Shown piece after piece: positions 1 to 64,000 of a stretch of 64,000 nt of DNA. The translations under genes and the position numbers were made by a program. The stretch covers positions 310,001 to 374,000 of the forward strand of contig OW568882.1 in assembly GCA_938743325.2 (NCBI GenBank), written 5' to 3'. Under the pieces are notes generated by a model. It did not search any database, was not told the DNA's origin, and was given only the letters and a program-made list of their open reading frames with translations. Each line of letters opens with the position of its first letter. The first letter of the stretch is position 1. The stretch comes from Pycnococcus provasolii. Taxonomy: Eukaryota > Chlorophyta > Pseudoscourfieldiophyceae > Pseudoscourfieldiales > Pycnococcaceae.

Positions 1-829
1 TGTGAGTGAGCGAAAGTGGCGAGCTTCTGTCGATAGAGGATTGAAGCGCATGGCTTTCTGTGAAGCGCTCAGGCTGAAATATGATGGTGGTGGACTTGGT
101 GGTGGTGGTGGTGGTGAAAGGAGGTGTAGTGTGAGTGGTTTGGAGGAGCTCAGGGATAAGTTGAACGAGCTCTAAAAAGTTTTAGTTGTTGTGTGTGATG
201 ACACTTGTTTGTCATGTTTTGTTTGTAATTGTTAGAACAACAACTATTACCATAAACTCTTTGTTAACCTCCCAGCTCTGCGTCGTTCCCTCATGTTTCT
301 TGGCAAACTCTGCAAGCCATGCGAGCGAGACTGCTCGAAAGACGGGCGAGGAGGACCTTGAAGGTTCAGGCGCCTGACTTATCAAGTTCCTTGACTCATC
401 ATCATCATTGTCAAAGTCAAGCCTCGTTGCCTTGACTGGCAGCACAGCTGTGGTCGTTGATGTTGACGTTGACGCCGCGCATCCCCTGGCATGCCTAAAA
501 GCTTAAAAGATATCACTCAAGGAGTCAAGGGTGATGCGACGTACTTTCGGAGGCCGAAGAGGAAAAAGGCCACTGGGAGTGTGGGATGGGTGCAAGCAAC
601 CAAGTACAACAGTACTTGTAACAATAAAATATTTGTTTTGTAAGCAACCAAGTTCAAAAGTTATTGTTAAAGAAAGCAGTCAATGCAAATAGTTAGAATA
701 TGTCGCGAGCTGCTAGTGCAGCTCGTACCAACGCTCCGACTTGCAGCAGCGAGACGAGGCTTGCCTCTCTCACCTAATCGTCAGACGCTATCGCGACACT
801 GACCACGCTCTCCTAGTTCTCCCGCCTTA
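1..829. other. Mostly non-coding left edge
   Basis: No gene could be recognised with confidence here. A short GGT/GGA-type simple repeat lies near 85-130. A minus-strand open frame at 212-445 is the only stretch that reads like protein and is listed separately. The rest shows no long frame, tRNA or repeat family that I can name. Confidence 0.4.
212..445 (-). CDS. Possible exon-like open frame, unrecognised
   Basis: This minus-strand frame gives about 77 residues with no ATG at its start. The middle part reads like a folded protein segment (around AWLAEFAKKHEG followed by SWEVNKEF), while the ends are low in complexity. It lies downstream, on the same strand, of the possible coiled-coil gene piece at 830-1421, whose last part contains a good intron donor, so it could be a later exon of the same gene. 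I do not recognise the family. It may equally be a chance frame. Confidence 0.2.
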   Translation of the reverse strand: MLPVKATRLDFDNDDDESRNLISQAPEPSRSSSPVFRAVSLAWLAEFAKKHEGTTQSWEVNKEFMVIVVVLTITNKT

Positions 830-1421
830 TCAATGTTGGCAGCCTCCATAAATGTTTTTCCAAAACTCACCACTCTCGTCGCCTTTCAAAGAGGACAACT
901 TCGCCCTTTCGCCTGCTGATCCCGTGACGGTCTTCACCGTGATAGCCGCGGCGATAGCGAGGGGCCACCTGTGTGTACCACCAATCGCCATGATCGCCGA
1001 AGCGACACGCGCGCGCGTCAGCGCGTCCTCCCCGACGAGCGCCGCGACAAACGTCTGTACGCGACAAGGTAGGTCACTAAAGTACTGCGTGTTTGAGCAC
1101 CCAGCGGTGACCACGAGAGGATTCGTTTTCACTACCTTCGTCGCGTTGACGACTTCACTTCGTAGTGCCACCGCCGCGTGCCGAAGCACTTCATCTTCTC
1201 TTGTCGTTAGATTAGTCGCAATAGCGTGGTCACGGCGCGCCCTCCTTAGCTCATGCGTCGTGAGTTCGAGCCGAGAGTGAAGACTGAAGAGTGTCGACTT
1301 CTCCGCTCAAAGCATCCACTTCTCCGCGCAAAGCATCCACTTCTCCGCGCAGACGCTGTGCCTCTCGCGCATCCGCTCTGCTGACCCGGTTGCACTCCGT
1401 TTCTCCTCTTGCTCTCCGCAT
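830..1421 (-). CDS. Possible coiled-coil gene piece split over two frames
   Basis: An ATG at 1421 (minus) opens a 56-residue frame ending at 1251. It carries heptad repeats of the type LRGEVDA, three times in a row, and is therefore coiled coil. The frame one step over is open from 1306 to 830. It continues in coiled-coil style (LHSRLELTTHELRRARRD, then alanine-rich helix-like sequence) and ends in a region with a good donor site (AGTG then GTGAGT, intron start near 870). The two frames overlap, so this is either one gene with an unseen short intron or frame change, or a decaying gene. No family was recognised. Codon choice (G/C-ending) fits real coding sequence. Confidence 0.35.
1295..1360. 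repeat. Short tandem repeat, about 21 bp unit
   Basis: A unit of the form CTTCTCCGCGCAAAGCATCCA occurs about three times in a row with small differences. In the minus-strand reading it encodes the heptads of the possible coiled-coil protein above, so the repeat is probably protein-driven. Confidence 0.7.
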
Positions 1422-1999
1422 AAAATAGAAAGCAAGTGAGGGTTTGTATGCTTCTGGCTGTTGAGCCTGCTTTGAGCCTGCTTTGTATTTTTCGACTTAG
1501 GGGACCTACTTCGGGGATTGTTTTTCCCCTTGGCGCGGACCTATCTGAGGGAAGGGGGAGCAAAAGGGACAGGTCGACGGATGCCGACCGTTGCTGTAAG
1601 GAGGTTTCCGGGCAAAAGACGACCGTATATGGTTGCCCGAGGGGACTGACAGAAGACTTGATTGAGCATTTTAGTCACTTCAAAGACGCCACGTCGTGAC
1701 GACATGGTGCAAACTTGCTCTTGTGTTCCAAATCGTAAATCACCAATCACGGGATGGGATGGGATTGTGATTTGGTCGGGAAATTAAGTCCACAGTGAAC
1801 TGAACAAGGTTGGCCCGGGCGTGTGATCTTGAGCTGGGCTGGCGTATCTTCTACCGCTCACCACCTCACCCTGTGCAACGTCCCTGAACAGACGCCTGCT
1901 CGAGGCCCACGGGGAGTTGCCACGGTTCCCTGCACGCTCGAAGAAGAAGAAGTACTTCATCAGCTCTCCATCGACCCTGTCCCTTCAGCTCATAACCTT
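1422..1999. other. Intergenic, nothing recognised
   Basis: This region separates the possible minus-strand coiled-coil gene from the plus-strand EF-hand gene, so it would hold both promoters. Frames present here are short and lack protein character. The EF-hand frame stays open upstream of its ATG to about 1823 but without another ATG. Confidence 0.5.
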
Positions 2000-2842
2000 A
2001 TGTCTACTCCGGCTGGGAACCAAGCACTCGGCGAGGTGCGCAAGGTGCTGCACGGCGTGCGTCTCGACGAGTGCCCCGCCTTACTGCGCGAGAAACTCGC
2101 GCAATATGATACCAACGGAAACGGCATCATCGACCCCAACGAACTGCCTGACCCCATGTCTGCGGAGATGACCTATCTCAAAGTCTCTTCGTTTCCCAAG
2201 AAGGTGCAACCGCTCCTTCACGAGATTGACGACGAGAAAAATGGAAAGATCGAGATGGACGAGCTCACGGAAATCTTAACCGTGTACGTGGACTTGAAGA
2301 AGGCGAACAAGGAAGGCTCCATCGCCATCAAGACACTTCCGAAGGAAATTCAGGTTACGCTTAAGGTGTTCGACGTCGACGGTGACGGAACGGTCGCGCC
2401 CATGGAGCTTGCTCGTGGTGCGGAGCTCTACAAGGAGTCGAAGAAAACCACAAAGCGCCTTATGATTTTCAGCGGCGTCCTCCTCATCATTCTGGTCGCC
2501 CTGGTGGCCGTCATTGTCAGCCTCACCGCCGTCGTCGTCGAGGAGACCAAGGAGACGAAGGCGGACAAGAGCGGCGCGCTCGTCAAGAAGGGAACCAGCA
2601 CGCCAGTGGGCACAGCCAAGGCGACGAAAAGCCTTGCGCTGTTCGACATGCCCGGGCAAACCGCGGGCGTGCTCTCGGGGGTGAAGCTCATCAACCTCAA
2701 GCAGTTCGGCACGCTCCTTGGATACACCATCACCGGATACCGTGCTACGGACACGAAGGTGACGTTCCTTGCGAGCTCGGGTGATGTCGTGGCAGTTGAT
2801 AACAACTTCATCAACGTCACAAGCGCGTCTGGCATGCCTTAG
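2000..2842 (+). CDS. Membrane-anchored triple EF-hand protein
   Basis: The 280-residue product is a calcium-binding protein with one membrane helix. Three EF-hand loops are visible: residues 37-48 (DTNGNGIIDPNE), 77-88 (DDEKNGKIEMDE) and 125-136 (DVDGDGTVAPME). A basic stretch then leads into a transmembrane helix at about 154-180. The C-terminal part (GT.TPVGTA..., then GYTITGY and KVTF motifs) resembles an ectodomain I recall from an abundant algal family of EF-hand plus TM proteins, where the tail often runs longer. I chose the ATG at 2000 because the longer frame from 1823 has no ATG. The stop codon is the TAG inside a TTAGGG-like repeat, so the end may be shortened. The calcium role is inferred from the loops; the membrane involved is unknown. 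Confidence 0.8.
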   Translation: MSTPAGNQALGEVRKVLHGVRLDECPALLREKLAQYDTNGNGIIDPNELPDPMSAEMTYLKVSSFPKKVQPLLHEIDDEKNGKIEMDELTEILTVYVDLKKANKEGSIAIKTLPKEIQVTLKVFDVDGDGTVAPMELARGAELYKESKKTTKRLMIFSGVLLIILVALVAVIVSLTAVVVEETKETKADKSGALVKKGTSTPVGTAKATKSLALFDMPGQTAGVLSGVKLINLKQFGTLLGYTITGYRATDTKVTFLASSGDVVAVDNNFINVTSASGMP

Positions 2843-2857
2843 GGTTAGGGTTACCCG
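2839..2857. repeat. Telomere-like TTAGGG motif
   Basis: Two TTAGGG units followed by GTTACCCGTA overlap the stop codon of the EF-hand gene. Similar GGGTTACCCGTA sequence occurs at 9382-9395, upstream of another gene. Confidence 0.7.
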
Positions 2858-3068
2858 TAATATCCTGCCTCACGTGATCGTACGAATATCCACCCAATGC
2901 ATCGATGCTGCATGCGTCGCGGCCACCTGGTGAATGCACGGGAGGCAGAGGCGTCAGGAAGCCCCCCCCACCAGCCCCCACCAAAACGCCAGCCAGAGCG
3001 TTCGCCGAACGGCCACACGTACTCGTACCGATACGCCCAATCGAGCAAGTTTGTCGTCTCCATGAGCG
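2858..3068. other. Spacer before the copia-type fossil
   Basis: About 210 bp between the EF-hand gene and the first long repeat. It is C-rich in places (a run near 2967) and holds no convincing frame. Confidence 0.5.
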
Positions 3069-3310
3069 AGGGCGTTTAGGTCTCGCAGGTTCTGTTTTGG
3101 GGTTTTGATGGATTGGGGTTTCGGGTGCCTTGGAATCGGTTTTTGGGCTCCCGGACCGGGGTTATGTTTTAGGGGTTTCAGGTGAGTTTGGTTTCGGAGT
3201 TCCGCCACGTGGGTTTGTGACATGTGAAGGAGTGGCGGCTCCCTGGCTCCTGATTTATCTACTGGTGAAGATATTGGGTTGGATTTGGATGGGATTTGAT
3301 TGAAGGCCTT
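3069..3310 (-). repeat. Long terminal repeat segment, 3' side
   Basis: This 242-bp segment matches 4815-5056 with no difference that I could find by eye. On the minus strand it is at the 3' end of the copia-type element. The full LTR may extend to about 3378. Confidence 0.8.
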
Positions 3311-4814
3311 GTCCTTCTCCTTAACCCCCAAACTTCGACAGGTGATGTGTCGTACTACAAACCCCTAAAACTCCAACACCCCCACTCGACAATCACTCGA
3401 GTACTCTCAATCCTCACAAGAATCGAATCCTACCATCTTGAGAATCCTGCGAACCAAACTCACGAAACGCACTCCACTGAGTGGCTTAGTGAATATATCA
3501 GCCAGCATGTCGTTAGTTCGGATAAACCGTACTACGATATTTTTAAGCTCATTCACCTGTTCACGCACGAAATGGTATCGTATCTCGATGTGCTTCGTTC
3601 GCTTGTGGAACACAGGATTATTTGACAGAGCAACGCATCCTTGATTGTCCTCATGGATAAGAGTTGGTTCTTGTTGAGGAAATCCAAAGTCAGCGATAAG
3701 CATGCGCAAGTGGATTGCCTCTTGACTCGCTGTGCATAGGGCCATATATTCTGCCTCCGTGGTAGATAAGGCAACGGTCGGCTGCCGTCTAGTTCCCCAA
3801 CTTATGGGCCCACCATTGAGAACGAAGATATATCCGGTAGTAGATCTGCGGGTTGTACGGTCACCACCCCAATCAGCGTCAGAATATCCGATGAGGGTGT
3901 TATCGCCGTTTCGATCGTACCATATACCGAATTCAGGTGTTCCCTTTAAGTAGCGTACTATTCGCTTGGCTAACTGCAAATGCGTAGTTGACGGGTTTCC
4001 CATCACGGTTGACGCTGCACTTACCGAATATGCAATGTCAGGTCGGGTTGCGATCGACGCGTACATGACTCCCCCGAGTAATGAGCGATACTTGTGACCT
4101 ATGTCTGCATCGGCTGACCCAACGTCGGATTCATCTTTCGCGTATTCAGAGCCAACGCTCATTGGGGTATCTGCTGATATACAATCAGCCATTCCAAGAC
4201 GCTCTGTCAGATTCAACACATATCTTTTCTGGTTGAGGCCGATTCCATGCACGACGAGGCGTGCTGTTCCTCGGCACGCCAGAGCAAGTGCATAATAGAG
4301 TGCTTCGCTCTCGTCCGGTGCGTCAGTGTGCGCGGCCGCCGTGAGCGCGGCGCCGAGCTTGCGGCTATGCGCGTACGCCGTGAACCCAAAACGCCAGTCC
4401 GCCCAACGTTCGACGTCGCCGTCGAACGTTGGGGCGAACCGCGTATCGGCTGCGCCACGCGTGGTGTCGTGCGTTCCCGTCGTCACAAGTGCCATATCTC
4501 GTGTTAACTGTGTTAACCGCGTTAAGCTGTGCTCCTGAAGGTCTCCCGACTTAAGCTCTCGACCGGAGCTTCTCCTGATGTGTTGATGCGTGCGTAGCAA
4601 CTTTTATAGAGGTGCTTGTAGGTCGCGTACTGTGTGTGTACGTGTCCGGCAGGCCCGTGCGAGTTGTACTCTGCCCGTGTTCGCGTCGAAAACGTCTCCA
4701 AACTTGTGCAAGACGCCAAACTGTGCTCCCTGAAGGTCTCCCGACCTAAGCTCTCGACCAGAGCTTCTCCTGATGTGTTGATGCGCGCGTAGCAACTTTT
4801 ATAGAGGTGCTTGT

Positions 4815-5056
4815 AGGGCGTTTAGGTCTCGCAGGTTCTGTTTTGGGGTTTTGATGGATTGGGGTTTCGGGTGCCTTGGAATCGGTTTTTGGGCTCCCGG
4901 ACCGGGGTTATGTTTTAGGGGTTTCAGGTGAGTTTGGTTTCGGAGTTCCGCCACGTGGGTTTGTGACATGTGAAGGAGTGGCGGCTCCCTGGCTCCTGAT
5001 TTATCTACTGGTGAAGATATTGGGTTGGATTTGGATGGGATTTGATTGAAGGCCTT
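4815..5056 (-). repeat. Long terminal repeat segment, 5' side
   Basis: Direct repeat partner of 3069-3310. A TATAAA sequence lies just inside it, at about 4798-4803 on the minus strand, as expected for an LTR promoter region. Confidence 0.8.
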
Positions 5057-5735
5057 ATCGCCACTTCTACGGTGGTGAAGAGGTGTCTCCTGGGGCCTCT
5101 GGTCGGCCCAGAGGCGTCCTGTGGGCGAGCCACTAGATGGGCTCGTCCGATGAGTATCTTGTAATCGATCATTCTTCTCTTTGTCTACTCGATTCGTAGT
5201 CAGAGGGGATACCAAACCTATATCTAGTGGCGGCCACTACCAGTGGTTATAACTGCTTTATACTTACTTCCAGTGTGGCTGTCTTAAGGTCACTTAAGGT
5301 CAAGACCACGCTCACAAGAGAGTATAGGTTTCAGTCACTCCACAAACATTTTTGCCGGCGCCCGTGCATGAACAGACAGTAGCAAGATCGCGCGTATGCG
5401 CCGGTGAGGTTGCGCCCAGCCTCGCGGTAGATGCGAGACATGTGCTGCACGTACAGCAGTACAGTGTGCGGCTTCGTGATGAGCTTTCTGCGTTGCCTTG
5501 TGTTGAGAAATAATACAGACAGACCCGCGAAAGAAAAACCCCAACCAAAAACCCCAACCTAAACCCAACCTGGAAAGGACGGACTGTAAGTCTAAAGTGT
5601 ATCCCGAAATCCCGCATTTGCGTCGTACTTTTGCTCCCGAGGGTAGGGTTAGGTTTCCTTCACCTCCTTTTTTTCCTTTCCGCGTCGGACGCCATACCCC
5701 AAGCGAGCCAGCCGGCCTCAACGCACACGAGTAAC
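5057..5735. other. Intergenic, promoter side of the TUTase gene
   Basis: No gene was recognised. A CCAACC-rich stretch (5530-5575) and a GGGTAGGGTTAGG motif (5640-5652) precede the TUTase ATG by roughly 85-200 bp. The TUTase frame remains open upstream of its ATG but without an ATG of its own. Confidence 0.5.
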
Positions 5736-8099
5736 ATGGCGACGACAGGGCAAGACGTCAGCCTCAGCGGTGCCGGCGCGCGCCTGCTCAGCGCGCTCAA
5801 AGCTTCGAATCCAGCCGGTGCCTCTGAATCCGGCGACGCTCCACCTCCAGGGGGCTCTTCTGCGGCGTCCTCAGTCGAGGCGTCCTTCTCCAGCATGTCG
5901 CTCTTCGCACCGCCCTCACCACCTCACGGGCACGCGACAGCGGCGGCCGCAGCTCCGAGCAGTCCACAGGCAGGGGCACGCGCAGGTGGTGGTGGTGGTG
6001 GAGGAGGAGGCGGCGGAGGGAAGTACGTGCCGCCGCACCGAGCGACACGGCGAGCACCACCGCCTGGCTTTGCAGCTTCGACAACGGCACCGCCGGGGTT
6101 CGAGGCGTCCTCAGCACCGCCGCCGGGATTTGAGGCACCCGCGTCCCCTTCTCCTCCCGCGGCTGGGCTAGGAGGAGACGTGCAGCACCAGCAACCACCG
6201 CCGCCAAACCACCAGCAGCAGGCTCTGCCGCCAGACCAGGAAATCCCGCAAATTCTGCGACACCTTCAGCACCTCGGCGAGATACGTGCGCAAACGCAGG
6301 CGCAAATCAACCAAATAAAAGAGCAAGTCATGCCTTCGGTGGAGCCGCCGCCGGGTGCGCCTCCTCGCCCGTCACCGGCGGAGGCTCTGGCAATTTTGCA
6401 GCCTCTCGTGAACCGCGTGCAGCAAATAGACAGTGCGCTGGCGCAGGCGCAGATGCGACTTCACCAGCTTGCACCGCAGCACTTCCCACCACCACCGGGT
6501 GCACCACCGTTGCCGCCGATGCAGGCTGGCCCCCCTCCTCAGCCTGGTCAGCCATCTCCGCCGTCGCCACAGCAGCTCCAGCAGCCGCCGCCGCCGACAT
6601 TACTACAGCAGCCGCCGCCACAGCAACCACCGCCACCACTACCACCCCAGCAGCAGCAGCAGCCGCAACTCGACGCTTCTCTGCCGTCGCCGTCATCACC
6701 GCCATCACCACCTCTACCAGTCTCTCCACCACCACCATCTCAGACAGACCCAGCAGACGAAGGTGCTGCTCCCGCATCGTCCTCTGATCAAGCTGATGCG
6801 GATCCAGAGACGGAGGAGGATGAAGAGGAGCGTCGGCGACGCCGTGCCGAACGACGGGCAGAACGCAACGCTCATCGCGAGCACGAGCCACGGAAGTACG
6901 ACCGCCATTTGCCTCGTCGTCCACCTCGCCACCTGCAGTACCCAGGTTCGCCAGCCGCCGAGCAGATGGAGCTCGATGCCATGCTTGAGTCGCTTGTCGG
7001 CAGCCTGCGGCAGCCCGAGGCGGAGAAGCAGCTCATTCGGAGGACATACGACGAAATGCGCGCGATTGTTCAGCGCACCTTTGAAAAGGAGTATCCTGGC
7101 AAGTTCAAGCTTCACGTGTTCGGCTCTTGCGTGAGTGGCTTCGGCTTGCGCGATGCTGACGTGGACCTGTGCTTACAGATACCCACCGATACGCAGGAAG
7201 AGGCGGCGGAGGCGGTGGAGAGCCTCGCGGAGGCGGTGCGATCAGCCTACCCCGACATCGGCGACGACGCGAGTATGGATGATATGAACGTGAACCCGAA
7301 CGGAATCAAGCATTCGGACGTGCTAGCTCTGACTCACGCTCGTGTTCCTATCGTGAAAGTGCAGCGCCTCCCTCGGAGGCTGCAGGGCATTGCGTGCGAT
7401 ATTTGCGTGAACAACACGCTCGCGGTTGTCAACACGCAGCTCCTGAAGGACTACGCGTCCATCGATCAGAGACTAACCCTGCTCGCCTTCTGCGTGAAGC
7501 ATTGGGCACGCCAGCGTAAGGTGAACTCCACCTACCACGGAACGCTGAGTTCGTACTGCTACGTCATCATGTGCATCTTCTTCCTGCAGACGCGCCATCC
7601 GCCGATCCTTCCCTGCCTTCAGGACGAGAACATCCTCAAGCCGACATTCCGCGCGGAGATCAACGGGCACCTTTGCTCGTACCACCACCAGGCGCAGAAT
7701 CTCGCCGGGTTTGGCAGGGCGAACACCGAGAGCTTGTCGGATCTTCTCACCGGTTTCTTCGACTACTGGGCATATCGCCATGACTACAGCCGCGACGTGG
7801 CGTCGGTGCGTACGGGTCATGCCATCACGAAGGTGAGCAAGGAGTGGACAACGCGCGTGGGCAAAGATCGGCACCTGATCTGCGTTGAGGATCCGTTCGA
7901 CTTGTCGCACGACCTCGGTCGAACCGTGGACCGCAATTCCATCGGCGTTCTGCGCGACGAGTTTGTGCGTGCGACGCGCATTATGCGCGAGGAGCGCGAT
8001 GCGGATACTGCGCTCCGCCTGCTGTTTGAGAAGTACGAGCCTCCCCCGAGGCCAGATCGGCCATCTGCCGAGGACGCCGAGTCTTCCGAGGCCCTGTGA
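5736..8099 (+). CDS. Terminal uridylyltransferase / non-canonical poly(A) polymerase, URT1-like
   Basis: This 787-residue enzyme should add nucleotides, probably uridines, to RNA 3' ends in cytoplasmic mRNA turnover. The N-terminal half is disordered and rich in Pro, Gln, Ala and Gly, with three PPGF-type repeats near residues 110-140 (PPGFAAS, PPGFEAS, PPGFEAP). As far as I recall, similar PPGF motifs occur in plant URT1. The catalytic domain starts near residue 458 with FGSCVSGFGL and the DVD aspartate pair in DADVDLCL. A third Asp is in GIACDICVNN near 551. The PAP-associated part has NTESLSDLLTGFFDYW (about 660-675), then EDPFDLSHDLGR near 718. The ATG at 5736 is preferred because the longer frame begins with TTG. 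Uridylation rather than adenylation is inferred from overall resemblance. Confidence 0.88.
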   Translation: MATTGQDVSLSGAGARLLSALKASNPAGASESGDAPPPGGSSAASSVEASFSSMSLFAPPSPPHGHATAAAAAPSSPQAGARAGGGGGGGGGGGGKYVPPHRATRRAPPPGFAASTTAPPGFEASSAPPPGFEAPASPSPPAAGLGGDVQHQQPPPPNHQQQALPPDQEIPQILRHLQHLGEIRAQTQAQINQIKEQVMPSVEPPPGAPPRPSPAEALAILQPLVNRVQQIDSALAQAQMRLHQLAPQHFPPPPGAPPLPPMQAGPPPQPGQPSPPSPQQLQQPPPPTLLQQPPPQQPPPPLPPQQQQQPQLDASLPSPSSPPSPPLPVSPPPPSQTDPADEGAAPASSSDQADADPETEEDEEERRRRRAERRAERNAHREHEPRKYDRHLPRRPPRHLQYPGSPAAEQMELDAMLESLVGSLRQPEAEKQLIRRTYDEMRAIVQRTFEKEYPGKFKLHVFGSCVSGFGLRDADVDLCLQIPTDTQEEAAEAVESLAEAVRSAYPDIGDDASMDDMNVNPNGIKHSDVLALTHARVPIVKVQRLPRRLQGIACDICVNNTLAVVNTQLLKDYASIDQRLTLLAFCVKHWARQRKVNSTYHGTLSSYCYVIMCIFFLQTRHPPILPCLQDENILKPTFRAEINGHLCSYHHQAQNLAGFGRANTESLSDLLTGFFDYWAYRHDYSRDVASVRTGHAITKVSKEWTTRVGKDRHLICVEDPFDLSHDLGRTVDRNSIGVLRDEFVRATRIMREERDADTALRLLFEKYEPPPRPDRPSAEDAESSEAL

Positions 8100-9463
8100 A
8101 AATGTGTACGGTATTGATTGTGCTTGTGTATGTCATTGACTGGGAGAGGTGTTTTTGGAGATTTTTTTTGTTTGCGATCAATCGATCTGGTGGGTGGGAT
8201 AAAAAAATAGATAAACGAGATGAGATTGTGGGTGTCCGATTCTCTATACAAAGTAAAGTATGTAACGTGCTGCAGACCCCTTATCCTCTTTGGTTTGTGA
8301 AACACAATATAATAGTAAGTTACAACGTACCTGTATGGTCAGTCGAGCTTACACTCACTCCTGTGACAAGTGGTTGTGATCCCAAATGAATACCAAATAC
8401 ATACATAGATTAGGAGGGTAGGAGGGATCATCCCAGCAAAAAAAAACACTCCTGAAGCTCGATGATCCACCCGCACCCGCACCACCACCACCACCCGCAT
8501 CTGATTTTTTCTTTGCGACTTGCTTAAAAACCCAACTTCCCACATCAACTATGTTTGGAAAGCCGTCACAGCTCAACCATTTGCTTTCGGAGCCTCCAAG
8601 ATACTCTCAAAGTCTCAAACGCGCCATCTCTTCTTCTTTCCGAGTTTCCGTCTCCTTTCCGCCTCGGATCAGGAAGAGTGGGCTTGCTGTCGCGGTCCTT
8701 CTCTTCCTTCGTCAAGGCCGCCTTCGGCCCTTCGCTGACGGCTCATGCACGGAGAAGTATTTTCCTTCACTCGTGACATATATCGCACGACGGCAGCTGT
8801 TGACGGAGACGAAGAGGTTATCGGCCCACACCTATAGCAAGCAGAATACTCGCACAACAAAGCTCCGCCTTGTCGCCTCGGATGAATCGGTGAAGGGCAT
8901 GCTCCTTCATCCAATGGTCCATAGCTCCATGCACGACGCCAGCGGGGACGAGGTAGGTCTGCGAAGAGGACGATTGCTGATAGCGAGCCATGGCTCACAG
9001 ATGGAGTCGGCACTGAAATCGTCAATACGTGCAAAAGCCAAGTCTATTTGCAAAGGCGCTGCAACAAGTTGCAGGGGCTTGTTGCTTCTGTGTGCGGCTG
9101 GTGCACAGGTTCGTTCGGCACACAACCAAAGGACGACGTAACGCCGAGGAGACTGCGTGCATATGGTCGTGTAGGTGATACGAGCACCCCATGGGTGGCC
9201 CACCGGTCAATACGCGCCATGCATGATTTCAACAAACGTGGAAACACCAACCCATTTTCCGTCATGAACGTTTTGATCCACTGGAACCACTCACTCTCCC
9301 GACCGGGATCCCGAGGGGACTCCGAGGGGATCCTCCTCTCCGGGTATCGAGTATCGATTAGGGTATGATGAAAACCAATCTAGGGTTACCCGTAGGGTTC
9401 TTCTTGCTTCGCTTGTCACACCGAAAGACCTGAAATCTTGAAATCCGCCTTCTACTTCTCGCC
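8100..9463. other. Intergenic, no gene recognised
   Basis: This 1.36-kb stretch holds a 196-residue ATG frame at 8551-9141 and several shorter ones, none with domain-like or compositionally convincing sequence. A telomere-like TAGGGTTACCCGTAGGGTT motif lies at 9381-9399, about 70 bp before the next ATG. Confidence 0.5.
9381..9399. repeat. Telomere-like motif upstream of a gene
   Basis: TAGGGTTACCCGTAGGGTT shares the core TAGGGTTACCCGTA with the sequence at the end of the EF-hand gene (2847-2860). It lies in the presumed promoter of the gene at 9464. Confidence 0.5.
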
Positions 9464-11797
9464 ATGGCGTCGCGGGTGGTGGCCCCGACGGGTTCCCTCG
9501 TGCGCCTAGCTGCGGTTAACACGGCGTCGGCTTCCTCAGGATTGTCCTCTTCATTCTCCTCTTCACTGTCTTCCTCGTTGGGTTCGAATTGCCGTTTGTC
9601 GTTTCATCTCCATGCTCGTGTGCTTTCCAGGGGGGTCAGCTCGTCGGCGTCGGCGTCGTCGTCGTCGGCGGCGTCAGTCGCAGCAGCGTCACGCTTGCGC
9701 CATTCTGTTCAGGCGGGTGGCGCCTTTGGGTTTGCGGCGTGCCTCACAAATGAGGTCAGGGCGGCTGCGCAGCGTTCTTCTACGCCGACGCTCAGAAGTA
9801 TGCACCACCATCGTCGAACGTACTGTTCGACGCAGACTCCGCCGCCGAAAACGCAAGCAAACGCAAGCATCACAAACCACGCGAACGCGCTCAAACAGCA
9901 AGCTCTGCAAAAAGCAAACTCACTCAAACAGCAAGCCACGGCCGTGCAGTCGAACCTGAAAAACCAAGCCACGGCTATGCAGTCGAACCTGAAAAACCAA
10001 GCCACGGCCGTGCAGTCGAACCTTATGCAAAAGCAGCATGAAATGCGCACGTTCCTGCAGACGCAAACGCAAGCCATTACCAACTCACCCAGGGCTGTCG
10101 TGACGTCCATCCGAACCTCCATTCAAAAAGTCACTACCACAGCACGTACCGCAATCAACAAACAACTCACCCGACTCGCCGCCATACCATCATCACTATA
10201 CGCGAAACTAAAGCCACACCTACCAGCCTTCCTCTCAAAACGACTTGACGCACTCTTCGCGGCAATCTCTCGGCAACTCTCAGCCATCGCAGCCTCCCCT
10301 GCAACAGCCAGAACGAAAATCAACCAAATCTTGACTTCTCTCTGGCAGCAGTATCGCTTAACCGTCGCCGGTACCACGCTCGTCATCTCCGCGTACGTGC
10401 TGTGGCGAAGCTCGTTTGCCGTGGCGAAGCAGGTGGTTGGTCTGTCGGAGACGTTCGCGGAGTTTGGCATACTGGCACTCGCGAGCCTATCCGCCGTGCT
10501 TGTCGCGTACGTTGGCATGCGAAGGTACTACAGCCTGGACGGCGAAACCGTGTTTCGACTGGCGATGCGCAGACTGAATGCATGCGATCGCGTGCGCGAT
10601 GCGATTGGACATCCGCTCACCGCATCCGAGCTTCGCGCTTACGTCATCACAGGAGGGGGGTTGAAGTGGGGAAAGACGAAATCGTCCTCTGCTGCTGCCA
10701 CCGCCGCCGCCGCCGCGACGTCCGTCTCGCTCGTCGACATGGTGCGCAAGTACATACAACCATCATCATCAAAACCACCACCAACGCCGCCACATCAAAG
10801 CACATCACAAACACCAGAAAAGGTCTTAACAGGCAAAAATTTCTGGTCCTCCATACTGAACTTCTTCTCACTCCCAAAATATCGCAGTGGAAGACTTCAC
10901 ATGCTGTTTCCCATCCGCTCTTTGAGCCACCGTGGCGTGGTTTCGCTCACGGCCAAAAAGAAGAATGGAAGGTACGTCTTCAAGCTCCTCGCGGTGGACC
11001 TGCCCGCCAAGGCGGCTGCCACGCACGCGTCGGCATTGGCAAGCGAGCGTGCGGCGAGAGCCGCGGCGGCACGACGCGACTCCATACTCGGCGTGGGCGG
11101 ATTCGGCGGAGGCGTTGGGCCCGCGTTGTACGACGACACGAGCCTTCTTCCGTCGGACGACCGCGGCGAGGAATACAAACGCATCCGCGAGTGCGCGCAC
11201 GGTACATACGCGCAGCCATACCGGGCGGCACGCATCTACGTCGACGGAGATCCGGAACGATACGAGAAAGACGGCGTGCTCAGCGAGCTGCGCGACCCAT
11301 TTTTGAAGAGTCTCGACGCGCAGGAAACGATAGAGGCGGAGGACGACGAGGAGGAGGAGCAGGACGAAATTGAGGAGTCGGAACCACCTCCGAACGCTCG
11401 CGTCATTGAAGCAGATGTTCCCGCGCTTTCGGAGGATTCGCCGTACGTCACCACCTCCGCGGAGGCGACGTCGCAGTCGGTTGCCGCGGCGGCCACTTTG
11501 GGAAACCTCAAGTCGCAGGTGATTGACAGCAAGAAGGAGATGGAGCAGGAGGTGACGGCGGACAAGACGGGGCGTGCCAAGGCGGCGGAGGACCTTCGTA
11601 AGGCTGGCGTGAAGATGCTGCTACGTGACGACGTCCGGCTTAAGGCGAAGGAGAGTGGTAGTTCCACAAAGCGTGAGGATGTGATTGACTCGGTGGATGC
11701 GCGAACGTCGGTGGGTGAGATGTACTTCTACGAGTACGCGTTTGAGTGGTTCGCAGACCGCATGTCAAACTTGAGACGGCGAAGACCGGTTCAGTAA
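9464..11797 (+). CDS. Probable organelle inner-membrane protein with Coa1/Tim21-like domain
   Basis: The 777-residue product starts at an ATG in a good GCCATGG context. The first 120 residues are rich in Ser, Ala and Arg with few acidic residues, like a mitochondrial (or plastid) targeting sequence. Residues about 140-190 carry 11-residue helical repeats (ATAVQSNLKNQ type). Two transmembrane helices follow, near 299-320 and 334-354. Beyond these, FRLAMRRLNACDRVRDAIGHPL and the later RSLSHRGVVSLTAKKKNGRYVFKLLAVD strand pattern resemble the Coa1/Tim21 fold used in respiratory-complex assembly and import. An acidic coiled region and a C-terminal tail complete it. The Coa1/Tim21 link is a recollection-based inference; the Ala/Gln/Asn helical region and long tail are unusual for that family. 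Confidence 0.6.
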   Translation: MASRVVAPTGSLVRLAAVNTASASSGLSSSFSSSLSSSLGSNCRLSFHLHARVLSRGVSSSASASSSSAASVAAASRLRHSVQAGGAFGFAACLTNEVRAAAQRSSTPTLRSMHHHRRTYCSTQTPPPKTQANASITNHANALKQQALQKANSLKQQATAVQSNLKNQATAMQSNLKNQATAVQSNLMQKQHEMRTFLQTQTQAITNSPRAVVTSIRTSIQKVTTTARTAINKQLTRLAAIPSSLYAKLKPHLPAFLSKRLDALFAAISRQLSAIAASPATARTKINQILTSLWQQYRLTVAGTTLVISAYVLWRSSFAVAKQVVGLSETFAEFGILALASLSAVLVAYVGMRRYYSLDGETVFRLAMRRLNACDRVRDAIGHPLTASELRAYVITGGGLKWGKTKSSSAAATAAAAATSVSLVDMVRKYIQPSSSKPPPTPPHQSTSQTPEKVLTGKNFWSSILNFFSLPKYRSGRLHMLFPIRSLSHRGVVSLTAKKKNGRYVFKLLAVDLPAKAAATHASALASERAARAAAARRDSILGVGGFGGGVGPALYDDTSLLPSDDRGEEYKRIRECAHGTYAQPYRAARIYVDGDPERYEKDGVLSELRDPFLKSLDAQETIEAEDDEEEEQDEIEESEPPPNARVIEADVPALSEDSPYVTTSAEATSQSVAAAATLGNLKSQVIDSKKEMEQEVTADKTGRAKAAEDLRKAGVKMLLRDDVRLKAKESGSSTKREDVIDSVDARTSVGEMYFYEYAFEWFADRMSNLRRRRPVQ
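9935..10024 (+). repeat. 33-bp tandem repeat encoding 11-residue helix repeats
   Basis: Three near-identical copies (33, 33 and 24 bp) encode ATAVQSNLKNQ, ATAMQSNLKNQ and ATAVQSNL. The DNA copies differ at only a few bases, so the expansion looks recent. Confidence 0.85.
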
Positions 11798-11883
11798 GAA
11801 AGAACAGAACTACATATCGTCTATTTGACTTCACTAGAAAAACATAAATAAAGAATGAATGAATATATGTTTTGAAAGAGTAC

Positions 11884-13068
11884 TTATTCGTCGTCGGTGT
11901 TGTCGTGTTGATGCACTTGCACGACGTGCACCTCAATATTTTCGTCGGCACACGCCTTGACTAATCTCTGTTCCGCCGCCTCGACGTCGCCGCCGGGCAT
12001 CGACGAAACGTCCGGCGTCGCGACGCACGCGCCACCCGACCCGCTAAACTTGGCTGCAAATCCGTGCGCTTCTGCGATTTCCACCATGCGCAAGTTTTGC
12101 TCACCCAGCGCAGCGTCACCAAACATCTTACGTCTCAGCGCAAAGTTACGTCGGAACAGAGCGGGCCAGGAGGAGGAGGAGGAGGAGGAGGAGGAGGAGG
12201 AGGAGGAGGTGAGAAGTGCCCGTCCATCGTCTGCAAGGCCAGCAACCTCTATCATCGCCGCGTGGACGTCAGCGTCGCCGTTGTCGTACCGCTGGCGTAG
12301 GTCGGAGTGCACGCGCCCGGAGTCGGACGGCGCCTGTGCCACCAAAAGGCGCAGCGGAGGAAGCTGGCTTGGCGAGAGAGGCGTGTACTTGCCAGCGTTT
12401 GAGGGTGGCGCTTCCATGATGCTTTTGTGAAAGTCCATGTGCACGACACCTCCGTACACCTGTATGACTCGGTCCTGCAGACCCGCGGCAATGCCGAGTC
12501 GACGTTCCACAGAAAGGACGAGCGATGGCAGTTCCTCCTTCACAGGTGCGACGTCACGGTACTGCGGGCACTGGTTGCAGTCGTTCGCGTGCAGCGGCAA
12601 GCTGTAGTGTTCGAAGAGGCACTGCAGCGTTGCCCATATGATGGCAGACGAGCCGCTGAGGCCACTCTGCCTTGGTATCGTGGTGTCGTAGCTGAGCGTG
12701 AACCCTGGTATCCAGTCTTGCGAAGCGAGATTGACTCCACGTTGTCTCCAGAAGTCAAAAAAAGCGTGCGTCGCAGCTTTTAGGAGGCGCACGCCTCCGT
12801 AGTAACCTTCTGCGTCGCACTTGGTGGCTGCGTCGGCGAGAGAGTCGTACTGAAGGCGGTCGTGCGAGACGTGTGGATGGAAGGTGATGGTGGGTGACCG
12901 CAGCGGCTTGAGTGTGACGGTTGCGTGGTAGTTTTTGATGAGTATGCTGAGAGTTTTGCCGTTGTACCCGTCGCTGGGATTGCCTAGCAGACCTATGCGT
13001 GCGTATGCACTGTGCGATATGGTGCGGTGATTACGGCGGCGAGCGAGTCGTGCGAGGAGGTTTCCCAT
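11884..13068 (-). CDS. Glucuronokinase (GHMP kinase)
   Basis: The 394-residue enzyme should phosphorylate D-glucuronic acid at C1 with ATP in the cytosol, feeding the salvage route to UDP-glucuronate used for wall polysaccharides. It follows plant glucuronokinase closely: ARIGLLGNPSD near the start, GYYGGVRLL, the GHMP phosphate-binding loop in IPRQSGLSGSSAI, SVERRLGIAAGLQDRVIQVYGG, and the C-terminal FSGSGGACV motif. A poly-Ser run of about 13 residues, encoded by a GGA/AGG repeat on the plus strand (about 12170-12210), sits in a loop before WPALFRRNF. The ATG at 13068 (MGNLLARL) matches where plant enzymes begin; the frame is open further upstream with an in-frame ATG encoding MYHPTF. It is divergently spaced from nothing; PsbW lies upstream on the same strand. 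Confidence 0.93.
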   Translation of the reverse strand: MGNLLARLARRRNHRTISHSAYARIGLLGNPSDGYNGKTLSILIKNYHATVTLKPLRSPTITFHPHVSHDRLQYDSLADAATKCDAEGYYGGVRLLKAATHAFFDFWRQRGVNLASQDWIPGFTLSYDTTIPRQSGLSGSSAIIWATLQCLFEHYSLPLHANDCNQCPQYRDVAPVKEELPSLVLSVERRLGIAAGLQDRVIQVYGGVVHMDFHKSIMEAPPSNAGKYTPLSPSQLPPLRLLVAQAPSDSGRVHSDLRQRYDNGDADVHAAMIEVAGLADDGRALLTSSSSSSSSSSSSSWPALFRRNFALRRKMFGDAALGEQNLRMVEIAEAHGFAAKFSGSGGACVATPDVSSMPGGDVEAAEQRLVKACADENIEVHVVQVHQHDNTDDE

Positions 13069-13485
13069 GTCAAACGATGTCGAAAATCGAAAATGAGAAG
13101 TGAGAAGTGAAATGAAAGGGACGAGTGCACAATGAAAGGTTGGATGGTACATAGGAAACGAAACGCGACGAAGTAGTAGTAGTAGCAGTAGTGTGTGTGT
13201 GCTTGTTGTTGTTGTTTTGAAAACCACAGAGTTTGTTGTTACACGAACCCTGTTCACCACAGAGACATTCATTCACGCTGGTTTGGCATTTCTTTCACGA
13301 CGTGCGTATGTGCCGAAGGCGATCGTTCACGACGAAAGGAAAGCCCAGCCTCACGCTCACTCTCTCTCACCCACTCCACACGAAATTGCATATTCTTTTT
13401 TTTTTCCATGGGTTATGTTTTTTTGTTGTATTGTTTTTGTTTTTTGTTATTCAGGGTGGATCGCAGCACAGGATACCCGCGCCAC
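13069..13485. other. Spacer between PsbW and glucuronokinase
   Basis: Both neighbours are on the minus strand, so this holds the PsbW 3' end and the glucuronokinase promoter. It contains an AGT/TG microsatellite (13172-13205) and T-rich runs (13390-13445). No gene was seen. Confidence 0.5.
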
Positions 13486-13845
13486 TTAGAGGCTGAGTCC
13501 CGAGTCGTCGCCCTTGTCCCCACCGAGGTCACGCTGCGAGAGGTAGTACTGCGACCAGACGAACGTCGCGACGCTGGCGAGTGCGATGGCGAGCGCGGGG
13601 TCGTTGATTCCGAGCGGGAGGCCGACGCCATCGCCGTTCATGCGGTCGTCCACGAGGGCAAGCGCGGGGGCGGCGAAGGACGTCACCGAGGCCACAAGCG
13701 CAGGAAGAGCCACACGAGGAGCCACGGAAGCCACGGAAGCCTTCGCCGGAGACGAGGAGGACGAAGAAGCACGCACCACACAGTGCTTACGGGCAGAGAT
13801 AGCCGAGACGGGTGCGCGCACACTGGAGAGACGAGTGGACATCAT
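13486..13845 (-). CDS. psbW: Photosystem II reaction centre protein W, chloroplast precursor
   Basis: The 119-residue precursor has a two-part targeting region: a Ser/Arg/Ala-rich stromal transit part, then a hydrophobic thylakoid-signal stretch ending in APALA. The mature protein would begin near LVDDRMNGDGVGLPLG. One membrane helix follows (LAIALASVATFVWSQYYL), and the protein ends in DDSGLSL. The LVD.RM start, GLP.G motif, single helix and acidic SGLSL end are those of PsbW, a small nuclear-encoded PSII subunit that stabilises PSII-light-harvesting supercomplexes in the thylakoid. Two consecutive ATG codons open the frame at 13845. Confidence 0.9.
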   Translation of the reverse strand: MMSTRLSSVRAPVSAISARKHCVVRASSSSSSPAKASVASVAPRVALPALVASVTSFAAPALALVDDRMNGDGVGLPLGINDPALAIALASVATFVWSQYYLSQRDLGGDKGDDSGLSL

Positions 13846-15701
13846 CGTTGACAGAGGGAGATAAGAATGGCGGTATCGTGGACCCCCCCGGGGCTGGGAC
13901 CGGAGAGCCTCCCTCCCTCATCAGTCATCAGGGGGGAAATCTACGACTTATCGTTTCGGATCCCCACTCACCAGGCTCAACATTGAGGCTCCAGGCCTGT
14001 TTCTTGGGGATACCTCATCAGACTCCTCAGCCTTAGTTCTTCCTCCTCTCCTCTCCTCCTTCCTCTCTTGACTCTTCCCGGTTCCGCGAGCTGTCTCTCT
14101 CCTCCTGTCGTGTCTCTCTCTCCTTCCTCTCTCCCAGGTCTCTGCTCCCTCTCGCACAGGTCTCGCCCTTCTCCTCCCTTCTTCCTCCCTTGCTCCTCCT
14201 CTCATCACTTCATCCGTTGTCTCTCATCACTCATCAGGTCTATCAGGGCCTGAGGAAGAAGGCTTCCACCACCTAAACCTTTAGGTGCCTGAGGGGGAGG
14301 CTGCGATGGTACCTCGTATGTATCGTAGTAGGAAGGCATGCTACCTTAGACTATGGGAGCCTCTGTTGTGCTGTGTTGTGTGCTTGTTCTGGTTCTTCGT
14401 CGCACCGCCTTGAGCTCTTGAGGCTTCTGGGCTTGGAGAACGAGGCTGCGAGGGCCTTGGGGCGCGTGCTTTGCGGTGACTTGCAGTGGAGTTCTTACCA
14501 TGCCCACCACCTCTGATGGAATCTGATGGAATCAGAGCCTGTGTGATTGATCATACAGTACCGGGTAGACTTGAGGAATGAGGAGGAGGGTTGAAGAGGC
14601 GAATAATAAGGGCCCCCTTTGGTCTTGCGATGCCAGTTGCCACGGCACGCAACGACGTGTGTCGCGCAAACCCCAATCGGCCGCAGGATGGCAGGAGCCG
14701 ACCATCACTCACCGATCGATCGATGACCACAGTGCCCAACCTGCCTAATAGGCGTGGGAAACCAAGCAAGAAGGCATCAAAATTCCAGGGATCAAGCCCA
14801 TGTTGTGGCGGCGCCAAGGGTACCCGGTACTCAAAACGAAGTCAAGGACCCAGAAACAGAAACAGGACCCAAGAACAACGAGAGAGAACGAAACGGAAAG
14901 AATCCAAAACTCCTTCCCAAACCCCAATCAAAGAGAATCCATGTCCCGTGAAGTTGACTACGCGTGTAACAATCCCTCCACCCAATGCTGTATCCCGCCC
15001 TGAGATGAAACACAAGTACAAGAACCACCTGGAAGGAACGTGCCGCGCCCAAGCAAGGGACGCCCTGAGGGAGCTCCCCCCGGGGAGGGTTGCTCATCGG
15101 ACCCCCCCTGTTCTTCATCGGCGCATCTGCTCGCCGGCATTGCCGTGTATCTGACATAACAGCTGTTATAGCTGCAGCTTGTCTTCATTCTTTTTTGAGC
15201 TGAAGGGTATGTCTTTGTTCTTCTTGGCTTGGCTTGGGTTGGGTTGGCTTGGTTTGTTTGCCTTACTCCACGCACGCGCAATCTCCACCTGGGTCCCTTT
15301 ACGACACGACACCTGCATGCCGTGATGGATGGATGGGGTTCAGACAGTGCTCTTCAAAGAGGGGGTGTGATTCACAACAGGTAGTCCCTGGGCGGCGGCA
15401 TCGCCTCGCCGTCGCGTCCGTCTCATGACGCGCAGCATCTGCGTCGCAACAAACAAACAAACGAGCAGGAGGGGATGGAATGGGGTTTGCACACAAACGC
15501 GCACGTCTTCCGCATAGATTGATAGAAAAACTCTCCCTCTCCAAGGCGATCATCCAAAACCCATAGATCTGCGATCCACAACAAAAGCAAAACACTGACA
15601 CACGCAAACACACACACACACCTACTACACACTTACTGCAGAACGAAAAAAAGAATCAAAAAGAAGCACACACAACTACACACGCAAATATATAACTAAC
15701 C
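13846..15701. other. Long intergenic region, no gene recognised
   Basis: About 1.9 kb. It contains pyrimidine-rich CTCC/TCTC tracts (14040-14210), a perfect 18-bp palindrome CACCTAAACCTTTAGGTG-like hairpin near 14268-14288, and a 187-residue frame at 14591-15154 rich in Arg, Pro and Lys without domain character. The right end is the promoter of the proton-pump interactor gene, with A/C-rich sequence. Confidence 0.45.
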
Positions 15702-17999
15702 ATGGTTGCAGCAGCGTCAGCCGCCGATGTCCTCAAGGGAACAAAATCACCAACACAACAAGCACCTGGAGTGAAGAAAATCTTAACCAAGAAGAACAAA
15801 AACGAAATCAAAGCCGCAGCTAACGGCGGCGGCGATTCGTCTTCGTCCGAAGCTCCTGCACCTGCGCCAGCCTCGGAGGATCCTCTGAACACGACGACGG
15901 ATCTCACCACGAAGAAAAACTCCAAGGAGGAGGATGAATCTTCGTCTGACGGACCACCGCCCATCACCAAACAACTCTACGTCGTCCGACTTCCACGTCC
16001 GGAGCAGGATCCTGCCGACAAGGAAAAGGAACTGCAAATCCAGGCACGCATCACGCAACTGGACGGAGAAATTACCTTCATCATGAACGCCATGCGTATT
16101 AAGCGTATGAACAAGAGCCGTGCGCGTGCTACCCTTGGTTCGACGCGAGAGGCTCTGCAGGCGATGTCCGCGCAGATTCGCGCAAAGCAGGAGGACATGA
16201 AGCCGTTCACGGACCGCAAGAAGGCGGAACGTGACGAAGCCATGAACGTCAAGGAGCAGTCGCAGAAAATTCCATTCCGCTCCGAGTCTGAGTTGGACGA
16301 CGCACTCGCAGCCATGGAGCACAAAATCACGCACGAATCCATCCCTCTCTCAGAAGAAAAGGAAATCGTGAAGCGCATCAAGCAGTACAGCAAGCAGCGT
16401 GAGGCTATCCGCGAGTACGAGTCTTCTCGCGAAGCTCTCAAGCTCAACCGGCTTACCGAAGAGGAACGCGATGAGGTGGGTGCCGCCATCGTTCACCTCA
16501 AGGCTGACTTGAACAACCTGCGCAAGCAGGAGGAGGAGTTTAGGACAGCGTTCTTAAAAGCCAAGGAGGAGGACAGCGCTCTCGCCGCTGATTTGGACAC
16601 GCTCAACGCCGAGCGCGAGGCGGCACGCGAGAAGCGCAATTCACTCTACAGCGAGATGAACAAGGTGAAACGCGCGCAGTACGCATCCTCTGGGGAGTAC
16701 TTTAAGGGATACCGCCGCATCGTCGAGCAGGTGCGCAAGCTTGCCAAGGCGGGTGACCTCGAAGCGGCTTTGGCAATGTGCCGCGATCAGATGGAGAAGA
16801 TACACGCCAAGCTGAACACGGACGACGCGTACCGCACCGAATACGTCCACGCGATGGAGATGCAGAACCCGCGCAAGCGGCTTACCGCCGCGGAGGCTGA
16901 AGTGGACGCCGAGCTTGCCGAGCTGCAGGACCGTGCCACAAAAGGAGATCCAATTGCCAGGCGCGAGGCGTCCGCACTTCAGCAGAAGCGAAGCCGCGAG
17001 GCTGCGCGCGAGGCGGCACGGAAGGCGGTGGAGGAGGCGAAGGCTGAGGCGAAGGCCAAATTAGAGGCTGACCGAAATGCCAAGGCAGAATCCGAACGAA
17101 TCCGGCGTGAGGAGGAAGAACGCCGAGAGGCGGAGAGGCAGGAGGAGGAGGCGAAAGAGGAGGCACGCAAGCGCGAGGAGGCTGCAAAGCAGTTCCAGGA
17201 GGAGTCGCGCGCCAAGGCGAAAAAGACGGGGTCTAGTTCAGCTGCCAGCGCGGCGATGGATCAGCTCCTCAAGCCGATCGATGTCGAAGCTCTGCCGCTG
17301 GAGAAGTTCGTGCTTCCGTCGCACCTGTCCTCGTCTGGTCCCTCCACCTCTACGTCTGGCGGCGCCGTGCCGATGGCTGCCATCGCCGAGCAGACGAGCG
17401 AGGCGATTGCTCAGGAACAGGAGCGCATGCGGCAGGTGAGCGCCGCGAGCGCGCGCGACAAGCGCGTTGCGGCGGTGGAGAAGAAGAAGGCGCGGCAGAC
17501 GCGCGAGGCTGAGGAGGTTGAGGCGCGGCGTGCCAAAAATGCGGAGAAGAACAAGCGAAAGAAGCTTGCCAAGGCGGCGTCGCGCGACAATGTCGCGGCG
17601 GCGACGGCTGAGGAGCCAGAGGCTGCTTCTCAGCGAGTCGAGCAGCCGCCGGCACCCACATCCGACGAGGCTGCCGTAGACGGAGCCGCGGCGGCGGACG
17701 GCGGGGCAGCAGAGGCGGGACCCTCCTCGGAGTCTCCTGAACAGGCGGCACCGCAGATTCGGCGCCGTTTCGTGAAGGGCAAGGGAGTTCGCGTCACGAG
17801 GGATAAATCAGGTGGGTCGTCTGACAGCCAGATGATGGAGCTCGTGCGGCCGTACCTCGCGATGGCGAGCAACCCATACACGTGGGCGACCATCATCAGC
17901 TTCGCACTGGTTCTCATCCTCGCTTGGTTTGGTGCTTCGGACGACTCAGCACCGCGTGGCAGTCGCCGCCCTGGAGCCGGAGCGTACCGAAGCGCATAA
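15702..17999 (+). CDS. Proton pump-interactor (PPI1)-like tail-anchored coiled-coil protein
   Basis: The 765-residue product matches the plant PPI family. It has the QLYVVRLPRPEQDPADK entry motif, long coiled coil, KIPFRSESELDDALAAMEHKI with THESIPLSEEKEIVKRIK (about residues 190-225), later HLKADLNNLRKQEEEF, and an SGEYFKGYRRIVEQVRKLA segment. The C-terminal half is a charged Glu/Lys/Arg/Ala helix. The protein ends with a single hydrophobic helix (PYTWATIISFALVLILAWFGA) and a short tail, so it is probably anchored in the ER or plasma membrane with its bulk in the cytosol. Plant PPI1 binds the regulatory tail of the plasma-membrane H+-ATPase; whether this algal protein does so is inferred. 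The ATG at 15702 has the favourable ACCATGG context. Confidence 0.88.
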   Translation: MVAAASAADVLKGTKSPTQQAPGVKKILTKKNKNEIKAAANGGGDSSSSEAPAPAPASEDPLNTTTDLTTKKNSKEEDESSSDGPPPITKQLYVVRLPRPEQDPADKEKELQIQARITQLDGEITFIMNAMRIKRMNKSRARATLGSTREALQAMSAQIRAKQEDMKPFTDRKKAERDEAMNVKEQSQKIPFRSESELDDALAAMEHKITHESIPLSEEKEIVKRIKQYSKQREAIREYESSREALKLNRLTEEERDEVGAAIVHLKADLNNLRKQEEEFRTAFLKAKEEDSALAADLDTLNAEREAAREKRNSLYSEMNKVKRAQYASSGEYFKGYRRIVEQVRKLAKAGDLEAALAMCRDQMEKIHAKLNTDDAYRTEYVHAMEMQNPRKRLTAAEAEVDAELAELQDRATKGDPIARREASALQQKRSREAAREAARKAVEEAKAEAKAKLEADRNAKAESERIRREEEERREAERQEEEAKEEARKREEAAKQFQEESRAKAKKTGSSSAASAAMDQLLKPIDVEALPLEKFVLPSHLSSSGPSTSTSGGAVPMAAIAEQTSEAIAQEQERMRQVSAASARDKRVAAVEKKKARQTREAEEVEARRAKNAEKNKRKKLAKAASRDNVAAATAEEPEAASQRVEQPPAPTSDEAAVDGAAAADGGAAEAGPSSESPEQAAPQIRRRFVKGKGVRVTRDKSGGSSDSQMMELVRPYLAMASNPYTWATIISFALVLILAWFGASDDSAPRGSRRPGAGAYRSA

Positions 18000-18176
18000 G
18001 AGAAGATCATTCATGCAAAGCAGAATAATGGACTTCTCGGAACACCGGATAGGGTGCCCAAATGATGATGGGAGTAGGGGAGACAGTGAGTGGGAGACAT
18101 AGAGTGAGAGAGCGTGTGAGTGAGTGTGTGAGTGTGTGTGTGTGTGAGCGAGCGAGCGAGCGAGAGAGAGAGAGAT

Positions 18177-18215
<39 letters not shown>

Positions 18216-18375
18216 TGTACGTATTATTTAAAAAAGTGTGAAGGGGTGAAGGGTGCAGCACCGCGTCCTTTTCTCTCTTTATTTCTCTTTTCTTTCTTTT
18301 TTTTAAATAAAAAATGTGTTCGTTTTTCTTTGATCATCTTTTCCTTTCTTCAAAGATACAAACTCTTGTTTACAG
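18000..18375. other. Tail-to-tail spacer with microsatellites
   Basis: Convergent genes end on either side. The spacer is filled with GTGA-, GAGC- and TG-type simple repeats (see the repeat entry) and T-rich sequence (18270-18310). No gene was seen. Confidence 0.7.
18080..18216. repeat. Compound microsatellite (GTGA, TG, GAGC, GA, TG)
   Basis: A run of GTGAG-type repeats passes into TG, then GAGC four times, then GA, then a long uninterrupted TG tract to about 18213. It lies between two convergent gene ends. Confidence 0.9.
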
Positions 18376-21219
18376 CTAATAATCATCACGATCATCATAA
18401 TCATGACGCCGTCCGCGCGTACTTCCACCACCTTTTTTGGAAGAACCTGAGGTCTTGTACCTTTCCTTGCGACTCTTGCGTCGATTTTGCTTGCCGACAT
18501 AAACGCCACCTTTCACCTTGGTGCCCAAACGCGTCTTTTCGATCGTGCCCTGCGACATCGTAAAACCCGCCTGCTCGTAAACGGGGCTGATCCCAGGCAT
18601 GAGACTCATCGGACGCCATGAGAAGCCCTGACCTTCGTAGCCGTACACGTCGAGCTCAACGTCGCCGTCGCCATAGCTTGCACGTGCGACGGAAATCCAG
18701 CCAACACCAAAAACGGACAGGTCGTGGCTTGCCGCCAAATTCTCACGATCGTAGAAGTCAACGCGAGAGCGTGATCCACCTTCGCCTTCAAATAACTTGA
18801 CAGTTCCCCGTGATACAAAGTCGGGCAGCTGTGCAAGTCGCTGAGAGCGAGGAATCTGCGATGCCAGCTGAGGAACGTTCGCATGCGCCTTTGCCCTCTT
18901 TTTCTTGTTTGCATTCCCATCGTTCGCATCAGATGGTCGCGGATTGTCGTCGCGCGCGAGCACAGGAGGTGACATGTTCGGCGTTCCTAGATGACGTTCG
19001 CGGAACTCCGAGTAGGTCTCGTCAAATTTGCCCACGTGGCAAGCGAGCGGTCTCACCGCCCACAATGTCAGCACGACGTGTGCATCTCGAAGCGAGCCGT
19101 CCTTGCTCACGTTTTCGGGAAGACGTTTCACGTGAACCATGCAAAGACCGCCACCTAACGTCAGGCACGCACCCTCCTTTAGCAGCCAGCTGCGTGGTCG
19201 CAGCCGGTTCGTTGTCTGCAGCAGCCTGTATTCGTCTGGCATGAGGTATCTCGACGGGCTACCCTCCGCCTCCACGCCAGGCGTGTCGAAGACGCGCCAC
19301 GTCTGGCGTGGGAGCACGCCGTGCGCCGGGATGGCACCAAGCGTCGTGCCAGCGACGTACGACGCCGTTAGGCCACCAGCCATGGGACTCTGCATCATCT
19401 TCGCGACGGCGTCAATCTGCGCAAGCTCTCGGCCCGTCATGCGAGCGGCGGCAGAGTCTACTTCTGCAGAAGTCTCCTCTTCTCCGTCGTAAAAGTCGCC
19501 GTCGACGAATTCCACCATTCCATCAGCATTGTTCTCGCTCTCCAGCGCTGCCGCAAGTGCCACCTCCTCCGGACGTGGGTGTCGCTCTTTCGCTTCTGGC
19601 TGTTTCCGCTGCTGCGCGAGACTAGCATCCTTGTGCGCGGCAAATTGCTTGCGCTTGAAGCGCCGGCTCTTGCACGCGTTGAGAAGGCTCGACTTGCCTG
19701 CATTTTGCATGCCCACAACCCAAAGCTGCGACGGTCCTTTCCCCACCTTTTCGTCGATGGACGCCAGCAGGCTGTCAACGCCCTCCATGGTGTACGCGGA
19801 TGTCAGCTTAATGATGGAAGGCTTGACGGGAACGCCCGCATCTTCGAGCCGACTTCGCACAAAGTCCAGCATGCGTCCAGATGTCAGAGCTGTGGGCATG
19901 AGATCCCACTTGTGCACCGCAACGGCAAGCGTGGGCGGGTAGCGCCGGTAGACTTCACTGTTATCGCCGCCGCCACCGTCGACGGCATAGTTGCTTGACC
20001 ACATGCGATAGATGTCTCTCAAACATTTCCTCGGAAGACTTCCGTCAATGTCTGTGGCATCGAGAACGACGAGCACACACGGCCTTCTTTCGGGCATGTG
20101 AATCATTCGCCTAACAATTTCCTTCGCGACGTCAAACGAGGGCAGAATTGACTCCGCGTCAGCATTCTTCACTGTTCGGTGATGCACGAGGCTGTAGCAT
20201 CTTGCACAGACCACCGTGGGCTGAACGTCAAACTTCTGAAGCATCTCCTTGCGCGATCGCGACGAGCTGTCACGAGGCCGTGCGCTTGGCTCTACCATGG
20301 ACGTGAGTTGCCTCTCGAGAGCGTCAAGATTTTCCGAGTTTTCGAGTAGTTGCATAAGTTCGTCGCCGTCGTCGTCACCCTCTTCGAGCCAGTCGAAGTC
20401 GTCCTCCAAGTCCGCGGAGGCATTCATGGCTGCGCGCAGCGCCTCGGCACGTTCCTCTTCCGAGAGCGCCTCATTCTCCTCGGGAGGAGGGACGTCTTCT
20501 CCCGCGATGCCAATGCCTGCGTCGAGGTTGACGGTGACCCATCCTTCTTCTTGGGAGCCTGGTATCAGAGACGAGGGGTCATCCAACGAGGGGACTTTTG
20601 ATGATGAGGATGAGGATGGCCCCGTGTTGTCGTCACCTTCTTCTTCTTCAAGAAATGCCGAGAAGGAGTCACCATCGTCATCGTCGTCATCCTCGTTGTC
20701 GCGTAGGAGTTTGGGAACGACGTAGAATCCAGGTGCGTTCGGGTTGTCACTTTGCAGAAACACGCCACATCCAGGACACTTTTCCTTTGGCGGTGAAGAA
20801 GACTTTTTTTTGGATGACGAGTTATTTTTTGACGGCGATGTTGAGGATGAATTTGCTCGACAAGGTGAAAGACGACCACCAAAGTTGCTGCGTGACAGCG
20901 ACAGAGATGAGAAGGAGGACTTGGCAGAGATGCAAGAGTGCTTTGTGGGGAGGCTTGTTGTTGTTGCTAGTGCGAAGCAGGAAGTACCCCCCTTCCTAAA
21001 GCCGCCATGGAAGCCGCGAGCCAAGGGAAAGGAGGTGTTGTTATGAAGAACCATAGGGTGGGTCATATAAGAAGGGCAGAGCGGCCGAGAAGAACGACCA
21101 AAGGGCGCATAGAGCCTCGGAAGGCCCAGCGGAGGGCCATGACCATGGGTTTTTGTGATAAACTTCCCTGTGAAAGAAGAAGTCTGAGAAGCGTGAACGT
21201 TGAAGGGAACGCGCGCCAT
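18376..21219 (-). CDS. Circularly permuted YqeH-type GTPase, BPG2-like, chloroplast
   Basis: The 947-residue protein has an N-terminal Ser/Arg-rich transit-like region and a zinc-binding start (CPGCGVFLQSDNPNAPGFY, near residue 148). A long acidic insertion follows, then a second Cys pair in CARCYSLVHH (near 338). GTPase motifs appear in permuted order, as in YqeH: DATDIDG with later HKWDL (G4-like), then the P-loop NAGKSSLLNA (about 506), then TTLGAIP and DTPG (about 645). This order and the zinc motif match plant BPG2/NOA1 relatives, which act in chloroplast ribosome assembly and rRNA processing. It is longer than plant BPG2 because of acidic and Glu-rich insertions. A basic Gly/Arg tail ends it. 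The ATG at 21219 (MARVPFNV) was chosen because the longer frame begins with TTG. Confidence 0.88.
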   Translation of the reverse strand: MARVPFNVHASQTSSFTGKFITKTHGHGPPLGLPRLYAPFGRSSRPLCPSYMTHPMVLHNNTSFPLARGFHGGFRKGGTSCFALATTTSLPTKHSCISAKSSFSSLSLSRSNFGGRLSPCRANSSSTSPSKNNSSSKKKSSSPPKEKCPGCGVFLQSDNPNAPGFYVVPKLLRDNEDDDDDDGDSFSAFLEEEEGDDNTGPSSSSSSKVPSLDDPSSLIPGSQEEGWVTVNLDAGIGIAGEDVPPPEENEALSEEERAEALRAAMNASADLEDDFDWLEEGDDDGDELMQLLENSENLDALERQLTSMVEPSARPRDSSSRSRKEMLQKFDVQPTVVCARCYSLVHHRTVKNADAESILPSFDVAKEIVRRMIHMPERRPCVLVVLDATDIDGSLPRKCLRDIYRMWSSNYAVDGGGGDNSEVYRRYPPTLAVAVHKWDLMPTALTSGRMLDFVRSRLEDAGVPVKPSIIKLTSAYTMEGVDSLLASIDEKVGKGPSQLWVVGMQNAGKSSLLNACKSRRFKRKQFAAHKDASLAQQRKQPEAKERHPRPEEVALAAALESENNADGMVEFVDGDFYDGEEETSAEVDSAAARMTGRELAQIDAVAKMMQSPMAGGLTASYVAGTTLGAIPAHGVLPRQTWRVFDTPGVEAEGSPSRYLMPDEYRLLQTTNRLRPRSWLLKEGACLTLGGGLCMVHVKRLPENVSKDGSLRDAHVVLTLWAVRPLACHVGKFDETYSEFRERHLGTPNMSPPVLARDDNPRPSDANDGNANKKKRAKAHANVPQLASQIPRSQRLAQLPDFVSRGTVKLFEGEGGSRSRVDFYDRENLAASHDLSVFGVGWISVARASYGDGDVELDVYGYEGQGFSWRPMSLMPGISPVYEQAGFTMSQGTIEKTRLGTKVKGGVYVGKQNRRKSRKERYKTSGSSKKGGGSTRGRRHDYDDRDDY

Positions 21220-21846
21220 GATAGGAACTAGGAAGGACAAAATGAGAATACGACACGTGTGGGGAAAACGAAAAAGGGTCGGTCCCGGGAGGAACAGGGA
21301 ATGGCGGCGCAAGCAGAGAACCAACAAAAGCGAACCTAACCCCTACTCTTAACCCTCTCCCCTAACCCCGAATTCAAAACCTTCTACTGGTCGGCTTTAT
21401 TTCCTCGGAACCCCTCCCTTTCTTTCCCTCTTCCCGTTCAGTATCATAGGGAAAGTACTAGGTACAGGGGGTGCTCGTTCTTCGTTGTCAAGTGGTTGTC
21501 ACGTTGGGGTTGTCACGTTGGGGTTGTCACGTTGCGTCGCGTTTGGAGTTGGCTTAGTTTCCTAAAAATACTTAAAGTTAAAAGACAACTTCCAGCCACA
21601 ACTCCCATCTGTTTCATTTCTCACAGTCTCACACTCCAAAGATGAAAGAAAAAAAAAATGAAAGAATGAATGATGTTTACTGTGAAAATGTTATTACCTT
21701 AAGCAACTCACACGACTATTTTATGCAACCAACAGGTGTTTGTTTGTTTGTTTTTCTTTTCGTCGTTTCTTCTCCTTCGTCTCTGCCCACCCGTCACACC
21801 AACCACTTCCCTTCCCACTTCTGCTATTCACCAAGTCAGCTCACCT
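21220..21846. other. Promoter region of the BPG2-like gene
   Basis: The left part is the upstream region of the minus-strand GTPase gene and contains CCTAACCCCT/TTAACCCTC/CCTAACCCC telomere-like motifs (21334-21370). A 14-bp triple repeat lies at 21495-21536. No coding sequence was recognised. Confidence 0.55.
21495..21536. repeat. Three 14-bp direct repeats
   Basis: The unit GTTGTCACGTTGGG occurs twice exactly, with a third copy ending GTTGCG. It lies about 280 bp upstream of the BPG2-like ATG and could be a cluster of protein-binding sites; that role is a guess. Confidence 0.85.
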
Positions 21847-22629
21847 CTACACAGCCTCTGTTGTGAACGACTGCGAGCATATAGGACCACCTGCTGGACC
21901 ACCTGTGAGAAAGAACGCCTCCCACGGGAACGCGCCATCGAAAGTGGTAGAGTTCTCGAGTTTGATGTGCAATGTCTGCACTGGCGTAAATCCGGTTCGA
22001 GAGATACACACGCCAGTGTCGCACGTATCTGAAAACACAGTGCACAAAAACGGAGCCGCTGTGCTCAACGGGTCTATGGCTGTATTCGTCTGCCTCATGA
22101 TAAAGCTTGTAGGGCTGTTATATTCAAATGCCGCTCCGGGCGGGAATATTGGAATATCCTCCTCAACAGCTCCTTGGCTGCACTCCGTGTTATTAAGACT
22201 TAGCTCAAACGGTTGTTGAAACGTACTCTCGAAAAAGCACGGGGTATGCACGTCTCGCTTCTCCTCATCATCAGCTTTCTCATCTGGAAGGTTGCAGTCA
22301 ACATAATAGTTGTTTTTGGAGTACTTGTTGAACTTCCACGACCCTGGCTTGTACCACTTGTACTGCGGGTAGTTCGTCCCGCACTCATATCCATAGTCAC
22401 CGTAGTACTTTCCTCCGTAGAACTTGTTCGCGTACTTGGGAAACGGCTTCAGCACTTTGTAGTCGTACTTGCCACCATAGCCACCATATTTGTTGCCATA
22501 GTCGCCGTACTTGCTGCCTCCTCCGTAGTATGGACGCGACTCGTATCCCTCCTCCGCAGATGCTACGGTCTGCGTGGACGTGACCAGCATCATCGCCGCG
22601 GGCACCATGGAGATCGCGCGCATGAGCAT
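21847..22629 (-). CDS. Secreted Gly/Tyr/Lys-rich protein, unknown function
   Basis: The 260-residue product starts with a signal peptide (hydrophobic MLMRAISMVPAAMMLVTSTQTVASA, likely cut before EEGYES). Residues about 30-100 are very rich in Tyr, Gly and Lys (YGGYGGKYDYK, KFYGGKYYGDYGYE), resembling structural or adhesive extracellular proteins whose tyrosines can be cross-linked. The C-terminal half has several cysteines (YVDCN, HTPCFFES, NTECSQG, LCTVFSDTCDTGVC, GPICSQ) and looks like a folded, disulfide-bonded domain. I do not recognise the family. The ATG at 22629 is used because the longer frame begins with GTG. An interstitial CCCTAA array lies about 330 bp upstream. Confidence 0.75.
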   Translation of the reverse strand: MLMRAISMVPAAMMLVTSTQTVASAEEGYESRPYYGGGSKYGDYGNKYGGYGGKYDYKVLKPFPKYANKFYGGKYYGDYGYECGTNYPQYKWYKPGSWKFNKYSKNNYYVDCNLPDEKADDEEKRDVHTPCFFESTFQQPFELSLNNTECSQGAVEEDIPIFPPGAAFEYNSPTSFIMRQTNTAIDPLSTAAPFLCTVFSDTCDTGVCISRTGFTPVQTLHIKLENSTTFDGAFPWEAFFLTGGPAGGPICSQSFTTEAV

Positions 22630-24299
22630 CGTGGAGTTGGGAAATGATACGAGCACAGGCGAACAGAGAAGCAGTCAACCAACTAAAACGACCAGCTAAA
22701 AGAGAGGACAGGAAAGCAAGTGTGTGGACAGCCATGACGTTAAAGCCGAACACTACCACATGTACCCTAGTAGTACTCCGACGAGTAGCCTAGCATTTAT
22801 TTGTTCGACAGGGCGCATGCATGAACACGTGCGGCGACATTAGGCGAGGCGAAAGAGAGAAAGGGCAGGGGGACCGAAAGGGGAGGGGACGAAGCTCCCA
22901 AGGGCCAAACCGATCACGGAACCCAGTGGAGGGGGGCACCCAGGGGGAGGACCCTAGCCCTAACCCTAACCCTAACCCTAACCCTAATACTCCCCTCAGT
23001 CTTCCCCTCATAAAGCTGGTTCTGGTTCTGGTATCCCCTATGAGTAGAGTTTTCTGGTGTGTCGCCCCTTTAGACCTGGTGGGCCGGCGAGTGAGCAAGA
23101 AGGCCCCCCTGGGATCCCACGCACGCACACGCACACGCTCCTTCCTTGAGAGCGGTGTTCATGGACTTCCTGGCGCCTTCATGAATGGGCGTTTGTTGTG
23201 CAAAGTAATTGGCACGACGTTCCCAGACTCCAGAGGACCTCTTCAGAGGGGGCAAGAAGGGCCTCTACCATAGTGGGCTACCGGGTACCTTTCTGGTGGC
23301 AGAGCTGGGCAAGAACCACAGGAGGCAAGCAGGCGCAATAATAGTACTGGTATTAATGGATGTGGTCTCAATAGTCTAAGGAGGGAGGGCTGGTGGCGAG
23401 GTCGCTTTGGCCCGGTAGGAAGGCCTACTTCCTACCGGCCTTGACTGCTTGAGGACCGGCGTTGGCGTTGGCGGTTGGCCTGGTACATAAGTACAACTTC
23501 CTAGGATGGTAAGTATGTAGGTCTGGCAAGTCGCCATGCACGCCTGGTTGATTGGTTGGTCAAGGTGGCAAGTCAAGAGTCAAGGTGGCTTCAAGGGTTG
23601 GTCCAGTTGCTCTTGAAAACGTTAATTGTCTGTTAATAAGGCGAACCACAACGTCGTGCTACAGTACTTTACACACGAAGACAGGTGTGGTAAACTTTAC
23701 TCCAGTACAGTATTGCGCGAATGATTCTTCTTAACTAGCGATTATATCAAGGTTTCTGTATTGGCGCACCTACTGTATGAGTTCGTGAGTTCTCGCAGGT
23801 TGGCGAGCGGTTCGAGGTTACAGTATTTATCCCACGCTCCTACTTCATAGTTTACCACAGCGCGCATACATGCATAGTTCTCAGACTAAGAAGGCGCAAA
23901 CATACCAAAGCTCACTCACGGCGCAAAGCTCACAGCGAGCGGCGGGATCCACTGGCGGGGACGGACTACTTCCTACGGGCGCCAACGCAACAAAACGCAA
24001 CGCCAACCGGCTGACCTCTCGGCTGACCGGTTTCACTTGGCAAACCACTGCTGTTGTTGTTGTAAACTCGCATACAGTACGCCTTAAAAAGGATACTTAA
24101 GATTACCGGCGGCCGCTGACTCTCACTCACTCTCTTACTCTTCTTTGTGCTGCTGGGTTATAACGTCTCTCTTCTACGCGGCCACATCTTCTTCGTGCGA
24201 TAAATAGCTTACGCTTTCACGCCTTTGCCCTTGCCTCTTTTTTATTTATTGGCTAAAAAAAAGAAAAGAAAAAACGTACAGTAATAATAATTGGTGACA
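22630..24299. other. Intergenic region with an interstitial telomere-like array
   Basis: About 1.7 kb separate two divergent genes. Apart from the CCCTAA array (22957-22988) no gene was recognised; frames here are short or of biased composition. The right end, A-rich just before 24300, is the upstream region of the ABC-like gene. Confidence 0.5.
22957..22988. repeat. Interstitial CCCTAA array, five perfect units
   Basis: Five exact CCCTAA units (22958-22987) follow one imperfect unit. The array is flanked on both sides by ordinary unique sequence, so it is not a chromosome end. Confidence 0.9.
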
Positions 24300-26615
24300 A
24301 TGGTGCAGCAGCATGCAGCTCAAAACAACCCCCATGAAAATGACAACAAAACTGACGCGTTGGAAAACGACATCAGCCTCGCGTCCATCACGTCGACGGA
24401 CATGGTGTCGATTAACGAAGCGCCGGCGCCTGACACCGACGCTCCTTCCTCCTCCTCCTCCTACCTGCCGCGCCAACAAGCCATATCCACCCTGCAAGCC
24501 ATGTGGCGCTCACGCGTCGTTCGCGTCGACTTCGCGGAACAACTGCAGCAGATGCTCGCGGCGCAGGACTCGCAGAAAGCCATGCAGGAAGCGGAAGAGT
24601 ACAGAAAAAACATCGAGCCGACATTTCTAGGCGTACTCTCTCTCGTATTTGGCGACGTCTTCACGATGTTCGGCGTACTAGTCGTGGGAGTCATACAGGC
24701 AGTCTCCACCATCGGACTTGCCGTCGTCTTCTCGTACTTTTTCGACGACCTCACCACGCTCACCTCCAACGGCAAGTATGCCGTCTTCGACTTCGACACG
24801 CTGCTCCTGCTCGGAGTCCTGGGAATTCTGCAAGGGGTTGCCGCGTTCTCCAAGGCGCTCCTCGTAGACTTGGGTGGGAACAACCTCGCCGTCAAGCTGC
24901 GCATACGACTCGTGCAAGGCGTGTGCGCGTGCACGCTCGACTGGTTCGACTCCAGGCACAGCGCGAACGACATCTTCAAGGCGATGGAGGAGGACATGGA
25001 AGTTCTCACCACCTCCTTCTACAAGGAGTGCGTCGAGTGCTTCTGGGACGCGCTCTCCGCATTCACCGCACTTGGCGCGATGGCGCTCATCTCCGTGCCC
25101 GTCACCGTCTCCGTGATCTTCGCCATCCCACCGCTCGCCATGCTCGACGCCGCGTTCAGCACGGCGCTGGTGTCGTACAAAGCCAAGTACACCGCGCGCG
25201 AGGGCGAGTCGGACAAGGAGGCACTCGACCTGCTGAGAAGGCTGCGGCTCATCAGAGAGCACGCGATGCTCAACAAGGAACTCGACGACTTCCTCGTTGC
25301 CAGCAGAGACACGCGAAAGTATTACGTCTTCGTCGCCATCCTGCGCGCCACGTACCAGCTGCTCGTCGTGACATTCGCCACAGCGTTTCTCTGCCTCATC
25401 CTGTACTTCGAGGGAAAGCTTGCCGAGGATGGCAAGGTGTCCGTCGGAACGTCGCTCGCGTGCCTCGTGCTGTCGTTCTTCGCGCATTACTACCTGTCCC
25501 ACCTGCTCGAGGGACTGCCGCAGATTGTGAGCGGCTTCGGCGTCGCGAAGAAAATCAAGCAGCTCGTCAACGAGGCGGAGTACGCCGAACTCGCACCCGG
25601 CGACGAGCACATCTACATCGCACGCAAGCAGAAGCGTGGGGCACGTGCCGCGCAGCGCAAGGTGGAGCCGGACGCATCCAAGGCGGCGCTCGCGGCGAGT
25701 CAAAAACGCTTGAATAAGCAGCGCTCTAAAAAGGAAGGCGCTGAGCCCGAAGAGGATGAGCAGAAGCAAGGCGTCGTGGAATTCGTAAGTGTCGTGTTCG
25801 CGTACCCCATGCAACCCACGGACTTGGTACTGAGAGGCTTCAACGCGAAGCTGCCAGCCGAGTCCATCTCCGCGTTCATCTCGAAGCACGGAACGTCCGC
25901 ACGCGCCGCGGGCATGATGATTCTTGGCCACTACACGCCACGCAAGGGATACGTGACGCTCGACGAAGTGGACGTGGCGACGATCGAAACACCGATGCTG
26001 CGTAAAATGACGATGGCGCTAAATGCGGAGTCTCAGATGTTTCGTGGCACGATCGCGGAGAATGTCCTGTACGGTCAGGCTACCGTCGAGGACAGAGACG
26101 AGGTGGCGGAGCGCAACATGCTGCTGAGCTGCCTCGAGTACGCTGGCATTGACCGCTTCGTCTCGAACCTTGAGAACGGTGCTGACACCATGCTCAAGGG
26201 TGAAGACGGCGAAGACGGCGACGGGGTGACGCTGAGCATGAACCAGCGACGGAGGCTGCAGCTCGCTCGCCTCTTCTTCCGGAATCCCATGTTCGTGATC
26301 GTGGATGGATTTTTGGACGAGGCGCTGTTGAAGGCGAGCGGCACCGCAACGCAGTCCTTCAACGCCGAGGCGAGCTCGATGCGCAGCGCGTACCGCCGTG
26401 CGCTGAAGCAGCCATTCCATCGCACTGCCCTGGTGTGCGCGCGAACTGCGGACGAGGTGTTCAGCTCGGACCACGCCGTGTTCATCTTGGACGGCAAGCC
26501 GGTGGAATCCGGCCTTGTGTCGAAGCTCGAGCAAGCTACCAACTCGATGATGGCGGAGTTTGTCGACCACGAGGAGGAGGCTGTTTTGAGATGGTTTGGC
26601 AAGAAGCTTGACTAG
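24300..26615 (+). CDS. ABC half-transporter-like protein with degenerate nucleotide-binding domain
   Basis: The 771-residue protein has the layout of an ABCB-type half transporter. A membrane domain of about six helices spans residues 113-400, with FDSRHSANDIFKAMEEDMEVL matching the usual DxxxxGDI region. A charged linker follows, then an ABC nucleotide-binding domain (VVEFVSVVFAYPMQPTDLVLRGF onward). The nucleotide-binding motifs are missing: the Walker A position reads SKHGTSARAA with no P-loop Lys (about residue 527); the signature is LSMNQRRRLQLAR in place of LSGGQ (about 644); Walker B reads FVIVDGFLDEA without the normal Asp-Glu (about 662); and the H-loop region (TALVCARTADE) has no His. 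It therefore probably cannot hydrolyse ATP as a homodimer and may be regulatory or pair with an active partner. The frame is fully open, so it is not a decayed gene. The ATG at 24300 follows a TTG. Confidence 0.8.
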   Translation: MVQQHAAQNNPHENDNKTDALENDISLASITSTDMVSINEAPAPDTDAPSSSSSYLPRQQAISTLQAMWRSRVVRVDFAEQLQQMLAAQDSQKAMQEAEEYRKNIEPTFLGVLSLVFGDVFTMFGVLVVGVIQAVSTIGLAVVFSYFFDDLTTLTSNGKYAVFDFDTLLLLGVLGILQGVAAFSKALLVDLGGNNLAVKLRIRLVQGVCACTLDWFDSRHSANDIFKAMEEDMEVLTTSFYKECVECFWDALSAFTALGAMALISVPVTVSVIFAIPPLAMLDAAFSTALVSYKAKYTAREGESDKEALDLLRRLRLIREHAMLNKELDDFLVASRDTRKYYVFVAILRATYQLLVVTFATAFLCLILYFEGKLAEDGKVSVGTSLACLVLSFFAHYYLSHLLEGLPQIVSGFGVAKKIKQLVNEAEYAELAPGDEHIYIARKQKRGARAAQRKVEPDASKAALAASQKRLNKQRSKKEGAEPEEDEQKQGVVEFVSVVFAYPMQPTDLVLRGFNAKLPAESISAFISKHGTSARAAGMMILGHYTPRKGYVTLDEVDVATIETPMLRKMTMALNAESQMFRGTIAENVLYGQATVEDRDEVAERNMLLSCLEYAGIDRFVSNLENGADTMLKGEDGEDGDGVTLSMNQRRRLQLARLFFRNPMFVIVDGFLDEALLKASGTATQSFNAEASSMRSAYRRALKQPFHRTALVCARTADEVFSSDHAVFILDGKPVESGLVSKLEQATNSMMAEFVDHEEEAVLRWFGKKLD

Positions 26616-26737
26616 ACTAGACTAGACCGTACCTGTACGGTACGTGACGTGTGTACTATATACGAATTCATTTTTTAAACAATTATCTCTTTTTTCAAGA
26701 TTTTCAGAAGAAATGAAAATGTGTGTTTTTTATTTTT
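26616..26737. other. Short spacer
   Basis: It begins with CTAGA repeats and a GTACCTGTACGGTACGTGACGTGTAC palindromic stretch just after the ABC-like stop codon, and is then A/T-rich. Nothing else was recognised. Confidence 0.5.
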
Positions 26738-26925
26738 TCATTTCTGGAACTGGTGAATGTTGTCCAAAAGTGCTTTTTGCACCTTGTCGTCGAGGCGATG
26801 GCTGTAGTCCATCTCGTTGACGACGAACTGGATCTCGCCAAACACGCAGCCGTTCACAGATGCGTAGAAGTCGACGCGCAGAAAGGTGTTGAAGAAGCGT
26901 CCGATTTTTCGCGCACCCCTGACGT
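26738..26925 (-). pseudogene. 3' fragment of a TupA-like ATP-grasp gene
   Basis: A minus-strand frame gives RKIGRFFNTFLRVDFYASVN, then GCVFGEIQFVVNEMDYSHRLDD and a short helix. The pattern RVDFY...G.VFGEI.F is the last part of TupA-like (teichuronopeptide/ATP-grasp) domains that are common in algae. No ATG precedes it, the similarity stops near 26925, and the upstream sequence has no matching N-terminal part, so only the 3' end remains. It could alternatively be the last exon of a gene whose earlier exons I cannot see in the next 540 bp. Confidence 0.5.
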
Positions 26926-27466
26926 TCTGGACAGCGCCGAGATACAGTACGTGCACCAGCGGGCAGCGACGGATCCCCGCATCAGGTCAGTCCATCGTGG
27001 CAAGGGGACCCGAGCCCGAGCCCGAACCCGAACCCCCGCCCCCCAGGGCCATACATACATACCACCCTCGAGGCCTCGAACAGAGCAAGGTAAGGTTTAC
27101 AGTAGGACTAATAAGTATGATGAGGGGGCCAGGGGGGTCGACATACATGAGTGATGGCGCCATGTGACATGAGACCTGATATTGTGATGGCATGAAAGAA
27201 ACACCCTCTTTAGGTAGAAGACGCCTAAGGTAGACTATGATGTGATGTCGTTAACTATGTATGCCTCGGCCTTGTTAAGGTAGACTATCCCCGGGGGCAT
27301 GTGGTCCGAAAACCCCCTCATGCCACTATGCAAGCCTGGACTTGACAAGACGCCCGCACGCGTGGCGTTGGCCCCTTCTTCTTTCTTCCCCCCATCAAAC
27401 CCCCGACTGACTTCACGGGACGGCACCTCTTTCCTTTCCGGGTCCCTTGTGTTTTGTCTTTTTGCC
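26926..27466. other. Intergenic, nothing recognised
   Basis: It contains a CCCGAG/CCCGAACCC-type short repeat (27008-27040) and the direct repeat TAAGGTAGACTAT (about 27228 and 27278). The upstream part of the Pro-rich gene frame is open here from an ATG at 27299, but I prefer the ATG at 27467. Confidence 0.45.
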
Positions 27467-30400
27467 ATGGCGACTGGTGTAACTGGTTGGTTCGGGCCAC
27501 GGCTTTATCATGGCTGGTTTGGTCTGGCTTTAGCATGGCTTGGCTCATGGCTTTTCGCTTATTTTTTGAAACCTGTAGTGGCGCCGCCCCCGTGCGCTTC
27601 CGCGTGCTGGACGATGATCCTTAGACACGACTACCTCGAAGCCACGCACGCGAGCGAATTCGTTTTCTGGACATGGGGTGTCGCCAACCACAACAAAGGC
27701 GCGGACACAAACACAATATGCGAATACAGCCTGCTCGCCGACCTCGACGACTACAAAAGTGCCTCCGGAGACTGGGAGTTTGTCATGTACTGGAGGCAAC
27801 TTGCCGGTGGATCAAGACACAACCTGCGCTACGTGCACTGGAAGCAGAGCCACGACCCGCGAGCCAGCTGGACGGACTGCTCCAACAAGGTTGTTACAGG
27901 GTACAGTGGCATTAAAGATTCAGACTATCGAGACTTTAAGGGACTTGCAGCGGCTGCTGCCCAGAGTACTATTGATGGGAGCTGCACGGACACGAGTTCG
28001 AGAAGCTTACTTTACAAGTTAGGCTATAACCCACCAAGTGCGAACTTGAACGGCTGGAAGGGCCCGAGCTTCCTTAATTTGGTCGACACCACTACGCCGG
28101 AGGATCACAGGTGCACCGTTGTTGATAACTTTCGCAAGTGCGACGTCAAAGCGGTGGAACTATGGGCCTACTACAAGCCGAACACCGGCGATGCCGACGG
28201 CACGTGGACTGATCCCGTCGCGCCCATCTGCCCGCCGCCTTCGCCACCGCCACCTCCGCCACCTCCGCCACCTCCGCCAAGCCCGCCTCCATCTCCTCCA
28301 CCTTCACCACCTCCATCTCCTCCACCTTCACCACCTCCATCTCCACCTCCATCTCCTCCACCTTCACCACCTCCACCTTCACCACCTCCATCTCCACCTC
28401 CATCTCCACCTCCATCTCCTCCACCTTCACCACCTCCATCTCCACCTCCATCTCCTCCACCTTCACCACCTCCACCTTCACCACCTCCATCTCCTCCTCC
28501 ATCTCCTCCACCTTCACCACCTCCACCTCCATCTCCTCCACCTTCACCACCTCCATCTCCACCTCCATCTCCTCCGCCTCCTCCGCCTCCGCCTCCTCCG
28601 CTTCCACCAAGCCCGCCTCCACCGCCTCCACCGCCTCCTCCACCCTCTCCACCCTCTCCACCATGTGCTTCAATTGGGACCTGCTCACCACCACCACCGT
28701 CACCACCTCCATCTCCACCTCCATCTCCTCCACCTTCACCACCTTTATCTCCACCTCCATCTCCTCCACCTTCACCACCTCCACCACCTCCACCTTCACC
28801 ACCTCCATCTCCACCTCCATCTCCTCCACCTTTACCACCTCCATCTCCACCTCCATCTCCTCCGCCTCCTCCGCCTCCGCCTCCTCCGCTTCCACCAAGC
28901 CCGCCTCCTCCGCTTCCACCAAGCCCACCACCGCCAAATCCTCCGCCATCGCCACCGCCGAGGTTCGTACTTTTGTTCACCTGCCTGATTTTTGATTCTA
29001 TGACTTACAACTATGATCACTCACCTCATTTCACCTAACATTTTCTCAGCCCCCCGCCGACACCTCCTCCGCCAAGCCCGCCTCCTCCCCCTCCCCCTCC
29101 TCTCCCGCCACTACCTCCGTCGCCACCGCCACCACCATCACCACCACCTCCACCATCGCCTCCACCTCCACCCAGCCCACCGCCTCCACCATCGCCTCCA
29201 CCTCCACCCAGCCCGCCGCCGCCGCCAAGTCCCCCGCCGCCACCGAGTCCACCCCCCCCTCCTCCAAGCCCCCCTCCTCCACCACCACCCAGTCCGCCGC
29301 CGCCGCCAAGCCCACCACCGCTACCACCGCCTCCGTCGCCACCTCCCCATCCACCGAGCCCGCCGCCGCTGCCGATTCCACCACCTTTCCTTCCCCCAAA
29401 TCCCCCAAATCCGCCGAGTCCGCCTCCACCGAGTCCGCCTCCACCTCCACCGAGTCCACCACCTCCACCGAGCCCGCCTCCACCGCCGCCGTCGCCACCA
29501 CCGCCACCACCTCCTTCACCACCGCCGCCACCGAGCCCACCGCCGCCGCCGAGCCCGCCACCGCCGCCGAGCCCGCCGCCTCCTCCTCCACCGCCACCCT
29601 CTCCACCTCCACCACCCTCTCCACCTCCACCACCTCCTCCTCCAAGCCCGCCGCCGCCGCCTCCACCCAGCCCGCCGCCACCTCCGCCACCGCCACCACC
29701 TCCGCCGCCACCACCTCCTCCACCACCACCTCCGCCGCCACCACCTCCGCCGCCACCGCCGAGTCCTCCGCCACCCCCCCCTCCACCCCCGCCTCCTCCA
29801 CCACCTCCTCCTCCAAGCCCGCCGCCTCCGCCTCCACCCAGCCCGCCGCCACCTCCACCACCCAGCCCGCCGCCACCACCTCCACCCAGCCCGCCGCCGC
29901 CGCCGAGTCCACCACCACCCCCGAGTCCCCCGCCACCTCCGAGCCCTCCACCTTTACCCTGCACGGCGACAAACACCTGTCCACCACTACCGCCCTTCGC
30001 CCCGCCACCACCCAGCCCGCCGCCACCGCCTAGCCCACCGCCACCACCCAGCCCACCGCCACCACCCAGTCCGCCCCCTCCTCCACCGCCGCCCAGTCCG
30101 CCTCCTCCGCCTCCTCCGCCACCACCGCCCAGTCCGCCTCCTCCGCCATCCCCATCGCCACCGCCGAGTCCGCCACCGTCACCTCCTCCTGTGCCGTTCA
30201 CTCCAGACGCAAGGGCATTTATTGAGCGAACGAGAGTTGATCAGATCGACCCTGGAGTGCAACCTTCATCGTCGGTCGATGTGCCTCCAGAGGCGGCAGC
30301 CATGGGCTACGTGGGCACGACTGCTGTCGCTGCGACAGCGACAAGCACGGCGACAGTGAGCATCATGGATATTGCAATGAGCGGGGTTCAACATGGGCAA

Positions 30401-31918
30401 CAGACTGCACCGGTGAGCAGTCCGATGCGTTTTGCGCTTCGCATGCAAACGTTGGCAGCCGTGGCGTGGTTGTTCCGCGGGGAGGCTGCTGCGCAAACAC
30501 GCCGCCTGCGACGGCGATGGCTCGTTGAAACTGAAGCTGAAGCTGAAGCTAACTCCTCCGTCAACGTGGGTGCAAGTTCCTATGACAGCCTAGGCTTTTT
30601 GAACTGCATTGAGCCGCTTCCCTGGGAGAATCGCAGTGCGGCAGGCAGTTCTCGCACGAAGCTTGAGCGTTGCTTGGGATGGTTTGTTCTGCTTCTACTA
30701 TCAGGCATCATCATGCGGAGTGCGATCTCAATGTACTTGAATGCGAGGCGGCGTGCTCGACGACGTTCTGGTGATGTCAACGACGCTGACGAGAAATCCG
30801 TGAAGTCAGATTTGCTTTTTTTCCCGCGTGTTGAAATCTTCGTGCTCGCGCTTATGATGATCCCATTAACGCTCGCCTCTGTTGCATACGCCATCGACAT
30901 TGCCGATGGAACGCTAGATTCGGATCCGGGTGGTAATTTCACAAGCTTCATGCTCGCCTTGGTTGTGGTTGCCTATCTCGCTGGATCTTGCGCTATTTCC
31001 TATCGAGCTATGCGAGGTGACATATCGTATGTTATCGAAAAGGATGGAACAGGGCGGTGGATGCCATCTTCTGGCTTTAGCACATCAGATCACTCGAACT
31101 ACGTCTCGCGCTACGGTGCGCAGCTCGCGCATGTTCGAGGGTACATCGAACACGACGATGAATATGTCGAATTGCGAAGCAATCTTTCTCCTCTTTATAT
31201 CGTCCTGGAGCCTGCTTTTCTCTGTGCTGCGGTCGCATGCTGTGCCTGCGGTGGTGGAGAGGGTGGCAGCTCATCTCGACGCTCAACGTGCGCAATCATT
31301 GTAGCTATTATAATGGCGCTCGACTTGACAGTCGTGTGCGTCTTGCGTCCGATGATCACGGCCATGATGAACTTCTGCGCCGCTGTTGCATCGTTGGGCA
31401 GCTTCATATCTTTCGTCATGCTCGCCGTATATTTTCGAACAAACAACAAGGACTTACTACCGGCTATCGTGGCAATCCATCTGACTTCTGTCATCGGATT
31501 CGGCATGGTTATTCAGATATTTGGCACGGCGAAGCAGCTTTACCATCGCTACATTGTTGGACGGATCAAGCATACTCGCGAGAGTGGTGAGCCGGAGAAG
31601 GAGCAGCTGGCGGAGACGCCCGAGAAGGAGGACCAGTACGACGTTCATGTGAAAGTGACGGATAATGGCAGCATCTTGACGCACGTCGAGACAAAGAAAT
31701 CCACCACAGTTCTCGAGACACAAAATGGTAGTCGAGATGCTCATCATGTCGTGGACACTGGCTTAGGCTGTACGCCTAAGCAGGTTTCCGCCTACCGTGG
31801 CAAAGAGGTTGACTTTTTCTCGGGACCTCTATCTGAGCAATCCGTCGATGTCGTCTGGCTGGACGAGGTGGCTGGACGGCGGCGATCGACGAAGAAGAAA
31901 AAGTCGCGGGAACCTTAA
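27467..31918 (+). CDS. Pro-rich (SPPP) extracellular/TRP-FLC-like multipass membrane protein, two exons
   Basis: Exon 1 is 27467-28962 and exon 2 is 29050-31918, giving about 1454 residues. The N-terminus is a hydrophobic signal or anchor (WFGLALAWLGSWLFAYFL). A globular domain with cysteines follows (residues about 40-245), with the pattern YKSASGDWEFVMYW, WKQSHDPR, VVTGYSGI and VELWAYY that I recall from algal secreted proteins. Next come about 620 residues of Ser-Pro-Pro-Pro repeats with two CASIGTC/CTATNTC-like Cys breaks, as in hydroxyproline-rich wall proteins. The C-terminal 570 residues contain seven or eight transmembrane helices with FFPRVEIFVLALMM, similar to the fungal-type TRP/FLC-like module. 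It may link wall and membrane ion transport; that is inference. An alternative ATG at 27299 would add 56 residues. Confidence 0.75.
28229..30190 (+). repeat. CCX-CCA-type repeat encoding poly(Ser-Pro-Pro-Pro)
   Basis: Nearly the whole segment is C-rich on the plus strand and G-rich on the minus strand, made of variants of TCTCCACCTCCA and CCGCCGAGCCCG. The sub-blocks TCTCCTCCACCTTCACCACCTCCA are repeated nearly exactly in the first half, while the second half uses CCG/CCC-rich units. It encodes the rod of the Pro-rich protein and is interrupted by the intron at 28963-29049. Confidence 0.9.
28963..29049 (+). other. 87-bp intron inside the Pro-rich rod
   Basis: Donor AG then GTTCGTA, a CTAAC branch-like sequence 17 bp before the end, and acceptor TTTTCTCAG. 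Removing it joins AG and C into AGC (Ser) and continues the SPPP pattern in frame. The following frame has no ATG until after the rod, which supports splicing. Confidence 0.85.
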
Positions 31919-32342
31919 TTTGATACCACCTAGTGGGTACCTACTTCTAGGTGCTTGTACTTTAGGCGGACTGTAACTTCACAAACAACATAATGTGTTA
32001 CCAACTACATGATAGACTATGATAGGAGTCATTGGTAGTACTATCATAATACTACTATGAAAGATGTGTTACTTACCAGTTGCCAGTTGACCGAACTCGA
32101 GGACTCGGCGTAGACTTCGGCGTAGCCTGGAAGGACGGGGGATTCAGTCAGGGGTTAACAAGGGTTGTTCATTCCCGTAAGCACTTTGGTCAAAAAAGAA
32201 GTCGGGGTTGGGCTTCCCCCCTTTTGAGGAGGGGGTACACTTCCCACCCCTCTCGTGGCGTCGGCGTCGGCGGCGGCGGCGGCGGCGGGCGTGTAAACCT
32301 TACACGCGTGCTGCTTGCTTGCGCTCACCTCTGCTCGATGAC
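31919..32342. other. Spacer with hairpins downstream of the Pro-rich gene
   Basis: A hairpin CACCTAG...CTAGGTG lies 10-35 bp after the stop codon (about 31928-31953), and an inverted pair CTATGATAG...CTATCATAA lies near 32013-32050. A GGC-rich stretch (32263-32288) lies before the SET gene ATG. No gene was recognised. Confidence 0.5.
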
Positions 32343-33083
32343 ATGACCAAAGGCAAGAAGGACAAAAGGCGCGCACCCTCCAACTCTGCAACCTCGGTAT
32401 CACCAACGTCGTCGCCGCTGTCACAACCGCCCTTTGTCTGGCCCGATGACTGCGTGTACCTCTCGCGCCTAGTAGTCTCGGAACACCTGGTGAAAAAGTT
32501 CGGTGCGCCGTTGACCAAATACCTCGACGCAGACACGTTCCAGACGCGTTCGTCGTCGCAAACGCAAAACAAGCCGCCAACTCTTCTTGGAACGTCCGTG
32601 AAACTTCGCACGATTATGAATCCCAAACACCCAGCGTATAAGCAGAACGGCATGTTCGCCGTGAAGAAAATTCCGCCGCATACGCATATCTGCGACTACG
32701 TAGGCGTCGTGCGCGAAGGCGACGAGCCGGAGAGCATGACGAGCGACTACGCGCTGACGTTTGACGACCATGGCTACGAACCCGCACCGGCGTCGTCACA
32801 CACAACGTCGAGCGAAGGTGAACAGTTCCAACTGCTTCGGCTGTGCATCGACGCCGCTTCGTATGGCAACGAGGGTCGCATGGTGAACGACTATCGTGGC
32901 GTTGCGGCGCACGCGAATGCGGTATTTGCGAATCGGCAAGTACCGTCGTCACAACCATCATCATGTTCACGGGTGTGCCCGTTGAAGCTCGCTCTTTACA
33001 GTAGCCACGAGGCGATTGATAAGAACAGCGAGATCTTGGTGAGCTACGGGAAGGGGTTCTGGAACAACAGGCCAGAGACGTGA
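32343..33083 (+). CDS. SET-domain protein (putative lysine methyltransferase)
   Basis: The 246-residue product starts with a short Lys/Ser-rich tail (TKGKKDKRRAPSN). Residues about 85-240 look like a compact SET domain: MFAVKKIPPHTHICDYVGVVREG, SDYALTF, LCIDAASYGNEGRMVNDYRG with the NDYR motif in place of the usual NHS-type motif (about residue 182), then ANAVF and a closing IDKNSEILVSYGKGFW motif, where the SYG/W element corresponds to the YxY-type end of SET domains. It probably transfers methyl groups from S-adenosylmethionine to a protein lysine; the substrate is unknown. No PHD or post-SET domain is visible. The ATG at 32343 was chosen because the longer frame starts with TTG and reads through the GGC-rich stretch. 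Confidence 0.75.
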   Translation: MTKGKKDKRRAPSNSATSVSPTSSPLSQPPFVWPDDCVYLSRLVVSEHLVKKFGAPLTKYLDADTFQTRSSSQTQNKPPTLLGTSVKLRTIMNPKHPAYKQNGMFAVKKIPPHTHICDYVGVVREGDEPESMTSDYALTFDDHGYEPAPASSHTTSSEGEQFQLLRLCIDAASYGNEGRMVNDYRGVAAHANAVFANRQVPSSQPSSCSRVCPLKLALYSSHEAIDKNSEILVSYGKGFWNNRPET

Positions 33084-33367
33084 CTGGGACCAGAACTGGA
33101 AATGCTCAGTAGACTACTGTAAATACTTACGGCTTGTATACGTGTACATACAGAACAGAACAAACATGAATCCGCACTCTCACAACTTTCTGGCCACTTT
33201 CCGGATGAATAATCTCCTTTCCTTTCCCATCCATCCATCGGAAAGGTGCCGTCAGGACCAGGGGTTGCCGTCCCGCCCAGGTGTGCCATATTTGCCCCTT
33301 TGGCCCACGCCCACGGCCACGGCCACGCCCAGCAAGAGCACACGGACTGGTGCTCTTGCCTAATGCG
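33084..33367. other. Short intergenic region
   Basis: Includes a CCCACGGCCACGGCCACGCC-type run (33308-33330) and a duplicated CTAATGCGATGAC (33361 and 33381) that supplies two of the alternative ATGs of the next gene. Nothing else was recognised. Confidence 0.5.
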
Positions 33368-35458
33368 ATGACCTGCATGCCTAATGCGATGACTACGACT
33401 ACAACGACTACTACAACGGATAACGTAGTTGTTATTAAGGATAACGGAAGCCGCGACTATCTCGCCGCGGCTCGTACGCGTGCTAATACATGCAACGGGG
33501 CTGTGCAAGTGCTCGTGGTCGTCATGACGGCGTTCGTCCTTGCCGGTGTCGTGGCAGGGAAGATCCTCGATCGGATACCGTCCGACTTGCAGGACCGCGG
33601 CGAGGACTTGCAAGCGACAAGGATGATGAGGGAATATCGACGCATGCTCAAGCAAGTCAACCCGCAGACGCAGGCGGCTTTCACAAACGTTTACGCCGGA
33701 CGGCATTGGGGGCACGACGGCGGAGGAAGTGGAGCGGGATCGAGTCTGCATTTCACCGGGCCGCTGCGTGCTCTGCTGAAACGTCTCGTCGAGTCGCTAG
33801 GAATCAAGTCGCTTGTTGACATGCCATCTGGGGCAGCCACGTGGCAGGACGTTTTTCTCCAGGACCTCTTCAAGACGAAACTGGACTTCAAGTACCGAGG
33901 CGTGGAAATCGTCAAGTCACTCGTCGACGCGGCGAACGCACGATGGATACACGAACCTCGCGTCTTCTTTACCGTCGGGGACGTGGCAGAAGAGCCTGTG
34001 CTGAGCGGCTATGACGCCATCTTCAGCAGGGACGCGCTGCAGCACAACACGTATTTGGACATCATCAAGACGCTTCGGAACTGGGCACACAGCGATGCGA
34101 AGTACCTGCTCGTGGGCTCGTACCCTTCTATGCCTGCAAACCACAACCTCGCTGGTCCTGGAGGCAACCACTTCGACATTGACCTTGCGAAGGCGCCGTT
34201 CAACCTGACACCGTGGCAGGTTCACCTCGAGAGTGCGTTTACATACGGACCGGGGGACCATGAAAAGCACATCTACGTGTACAAGATCAACGACCTGAGA
34301 CTGGTGGACTTCGACGCGATGGCGCAAAGAGCTGGCGTCGGTCGCCTGCCACCGCTACCTACATCAGCTGCAGATACTTCCTTGGCGAAATCCGTCGAAA
34401 TAGCGACGAGTGCTGATGACGCCGATATTATCACGGGCGTTCTTGTTGACACAGGACCCGAGGTGAGGTACAACATGGAGGATGTCATGGACACCTTCGT
34501 GAAGAATCTGCCCAGCGGAACCAACTTTCACATCGTGTATCGCATTGGCATGGGCGGTGAAGAGCGCATCCACGCTTACGTCGATAAGCAGCGTGCACGT
34601 CCAAACGCCGTGCGCTGGACGCTCGATGGGTTGCCTAAGGAGCTCGTCGCAAGTCGCGAATCCTACAGTCGGCTGATGACGAACGCGACGTGGTATAGGA
34701 ACCTTCCCGGGGGAGACATGATTCTCATTTTCCACACAGACAGCGTCGCATGCAGCAAGCCAAAGCGGAACATGCGCGAGTACCTCAAGTACGATCTTGC
34801 GGCGCCACCGTGGCCGCTAGAATGGAATACTGGGACGGCGGGTAAAGGCGGATTTTCTCTGAGGCGCAAGTCCGCGATGATCGCGCACATTGAACGCTAC
34901 GAAAAGTTGATTCCGGGAATGAAGGAAATGCACCCACCAATCCACCCGGAGGATGTGTTTTTCGCCAAAAGCGACGTGCTGCACTATCCGAGTAGACATG
35001 ATTTGCAAGAATTCGCGGTGGAGCATGTCTTCAGCGAAGCGCCGTTGGGCGTACACCAGCCGTGGCATGCCCTCAGTAAGGTGGGATCGCATCAAAGGGA
35101 TCTTCTGACTAAGAACTGCCCAGAGCTACAGCTTGTCGTGAGCGATCCGAGACGTCATGTGCCGGTGCCAAGGCCTCACGGAATGGCGGAGCCAGCTGCG
35201 GTATCACAAGCTAGGGCGAAGCGCGACGCTTTCGTACGTAAGGCGACAGGCGCCCTGCAAGACGCGATAGAACGTACTAGGTTGTCATCGCGTCAGGCTC
35301 AGAGGACGGACGAGCGCGGAAATCAGACGTTCAGCCCGCCTGTGCTCGTGAAGCACTACTCTCGGGCCGCTCACCACCACGAGACGCGGCATGAGCACCG
35401 CTCGTCTCGCTTCTACCGCAGCAGATCGCGCGTGAGGAGGAGGCCTTCAGGCAGGTGA
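33368..35458 (+). CDS. Type II membrane protein: SAM methyltransferase-like plus DUF5672 glycosyltransferase-like fusion
   Basis: The 696-residue protein has a short cytosolic N-terminus, one membrane helix at about residues 42-62 (VLVVVMTAFVLAGVVAG) and a large lumenal part, so it is probably a Golgi enzyme. The first domain (about 120-310) resembles a class I methyltransferase with DMPSGAATWQD, YRGVEIV, YDAIFSRDALQH and KYLLVGSYP. The second (about 345-590) matches DUF5672, found in glycosyltransferase-like proteins: GGDMILIFHTDSVAC, KYDLAAPPWP, GKGGFSLRRKSAMI, HPEDVFFAK and a closing GVHQPWHAL. A basic, His/Arg-rich tail follows. Methyl and sugar transfer to the same glycan is a plausible inference only. 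Alternative ATGs lie at 33377 and 33389; the frame opens further upstream only with GTG. Confidence 0.8.
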   Translation: MTCMPNAMTTTTTTTTTDNVVVIKDNGSRDYLAAARTRANTCNGAVQVLVVVMTAFVLAGVVAGKILDRIPSDLQDRGEDLQATRMMREYRRMLKQVNPQTQAAFTNVYAGRHWGHDGGGSGAGSSLHFTGPLRALLKRLVESLGIKSLVDMPSGAATWQDVFLQDLFKTKLDFKYRGVEIVKSLVDAANARWIHEPRVFFTVGDVAEEPVLSGYDAIFSRDALQHNTYLDIIKTLRNWAHSDAKYLLVGSYPSMPANHNLAGPGGNHFDIDLAKAPFNLTPWQVHLESAFTYGPGDHEKHIYVYKINDLRLVDFDAMAQRAGVGRLPPLPTSAADTSLAKSVEIATSADDADIITGVLVDTGPEVRYNMEDVMDTFVKNLPSGTNFHIVYRIGMGGEERIHAYVDKQRARPNAVRWTLDGLPKELVASRESYSRLMTNATWYRNLPGGDMILIFHTDSVACSKPKRNMREYLKYDLAAPPWPLEWNTGTAGKGGFSLRRKSAMIAHIERYEKLIPGMKEMHPPIHPEDVFFAKSDVLHYPSRHDLQEFAVEHVFSEAPLGVHQPWHALSKVGSHQRDLLTKNCPELQLVVSDPRRHVPVPRPHGMAEPAAVSQARAKRDAFVRKATGALQDAIERTRLSSRQAQRTDERGNQTFSPPVLVKHYSRAAHHHETRHEHRSSRFYRSRSRVRRRPSGR

Positions 35459-35835
35459 GATCATTCTCGCGGACGGCGGACGACGCGCACGTGTCAATTG
35501 TGTGTGTTTGTGTAAAGTGTAAATTACATGATTGCAAGCCTGAACTCCAAGACAGCTCCTTTTCCCACAAATTGGACGACTCCTTTAGATACTCTCTACG
35601 TAGTTCTAGTAAGTGTGACTCTTTAGTCGTCGTGATGATGCACTGTTGGTGGCGATGGCGACGACAACAATGACAACAAGCGCGAGTGGAGCTTTCTCGC
35701 CGGACGCATACGAAGAGCAGCCTGACTGTAGCTTTGAAATCAAGATACAAACGCGCTGTTGAATGGCGCCGCTGTATGGGCTTGTTGGACAAAGTAAAGT
35801 ACGTTCAATTACTGAATGAGCGATCTTGGCAGTGA
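35459..35835. other. Convergent spacer with dispersed repeat copy A
   Basis: Between two convergent gene ends. Most of the right part (35578-35830) is the dispersed repeat described separately. No gene was recognised. Confidence 0.6.
35578..35830. repeat. Dispersed repeat, copy A
   Basis: Starting at ACTCCTTTAG and running to just before the CFAP96 stop codon, this matches 45447-45708 in order. Shared blocks include GTTGGTGGCGA, GACAACAAGCGC.AGTGGA, GTAGCTT.GAAATCA, ACAAACGCGCT, GGCGCCGCTG, GTTGGACAAA.TAAAGT, CATTACTG.ATGAG.GATCT. The blocks are separated by small insertions, so the copies are old. Confidence 0.8.
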
Positions 35836-36741
35836 CTATGGTCTCGGCACGTCCACCACCACCGGTCCCGGCGACGGCTTCGCCTCGCCCATGAACGGGT
35901 TGTTGTCGCGGTGCGGGAACGACTTGGCGTGTCCGTTGGGCTTGAACACGATCGGGAACTTGTGCGGCGGCTCGCCCTTGAGGCCGTACGGGTCGTCCAT
36001 CGACGGCGGGAACTTGCCGATGCCCGCGTATGCGCGTCCCTTTTTGGGCGGGTTGCTCGGCTTGAAGCGCGGCCGGCTCGCGACGTCTTCGCTCACCTCC
36101 TTCGACTTCTTCTCCTTCGGCGCGAAAGCGCCAGGCTCGTAGCTTAGGTAGTCCTTTTTTGCAATCAATCCGGGCCGTGCGGTGCTGATGAACGGCTTTT
36201 GAATTTTTTCGCGCGCCGCTTTCTGCTCCGTTTTCTCCATTGCCCGCGCTGGCAGGTACGGCTCCGGGAAGTAGTCGAGCGGCTTGCCCATGGTCGTTCC
36301 TGGCGTTCCGTAGCTGCCCTTCTTGGGTACAGCCGCCGTGAAGTTGCGCAGGTGTTCTCGTGGTGGCTTTGCATCCTCCCTCTCGTCGTCGCGCATGAAC
36401 TCGGGACTTTTGCCGAAGCAGCCTTGCCAGCTGCCCTTGTGACTAGACGTCTTTGCGGGATTTGAAGGGAAGAATGGCTTCGGACTTGCAAACTTCTTGC
36501 GGCTCTCCACGTCCTTACGCCGTTCCGCTGCGCCAGGGTCGACGTACGTGTCGCCCTCGCTGAGCCTCTTGAAGTCCTTCGAGATTGTTTTTTCGTGTCC
36601 TCCTTTTGGGAAAGGCACGCCAAACTGCTTCCCCTGGTACCTTTCCGGCAGCTTATCTCCGGTCTCGTACTCGCTTCCTATGCACAGCGGCGGCATTGCG
36701 CTGAAGAGCCCCGTGCGCGTGAGCTCCGTCGGGCCGCTCAT
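35836..36741 (-). CDS. CFAP96: Cilia- and flagella-associated protein 96 (C4orf47 family)
   Basis: The 301-residue protein follows the CFAP96/UPF0602 pattern. It starts with TRTGLFSAMPPLCIGSEYE (GLFS.M...IG..Y in animal proteins), followed by KKFASPKPFFPSNPAK. The middle has KKGSYGTPGTTMGKPLDYFPEP and the distal part has FKPSNPPKKGRAYAGIGKFPP with DPYGLKG. It is basic, Pro/Lys-rich and without membrane segments, as expected of a microtubule inner or axoneme-associated protein. Its presence argues that the organism makes cilia at some stage. The length is close to that of the animal proteins. The ATG at 36741 is the first in the frame. Confidence 0.85.
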   Translation of the reverse strand: MSGPTELTRTGLFSAMPPLCIGSEYETGDKLPERYQGKQFGVPFPKGGHEKTISKDFKRLSEGDTYVDPGAAERRKDVESRKKFASPKPFFPSNPAKTSSHKGSWQGCFGKSPEFMRDDEREDAKPPREHLRNFTAAVPKKGSYGTPGTTMGKPLDYFPEPYLPARAMEKTEQKAAREKIQKPFISTARPGLIAKKDYLSYEPGAFAPKEKKSKEVSEDVASRPRFKPSNPPKKGRAYAGIGKFPPSMDDPYGLKGEPPHKFPIVFKPNGHAKSFPHRDNNPFMGEAKPSPGPVVVDVPRP

Positions 36742-37782
36742 GACGACCTCTTATTTATTTGCTGTGCAGAATAAAATAGGACAAGCAGCACAGTGACAAG
36801 CAGCACAGACACCTGCGCACGTGTACGTGTACGTGTACGTGTACTTGTGTCGGCGACGCGTGCGCAACGTCTTATATATTATATATTATGGTAATAATGT
36901 ATGTCCGGTGCGCGAGCGTGTCGGAGGAGCACCAATAGGAGGAGGAGTGTAACCGGTGAACCCCGCTGGGAAAGGGAAAGGGAGCGACTAGCGGCCGTAG
37001 CGGGTCCCGGGTCCGACCAACTGCCCGTGGGAAAGCGTGAGGCCGCGAATCGGGGAACGCAACGCAACATTGGCAGGACTTACCCGTAACTTACGCTTCC
37101 TCGAGGCACCTGACCGGCCGACGAGCATAGACCTGTCGCATAGGCTACGGATAGGCGTAACCTTTACTTCTAAGTGGCGAACCTCCGAAGAATAGTACTA
37201 ATTTCCCCCCGGTTCCACCCATCACGGCGACGCGACGCGACGCGAGGCTGCATCAACTGCTGGTAATACAGTAAGGGTAAAGGGAGACAACTTCCACCTG
37301 CTCAAGAGGGTTGGTGGCCCGGTAATAACTAATATGCACATAAGTTACCGGGTAGTGGTAGGAAGCGGTGATCATACCACCAAGGGAAGGACGGTGGCTG
37401 TGTGGACCTGGTGGCCGTACCCATACCCGGTGCGACCAACGAGTGGAACCCCGGCGCCAGACCCGGGGAACGGAACGGCCCATCCGGTAACCCTAACCCT
37501 AATTCCCACGCGTTGAAAGGGCGCCGTGGCGGCGGATAAGTTTAAGGAAGCGGAGCGCGACGTGCAGTTGGCAGTATGAGCGCGCAAGTGTCAGCACGGT
37601 ACTGCACTGCAACTAAAGCGAAGATGTACAGTACGGCGCACGCGACAAGAGGAGCGTACTTATTATGAGAGGTCGTGCTTTTGCAAAAACAGGAGACAAA
37701 GCTGACTTGACTACAAAGCTCACTAAAAGTTATCGCGTTGCAGCGTAAGCGGCGCGTATCCCTTAAGGGTCCGTGGGTGGCC
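36742..37782. other. Intergenic, about 1 kb
   Basis: Holds the CFAP96 promoter with a GTGTAC repeat (36822-36845) and a TATATATT-rich stretch (36872-36892), then a region without recognised genes. Two CCCTAA units occur at 37491-37502. Frames are short and of no clear character. Confidence 0.5.
36822..36845. repeat. (GTGTAC)n short tandem repeat
   Basis: ACGTGTACGTGTACGTGTAC-type repeat, about four units, about 80-105 bp upstream of the CFAP96 ATG. Confidence 0.85.
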
Positions 37783-38418
37783 TTACGCGCTCTGCTTAGC
37801 CAGCGCCTTCGCCTTGCGGTTCGCCTTGTCGAGCGCAGACAGACGCTTGAGCGCGGAGTCCTTCAGGTCGGGCCTGAACTTGTCGATGTTTCCGCTAATC
37901 ACCTTGTTCATCTTAGACAGGTGCTTTCCCGTCATTTGGTAGTCCTGGTTTCCTCCCATCTGAAACGCCAAGAACTCGCTCATGCTGATGCTTCCGCTCC
38001 TGTCCTTGTCGCAAGCGTGGAACTTAGCGACGTGCACACGCGGCGGCGGCAGGCCACTCATCTTAAGGTAGATGGCGACGAACTCCTTGAAGGACACCTG
38101 TCCGTCCCTGTTAGTGTCCGCCGACTTGAACTTTTCGGGCAGGTTGTTGAGCGCCATGAGCTCGGGCGAGACGAGCTCGTTGAGCTTGATTTGCATACCC
38201 TCTCCACGCTGCATGTCGAAAGAGCGCACGTTGGAGATCGCGCTGTGCTTGAATGTGTGCAGGGACGCGATGTTGCCCTTTTCGCTCGTGAGGTGAATCT
38301 TGTTGAGTCCCTTTTGGCGGGTTGCGGCGGCGTTCGTTCGCTTGAAGCTGTTGTTGCGTCGCACGCACGCCCACACCAGGTCCGCCGAGCACGTCGCGTC
38401 AGTCGTGTGGTCAATCAT
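37783..38418 (-). CDS. Ribosomal protein eL28 with an internal EF-hand pair
   Basis: The 211-residue frame begins like eukaryotic eL28: ADLVWACVRRNNSF (residues 12-25), then SEKGNIASLHTFKHSAISN (45-63), equivalent to plant LIWEIVKRNNCF and SYKHSGLANKKT. It ends like plant eL28: SKMNKVISGNIDKFRPDLKD, then SALKRLSALDKANRKAKAL (168-206), equivalent to FSRMSKVVANQV...YYRPDLKKAALARLSAI. Between them, instead of about 40 plant residues, are roughly 85-95 residues with two canonical EF-hand loops: 101-112 (DTNRDGQVSFKE) and 137-148 (DKDRSGSISMSE), each followed by an F/L-rich helix. All calcium-ligand positions are filled. The frame is uninterrupted, with no splice signals at the borders. The ATG at 38418 (MIDHTTDA) is used. 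It should be a 60S subunit protein; calcium binding on the ribosome is inference. Confidence 0.8.
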   Translation of the reverse strand: MIDHTTDATCSADLVWACVRRNNSFKRTNAAATRQKGLNKIHLTSEKGNIASLHTFKHSAISNVRSFDMQRGEGMQIKLNELVSPELMALNNLPEKFKSADTNRDGQVSFKEFVAIYLKMSGLPPPRVHVAKFHACDKDRSGSISMSEFLAFQMGGNQDYQMTGKHLSKMNKVISGNIDKFRPDLKDSALKRLSALDKANRKAKALAKQSA

Positions 38419-39101
38419 GTTTGCGAAATACGTTTGTGTATATGAGTTCGCAGCGCGCTTGATGGCCGATGCGCAAAAGCACCTTGCACACCTTACCAAC
38501 GGGGCGGCGGTGTCAAAAAATCCCCGTGAAGCTCGTGTCTCACTATCAAATGTCGTCTAACGACGGGTCCCCTCACGCATGAGCTCCAGGTGAACTTCCT
38601 TCGCCAAGGCTGCCGATCTGCTTTTCTCGATGTGCTGGCCGATGTGTTGTTTTTGTGTGCCGAGAGAGGTGGTCAAGAGCAAGGCGGAACGGCGAGAGGC
38701 ACGGGGCAGATGAGAAGATGAGACGCGCTTTCCTGAGCTGTCAACCCTTCGTTCATCGAAGCGGTCAAGACTCAAAGAGTGGATGCGGTGAGGAGCAAAA
38801 ACACTTTCCAAGCTTTCTAAAACATTTTACTGTACTTGCGATTCAGGTCGGCGAAGTTTTTAACCCCCTCGCGGCGTAACCACATTTAACAGTCACACTT
38901 CACCTCAAATTCCAAACCACACAACCAGCCAACTCGTCGCCCTCCGAGGAGATTCCTTCACCGCACGCCAACCCGCCTCTCACGCGTCTGCAACCGCGGA
39001 GATCGACATCCCAGACGCTCGTTGTACCGTGCGCGCCGCCGCGGCTGTGTCTACGGCCTGGCCTCACAAGCAAGCGAGCGAGCAAGCGAGCGAGCGCGTA
39101 T
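38419..39101. other. Divergent intergenic region, no gene recognised
   Basis: This holds the promoters of eL28 (minus) and the HAD gene (plus). An AAGC/GAGC repeat (39066-39096) lies immediately before the HAD ATG. Frames present are short. Confidence 0.5.
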
Positions 39102-40154
39102 ATGCACAGAGCCGCTCACTCGACGTGTACGACGACGACAACCATAACGACGAATCTTCTCGCTGGCAAGTTCGCCAACTGCTTCACGCTGCGAAGGCTT
39201 GGCTTGCGTCAGGCGCAGTGCTCACCAAGCTGCTCTGCGGGAAAGGCCTTACCAGCAGCTACGTCAATATCGGCCCGTCAACGGCCGCGAAGTTATCAAC
39301 TTAAGATACCGCACACGGGTGCAAGGTCCAAAAATCACGCAACCATGAGCGCTGCCACATCCACAACAAACATCACGCACGTCTTCTTCGACTGCGACGA
39401 CGCGTGCTACCAAAACGACTGGGCAACGGCGCGCAAAATCACAGAGGCTATTGCAAACTACACGCAAAAGCTCGGAGTCACCGGCGAACAGAGCTACGAG
39501 CTGTACAAGAAACACGGAACGTGCCTTAAGGGCCTGCTCGTCGAGGGACTCATAGCACCAGGCGAAGGCGTCGAGGACTTCCTCGAAAAAGTACACGACA
39601 TTCAGTACGACGATATCGCGCCAGACCCGCGGCTACGTAAGATTGTTCTCGACATGCGCTCCAACCTCTCGCGGTATGTCTTCACAGCGAGCACGAAGGA
39701 GCACGCGATGCGATGCCTAACGCGCGTGACGATCGACGACTGCTTCCCGCTTGGAGTGATCGATACGCGCGTCTGCGAGCTCGAGACGAAACACTCCACG
39801 CACTCGTTCCTGCGCGCGATGGAGTACGTGGGTCTGCTGAGCTTGCCTCCAGCGGGCGAGAGCGACGGTAACGGCAACGGTTCGACAAGGTTAAGTGACG
39901 ACGAGGCGATCGCCGCTGCGAGCGTACATGCTGGACGGTGCCTTCTGATTGACGACAGCGTGAAGAACATCGTCACCGCCAAGAAAATGGGGTGGTGCAC
40001 GGTTCTCATTGGCAAGGTGGAGCGCGACACGGGAAACGCGATGCCAACACCCGCGGAGGCTGACCACCACGTGAGCACGATCCACGAGATCGTCGACGTG
40101 TTGCCCGCCCTCTTCGAAGCCAACGAGCCAATGGCGGCCGCCGCAGCTGTGTAA
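39102..40154 (+). CDS. HAD-family pyrimidine 5'-nucleotidase-like hydrolase
   Basis: The 350-residue protein has a HAD (subfamily IA) fold of the SDT1/pyrimidine 5'-nucleotidase type. It shows FFDCDDACYQNDWATA (motif I at about residues 95-99, DxD nucleophile and acid), ITEAIANYTQKLGV, YELYKKHGTCLKGLL, VFTASTKEHAMRCL (motif II, FT.ST) and CLLIDDSVKNIVTAKKMGW (motif IV, DD). It probably dephosphorylates a nucleoside monophosphate or similar small phosphate. The first 81 residues are Thr/Ser/Arg/Ala-rich and resemble an organelle transit peptide; a second ATG at 39345 (MSAATST, context ACCATGA) would give a 269-residue cytosolic form. Both could be used. Confidence 0.85.
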   Translation: MHRAAHSTCTTTTTITTNLLAGKFANCFTLRRLGLRQAQCSPSCSAGKALPAATSISARQRPRSYQLKIPHTGARSKNHATMSAATSTTNITHVFFDCDDACYQNDWATARKITEAIANYTQKLGVTGEQSYELYKKHGTCLKGLLVEGLIAPGEGVEDFLEKVHDIQYDDIAPDPRLRKIVLDMRSNLSRYVFTASTKEHAMRCLTRVTIDDCFPLGVIDTRVCELETKHSTHSFLRAMEYVGLLSLPPAGESDGNGNGSTRLSDDEAIAAASVHAGRCLLIDDSVKNIVTAKKMGWCTVLIGKVERDTGNAMPTPAEADHHVSTIHEIVDVLPALFEANEPMAAAAAV

Positions 40155-40233
40155 AAAGAAAGTTATCGAAGAATAGATAATTTATTTGATTTCACAGAAA
40201 AAACAATAAGAATGGTGGAGTGGCGATATTTTA
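40155..40233. other. Short convergent spacer
   Basis: About 80 bp of A/T-rich sequence between convergent stop codons, presumably containing both 3' ends. Confidence 0.6.
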
Positions 40234-43158
40234 TCAGATGAGACAGTCCGCGCAGTCCAAGCCTTCGCAGTCGTCGCCACCGCAGCAGTCATCGCCGCAG
40301 CAGTCGTCGCCGCCGCCGTCGAAAGCCGACCCATCCATGACGGATCCAATATCGGCTCCGGCAAATGGGCCGATGCCCGCGAGAGTTAGTGCGACGCTGC
40401 CAAATCCAACTGCGCAAAATCCAACCGCGTAGCAGCCCAACGCTCCTCGAAGAGCCTTGGTGCGCGGGTCGATGTGCTCTGATCGTTGCGTCGCAATTGT
40501 TCTTGGTGGCTCAGAATTTGTTGCCCCCATACTCTGGTGTGGCGACCACATGTCCGCGCGAGTCTCGAACCGAATCAGGCTCGCCACGCCGGGTGCAGGA
40601 ATTCCCCAAGTCATCGAGTTCGCATGAGCACGCTCACGATGTCGGATCAGCTCCGCGTCGTCACTTGCAACGTACGCCGGAGGCACCGGCGTGCCAACGA
40701 CGAGCGCCTCCGCCTCAGCAGCCTCCTTGGAAATCTCGCCATGTGCTCGCTTCTTGGCCGCCTGCATCTTGGCGCTTTCGACGGACGCTCGTGCATCGAC
40801 AGGTGTGCCCTCGGCTAGCCAACCACGCGCTATGTGCGCGTCCAGTCGCCGCTTCGCAAAGGCGAGCGTCAGTGGCGGGCTCGTCGTGTCGCCGCCCGCT
40901 CGTGCGGGTGGTAGTGCTGTAGCCACCACCTCCGCCTCTAGCTGTGTGCCATCTGCAAGCACAGCGCGGATCGTTGCTGACACCGGAACTCGGCCATCGA
41001 TCAGTGACGATGCGTACACCTCAGAAGATCCGCCGGCGGGAACGTCGGGTGTCACACTGGGGTACGATTCGAGCGAGGCGAGCGGAATGCGCTCAAGGAC
41101 GCTGCCACCCGTTCGCTTGAATGCAAGCTCAACGGAAACGTTCGCGAGTGCCGCCGGTGCTGCTGCCGCCGACATGAGTCGTGCAACGTCCATCTGGGTG
41201 GCACCTTCCAACAGGCAGAGCACGCAGGCACCACGCGCCTGCTCTGCAAGCAGCTTGAGGAAGAAGCAGTTGGCAGCGGCGCCAATACCACAGCACGAGA
41301 TGCGCACGGAGGTTGCCTGAGCGCTAACGTAGGCGACGACGGAGTGTTCGTCCACCACCCTGCCATCAGTCACAAGCACGACCCTCTGCAACGGCTCGGC
41401 TTCACCGCCCGTTGCTCGCTCGGCATTCGTGTGCAGCTCGAGAAGGCGCAGCGCAATGCGCAGTGGTGTGAGAATGTCGGTGAGTCCGCGCGCGCGAAGC
41501 ACCTTTCCAGCCCACATTCGGCAAGCCTCGATCGAGTCAGGCGTGACAAGAACGCATGCGTTGTGGTGAAACACCATCTGCTCGTGGTCGAAAGCAACGA
41601 CGTTGAATGAGTCGACGCCGACGGTTAGTTGCGCGATGCTTGCAAACAGAGCCTGCACCGCGTGGCGCATCGGATTGCCGCGCATGCTCCCGCTTCGGTC
41701 GACGACGAACACGACTGCGCGGCGGAACACGGGTGCTTCCCTGGAGGCGGCAAGCGTCAGGTGCATCGCACCTCCTCCTCCTCCTCCTCCCCCTCCTCCT
41801 TTTGCGTCATCTACTGTAGCACCTTCCTGCGTGATGAGCTGCGCGCGCAGTCCCAGGTGGGGCGCAGGCGCTGTCGACGACGAGATCACGGCGTCGGGCG
41901 CGGGTGGAAAGGCGATAGCTATGGACAAGTCAACATCTTCGGGCCAAGGTGAGTGCCAGTTTCCGTCACGTCGCCACGTCGTGCTCGTGTTGCCTCTCTG
42001 CTCGGACATCGCGAAGGGGGCAACACCCCAGATGCGCGCGGGTATCGACGTCGCGCCATGGTGCACTTCGATGACGAGCGCAAACTTCTCGGCGTGTCCT
42101 GCCGTGACAACCTTGCGCGCACACAGGGGCATGCGAAACACACCGACGCGCGACTCGCCCATCGCGCTCTGAAGGGTGTCGTCCGTGCGCATCCATTCGT
42201 CGATGTGCAGAGTCGCGTCGTCGAGCGGCTGCAACCATCGTACACACGCCTCGATATGCGATGCACCGGGAAGCTGGTGAAATGGTAAGACAAACGCGTC
42301 AGGTGCGTACGGCGTGCCGCTGGAGTCTTCGCCATGTCCGTCGCCTCCTCCGAGGAAGGGCGCCCACGCCAGCCACGGCGCGCCTCTTCCCAGCGTCGAC
42401 GCATCGTTCTTGCTGACAACTGACGTTGCCACGACGCGGTCTTTGCACTTGATGCCTGCGTCGCACACCACAGCCTCTGCGTGCCCGAGTGGAACGACCG
42501 CCGCGCCGTCGACCTCCTTGAGTTCGCTCGGCGTTCGCGCGGAGAAGTGCACGGCGACGAACGCGGTATCCCCCGCGACGTCGACTCGCACGGAGAGTCG
42601 TGTGAGAGCGAGCGGGAGGAGCGTGTCCCCATTTTCTGCGTAGGCGATGAAGCACGGCGCTGGCGGCGCTTTCATGTTTCCTTCGACGATGTCTTGTTTC
42701 GACATGGGTGGAACACCGGCGGGTGGTTTCGGTGGTGCGTGCGCCGGCGCGGGCGGGAGCGCAGCGTGTTTCGATGATGTTGGCGGAGGAAGCGGCTGTG
42801 TATTGTTTGCGAGCGGATTAGCTTGTCGTGTTGGCGTACTGTTGTTGCATTGAGAGTTGGGATTGTGTTGGCGAGAATGTGCAGAAGGCATCTGTACCCC
42901 TTCTGCGACGGTGAGTCTCGAGAGCACGGGCGCGAGGGAGGAAGAGGGCGACATGCCAGCAATGGTGTCCCTCCCGTTGCGTGCCGACCCCGCACCCAAC
43001 GAAGAGCCTGATGCGTGTATGACGTGCGACGTCGACTGACTGCGCTGCACGCGCGGTTCCGTGGAGTCTCGTGGCGGGTTTGCAAGTCCGGCCGCGGCTG
43101 TGTTTCCGGCGGCCGCGGCGAGAGGGTTCGCTTGCGATCCTGCTGCCGCTGCTGCCAT
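40234..43158 (-). CDS. VIT and von Willebrand A domain protein with Cys/Asp-rich tail
   Basis: The 974-residue protein has a disordered Ala/Ser/Pro-rich N-terminus (to about residue 165). A VIT-like domain follows (LTRLSVRVDVAGDTAFVAVHF onward). A vWA domain begins near residue 480 with VVFVVDRSGSM, a complete MIDAS DxSxS motif, and later TDGRVVDEHSV. A beta-rich and helical part similar to inter-alpha-trypsin-inhibitor heavy-chain-like algal proteins comes next. Near the C-terminus a Gly/Ala-rich hydrophobic segment (ALGCYAVGFCAVGFGSVALTL) precedes a tail of repeated DDCCG units ending GLDCADCLI, which could bind metal or be lipid-modified or buried. Role unknown; VIT-vWA proteins usually make protein-protein contacts. 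A GGGGGGGGGGA loop lies between VIT and vWA. The ATG is at 43158. Confidence 0.82.
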   Translation of the reverse strand: MAAAAAGSQANPLAAAAGNTAAAGLANPPRDSTEPRVQRSQSTSHVIHASGSSLGAGSARNGRDTIAGMSPSSSLAPVLSRLTVAEGVQMPSAHSRQHNPNSQCNNSTPTRQANPLANNTQPLPPPTSSKHAALPPAPAHAPPKPPAGVPPMSKQDIVEGNMKAPPAPCFIAYAENGDTLLPLALTRLSVRVDVAGDTAFVAVHFSARTPSELKEVDGAAVVPLGHAEAVVCDAGIKCKDRVVATSVVSKNDASTLGRGAPWLAWAPFLGGGDGHGEDSSGTPYAPDAFVLPFHQLPGASHIEACVRWLQPLDDATLHIDEWMRTDDTLQSAMGESRVGVFRMPLCARKVVTAGHAEKFALVIEVHHGATSIPARIWGVAPFAMSEQRGNTSTTWRRDGNWHSPWPEDVDLSIAIAFPPAPDAVISSSTAPAPHLGLRAQLITQEGATVDDAKGGGGGGGGGGAMHLTLAASREAPVFRRAVVFVVDRSGSMRGNPMRHAVQALFASIAQLTVGVDSFNVVAFDHEQMVFHHNACVLVTPDSIEACRMWAGKVLRARGLTDILTPLRIALRLLELHTNAERATGGEAEPLQRVVLVTDGRVVDEHSVVAYVSAQATSVRISCCGIGAAANCFFLKLLAEQARGACVLCLLEGATQMDVARLMSAAAAPAALANVSVELAFKRTGGSVLERIPLASLESYPSVTPDVPAGGSSEVYASSLIDGRVPVSATIRAVLADGTQLEAEVVATALPPARAGGDTTSPPLTLAFAKRRLDAHIARGWLAEGTPVDARASVESAKMQAAKKRAHGEISKEAAEAEALVVGTPVPPAYVASDDAELIRHRERAHANSMTWGIPAPGVASLIRFETRADMWSPHQSMGATNSEPPRTIATQRSEHIDPRTKALRGALGCYAVGFCAVGFGSVALTLAGIGPFAGADIGSVMDGSAFDGGGDDCCGDDCCGGDDCEGLDCADCLI

Positions 43159-43762
43159 GCTTGTGCGCAGTTGAAGGAGGTTGGGACAAGTGAGGTTGAG
43201 GGGAACGCACGGAAACGGAAACGGAAAGGGGGAGCCCGGGGAGGGGAGGGCGTGGGCTCAAAGGAAAGGGGGGCCGGAGGGCATCTCATTCTCCGTCAGG
43301 CTGTCAGGGGGAAAACAACGCGGGGGGATTGATTGGGGTTTAGGAGCACAACCGAAAGTCGTCGTCTTTTTTAACGGCTGTGAACTGAACCCGGGCGGGT
43401 GTTCAGTTTTCACGAGTCTTCCCATTCCGTTCCCCGCTCGTTCGCGATGAGGATGATAGTTGATTAGTTCGTAGGTACAGTACATAACTACTGTAGTACT
43501 ATGTAGTCTAAGAACTACATATGTAGTTGGTAGTTCTCTTGTAAAGGTGGTCAGGATCAGGTGTTATGAACCAATGTTGTCGATGGTCAAAGCTGGTGCA
43601 TAGAGTCATAGAAATGATAGAAGTGAAATTCTTCAATAACAACAATAAGAGTTAGGGTAAGGTCCCTTGCCCCACCCGTCGAGGCGCCAGCCGGTGTCGG
43701 GAACGGGCGAGTTGCCGCGCTGCACAGCCGCCGCCTCCAGCGGTATAGTCAAGAACGTTTTA
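43159..43762. other. Intergenic between two minus-strand genes
   Basis: Contains a GGAAACGGAAACGGAAA repeat (43209-43230), a TAGTAC/ACTACAT-rich partly palindromic stretch (43480-43535) and a TTAGGGTAAGG motif (43652). No gene was recognised. Confidence 0.5.
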
Positions 43763-45238
43763 TTACAAGGTGACGAGGTGCTCACCGGCGAATGTTAGCA
43801 CGTGATTCGGCGGTGGCTCGCAGAACAGCTCGAGGAACTCGGGCACGGACAATTTGTCCAAGAGCTGCGGGTTCATGCAGGTCTCGAATAGCTTTGTCGC
43901 GCGCGTCGCGGGTAATCGCGCGCTCAGATTCATCATCAGCTTCTTCTCCAGCGCGGGGAAGCACTCCAGGCGCCGGCGCCGGTGGCCGAGCGGGTACTCC
44001 ACCTCCAAGCGAGTTGTACTTGTGCGATCCTTGAAGTGCACTTGAATCGCGGTTGGCAGGCTCATCTTTTCCGGGTCCACGTAGTCGCTGCTGAACTGTG
44101 GCGTCTCGCGAACGGACATGCGGCTGCGCAGCTCGTCGATGCGCGGATCCTGCGCCACGGCATCCGCGAAGTGGTCTGTCGTCACCGTCCCGTAGAGAAG
44201 CGCGATTGCCACGCAGTACTGGAGGCACGTTTCGCGGTCGCTCGGGTTGCGAAGAGGCGACGTCTTGTCGATCGTGCGTATAGCCGAGCGGCTCGTGTAG
44301 ATGGTGACGTTCAGAACCTCATCGACACGGTGCACCACCTGCGGATGAAGTCTCAGCGCGCACTCCATCGCCGTCTGCGCGTGCACGTCGCCGGGAAATG
44401 ATACCTTGAATACCACATTTTCGACGACGTACGTGCCGTACTCGCGAGACACGTTCAGCGACGTTCGCCGGTGGTACACGTCGTTGAAGCCCCACACGGG
44501 TGCGCTCAGCGCGAGCGGGTATCCCATCTCCCCTCGCATCGTCAGCAGTGCAAGCCACACGGAGCGGCTTGCGGTGTCACCCGCGCACCACGACTTGCGC
44601 GTGCCAACGTTGGGAAAGTGGCGGTAGCAGCGAAGTCCGGACCCGTCGACGAACGCCTGGCTGGTTGCGGAAATCACCTCTCGCCGTCCGCCGCCGAGCA
44701 TGCGCGTGCACACCGCGGTCGCCGCCACCTTCACGAACAGCGCGGACTCCACGCCCACCTGGTTGAGCGCGTTATCCGTGGCCAGAATTCCGCATATTTC
44801 GTACGCCTTGACGATGCACACGAGCACTTCGCGCACCGTCAGCGCTGGGAATCCCTTGACGAGGCGGAGGGAGGACAGGTACTCGGCCACCGCCAAGACG
44901 GCGGCGATACACTCGAACGGGCTAATCCAGTCCGCGCCTTGCCACGAGTCTCCGTACGATAGCCACGCGGCGCACGTGCCCATGTTAAATGCTGCCGTGC
45001 ACGGGTCCAAGTAGAACGCTGTGCCCGGCACGTGCGCGCCGTGCGGCACCGTCGTGCCTGGCACAAGCGGCCCGAGCACCTTCAGGCACTCGGGCTCGCG
45101 CAGGGAGGCTATGCAGTTTCCGAGGAAGTCGACGAGGCAGTAGCGCGCCGTCTTGAGCGCCTCCGCCGACTCGACGCGGTACCCGACCACGTACTCCGCC
45201 ACGTCCAGCAGCAGCTGGTCCGTGCCGAGGTCCGCCAT
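43763..45238 (-). CDS. MmgE/PrpD family protein, 2-methylcitrate dehydratase-like
   Basis: The 491-residue protein is a full-length PrpD relative, the iron-sulfur-free dehydratase that converts 2-methylcitrate to 2-methylaconitate in propionate breakdown. Family features seen include YCLVDFLGNCIASL near the start, FNMGTCAAWLSYGDSW (the usual N....R..D.nD segment), LATDNALNQVGVE, RKSWCAGDTASRSVWLALL (the typical RK.W.A..A) and DRETCLQYCVAIALLYG in the second domain. No organelle signal is obvious. The ATG at 45238 (MADLGTDQ) was chosen over the longer frame, which adds eleven residues from a non-ATG codon. The substrate could also be another methylated dicarboxylate. Confidence 0.88.
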   Translation of the reverse strand: MADLGTDQLLLDVAEYVVGYRVESAEALKTARYCLVDFLGNCIASLREPECLKVLGPLVPGTTVPHGAHVPGTAFYLDPCTAAFNMGTCAAWLSYGDSWQGADWISPFECIAAVLAVAEYLSSLRLVKGFPALTVREVLVCIVKAYEICGILATDNALNQVGVESALFVKVAATAVCTRMLGGGRREVISATSQAFVDGSGLRCYRHFPNVGTRKSWCAGDTASRSVWLALLTMRGEMGYPLALSAPVWGFNDVYHRRTSLNVSREYGTYVVENVVFKVSFPGDVHAQTAMECALRLHPQVVHRVDEVLNVTIYTSRSAIRTIDKTSPLRNPSDRETCLQYCVAIALLYGTVTTDHFADAVAQDPRIDELRSRMSVRETPQFSSDYVDPEKMSLPTAIQVHFKDRTSTTRLEVEYPLGHRRRRLECFPALEKKLMMNLSARLPATRATKLFETCMNPQLLDKLSVPEFLELFCEPPPNHVLTFAGEHLVTL

Positions 45239-45715
45239 CGCGCGCGCCTTGAGGGAAGGGACTTCCCGCAAGACAACTCACACTCGGAAAGGCGGGGAGC
45301 AAAGGCGGGGCGGGCAAACGCGCAAAGCATATCCGACCAGTCAACAGCGGGTCCTGTCACCCTCGTTAGAATTAGCTGCCTCTGGGTGGTGTGAGATGTC
45401 ACATCGCAACCATTCGAAGGCGTGATATCACAATGCAGACGCGAGCTACTCCTTTAGTGTCTCTGCCTCACCTTTGGTGGCGACGACGACAACAACAACG
45501 ACAACAAGCGCAAGTGGACGTTTCGCGTCTGACGCCGGCGAAAAGCAACCTGACACCAAAGGTAGTAGCTTCGAAATCACCAGCGCCTTGTACAAACGCG
45601 CTTCTCAGTGGCGCCGCTGAGTGGGCTGAATGTGAAAGGTGTGAATGGACGAACCGTTGGACAAACTAAAGTGCAACTTCATTACTGGATGAGGGATCTC
45701 AGGTGGTGGTGATTG
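45239..45715. other. Spacer with dispersed repeat copy B
   Basis: Upstream region of the PrpD gene and downstream region of the P1B ATPase, both on the minus strand. Its right half is the second copy of the dispersed repeat. Confidence 0.6.
45447..45708. repeat. Dispersed repeat, copy B
   Basis: Partner of 35578-35830, in the same orientation. In both places the repeat ends within a few bases of the stop codon of a minus-strand gene (CFAP96 and the P1B ATPase). Confidence 0.8.
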
Positions 45716-46190
45716 TCATCCTGTGTGGTGGCTGTGCTCGTGCCCGTGTCCTTCATGGTCATGGTCGTGGCAGCAGTCGTTGGTGCCTGCGTTTTCGCAG
45801 CAGTCCTTAATGCCAGCATGGTGGCTGTGCTCATGCCCATGTCCTTTGTGCTCATGGTGGCTGCAGCAGTCGTTGGCGCCTGCGTTTCCGCAGCAGTCCT
45901 TAATGCCAGCATGGTGGCTGTGCTCATGCCCATGTCCTTTGTGCTCATGGTGGCTGCAGCAGTCGTTGGTACCAGCGTGGTGGCTGTGCTCATGCCCATG
46001 TCCTCCGTGCTCATGGTGGCTGCAGCAGTCGTTGGTGCCAGCGTGGTGGCTGTGCTCGTGCCCGTGTCCTCCGTGCTCATGGTGGCTGCAGCAGTCGTTG
46101 GTGCCTGCGTTTCCGCAGCATTCATTAGCGCCTGCGTGGTGACTGTGCTCGTGTCCGTGTCCGTGTCCGTGTCCTCCGAGCTCGTGCTCA
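45716..46190 (-). repeat. Tandem repeat encoding His-rich/Cys-Cys metal-binding tail
   Basis: Six units of the type GHGHEHSHHAGTNDCCSHHEH (22 residues, 66 bp) occur, some lengthened to 31 residues by an extra ..CCGNAGAND segment. The DNA copies are nearly identical, so the array has expanded or been homogenised recently. Confidence 0.92.
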
Positions 46191-49040
46191 TCGCCGTCGT
46201 AGGCGTCAAAGAATGCCTTTCGTTCCGCCCTACTGTGTCGAGCCTTCTTTTGGAATCGATACAGAGGCGTGAGACCAACCAAAATCACCAGCAAGCTCGT
46301 CATCACATCCGCGAGAATGGCCATCCACAGCTTCGCGTGGTTCGATGAAAACGAAATCGCGACAACGGCAATCTTCACGACAACGGCAAATCCGATGTTG
46401 CCCCAAATCACCGCACGGCAGTAGAATGCGATGCGCAGCGCAAGCGGTACCATGGTAAGGTCATTCGTCATCAGGCTAACCTCGGCAGTCTCCATAGCCA
46501 CCGCCGATCCAGCGACGCCCATAGCGACGCCAACGCGTCCCGCCGCAAGTGCGGGTGCGTCGTTGATGCCATCGCCGAGCATCATCACCTTTCCCTCACG
46601 GCGACATCCAAGGCCCTCGCGCACGAGCGCGAGCTTGTCTCCCGGAGCCAAGCTCGCGTGCACAGCGCTCTCCTCGATACCCAGAAGCCGGGCCACACGG
46701 CACGCCGCAGGCGCGGAGTCTCCCGTGAGGATCTCCGTCACCACGCCGAGTCGTCCGAGATCCGCTACCGCATCGCCGGCGCTCTCACGTGGCTCGTCTG
46801 CCGCCACGATTGTTCCCCAGAAGTCAGCATCGGTGCCCGCATAGATCACCGACGCGCCGTTCGCCTCCGCGTCTTGCACCACAGCCTTGTCAGCCGATCG
46901 CATCCGCGACAGCCATCCAAGTCGCTCCGCGAGGCGGCGGTTGCCCGCATACACGCGCTCCTTGCCTGCGGACGAGACGACGCCGCATACACCTTCGCCG
47001 GGTATGTTTTCGTAGTCCGCCTCCATGGCCTCCGCAGCCGTTGAGTTGTGGCTGTGGTCGTCCGCGCCATCGTCGCGAGCCGCGCGCACGATCGCCGCGG
47101 CGATCGGATGCGGGCTGCGTGACTCGAGCGCCGCCATCGTCTGCAGCAAAAATGAGCGAGCGAAAGCCGTGCGAACTTCTGGTCCGAGGTTGACACTGCG
47201 GCCGTGCACGCGCACGAGCTCGGCACTCGGGTGGCATCCGAGCACCTCGAAGCGAGCGGTGGTGAGCGTACCCGTCTTGTCGAGCGCTACCGCACGTACA
47301 CCCGCCATCGCTTCGAGCGCTGAGCTGCCCTTGATGAGGATTCCACGCCGTGCGGCAGCGGCGACGCCTGAAACCGCGGAAACCGGGGTGGCAAGCACGA
47401 GCGCGCAGGGGCATGCCGTCACGAGAAGAACGAGCGCCTTGTGAAGCCACTCATTGCATTCCGCAGAACCGGAGCCACATGGCACGGCAGCCGTGAGGAT
47501 AGCGGCGAGTACAACCAGTGGCGTGTACACCATGGCAAATTGCTCGATAATTTTCTCCGCCCTGCTGCGATTCATGGAAGCATCCTCGACGAGGCGTGCC
47601 ATCTTCGCCACGGCTGAGTCTTCCGCGGATGCTGTCACGGTGCACTCCATGTACCCCGTGAGATTCGTCGTTCCCGCGCTGACCAAGTCTCCTGGCGACT
47701 TGTTCACCGGCGCCGCCTCGCCTGTCAGAATGCTCTCGTCCACCTTGCTGACGCCGCGCACAACGTGCACGTCAACGGGCACCTTCGTCCCGGGCTTGAT
47801 GGCGACGAGGTCTCCGATGGAGAGCTCTTCCACGCCTACCATCTTTCCGCCGACGAGTTCCGCCTCCTCTGGTGCGAGCGCGATCACCTCCGCAAGCGCC
47901 GCGCGACTTCGCGCGAGAGCTCGCTGCTCAAGCATCTCGCTGGCCCCGAAGAGGAATGCCACCGCAGCCGCCTCGGTGAACTCCTGAAATGTGAAGAGTT
48001 TTTGGGTGTGCGTGGTGTGTGCGTTGGGTTAGTCGTGTTGGTTGGGACGCCATTGACATTGCCTCAAACCAAACCAAACGAAAAATGTGTATACGTACCT
48101 GCAGCGCGAGTGCCCCTGCGATGGCAAGCAGCATGAGCATGTTGATATCGATGACGAGCAGTCGCATGGCGAGTACCGCCTTGTACGCGATGGACGGCAG
48201 CGCGAGCGCGACTGATCCCAACGCGAACCACTTGAGGTGCTCGGCTCCAGGTATGTAGTGCAAGACGGCGGCGACGAGCAGGATACCGGAGACGACGACG
48301 AGCCAGTCCTTACCCTCGATGAGCTTCGCATCTCCACCTAGCCTTCGTTTGGCTTCGGACGCCAACGAAGCCTCGAGTCCAGCGCGGTTGAGCGTGTCGA
48401 CGAGTTCGTCGCCGCTTATGAGCGACGCGTTGTGCTCGACGACGACAGTCCTGCTGACGACCGCCACCTTGTGCGACACGACTCCTGGCAGTCTACCAAT
48501 GGCGCGGTTGACGATGGGAACCTCAGATGGGCAGCATATTCCTCCGCAGTAGATGCGCGTAGTTTCCTTGGTTCCACCGAACACCTGCAGGACGACATCC
48601 CCGCTTGATGCCGCTGATCCGCTTTCTTTCACGGCCGGACCGTGGTCGAACGCGGTTCCTTTTTCGCAGCACCCGTTGTCGCACGCTTCCCTCTGCACGT
48701 GTATGAGTCGTCCTTTCACGACGAAGTCGAGGTGTCCGTTATGTTCGACGACTTGAAATCTCCCGCTGAGGCACTGGAACACGACGTCGAAAGACGACAG
48801 TGACGGCATGGCCAAAGCCTGCGACGAAGAAGGGTCGGCACGCGCGCGCCCTGCTGACAACGACAACGTTGAGTCGTGGGGTACGTCGTGCTCAACCCCA
48901 GCATCGGCATCCTTTTTGTCCGCAAGCAGCGCCTGCAAGAGGTCGGACGAGCGGTCAGATGCTGCGTCCGGCGCCAGGAGCGTGGCGTGCGTATCGCAGC
49001 ACGCCGTCTTCGCGTACCCCTTCGACGACTGGCACGACAT
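45716..49040 (-). CDS. P1B-type heavy-metal ATPase (Zn/Cd/Pb class), two exons
   Basis: Exon 1 is 49040-48099 and exon 2 is 47983-45716, together 1069 residues. It should export Zn2+, Cd2+ or similar ions by ATP hydrolysis. The cytosolic N-terminus has Cys pairs (TACCDTH, DNGCCEK). A metal-binding HMA domain follows with YCGGICCPSEVP (about residue 165), the GICCPSE motif typical of the Zn/Cd class. The core shows the TGEAAP actuator motif, CPC in TACPCALVLATPVS (about 503), the phosphorylation site DKTGTLT (about 548), an HP motif in SRSPHPIAAAI, and GDGINDAPAL (about 781). The last 155 residues are His/Cys-Cys repeats. The ATG at 49040 (MSCQSSKG) is preferred; an in-frame ATG at 49403 would add 121 low-complexity residues. 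Confidence 0.92.
47984..48098 (-). other. 115-bp intron in the P1B ATPase gene
   Basis: Donor CTGCAG then GTACGTATAC; acceptor CTTCACATTTCAG then GAGTTCACC. It is phase 0 and joins ALALQ to EFTEAAAVAFLFGA, a continuous membrane helix region expected in the family. Confidence 0.9.
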
Positions 49041-49475
49041 TTGATATGATATGATAGGGGGAGCAGTTGGGTTTGATTCCACCACGCTCTTATCGGAATT
49101 TCGGGTACAGGTCCGGTCCGGGCACGGGCAGGGAGGGGGAGGGCAGGGCAGGGCAGGGCGGGGCGGACACCCAAACGCACGGAGGGGGATCGTTGGAACA
49201 GTCAAGGTGGGGATACACCGTGGAGCCAGTATTCTTAGTGGTAGGCGCAGAGCGTTACCCGAGTTCAAACTGGAAACCTTCCTCGGACAAAAAAGAAAAA
49301 AACGACGAGAAAACAGAATCTGATTGGATCTCTGTTCGACCCACGGCGGGGGGAAGGACCTCCAGTTAGGGTTAGGGTTACGTAAGCCTCTGTGCCAGGC
49401 CATGCATGAGGCGTCCTTGCATAAGGTGAAGTCTCACATTTTTCTACATCGTTGTCTTACACGCGCGTGGCTGTA
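49041..49475. other. Intergenic with a telomere-like motif
   Basis: Upstream of the P1B ATPase. GTTAGGGTTAGGGTTACG lies at 49366-49383. A GGCAGGG-type G-rich stretch lies at 49120-49165. No gene was recognised. Confidence 0.5.
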
Positions 49476-49871
49476 CTACGCGTCCTGGTTTATGCGCTCC
49501 GTGAGGTCCCTCAGCAGATGCTCGGCGACGCGCTGGCACTGCGTCGGCGTCGACGTCGTGCGCAAACGCTCGTTCTGCACAGTCGTGCTCAGGAACGTCT
49601 GCAAGTCAAGCAGACGACTCGAGTACACGTCCAGCTCCCACAGCGCAGCGTAGTGCCTCGCCTCCGCCGCCTTCTCGCTCTCCTGCAGCGCGCGGTGTTC
49701 CTCGAGCAGACGTGCGAGTCGCGCGCCACCACCGCCGTTCCCTGTACCTGAGTTGTTCCCGTACGCGTCTCCTCCTCTGTACTCTCTCGCGAATGCGTGC
49801 TGCGTCTCGCGCTCGCGCGTGTGCGCATACCCCATTCCTCCCTGGAAACCGGCGCCATGCGGGTCGGGCAT
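49476..49871 (-). CDS. Small coiled-coil protein, unrecognised
   Basis: The 131-residue product has a Gly/Arg/Tyr-rich N-terminal third (GGMGYAHTRERE, GNNSGTGNGGGG). An uninterrupted helical part follows: ARLARLLEEHRALQESEKAA, then EARHYAALWELDVYSSRLLD and QTFLSTTVQNERLRT, ending TERINQDA. Hydrophobic residues fall at heptad spacing, so it probably forms a coiled coil with a partner. The ATG and codon choice look genuine. I do not recognise the family; a subunit of a cytoskeletal or vesicle-tether complex would fit the shape, but nothing shows it. Confidence 0.6.
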   Translation of the reverse strand: MPDPHGAGFQGGMGYAHTRERETQHAFAREYRGGDAYGNNSGTGNGGGGARLARLLEEHRALQESEKAAEARHYAALWELDVYSSRLLDLQTFLSTTVQNERLRTTSTPTQCQRVAEHLLRDLTERINQDA

Positions 49872-50355
49872 GACTCGGCCAACTCACCGCGTACGCGAAA
49901 TTCCAAAGCAAGGGAAACTAAAGCCAAGGTGGAATGGGAGCCCAACCCAGCTGGGAGAGAGAGAGGTGAGAGAGAAGAGAGGAGAGAGAGGGGAAAAGGA
50001 GGGGAGCAACACACACACACACACACACACAATTCCTCCAACACTTGGTAGGTAGTTCGCGCTCATTCACAGGCACCAAATAAATCTACCACCCTACCCT
50101 ACCATAGAACTACGCAGGGCAGGGCAGGGCATCGCACGAAGCAGAATGCCTCGCCTACAGCCAGAAAGAACGTCTGTGCACCATCTGTGGACTGTGCCGA
50201 TGTGATTTCCTAGTGGAGACTGGAGCACACAGGTGTGGGAGGTTCGTTGATTTTCAGGTCATTTTTCCTCCCAAGTCCCAAGTCCACCGGCAACGCGCCC
50301 GGCCGTCCCCACCGCACCACATCACATCACGCAGCGATCTCGCGCGTTCCTAATC
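49872..50355. other. Divergent promoter region
   Basis: Between the small coiled-coil gene (minus) and the GDT1-type gene (plus). It contains GAGA-rich sequence (49955-49995), an AC microsatellite (50008-50031) and CCCTACCCTACC / GGGCAGGGCAGGGC runs (50091-50130). Confidence 0.6.
50008..50031. repeat. (AC)n microsatellite
   Basis: About twelve uninterrupted AC units in the divergent promoter region. Confidence 0.9.
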
Positions 50356-51689
50356 ATGGCAACGCACAAGTCGCTCCTCGGCCTGGCCGCGCTCGTGGCG
50401 GCACTTCTCGCTGTCGCCACACTCGGCGGCGTGTGCGTCGACGCAAGGGTGGTCGCCACGCGAGAACTGCAAGGGTCCGCGCGCCTCGAAGCGGCGCGCG
50501 CGGAAATCAAAGGAGAAAGCGACCCAACAGAGACGGAGACGGCCGCGAGCGGCGGAGACGTCGAGACGGCCGCGACGGAAGAGCCGGCAGCAGCAATAGA
50601 GGCGGAACCTGCAGCCGCGGAGGCGGAGATCGCTGACACCGGTCCGAAGGAAAACGAAGATGCCGCGACGGCGACCGCGGAGGTTCAGGCGGAACTGCAG
50701 GAGGCTGGTAAGACGGAGGAGCAGATGAGCGAGTCGGAGCAAGAGGTACGTCTCTTTGCCTTGAGAATGGCTGCCTCGGCCGCAAAGGCAACAACGAAAC
50801 ACTCTAACTCACAACACAACAAACATATTTGCTTTTCTTTTTTCAGGTTGAGCACGCCATCGAGGCGACGGGCGTCGTTCCTACCATCGCTGGGCACACC
50901 ACCGTCAAAGGACGCGTCTCTCAGGAGAAATCGGACAACTTTCTCTCCGCACTTTGGCGCTCATTCATTATCATGGTTTTCATCGAGATCGGTGACCGCA
51001 CCTTCTTCATCGCCGCTATCATGTCCGCCAAACACAGTCGCTTCATCGTCTGGATGGGCGCCAGCGCCGCACTCGCGTTCATGACGGTCGTGTCCACGCT
51101 GCTCGGCGTGGCTGCGCCGCTGCTCGTTCCCAGGAGCGTCACGCACTGGGTGGCGGTCGTGCTCTTCTTCTACTTCGGCATCACGCTCACGTGGAAGGCT
51201 TTGAGAATGCCGGGCAAGATCTGGGGCGGGGAGGAGAACGAGGAGCTCGGCGAGGTGGAGGAGGAGCTGCAGGAGAAGGAACCGCAGGACGACCTGCACC
51301 CCGTCTTCAAGGCGCTGTCGTCGTACATCTCGCCCGTCTTCTTGCAGGCGCTCACGCTCACCTTCCTGGCGGAGTGGGGCGACCGCTCGCAGATCGCGAC
51401 GATCGCGCTGGCGCCGAACATGAACATGTGGGGACTCATCGTGGGTGCGAGCCTCGGCCACTCGTTCGCGACGTCGGGCGCGTGTATTGGCGGCCGCGCG
51501 TTGGCGAGCAAGTTCAGCGAGAAGGCGGTTGCTCTCATGGGCGGCACGTGCTTCCTCGTGTTTGCCATCCTTGCGCTGCTCGACGATCCGGACAGCGATT
51601 TCATGGAGGCGATTCCGTCGTTCATGCGTAAGTCGAGCTACTCGATGGGTGCTGCGGATGGCGGCGACGGTCTCGTCGAGCAGGCGTGA
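50356..51689 (+). CDS. GDT1/TMEM165 (UPF0016) family cation transporter, two exons
   Basis: Exon 1 is 50356-50745 and exon 2 is 50847-51689, together 410 residues. The N-terminus is a signal peptide (KSLLGLAALVAALLAVATLGGVCVDA) followed by an acidic Ala/Glu-rich region. Two homologous membrane halves carry the family signatures: VFIEIGDRTFFIAAIMS and FLAEWGDRSQIATIAL (E-x-G-D-R-T/S). They are joined by an acidic Glu-rich loop. Gdt1 relatives move Mn2+ and Ca2+ (probably against H+) in the Golgi, ER or thylakoid. The cleaved signal rather than a chloroplast transit peptide suggests an endomembrane form, although this is inference. The ATG at 50356 has the ATCATGG context. Confidence 0.92.
50746..50846 (+). 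other. 101-bp intron in the GDT1-type gene
   Basis: Donor GAG then GTACGTC; acceptor GCTTTTCTTTTTTCAG then GTTGAG. It is phase 0 and joins SESEQE to VEHAIEATG. The donor GTACGT is the same as in the P1B ATPase intron. Confidence 0.9.
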
Positions 51690-52045
51690 CGTCGTGTGTG
51701 ACGAATGCATGCATCGATCGTGAAGCCAACCTCCTTCTCGAGCGATGAGGGATCGTGTTGAGGAGTCGCGCCACACGTGTCGTTACTACCGTCGTAACGA
51801 ATAAATGATGAATACCCCTTTTGTTTCTAATTTCCCTCCTCGTAGCGGGTGCTCCAATTGTCGACGCGTTTTTGTGTACACTGATCGCAAATTGTTACCT
51901 GACGGGTTAACAAATTCACAGCGAGCACGAACACGACGTCACGTCCTCCGTGCTCCTCGTTAGCCTGTTTTTCGGAAAAAAAGGCCCCGCTGTGAGTTTG
52001 CGTTGTGGGGACGGACCGGGATCCCCACTCGCTTCGACCCCCAAA
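51690..52045. other. Intergenic
   Basis: About 355 bp holding the GDT1-type 3' end and the TadA promoter. No gene or clear repeat was seen. Confidence 0.6.
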
Positions 52046-52789
52046 ATGATGGCGCCGGGTCTGCTGCGCCTCCGCGCGCTGGCAACGGCGCCACGTCAGC
52101 TACGACGACACGTCCGCAAAGACAGCGCGCTCGCTTGCCACCACCTTGCGCTGTCAGCGTCAGCGTCAGCGGAGTTTGATGAGACCTGTGAGGAGTCTTT
52201 TGAGGAGGAGAAGGAGTCCTCGTGTTCGTCGGCCGACTCTCACTACATGGCCTTAGCGCTCGAACAGGCACGCCTCGGCATGGAGCGTGGTGAGGTTCCC
52301 ATCGGTGCGGTGCTCGTTGACGACGCGACGGGTGAAGTGCTCGCGAGCGCGCACAACGAAACGGAGACGGCAAGCGACCCGACGGCGCACGCGGAGATGC
52401 TGTGCCTGAGGCGCGCCGCGGCGGCTGCGGGCCGAAGCGGGGCATGGCGCGCGGTGGGAACCGCGTCGCTCTTTGTCACCGCGGAGCCGTGTCCTATGTG
52501 CGCGGGTGCGATCATGCAGAGCCGGATTCCTCGAGTCGTGTACGGCTGCCGCAATGACAGGCTTGGCGCGGATGGAAGCTACGTGAGCCTGTTTCCGCCG
52601 TGGCGTGGCGGCGACGGCGGCGTGGACGAGAGTAGGGCACCGCCACACCCATTTCACCCGAACGTTGATATCGAAGGTGGCGTGAGCCACGACGAGTGCC
52701 AGGAACTTTTGAAGTTATTCTTTCGGCGGAGGCGTGTCGAGAACGCGCGTGCAAAAGAGCAACAAAGACAGGAAGAAGATGACGTGTAG
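52046..52789 (+). CDS. TadA-type tRNA adenosine deaminase, probably organellar
   Basis: The 247-residue protein should convert adenosine to inosine at the wobble base (position 34) of a tRNA. After an Arg/Ala-rich N-terminus (LLRLRALATAPRQLRRHVRK) that looks like a plastid or mitochondrial targeting peptide, the deaminase domain spans about residues 65-200. It shows MALALEQARLGMERGEVPIGAVLV, PTAHAEML (zinc His plus catalytic Glu, about 113) and PCPMCAGAIMQSRI (zinc Cys pair, about 148), then VVYGCRNDRLGADGS. The closing helix (CQELLKLFFRRRR) matches bacterial TadA. Bacterial-type TadA suits plastid tRNA-Arg(ACG). A short Pro/Gly insertion precedes the last helix. Two adjacent ATGs at 52046 and 52049 can start it. 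Confidence 0.9.
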   Translation: MMAPGLLRLRALATAPRQLRRHVRKDSALACHHLALSASASAEFDETCEESFEEEKESSCSSADSHYMALALEQARLGMERGEVPIGAVLVDDATGEVLASAHNETETASDPTAHAEMLCLRRAAAAAGRSGAWRAVGTASLFVTAEPCPMCAGAIMQSRIPRVVYGCRNDRLGADGSYVSLFPPWRGGDGGVDESRAPPHPFHPNVDIEGGVSHDECQELLKLFFRRRRVENARAKEQQRQEEDDV

Positions 52790-52992
52790 GAAAACAAATG
52801 TGCTATGTGTACTCAAAATTACCAAAAAAAACAAAGGAAAAACGAAATGTGTTCTTGTATTTGCTATTATGCTATGTATGTCTGTCTGCCTATAATCAGT
52901 TGCGTCAACTGCAACTGCAACTACCACTACAACTATTCATTCGTACAAAAAATCACAAAACAAAAGACTCGCATTGCTGTACGGGTAGGGTA
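52790..52992. other. Short convergent spacer
   Basis: A/T-rich sequence with ACTACAACTAC-type triplets between convergent ends; nothing recognised. Confidence 0.6.
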
Positions 52993-53418
52993 CTACTCGT
53001 GCGCGTAGTTTTGCGAGACGACGACGCATACCGGCACGAGCGTCTCCGCGCCGACTGTAGACGACCACCTGGGTCCCGCGACGGTCTCCGCGAGTTGTTG
53101 GAGCCGTTGTGCTTGTTTCACTTCACGCACGCATGTCCATATATCCTCGATCGACGTTTCGCGCACGAGACACCACCTTTTCTGCTGATTCTCGTATGCG
53201 AGTGGCGTGTGTTTCATCCTCAAGTCGCGGTCGTCGTCGTCGCTTTCGTCATCAGCACGACGCTTTGACGACGTGGACGTGGAGGGGAACCGCGGTATGT
53301 ATTTGACGAACGACGGCTGGCGGAAGATGCGTCGCGGCGGTTGGCGGTACGACAGGGATGTCCCCCGTCCGTTTACTTTGATCGTGTTGTATTGGCTCGG
53401 CAGGAACAGGAAGCGCAT
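52993..53418 (-). CDS. Small hypothetical protein
   Basis: A 141-residue product from the ATG at 53418 (MRFLFLPSQYN). The N-terminal part is basic (SLSYRQPPRRIFRQPSFVKY, IPRFP), followed by an acidic run (DDESDDDDRD) and a C-terminal region with hydrophobic, fold-like sequence (ENQQKRWCLVRETSIEDIWT and CVREVKQAQRLQQLAETVAG). No membrane helix or known motif is visible. An in-frame ATG at 53481 would add 21 residues. I do not recognise the family. The G/C-ending codons and the helix-like C-terminus support a real gene. Confidence 0.45.
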   Translation of the reverse strand: MRFLFLPSQYNTIKVNGRGTSLSYRQPPRRIFRQPSFVKYIPRFPSTSTSSKRRADDESDDDDRDLRMKHTPLAYENQQKRWCLVRETSIEDIWTCVREVKQAQRLQQLAETVAGPRWSSTVGAETLVPVCVVVSQNYAHE

Positions 53419-54061
53419 GACTCTTGAGGAAGAAGAGTCGTAAGCAGTAATCGCAAGAAGCAAGTGACTGCAGCACAGCATGGGACGGGACGGGTTGCAA
53501 AGAGGAGAGGAGCGGGAAAAGGAAAGGGATGATGCCAACGTGGCGAACAACAAACGAAAGGCAGATTTTTCATTTTTATTCGCGGCATCAAGGCTGCCCA
53601 AACGGGGGGCGAGATTTTGTGTTCCGCGGCCGCTTTTCCCCCATAAAAAGGTAGATTCGCCCACCACTTCCTAGGCCATGCGCAATTCAACTCTCCTGAT
53701 GCAAGGCAAGGCAAGGCAATAATGCATGCAACTCTCTTACTCACCCGCAAGTGCTTCCCTCCTACCAATGCGCATCCACAGCTTTACACAGCACAGTGCC
53801 ACATCGTCAGTCATCATGGTCAAGCACGGATCGCACTACCCTGGCTTGTGGGAAGAAGCAACTAGGAGCGCACGTTTCTTTACCCGCATGAGAATAATAA
53901 AGTATCTTTCTCTTTGCCACCTTCCCGGCGGCGGCCGCGGCTCAGAATCTTACTTCCTAGTCTAACGGACAACAGAAGTAGCATTCGAGCATGGTATGAT
54001 ATCTACTGCAGTACAGGTAAGGTTCACTACAAGCAGATCATATATAAGTTACAATTCTCTC
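53419..54061. other. Intergenic between two minus-strand genes
   Basis: Contains GGCAAGGCAAGGCAA (53704-53718) and no recognised gene. The left part is the upstream region of the small hypothetical gene, the right part the 3' region of the HECT ligase gene. Confidence 0.5.
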
Positions 54062-57000
54062 TCAATCACCATCCACGTCCGCACAGGATATCGCGATTCG
54101 AATCTTGCTCGCCATCTCCTCCACACTTCGGTACGAAGGTAAATGAAACGCAGAGGAGCATGTGGAAGCTGTGGGAAGGATATCCTGCAGCTCCTCGTCG
54201 CTGCGATGAGGGCGGCGATCAATAATTATCTTGAAGCGTCGAGTGCCGCGCGGAGGAAGGCGAGCACGGCCGGTGGTGAATCTAAGCCATCGACCACGCT
54301 CCTTGGCCGTGAAGCTAGCCATCGCCTGCCAGAAGCGCACCACCGCTTCGTGCGACTCGCTGTACGAGCCCTCGTACTGCACGCAAGCTTGAAGCTCGTC
54401 CAAGCTCACCTCGCGACGTCCGCATACAGCTTCCTCAAGCTCGCTCCAGCGGAGCAGCTCGAGCGGGATGCCAGGCAACACGTCGACAAGCCCCTCCCGT
54501 ACCGCGCACAGCTGATCCTCAGCCTCTCCAACTCGTGCACGCTCAATTGCCTCGATGTACGCATTGATCTCGCTAGGGAGCACCTCCCTCTCACCACCAC
54601 CAGGAAGCAGGTTGTGCACGGTGCCGTCACTCAGATGGCACGTCCAGGTATCTCCCCCGATGATCTGCTCAGCAGTAGCCTCGTCACAAGACGCCGCAGT
54701 CTCGCGTAGATACTTGAGCATGGTTCGCGTACCGCGGTCAGTCTCCAGCACATTCTCCACAGTCACAGTCTCACGCACGAGACGCTTCCAAACGAAGGGT
54801 GCAAGGTTCAGTGGTAGTAGCACCTTCGCACGCACAGCCATGCCCATCAGCTGCCCTAGAAACACGCACAGAGAACGCGTCTTTGCCACAAGTGGTCCCG
54901 TGCGGAGAACGTAAATATCCATGCCACCCTCTCCTCCGTCACGCCCGTCAGGACAGAGCGCGAGCAGTGGGCTACACGGCGACTGAAGCTCCTCCATCAT
55001 CTCAGTGACAGTATCCCGGAATGGACCTCCCGCGTCCTGCGCGGCGAATCCAAGCATTCGCACGCGCCAAGCCTGGTCTCCCGCCTGCAGCGTGCGAAAC
55101 GTCGTGCCAGCCTGCTGACGCATTTGCGCGTGGAGCTGGGTGAATACCAATTTCCCATCCATCGCTGGCTCATTTTGGGAAGTCTCGCGCGTATGCGCCG
55201 CTTCAAGTCGATCAACCGTGTACTCTTTCATCCGCACATCCACCGACGAGCGAGTCGCGTCAACGGCTGACATCCACAGCTTCTGCCGCACAGCTGACGC
55301 AATCACCTCGCGGATGGGAGGAAGCCAGCTGACGATGGTCCATGCATCCGAGTGCTCTGGCCACTCACGCACCCCCACAATCGCAAGGCATTCTACGAAA
55401 GCCTCCGCTGCCATGAGCAGTCTAGAGTAGCGTGCGTTGAGCGCCTCCGCGGGTCGTCCAGCCAGCAATGCGGCAGAGCGATCCACCAAACGCTCGCGGA
55501 GATAGTCCTCCAAATCTGCAGGTGTCACTCCACGCACTTCTCTATCGGGAACAATAGCCGAAAGACGCTTCGGGACAGTGATGGAGGGTCGCGCATTCGA
55601 ACTGGGAAGCGAGTCCACCATCGAGACGAGCGCCGAGTCTGCATCGAATGACCAGCCTTGCTCTGGGTGACCTTCGTCCAAATCCCAGTCCTCAGAGGAT
55701 GCGTGCCAACCAGCTGTTGCTCCCGCGCGAGCCGCGTGTGAGTGCAACGTCGCAAGCGCCGTTGCACAGCGCTCGAGTGCTTTACTCGTTTTGGGAAGTA
55801 GGCGAAGACTTTTGGCGCAGGCACTCTGAGGATCCTCTGGCTCGTTAGATTTCTCTTTTTCCGTAGACGACGGATCGCCACTTGAGGCTGCCGAAATGTT
55901 GGGAGCATCTTCTGGTAACTTGACAGAACCTGTAGATTCTTCCACGGCAGTTGAGATGATTTCAGCAGACAGAATAACGATCTTAGCGTCGTCATTAAGT
56001 GTCACGCATGGGTAGAGCGGTCTATCTGTGGGAATGTCATGCACAGCACCAATTACGTCACCGTTGCGTTCAAAAACTATTTTTGCCTTCGAGTCTGGAG
56101 TCGATGTCAGCTTGAATCCAATCACGTCACCAACAAAAAAAACATTATCATCGTATCGCTGATCGCAATTGCCGTTCGCATAAATTCGGATGCAGGTCTC
56201 GTTCGCACGGTCGATGATACCGAAGCTGCAATGGTCGCTACCCCCCACCCCATTGCCTAGATGCTCTGCAGCTTCTTCGGGACTGTTTCCTCGCGAAACA
56301 CCAAACGAGAACGTATTCATCCTGCGAGGATATGTTTCGAGAAGCACACAAAAGTGGAACGTGGAATTCTCAACGACTGCATTGCGACCCACAACCGCAT
56401 GCGGGTAGCATCCATTGCTCCCTGCACGACGTACGCTTCGCCCCTCACATTCGAGACTCCTATCGCACACTGTCCACTCAAGGTCTAGCGAGGATGCTGT
56501 CGACGACGCGGCGGAACACTGTCCAACCTGAGCATGGGATATGCCGTGCTCCGTCCAATATTCCATCGGAACGAGAGCAAGGGCGAGCTGCATGCATTGT
56601 CGCACAGCGTGAACCGGCGACGCATCGCTTCTCCAGAGTTTCCTTGGATCATTCAGGCGAGGTCCGGAGTTAATGAGCGAGCACCAGTCTAACGAATTAT
56701 GTGGAATGAAATGAGGTGATGCCGCCGCCTCCAAAATCTCGAGAATGAACGAAATCGTGGGCATGTTACGCCAATTCTCCAGCAGCGCTTGGCGGTCGCA
56801 AACCTTGTGGTTGGTTGGGGTGAAGGAATGCGTCGAGTCGCTGGCGTGGACTTCGCAGCACAACCTAGTAAGCAGATTGCACGCAGAGCTGAACTCGACG
56901 GAGAGATAGGGCACCTGATCGCTCTGGGCATTCTGGATCCAGTTGACGGAAGCATCAAGCGTCTTGCAAAGGCTTTCGAATAAATCCGGAACCACTGCAA

Positions 57001-60000
57001 GCCTCGCATTTGCGTCTGCGGTGGAGAGTACGCGGTCCACCAAAAAACGTCTCAGCTGGTACCAGCCAGGCTCGAGCTCGAGCGAGCGGAGCTTGCTGAC
57101 AGCTTCGGTACGCACTGTTGGTGAATTCCAGTCGACGATGCGCGTAAGACACCCAAAGGGCGACGAGTCTTCCGGCAGGAGATGAAGTAGTGAATGCGGC
57201 TGATATCTGGACGCACGAACGACGTAATCCACGATCGTTGCATCCGCTTGCAATCCGAAGCCATCTGCGTCCGTACTTAATTCGGCAGCCAAATCTCCAA
57301 CATTCGAGGATTTCCAAATCATTGAGAGTAACTTCAGCGAGTACGCTCTTACAAGCGATCGGCCACATCGTTCCATTCGTGCAGAGAGATCCGCATCGTG
57401 CTCCCTCGTTTCGTTGACTTTGTTGGTTCGCAGCCACCCAAAGCTTTTGCTAGCTTCAGTCGCAGAGGCGTACTTCACATCCGCATCGTCCAATGATGTA
57501 ATAGCAGTTACCTTTCTGTTCAGATGCAGCACCGTGCAAAGACTGACAGCTCGAATCTTTTCAGATCTATCGACCTTGACGGCATGTTTTGCGGCTGCTT
57601 CACCTCGAACACCATTGGTACTATCAGCAAAGCGAATTTCCTCGGGACTGAAATTTTGACACGTTGGCATCGCGGAAATATGATGCAGAGTCACTGTTTT
57701 GCCCGAATCGGTCTCAGTTGTTGGCTGATAGGCAAAAGTCATCTGACCTGGTATTTGCGCGGCTGTGCGAAACGGATTGGCGCCGGGAGGCTCTGCAGAA
57801 GATCCCGATTGTTGGCCAAACGCGACGGGATGGGAGCGGATGGGTACGCCCGTGAGAGTGCCAGAGGAGGAGGTTGACGTCACCGCGACTGCGCCGAAGG
57901 GATTGGCGCCTGAAGGCTCTGCAGAAGATCCCGATTGTTGGCCAAACGCGAACGGAATGCAAGCGACGCCGCAACCAGGGGATGAGGTTGACGGCACCGC
58001 GGCTGCGGCAAAGGGATTGGCGCCTGAAGACTCTGCTGAAGAAGCCGATTGTTGGCCAAACGCGAACGGGACGGGAAGGTCGCTGCCTCCAGGAGATGAA
58101 GTTGACGGCACGGCAGCTGCGACAGGAGAGGAATTGTCCGTAGATTGTCCGAACGTGGATTGTGCGGGGGCGTCGCCGTCACCAGGGGAGGAAGTTGACG
58201 GCACCGTAGCTGCGGCAAAGCGCTTGGCGCCGGGCTGCGAAGGATCTGAAGTTGCCGACTGCCCGAACGCGAACGGGATGGTAGCATCGCCACCAGGAGA
58301 GGATGTTGACGGCAAGACGTCGCCACCGTCCGTGGTGTGTGCCACATCGGAGGCAGACACTTTTTCAGATGACATGGGCTCAGGAGCATCCATCTTTTCG
58401 ATCCTATCTCTCGTCATCCTCGACACGGTCGAGGATGACGAGCCTTCACTAAGCGCACGCAATGCTGATGAAGCAAGAAAGTAATCATCCAGCGTTTCTT
58501 TGCCCTTCGCCCTCGCAACGGAACCAAATTCTGCCAACAAACTGCTCCATTCCAATTGAAGTTCTTCCAGCGTTCCAACATCTGTGACACGTTCGTCGCG
58601 GCAATTCTGGAGAAGTTCGCGAACGACTTTCTCTGGAATCATACCCGGTGGCGGCTCATGGGGTAAGGCGCAGAGTGTCCGTAGGATGTTGAGCTCTACA
58701 TTTAGAAGAAGGAAGCTGCCTGCGTCGCAAGTACCGCCGTATAGTTTTTCGAGTGCCTTCCACAGCGGCGTGACAAGGGCCTGTTTGGATGATCCACCAA
58801 ATGTTGCCTCCTTTCGTGTCACCGCTTTAGGATTAATCACCTCGGTCTCGAAGCCACCGTGCAGCACATCGGCACATGTTGCAAGTTTTCCTGGAAGCCC
58901 GATCATCGTCACTTCCACACCGGCATCCTCAAAGCTCACAAATGGACACCATTCACCTTGTGACAATTCGCTTTCGTTCACTGTGAGATTCTGACCAGAG
59001 CTGCTTTTGATCACGAGGCTGGATTCTTTGCTGTTGAAATCGAACGAGAGAGTGTCGCCCTCGCGGAACGAAAGCTCAGCGTTGCGCCTATTACCAAGCA
59101 CGCGATGCGCTCCAGAGTCGTATAAATAAATGCAAGGTAAATCGCGAGGATGCGTACACGTAGGAATGCCGCTCGGATTCTTGGCAATGCCCACGAATAA
59201 TTTCTCTCTTCCAGGGAGTCCAGTAATGTGAACTTTGAAGGAGATGAACTGTGGTGAAAACAGTGGCCCATAGAAACAATTATAGTCTCCTTCTTCCGAG
59301 CTTATGGTTGAGTTGCGAATCTTGATTTTTAACGTGTATTTCGAGTTGCCCAAATCAATCGGTCCGGAAAATGTTGGCGCTTTGAATCTCACAAGGATTC
59401 CAAGTTCGCCATGAGGCAGCTCAACATCACATCCAACTCGAGAAATTTCGCAGCTTCCACTTAGTGTGCACAATGCGCCAAGCGATTGATTCAGCAGGCC
59501 GTCATTTCCCACCCATTCGCTTGCCGAATTTGTTTTCCCGAGCATCTCGACACTCGTCTGCAGCTCCGAAAACGCCGTTGGCATGTACGAGCTCATCCTC
59601 ATCAGAGCACGCGGGCTTTCGGGTGGCGCGATGGGTTCTCCCGCAGCGAGGCTTCGCATGAGTTGGCAAAGCTCTGCTGCCACCTCCAGCGCATCAAAGT
59701 TAGCCATCACACCTGCATCTTTCGCTTTCGACGCGTTGCCAGACTTCTTTGCACACCCCATTCTTTTCCCGGGAGCTCGGCTGAGCACCGCTGCTCCGAC
59801 ACGATGCAAGTGAACCGTAAGCAATTCCCTGGCAAGCCGGCTGCCGCCTGGCACGACCATGCCGCACAAACGGATGCTCATAAGCTTTTCCTCAAAGCTT
59901 ACGTCGCTGTGCTCAAGGGCTCGCTCAAGAGCTTGTACCCAGACAGCAGGCTGACAAACGTTACGCAGTGGTTTATGCAAATGCAAAAGGGTCAGCATTA

Positions 60001-63000
60001 GGGTGAGAGTATCGGCGGATGCGGTTGCATCCTTTGCGATAACCGAAATGATGCGTCGGTCCAGCGCGCCAAAGAGAGGACCCAAGGTTGATGCAACTTG
60101 GCTCTTCAAATGCTCGCTTTTTCCCATGCCATCGTCGAGCGCCATCACCACGCGAATAGAAAAATCGCCCAGAGCCGCCCACAATAGCGAAGCATCGTCA
60201 GCATTTATCCCAGGTCGTTCGATCGAGGCGACCATTGCACCAGCTACCGCCTCTGCCACGCCCGATTCCACAGCACGTATCATAGCGGATCGCCCGAGGC
60301 GTACACCAACGATCGCTAAGAGGTGTGGCAACAGCGCCATCCAAGTCTCGTCTTTTATACAGCTAGCAGCTGTGGAGATGAGCTCGACCATGGCACTGTC
60401 CAGGTCTAAAAGAACGGCTGCTGGAGCTCCTGCAAGTGCAAAGCCTCTTTGGACGACCGTCTCAGCCGCTTCCGGAACACAAAACACAAAAGCCGCTGCT
60501 GCACTGCGAGAAACTTTGGCGTTCACGCTGCGCAAGAGCTCGGTGAGGCGCCGGATGCCGGCAGATCGCGAGCGTGCTGCCGCTGCCCTAGCCGTCACAA
60601 GCGCCTCAATTGACTCCACATCGCGAGCATCAACAAGGAACCGATGCACGTCGTTTTCCTGAGCAGAAACGATCGACGTCTGGGTGGTCCTGCCACTTGC
60701 AGTTAGCGTGAGCACGTACCGACGACCCTCAGACTCGTGCGAGCGCACCCTACCAAGACTCGTAGAATCCGAAACCGCAGCTATTTCGGCAGATTGCTCT
60801 CGCGTTCGGAGCAGCAGACGCCCGTTGGCTAACACGCGCGACCTCATGTTTATGTCAGTGTGTCCATCCTCCGCCATGAACACGTCCCATGCGAGTCTGA
60901 CGGCGCTTTTCCAAGCGCTAATCACGGGCTGGGTGGGCAGACTTCCCGAATCCATGCTTGAAACAGCCTCACATGTCAGGCGTAGCTTGTGCAGGTAGCA
61001 AGCGAGAATGAACGAAGCGAGCGGGATATCACGCACAGGCTGTGTTTGCAGCCTCGTTGCTTCGCGAAGGGCTTCCACAAGCTTTGCTCCTTGATTTGGC
61101 ACCTGCGGCGTTGTGTTCGTCATATTCACAAGACTTTCAAGCAAAGCACAGCCCTTGTCGTCTGTTGTACCGAGCTGTGCTTGATCTACAATGCCCCCAG
61201 AGAGTAGATGCTGAAATTCCTTTTGTTTGAGAAGCTCACCCGCTCGCGCCTGCATTTCATCTGGTAGATCAACTTGCACCACGGGTGTGCACGCTAGCGA
61301 GATGGCACATCGCGCGAGAGATGCCATCGTGTCAGTCTCCAGTCGCTGGAACCTGGGTAACGTCTCGCACACCTCCTTCAGAGGAAATCCGGTGATTGTA
61401 ACCTTAAATCCCCAGTCCTCCACCGATCCGTCCGAATGGAAATGCAAATACACACGACTGCCATTCACGCGGAAATCCGACCAACCGGAAGGTCCATGAT
61501 ACGTGCGAAGCAGTTGTCCATTCTCGACTTTATAGATCTTCAGCTTATCACAGCCTGATTCTGTTCGGCAGCGAGAGTCGAATGAAAGCTCAAGGTACGG
61601 GGCACCTGGAACTTCTATGGACCGCCGCCAATTCATATTGCTGTAGTAGTTGTGCGGCGTCTCAAGAACATGCGTCTGCACGTCGATTCTGCTTTCCTCG
61701 CCTCTGCTGAATGGTGCCTCCCCCTCTCCCGCGCTAAAGCGTAGTTCTGTCAACGCCAATCGCAGGTTCCCGAGCACACCCGCTGCCGCCTCGATTGCTG
61801 TAACATCATCAACCGATTGAGGTGGAGACACAAGCATCTTGCTTGATAGCGCGGACACAAGATATGCGAGCATTGAATGCGAAAATAACTCACCGCTGGA
61901 TGTGTCGTCGTGCTTGCTGGCGGTGACTGTGTCTAGAATGCTTGGTACAATGGTGGACATGAGCCGAAGCAAAGCTGATGGAGTGAGGTAATCGTCATCA
62001 CTAAGTGCATTGGCAAGTACAGCATGACGCACGACAGTACTCAAAAGGCGTTGGCAGGGCTCAGATCCTGAGCATGCGGCTTTCATGAGCTCCTGCAGCA
62101 CGCTATTTCCTTCCGATGTGAGCAATGCAGATCCCACCTCCGCCGCCGTCTTAGAGCTCGCACACACGCCACCCAGGATTGCATACTTGCTCTCGTCGCG
62201 TACAGCGGAGAGCACGAAGTCGAGTTGTGCCTGCGAATCGGTGAGCAGCCTGCCGAGGTAACGTCCGACCAACTCTGACGCCATTTTCGAAAGCTCGCTC
62301 GCTGAGTCAATCGCCGCAAGTCTCATCAGGAGGGTTTTCAATTCATCGATCTGTTCCTTCGAGAAGTCCTCATTATCCTCTTGCACGTGTGGGACATCTG
62401 TGAGCCAGCACTCGACGACGTAGAGAACATCGTGGCAGAAGGCTTCCGATTTCTCTTCATCGCCTCTAACAAAAAGCGCCAGAAGAGCTGTGCATCGATC
62501 TAGGGAAAAGTCTCTTGCCCAGGGCGGTGGCTGATCGAGCTTCATCATCTGAACACAGGATTTCAACAAGGATGCCACCGAAGCCTCGGCGTCGCCTGCA
62601 TTGTAGTCGTGAAGGGGGCACATCTCATCGTTGCCGGAGCCATTCGTCACAGCGGTTAGCGCCGCGGTCACGCAACCAATGGCACGCTCAGCGATGGCTG
62701 GCATGCGATGTGCGCGAGACGCGACGGCGACGACGACGTCGAGCAGGGCGTTCATGCTCCCTGTGGTCGCGGCAAGTGCTGCCAACGCTGCCAGCGCGCC
62801 ACCTGCGCTAGCGTCAAGACGCTTCCGCAACGAGTCGAGCAGAGGCGCAACGGCTGGTGCAGCGCTGTCGGCGCCGCTGCCGAGAAAGAAGGGCGGTATC
62901 GCGAGCGTGGACTCAGCCATCCCCACGAGGATGCCCTCTGCCGCCTCGGCGGGCAGCGCGGCGACCAGATCCATAGACATACGCATTTGGATCTGCATCG

Positions 63001-64000
63001 CGGCGGCAAGGGGGCTATGCGGACGCACATACTTCTTCTTTCTGCGGCGCACACCGACGTTGATCAGTGTCATGCTCGACGGGCCATCTTCGAATGTAAC
63101 TATGGGATGCACGCCATTGGGAAACATGTTCGCAAATCCGCCTCTTGGGCGACCTTGCACGCCAACATTCGTGCCGTTGCGGTGGAAGTCGATCGTTCCC
63201 CTGTCGAGGTCTAGATCTACCCGAATTGTGTCGCCTTCACGTATCGCGCGGCTGCTGTCCGCCTCAGCCAACTTTTCACCGGCACACCGAATCACGCCGT
63301 TGTTGAGATAGTAGGTGCGATAACGAAATTCCTGCGGGTCGAGGTTAAGGTCAGCGTCTGGCGGTGCGATGCCGACGAACATGTCCCCTACGAGTTTGTC
63401 CACGCGAATTTCCCAGATGTGACGTCCGCGCCGTAGAGCGGGATTGGCAAGAGCCGTCGCCTTCCGATCTCCTTCGGTGGCGCAGTGCACGGCATCTCTG
63501 TCGACGGTCAGGCCTTCACCACACCGACCCCACTGCAGGGCCGTTCGCCCTGGTCTGCGCAGCTCGCCGGCGTACTCGCTTGCACGCATTTTGATGAGTC
63601 CATGTCTCCACTCCAGCACGTCAAGGTCGGTGCCACTCGCTCCGGGGTGGAACCTCAGCGTGACCTCCCTCTGGACGCGCGCGCGTCTTGCCGTGGCAAC
63701 TGCGGGATACGTGGAGTGCGAAGTCTGAGCGGCATCGGTGAGGACGTCGTGCCACTCCTCTTGAGTGAGAGCACCAGGTGCCTCAGACTTTTCCCCCTTC
63801 ACGGCATCCATCCTAGCCTTGGCGAGCGTGTCACACTCGACATACTGCGCGGCCAGCCGCATGAGCTCGGACGGTTCACGCGCGAGTGCTTCCTTTGCGG
63901 TCCACAAGTTGAGTATGTCTGAAGAAGGCTTCGTCGGCGCGTTGTTGTTATTGTCGACGGCGAGTGCTTGTTCCCTTCTCTGTTCTCTTCTCTGTTGCCT
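54062..64000 (-). CDS. Giant HECT-type E3 ubiquitin ligase with SPRY, CUB-like and FG-repeat regions (5' end beyond the window)
   Basis: The frame is open from the right edge to a stop at 54062, giving at least 3312 residues; no start is visible, so it is partial. Positions here count from Trp at 63904 as residue 2. A SPRY domain lies at about 159-285 (HIWEIRVDKLVGDMFVGIAPP). A CUB-like domain lies at about 750-840 (YLELSFDSRCRTESGCDKLK, LHFHSDGSVEDWGFKV). A second SPRY-like domain is at about 1496-1672 and a third at about 2472-2652. Between them (about 1860-2070) are PFAFGQQ/ANPF repeats. The HECT domain begins near 2900. Its catalytic Cys is in TASTCSSAFHLPSY (about 3250). Long armadillo-like helical stretches fill the rest. 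It resembles large HECT ligases of protists and HERC/HECTD relatives. Substrates are unknown. Confidence 0.87.
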   Translation of the reverse strand, partial: RQQRREQRREQALAVDNNNNAPTKPSSDILNLWTAKEALAREPSELMRLAAQYVECDTLAKARMDAVKGEKSEAPGALTQEEWHDVLTDAAQTSHSTYPAVATARRARVQREVTLRFHPGASGTDLDVLEWRHGLIKMRASEYAGELRRPGRTALQWGRCGEGLTVDRDAVHCATEGDRKATALANPALRRGRHIWEIRVDKLVGDMFVGIAPPDADLNLDPQEFRYRTYYLNNGVIRCAGEKLAEADSSRAIREGDTIRVDLDLDRGTIDFHRNGTNVGVQGRPRGGFANMFPNGVHPIVTFEDGPSSMTLINVGVRRRKKKYVRPHSPLAAAMQIQMRMSMDLVAALPAEAAEGILVGMAESTLAIPPFFLGSGADSAAPAVAPLLDSLRKRLDASAGGALAALAALAATTGSMNALLDVVVAVASRAHRMPAIAERAIGCVTAALTAVTNGSGNDEMCPLHDYNAGDAEASVASLLKSCVQMMKLDQPPPWARDFSLDRCTALLALFVRGDEEKSEAFCHDVLYVVECWLTDVPHVQEDNEDFSKEQIDELKTLLMRLAAIDSASELSKMASELVGRYLGRLLTDSQAQLDFVLSAVRDESKYAILGGVCASSKTAAEVGSALLTSEGNSVLQELMKAACSGSEPCQRLLSTVVRHAVLANALSDDDYLTPSALLRLMSTIVPSILDTVTASKHDDTSSGELFSHSMLAYLVSALSSKMLVSPPQSVDDVTAIEAAAGVLGNLRLALTELRFSAGEGEAPFSRGEESRIDVQTHVLETPHNYYSNMNWRRSIEVPGAPYLELSFDSRCRTESGCDKLKIYKVENGQLLRTYHGPSGWSDFRVNGSRVYLHFHSDGSVEDWGFKVTITGFPLKEVCETLPRFQRLETDTMASLARCAISLACTPVVQVDLPDEMQARAGELLKQKEFQHLLSGGIVDQAQLGTTDDKGCALLESLVNMTNTTPQVPNQGAKLVEALREATRLQTQPVRDIPLASFILACYLHKLRLTCEAVSSMDSGSLPTQPVISAWKSAVRLAWDVFMAEDGHTDINMRSRVLANGRLLLRTREQSAEIAAVSDSTSLGRVRSHESEGRRYVLTLTASGRTTQTSIVSAQENDVHRFLVDARDVESIEALVTARAAAARSRSAGIRRLTELLRSVNAKVSRSAAAAFVFCVPEAAETVVQRGFALAGAPAAVLLDLDSAMVELISTAASCIKDETWMALLPHLLAIVGVRLGRSAMIRAVESGVAEAVAGAMVASIERPGINADDASLLWAALGDFSIRVVMALDDGMGKSEHLKSQVASTLGPLFGALDRRIISVIAKDATASADTLTLMLTLLHLHKPLRNVCQPAVWVQALERALEHSDVSFEEKLMSIRLCGMVVPGGSRLARELLTVHLHRVGAAVLSRAPGKRMGCAKKSGNASKAKDAGVMANFDALEVAAELCQLMRSLAAGEPIAPPESPRALMRMSSYMPTAFSELQTSVEMLGKTNSASEWVGNDGLLNQSLGALCTLSGSCEISRVGCDVELPHGELGILVRFKAPTFSGPIDLGNSKYTLKIKIRNSTISSEEGDYNCFYGPLFSPQFISFKVHITGLPGREKLFVGIAKNPSGIPTCTHPRDLPCIYLYDSGAHRVLGNRRNAELSFREGDTLSFDFNSKESSLVIKSSSGQNLTVNESELSQGEWCPFVSFEDAGVEVTMIGLPGKLATCADVLHGGFETEVINPKAVTRKEATFGGSSKQALVTPLWKALEKLYGGTCDAGSFLLLNVELNILRTLCALPHEPPPGMIPEKVVRELLQNCRDERVTDVGTLEELQLEWSSLLAEFGSVARAKGKETLDDYFLASSALRALSEGSSSSTVSRMTRDRIEKMDAPEPMSSEKVSASDVAHTTDGGDVLPSTSSPGGDATIPFAFGQSATSDPSQPGAKRFAAATVPSTSSPGDGDAPAQSTFGQSTDNSSPVAAAVPSTSSPGGSDLPVPFAFGQQSASSAESSGANPFAAAAVPSTSSPGCGVACIPFAFGQQSGSSAEPSGANPFGAVAVTSTSSSGTLTGVPIRSHPVAFGQQSGSSAEPPGANPFRTAAQIPGQMTFAYQPTTETDSGKTVTLHHISAMPTCQNFSPEEIRFADSTNGVRGEAAAKHAVKVDRSEKIRAVSLCTVLHLNRKVTAITSLDDADVKYASATEASKSFGWLRTNKVNETREHDADLSARMERCGRSLVRAYSLKLLSMIWKSSNVGDLAAELSTDADGFGLQADATIVDYVVRASRYQPHSLLHLLPEDSSPFGCLTRIVDWNSPTVRTEAVSKLRSLELEPGWYQLRRFLVDRVLSTADANARLAVVPDLFESLCKTLDASVNWIQNAQSDQVPYLSVEFSSACNLLTRLCCEVHASDSTHSFTPTNHKVCDRQALLENWRNMPTISFILEILEAAASPHFIPHNSLDWCSLINSGPRLNDPRKLWRSDASPVHAVRQCMQLALALVPMEYWTEHGISHAQVGQCSAASSTASSLDLEWTVCDRSLECEGRSVRRAGSNGCYPHAVVGRNAVVENSTFHFCVLLETYPRRMNTFSFGVSRGNSPEEAAEHLGNGVGGSDHCSFGIIDRANETCIRIYANGNCDQRYDDNVFFVGDVIGFKLTSTPDSKAKIVFERNGDVIGAVHDIPTDRPLYPCVTLNDDAKIVILSAEIISTAVEESTGSVKLPEDAPNISAASSGDPSSTEKEKSNEPEDPQSACAKSLRLLPKTSKALERCATALATLHSHAARAGATAGWHASSEDWDLDEGHPEQGWSFDADSALVSMVDSLPSSNARPSITVPKRLSAIVPDREVRGVTPADLEDYLRERLVDRSAALLAGRPAEALNARYSRLLMAAEAFVECLAIVGVREWPEHSDAWTIVSWLPPIREVIASAVRQKLWMSAVDATRSSVDVRMKEYTVDRLEAAHTRETSQNEPAMDGKLVFTQLHAQMRQQAGTTFRTLQAGDQAWRVRMLGFAAQDAGGPFRDTVTEMMEELQSPCSPLLALCPDGRDGGEGGMDIYVLRTGPLVAKTRSLCVFLGQLMGMAVRAKVLLPLNLAPFVWKRLVRETVTVENVLETDRGTRTMLKYLRETAASCDEATAEQIIGGDTWTCHLSDGTVHNLLPGGGEREVLPSEINAYIEAIERARVGEAEDQLCAVREGLVDVLPGIPLELLRWSELEEAVCGRREVSLDELQACVQYEGSYSESHEAVVRFWQAMASFTAKERGRWLRFTTGRARLPPRGTRRFKIIIDRRPHRSDEELQDILPTASTCSSAFHLPSYRSVEEMASKIRIAISCADVDGD
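57700..58320 (-). repeat. Imperfect tandem repeats encoding FG-type motifs
   Basis: Five or six units of about 35-40 residues encode VPSTSSPGG...PFAFGQQSGSSAEPSGANPF variants. The DNA units remain recognisably alike, with CGAAGGGATTGGCGCC and GATTGTTGGCCAAACGCGA recurring, so the array arose by duplication within the gene. Confidence 0.85.

What the first reader, a model, noticed from the sequence alone, without database searches (positions are those of the whole stretch)
37783..38418. Ribosomal protein eL28 carrying an EF-hand pair in its middle
The ends of this 211-residue frame match plant eL28 in order (ADLVWACVRRNNSF, TFKHSAISN at the start; KMNKVISGNIDKFRPDLKD, ALKRLSAL at the end). The part between is a two-EF-hand module with every calcium-ligand position filled (residues 101-112 and 137-148). 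There is one uninterrupted frame and no splice sites at the borders. A core 60S protein with a built-in calcium sensor is not something I know to be described. It could tie translation or ribosome location to calcium.
Basis: partly seen in the sequence, partly recalled or inferred. Interest (0 to 1): 0.92.

Follow-up and report, generated by a model that had tools for sequence, protein, structure and literature searches.

The report
Ribosomal protein with calcium-binding module inside
One gene, probably from a green alga, encodes the ribosomal protein eL28 with a two-site calcium-binding module in place of a loop; if the protein is made and built into ribosomes, it would put a calcium-responsive part on the ribosome's surface.

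Summary
Window 38418..37783 (minus) is one open frame of 211 codons. Its ends are eL28 in order, its middle a canonical EF-hand pair: Pfam Ribosomal_L28e 42.1 bits (cut-off 33.2), four EF-hand models above cut-off. With the middle left out the ends align collinearly to a plant eL28: 61.2 bits, E 1.1e-15. About 30 eL28 residues, including a basic loop conserved in plants, are replaced. Two EF-hand patterns arose in 0 of 200,000 shuffles. Codon bias is similar in all three parts. Weak splice-like pairs exist, but each would leave a shortened eL28. The 41 plausible eL28s among 42 PDB matches are at most 150 residues long. Not testable here: transcription, a second ordinary eL28, assembly into 60S, calcium binding, spread among algae; no genome is held, and five scans of viral and prokaryotic collections found no relative. 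Best reading: this is the organism's eL28, sitting near ES7L on the 60S, with a calcium-dependent docking or bracing lobe. eL28 is dispensable in some lineages, so 'core' overstates it.

The parts
37783..38418 (-). whole gene: eL28 with nested EF-hand pair, 211 aa plus stop (P0001)
   Evidence: single open frame; Pfam Ribosomal_L28e 42.1 bits and four EF-hand models above cut-off; GC3 0.83 over the whole gene
38182..38418 (-). N-terminal eL28 part, residues 1-79 (secure alignment to residue 70; residues 71-79 possibly the second strand of a hairpin, by eye)
37939..38181 (-). inserted module, residues 80-160, carrying the EF-hand pair; borders uncertain by about 10 residues on the N side and 5 on the C side
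38083..38118 (-). EF-hand loop 1, residues 101-112 (DTNRDGQVSFKE)
   Evidence: Pfam EF-hand_1 stretch 97-117
37975..38010 (-). EF-hand loop 2, residues 137-148 (DKDRSGSISMSE)
   Evidence: two EF-hand stretches
37786..37938 (-). C-terminal eL28 part, residues 161-211, with FRPDLKDSALKRLSAL

Best explanation
The gene encodes this organism's eL28. The residues conserved in plant eL28 are largely kept in the two ends, and the stretch between them, which in plants holds a basic loop, has been replaced by a complete two-EF-hand lobe. SHOWN: one frame; eL28 ends in order; canonical EF-hand pair; similar codon bias. INFERRED: the protein folds as an eL28 core with the lobe nested in a loop, joins the 60S on its back side next to ES7L-a, and carries the lobe at that surface. 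Calcium binding would then open the lobe's hydrophobic face and let it grip a partner (a neighbouring protein, a membrane or a signalling protein), or tighten its packing on the subunit. Cytosolic calcium would so change ribosome location or stability, without touching the catalytic core.
For: Pfam and PDB matches at both ends in order. Collinear 61.2-bit match when the middle is left out, and 48.5 bits intact; with the same plant query the six best PDB eL28s score 149-216 bits and the other 35 score 13.4-60.3, so the intact protein lies above 30 of those 35 and the trimmed one above all 35. Retained residues include W16, N22, N23, F25, KHS 57-59, N63, RPDLK and ALxRLSA. EF-hand pair complete and spaced as a lobe. 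GC3 0.80, 0.84 and 0.84 in N, module and C parts, against 0.56-0.84 in 10 reference genes. eL28 is associated with ES7L on the LSU back side (passages) and stabilises ES7L-A in most eukaryotes (passages).
Against: No transcript, protein, relative or genome could be examined. The plant basic loop (KTKKQN.P in 5 of 5 printed sequences), presumably rRNA-binding, is gone, and net charge is +5 over the 30 replaced residues of one plant eL28 but -1 over residues 80-160 here, so the ribosome contact may be weakened. The codon preference score of the module (0.200) is a little below that of the flanks (0.271, 0.270). Weak in-frame splice-like pairs exist. Structure prediction was uninformative: mean pLDDT 35.7 for the whole protein and 45.5 for the module, single sequence.
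Confidence: 0.48

Rival explanations
1. Extraribosomal paralogue: the genome also has an ordinary eL28, and this copy has become a free calcium-binding RNA-binding protein or a minor ribosome variant.
For: The basic loop, presumably rRNA-facing, is lost. Plant ribosomal protein families have 2-7 paralogues (abstract of PMC11987935). A second copy could not be searched for.
Against: The ends score within the range of eL28 orthologues, not as a strongly diverged copy; GC3 is at the high end for this window.
Confidence: 0.25
2. eL28 in which the EF-hand lobe is only structural: it holds calcium or magnesium permanently and props ES7L or the neighbouring surface, with no signalling role.
For: eL28 stabilises ES7L (passages), and another lineage adds an eL28 extension that braces rRNA, the C-terminal extension in Leishmania (passages).
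Against: Both loops keep all ligand positions of the pattern and the pair has the build of a regulatory lobe; the module is not basic, unlike the rRNA-bracing extension in Leishmania.
Confidence: 0.17
3. Artefact: the module is spliced out, or the frame is an assembly chimera or a pseudogene.
For: In-frame GT...AG pairs exist, the best being GTGCGC at codon 64 to GCGTTTCAG at codon 153, 270 nt. Reads and transcripts were not available.
Against: No GTACGT-type donor near the module, while the one intron read in the window is GTACGT...TTTCAG. Excision would leave an eL28 short of 18 or more residues and, for the codon-64 donor, would also remove residues that align to eL28. Codon bias in the module is close to that of the flanks; no repeats of 12 or more around the gene.
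Confidence: 0.1

Closest known systems
Plant cytosolic eL28 (Pfam PF01778; PDB 9h3g_AQ, 8azw_N, 7qiw_r, 4v7e_Cr)
   Same: N-terminal about 70 residues and C-terminal about 48 residues, in order, with many plant-conserved residues kept
   Different: These are 143-147 aa; here about 30 central residues with the basic KTKKQN.P loop are replaced by about 90 residues with two EF-hands
EF-hand pair lobe (Pfam PF13499, PF00036; CDPK and calmodulin-type)
   Same: Two canonical loops at normal spacing; best PDB matches of the middle are calcium-dependent protein kinases, E about 1e-6
   Different: Nested inside a ribosomal protein instead of a kinase or a free sensor
Kinetoplastid eL28 with lineage-specific C-terminal extension
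   Same: Lineage-specific elaboration of eL28 (passages of PMC5071889 and PMC7672448)
   Different: That extension is terminal, basic and binds ES42L; this one is internal, near-neutral and belongs to a calcium-binding family
Ribosomal proteins made as fusions, such as ubiquitin-eL40 and ubiquitin-eS31 (recalled; UBA52 as ubiquitin-eL40 also seen)
   Same: A ribosomal protein joined to another domain in one frame
   Different: Ubiquitin is a cleaved N-terminal partner (recalled); here the domain is nested and cannot be cleaved off without cutting eL28 in two

Membership tests
eL28 (PF01778) | Whole-protein Pfam score above the gathering cut-off | tested here: met
   42.1 against 33.2 bits; each end alone falls below it (31.1 and 17.6)
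eL28 (PF01778) | Both ends present, in order, collinear | tested here: met
   61.2 bits over the full 112-position plant ends query when the middle is left out of both
eL28 (PF01778) | Central hairpin and basic loop of plant eL28 | tested here: not met
   Alignment is secure only to residue 70 and from residue 165; KTKKQN.P absent; a hairpin second strand at residues 74-80 is possible but unproven. Whether this loop defines eL28 outside plants was not tested
eL28 (PF01778) | Present in the 60S subunit | not testable with these tools
   No proteome or structure of this organism
EF-hand pair | Two loops fitting the calcium pattern, with G at 6 and a hydrophobic residue at 8 | tested here: met
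   loops starting at residues 101 and 137
EF-hand pair | Binds calcium at a physiological concentration | not testable with these tools
   Needs purified protein
EF-hand pair | Helix-loop-helix fold predicted | tested here: inconclusive
   Single-sequence model shows helices either side of each loop but mean pLDDT is only 45.5

The most novel reading that the evidence does not exclude
A constitutive eukaryotic ribosomal protein has itself become a calcium sensor: every 60S of this organism would carry an EF-hand lobe at the back of the subunit near ES7L, coupling calcium transients directly to ribosome positioning or translation without calmodulin or eEF2 kinase.
Probability: 0.33. Interest if true: 0.92.

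Novelty: new variant of a known kind. Interest (0 to 1): 0.74.

Why it matters
Ribosomal proteins gain tails and loops, but a signalling domain nested inside one is, to my knowledge, undescribed; I saw no paper of that kind in the listings of six searches of the open library. If the protein is in the ribosome, calcium control of translation becomes testable at the ribosome itself, and it gives a natural example of a site on eL28 that tolerates a folded domain.

Tried and rejected
Intron reading: in-frame GT/GC...AG pairs with donor in codons 56-110 and acceptor in codons 120-185 that keep the frame open were listed (170 pairs; only the GT ones printed). The pair with the best-looking acceptor, GTGCGC (codon 64) to GCGTTTCAG (codon 153), 270 nt, is in frame; its product ends the N part at ...HSAISN and loses the strand VRSFDMQ that aligns to eL28, so I judge it unlikely, not excluded. 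GTATGC (codon 74) to GGGAG (codon 156), 246 nt, leaves an eL28 short of about 18 residues. GTATGC to GCGTTTCAG is out of frame and gives an early stop. GCGTTTCAG was the only match to the pyrimidine-rich acceptor pattern in the gene. When I checked the report against the calls I found that I had first left out the codon-64 pair; for that reason I raised the artefact rival from 0.08 to 0.10 and lowered the best explanation from 0.50 to 0.48.

Local origin of the module: tblastn of the insert against the window found itself and one further match at E 2.4; the other EF-hand gene in the window, 1823-2842, was not matched; the two ends matched only themselves at E up to 1. No direct or inverted repeats of 12 or more in 37700-38500.

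Relatives: P0001, a full eL28 alignment and a C-terminal alignment were scanned against viral contigs, and the two alignments against genome contigs; 0 confirmed relatives in all five.

Structure: two single-sequence AlphaFold jobs, both too poor for a fold search; I ran no fold search.

Paper searches (open PMC papers only; listings, not the papers): eL28 + EF-hand, 0 papers; L28e + EF-hand, 1, judged unrelated from title and start of abstract; RPL28 + EF-hand, 11, whose titles and abstract starts look like expression, proteome or transcript surveys; ribosomal protein + EF-hand + fused + ribosome + calcium sensor, 1, on DAP3 and Miro1; four-term calcium-binding ribosome search, 0; L28e phrase with insertion or EF-hand, 15 of 1,568 listed, none of the 15 holding the L28e phrase. 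The organism was not identified: Pycnococcus was only a guess, searched once; a look into its genome paper failed and was dropped.

Full report
OBSERVATION. The minus strand of window 38418..37783 is a single open frame of 211 codons starting with ATG. hmmscan against Pfam gives Ribosomal_L28e at 42.1 bits (cut-off 33.2) and EF-hand_1, _5, _6 and _7 above their cut-offs; EF-hand_8 is just below its own. Split into pieces, the N-terminal 86 residues give L28e 31.1 bits (E 3.9e-07) and the last 57 residues 17.6 bits (E 0.0062), both below the cut-off; the middle 90 residues give EF-hand and related calcium-binding models plus weak matches, and no L28e. phmmer of the whole protein against the PDB matches 377 sequences, of which 60 are shown: plant eL28 9h3g_AQ is best at E 7.6e-11 with two stretches, residues 8-74 to eL28 2-64 and 163-209 to eL28 90-138; EF-hand proteins, led by calcium-dependent kinases, match the middle.

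MORE THAN CHANCE. Against a profile of four plant eL28s, the two ends score 87.8 and 76.2; shuffled ends reach at most 37.2 and 38.2 in 100 shuffles each, and the best two-part score of 164.0 compares with at most 65.8 in 60 shuffles of the whole protein. Both EF loops (residues 101-113 and 137-149 as 13-mers) match the calcium pattern; of 200,000 shuffles 147 had one or more and none had two. The only other two matches to this pattern in six frames of the window lie in another gene, within 2108-2410.

HOW THE TWO ARE JOINED. A plant eL28 (8azw_N) reads ...[41 protein letters not shown]... through the middle. The alignment of this protein is secure up to residue 70 and from residue 165, so roughly 30 eL28 columns are replaced by about 94 residues. 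By eye (inference), GMQIKLN at 74-80 could be the second hairpin strand, so the lobe would take the place of the loop after it. Net charge is +5 over the 30 replaced residues of 8azw_N and -1 over residues 80-160 here. With the middle left out, the flanks align end to end with a plant eL28 from which the middle was also left out: 61.2 bits, E 1.1e-15; the intact protein scores 48.5 bits. With the same query, 41 plausible eL28s in the PDB score as follows: the six best 149-216 bits, the other 35 from 60.3 (7r81) through 54.8 (6xu6), 41.5 (22tu) and 26.0 (4v8p) down to 13.4 (8tpu). The intact protein lies above 30 of those 35, the trimmed one above all 35. The comparison favours the trimmed protein, since natural eL28s carry the middle that the query lacks; even so, the flanks look like an orthologue, not a strongly diverged copy.

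ONE GENE. GC at third positions is 0.80, 0.84 and 0.84 in N part, module and C part; codon preference scores are 0.27, 0.20 and 0.27 in frame, against -0.18 to 0.11 in the other five frames of the three parts. Of 11 reference genes listed, which I chose from the long frames, 10 were in frame and used (GC3 0.56-0.84); the eleventh was given out of frame and was left out of the counts. There are no repeats of 12 or more around the gene and no second copy of any part in the window at the levels searched. The one intron I read in the window, in the metal-ATPase gene at 48098-47984, is 115 nt long with GTACGT...TTTCAG. Inside the eL28 gene no GTACGT or GTAAGT-type donor lies near the module. Against this stands an in-frame pair with a good-looking acceptor, GTGCGC at codon 64 to GCGTTTCAG at codon 153, and a weaker one, codons 74 to 156. 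Both products would be eL28s lacking 18 or more residues of the middle, and the first would also remove residues that align to eL28. Only transcripts can settle this.

RARITY. The plant ends query matches 42 distinct PDB sequences at E up to 1. One (interferon gamma) is plainly unrelated; one is labelled as a histone methyltransferase but has the length and score of eL28; 41 are plausible eL28s, 73 to 150 aa long, none near 211. Very divergent eL28s may be missed by this query. Viral and prokaryotic collections gave no relative in five scans, and no genome of the organism is held. I saw no paper on such a protein in the listings of six searches of the open library. That the organism is a green alga is an inference from the plant-like best matches of eL28 and the look of the neighbouring genes.

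MECHANISM. [quoted passage not shown] Passages of PMC7672448 say that eL28 stabilises ES7L-A in most eukaryotes, is missing in yeast and Euglena, and has an extra C-terminal extension in kinetoplastids (also PMC5071889 passages). PMC12642447 passages report its absence in Babesia divergens. eL28 is thus a surface protein that lineages alter or lose, which makes acceptance of a foreign domain plausible and makes 'core' an overstatement. The most likely working is a surface lobe near ES7L that, with calcium, grips a partner or firms up the local structure. Where the replaced loop points was not determined here. Regulation by calcium, and even incorporation, are inference.

VERDICT. A real, unusual architecture, new as far as I could search, classed as a new variant of eL28. 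The main doubt is whether this is the organism's working eL28 or a side copy.

Noticed in passing
window 45716-47962 (-): Metal-type P-ATPase (E1-E2 ATPase) with a long C-terminal tail of repeated CC/His-rich units (DCCSHHEHGGHGHEHSHHAG and the like, by eye), perhaps metal-binding.
   Followed up: no
window 48098-47984 (-): A 115-nt intron with GTACGT...TTTCAG in the same ATPase gene.
   Followed up: partly
window 1823-2842 (+): Another EF-hand protein, with a hydrophobic stretch after the EF-hands.
   Followed up: no
window 35836-36741 (-): A nearby gene encodes CFAP96, a cilia and flagella protein (138.3 bits), so the organism likely has or had flagellar genes.
   Followed up: partly
window 3407-4600 (-): Frame that looks like the end of a copia-type retrotransposon (by eye).
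   Followed up: no
window 27299-30360: Long SPPPSPPP-rich coding stretch with strong GC skew (-0.368 at 28001-32000), like green-algal cell-wall proteins (family recalled).
   Followed up: no
window 33281-35458 (+): 725-aa frame with DUF5672 (82.1 bits) in its second half and, by eye, a methyltransferase-like first half.
   Followed up: no
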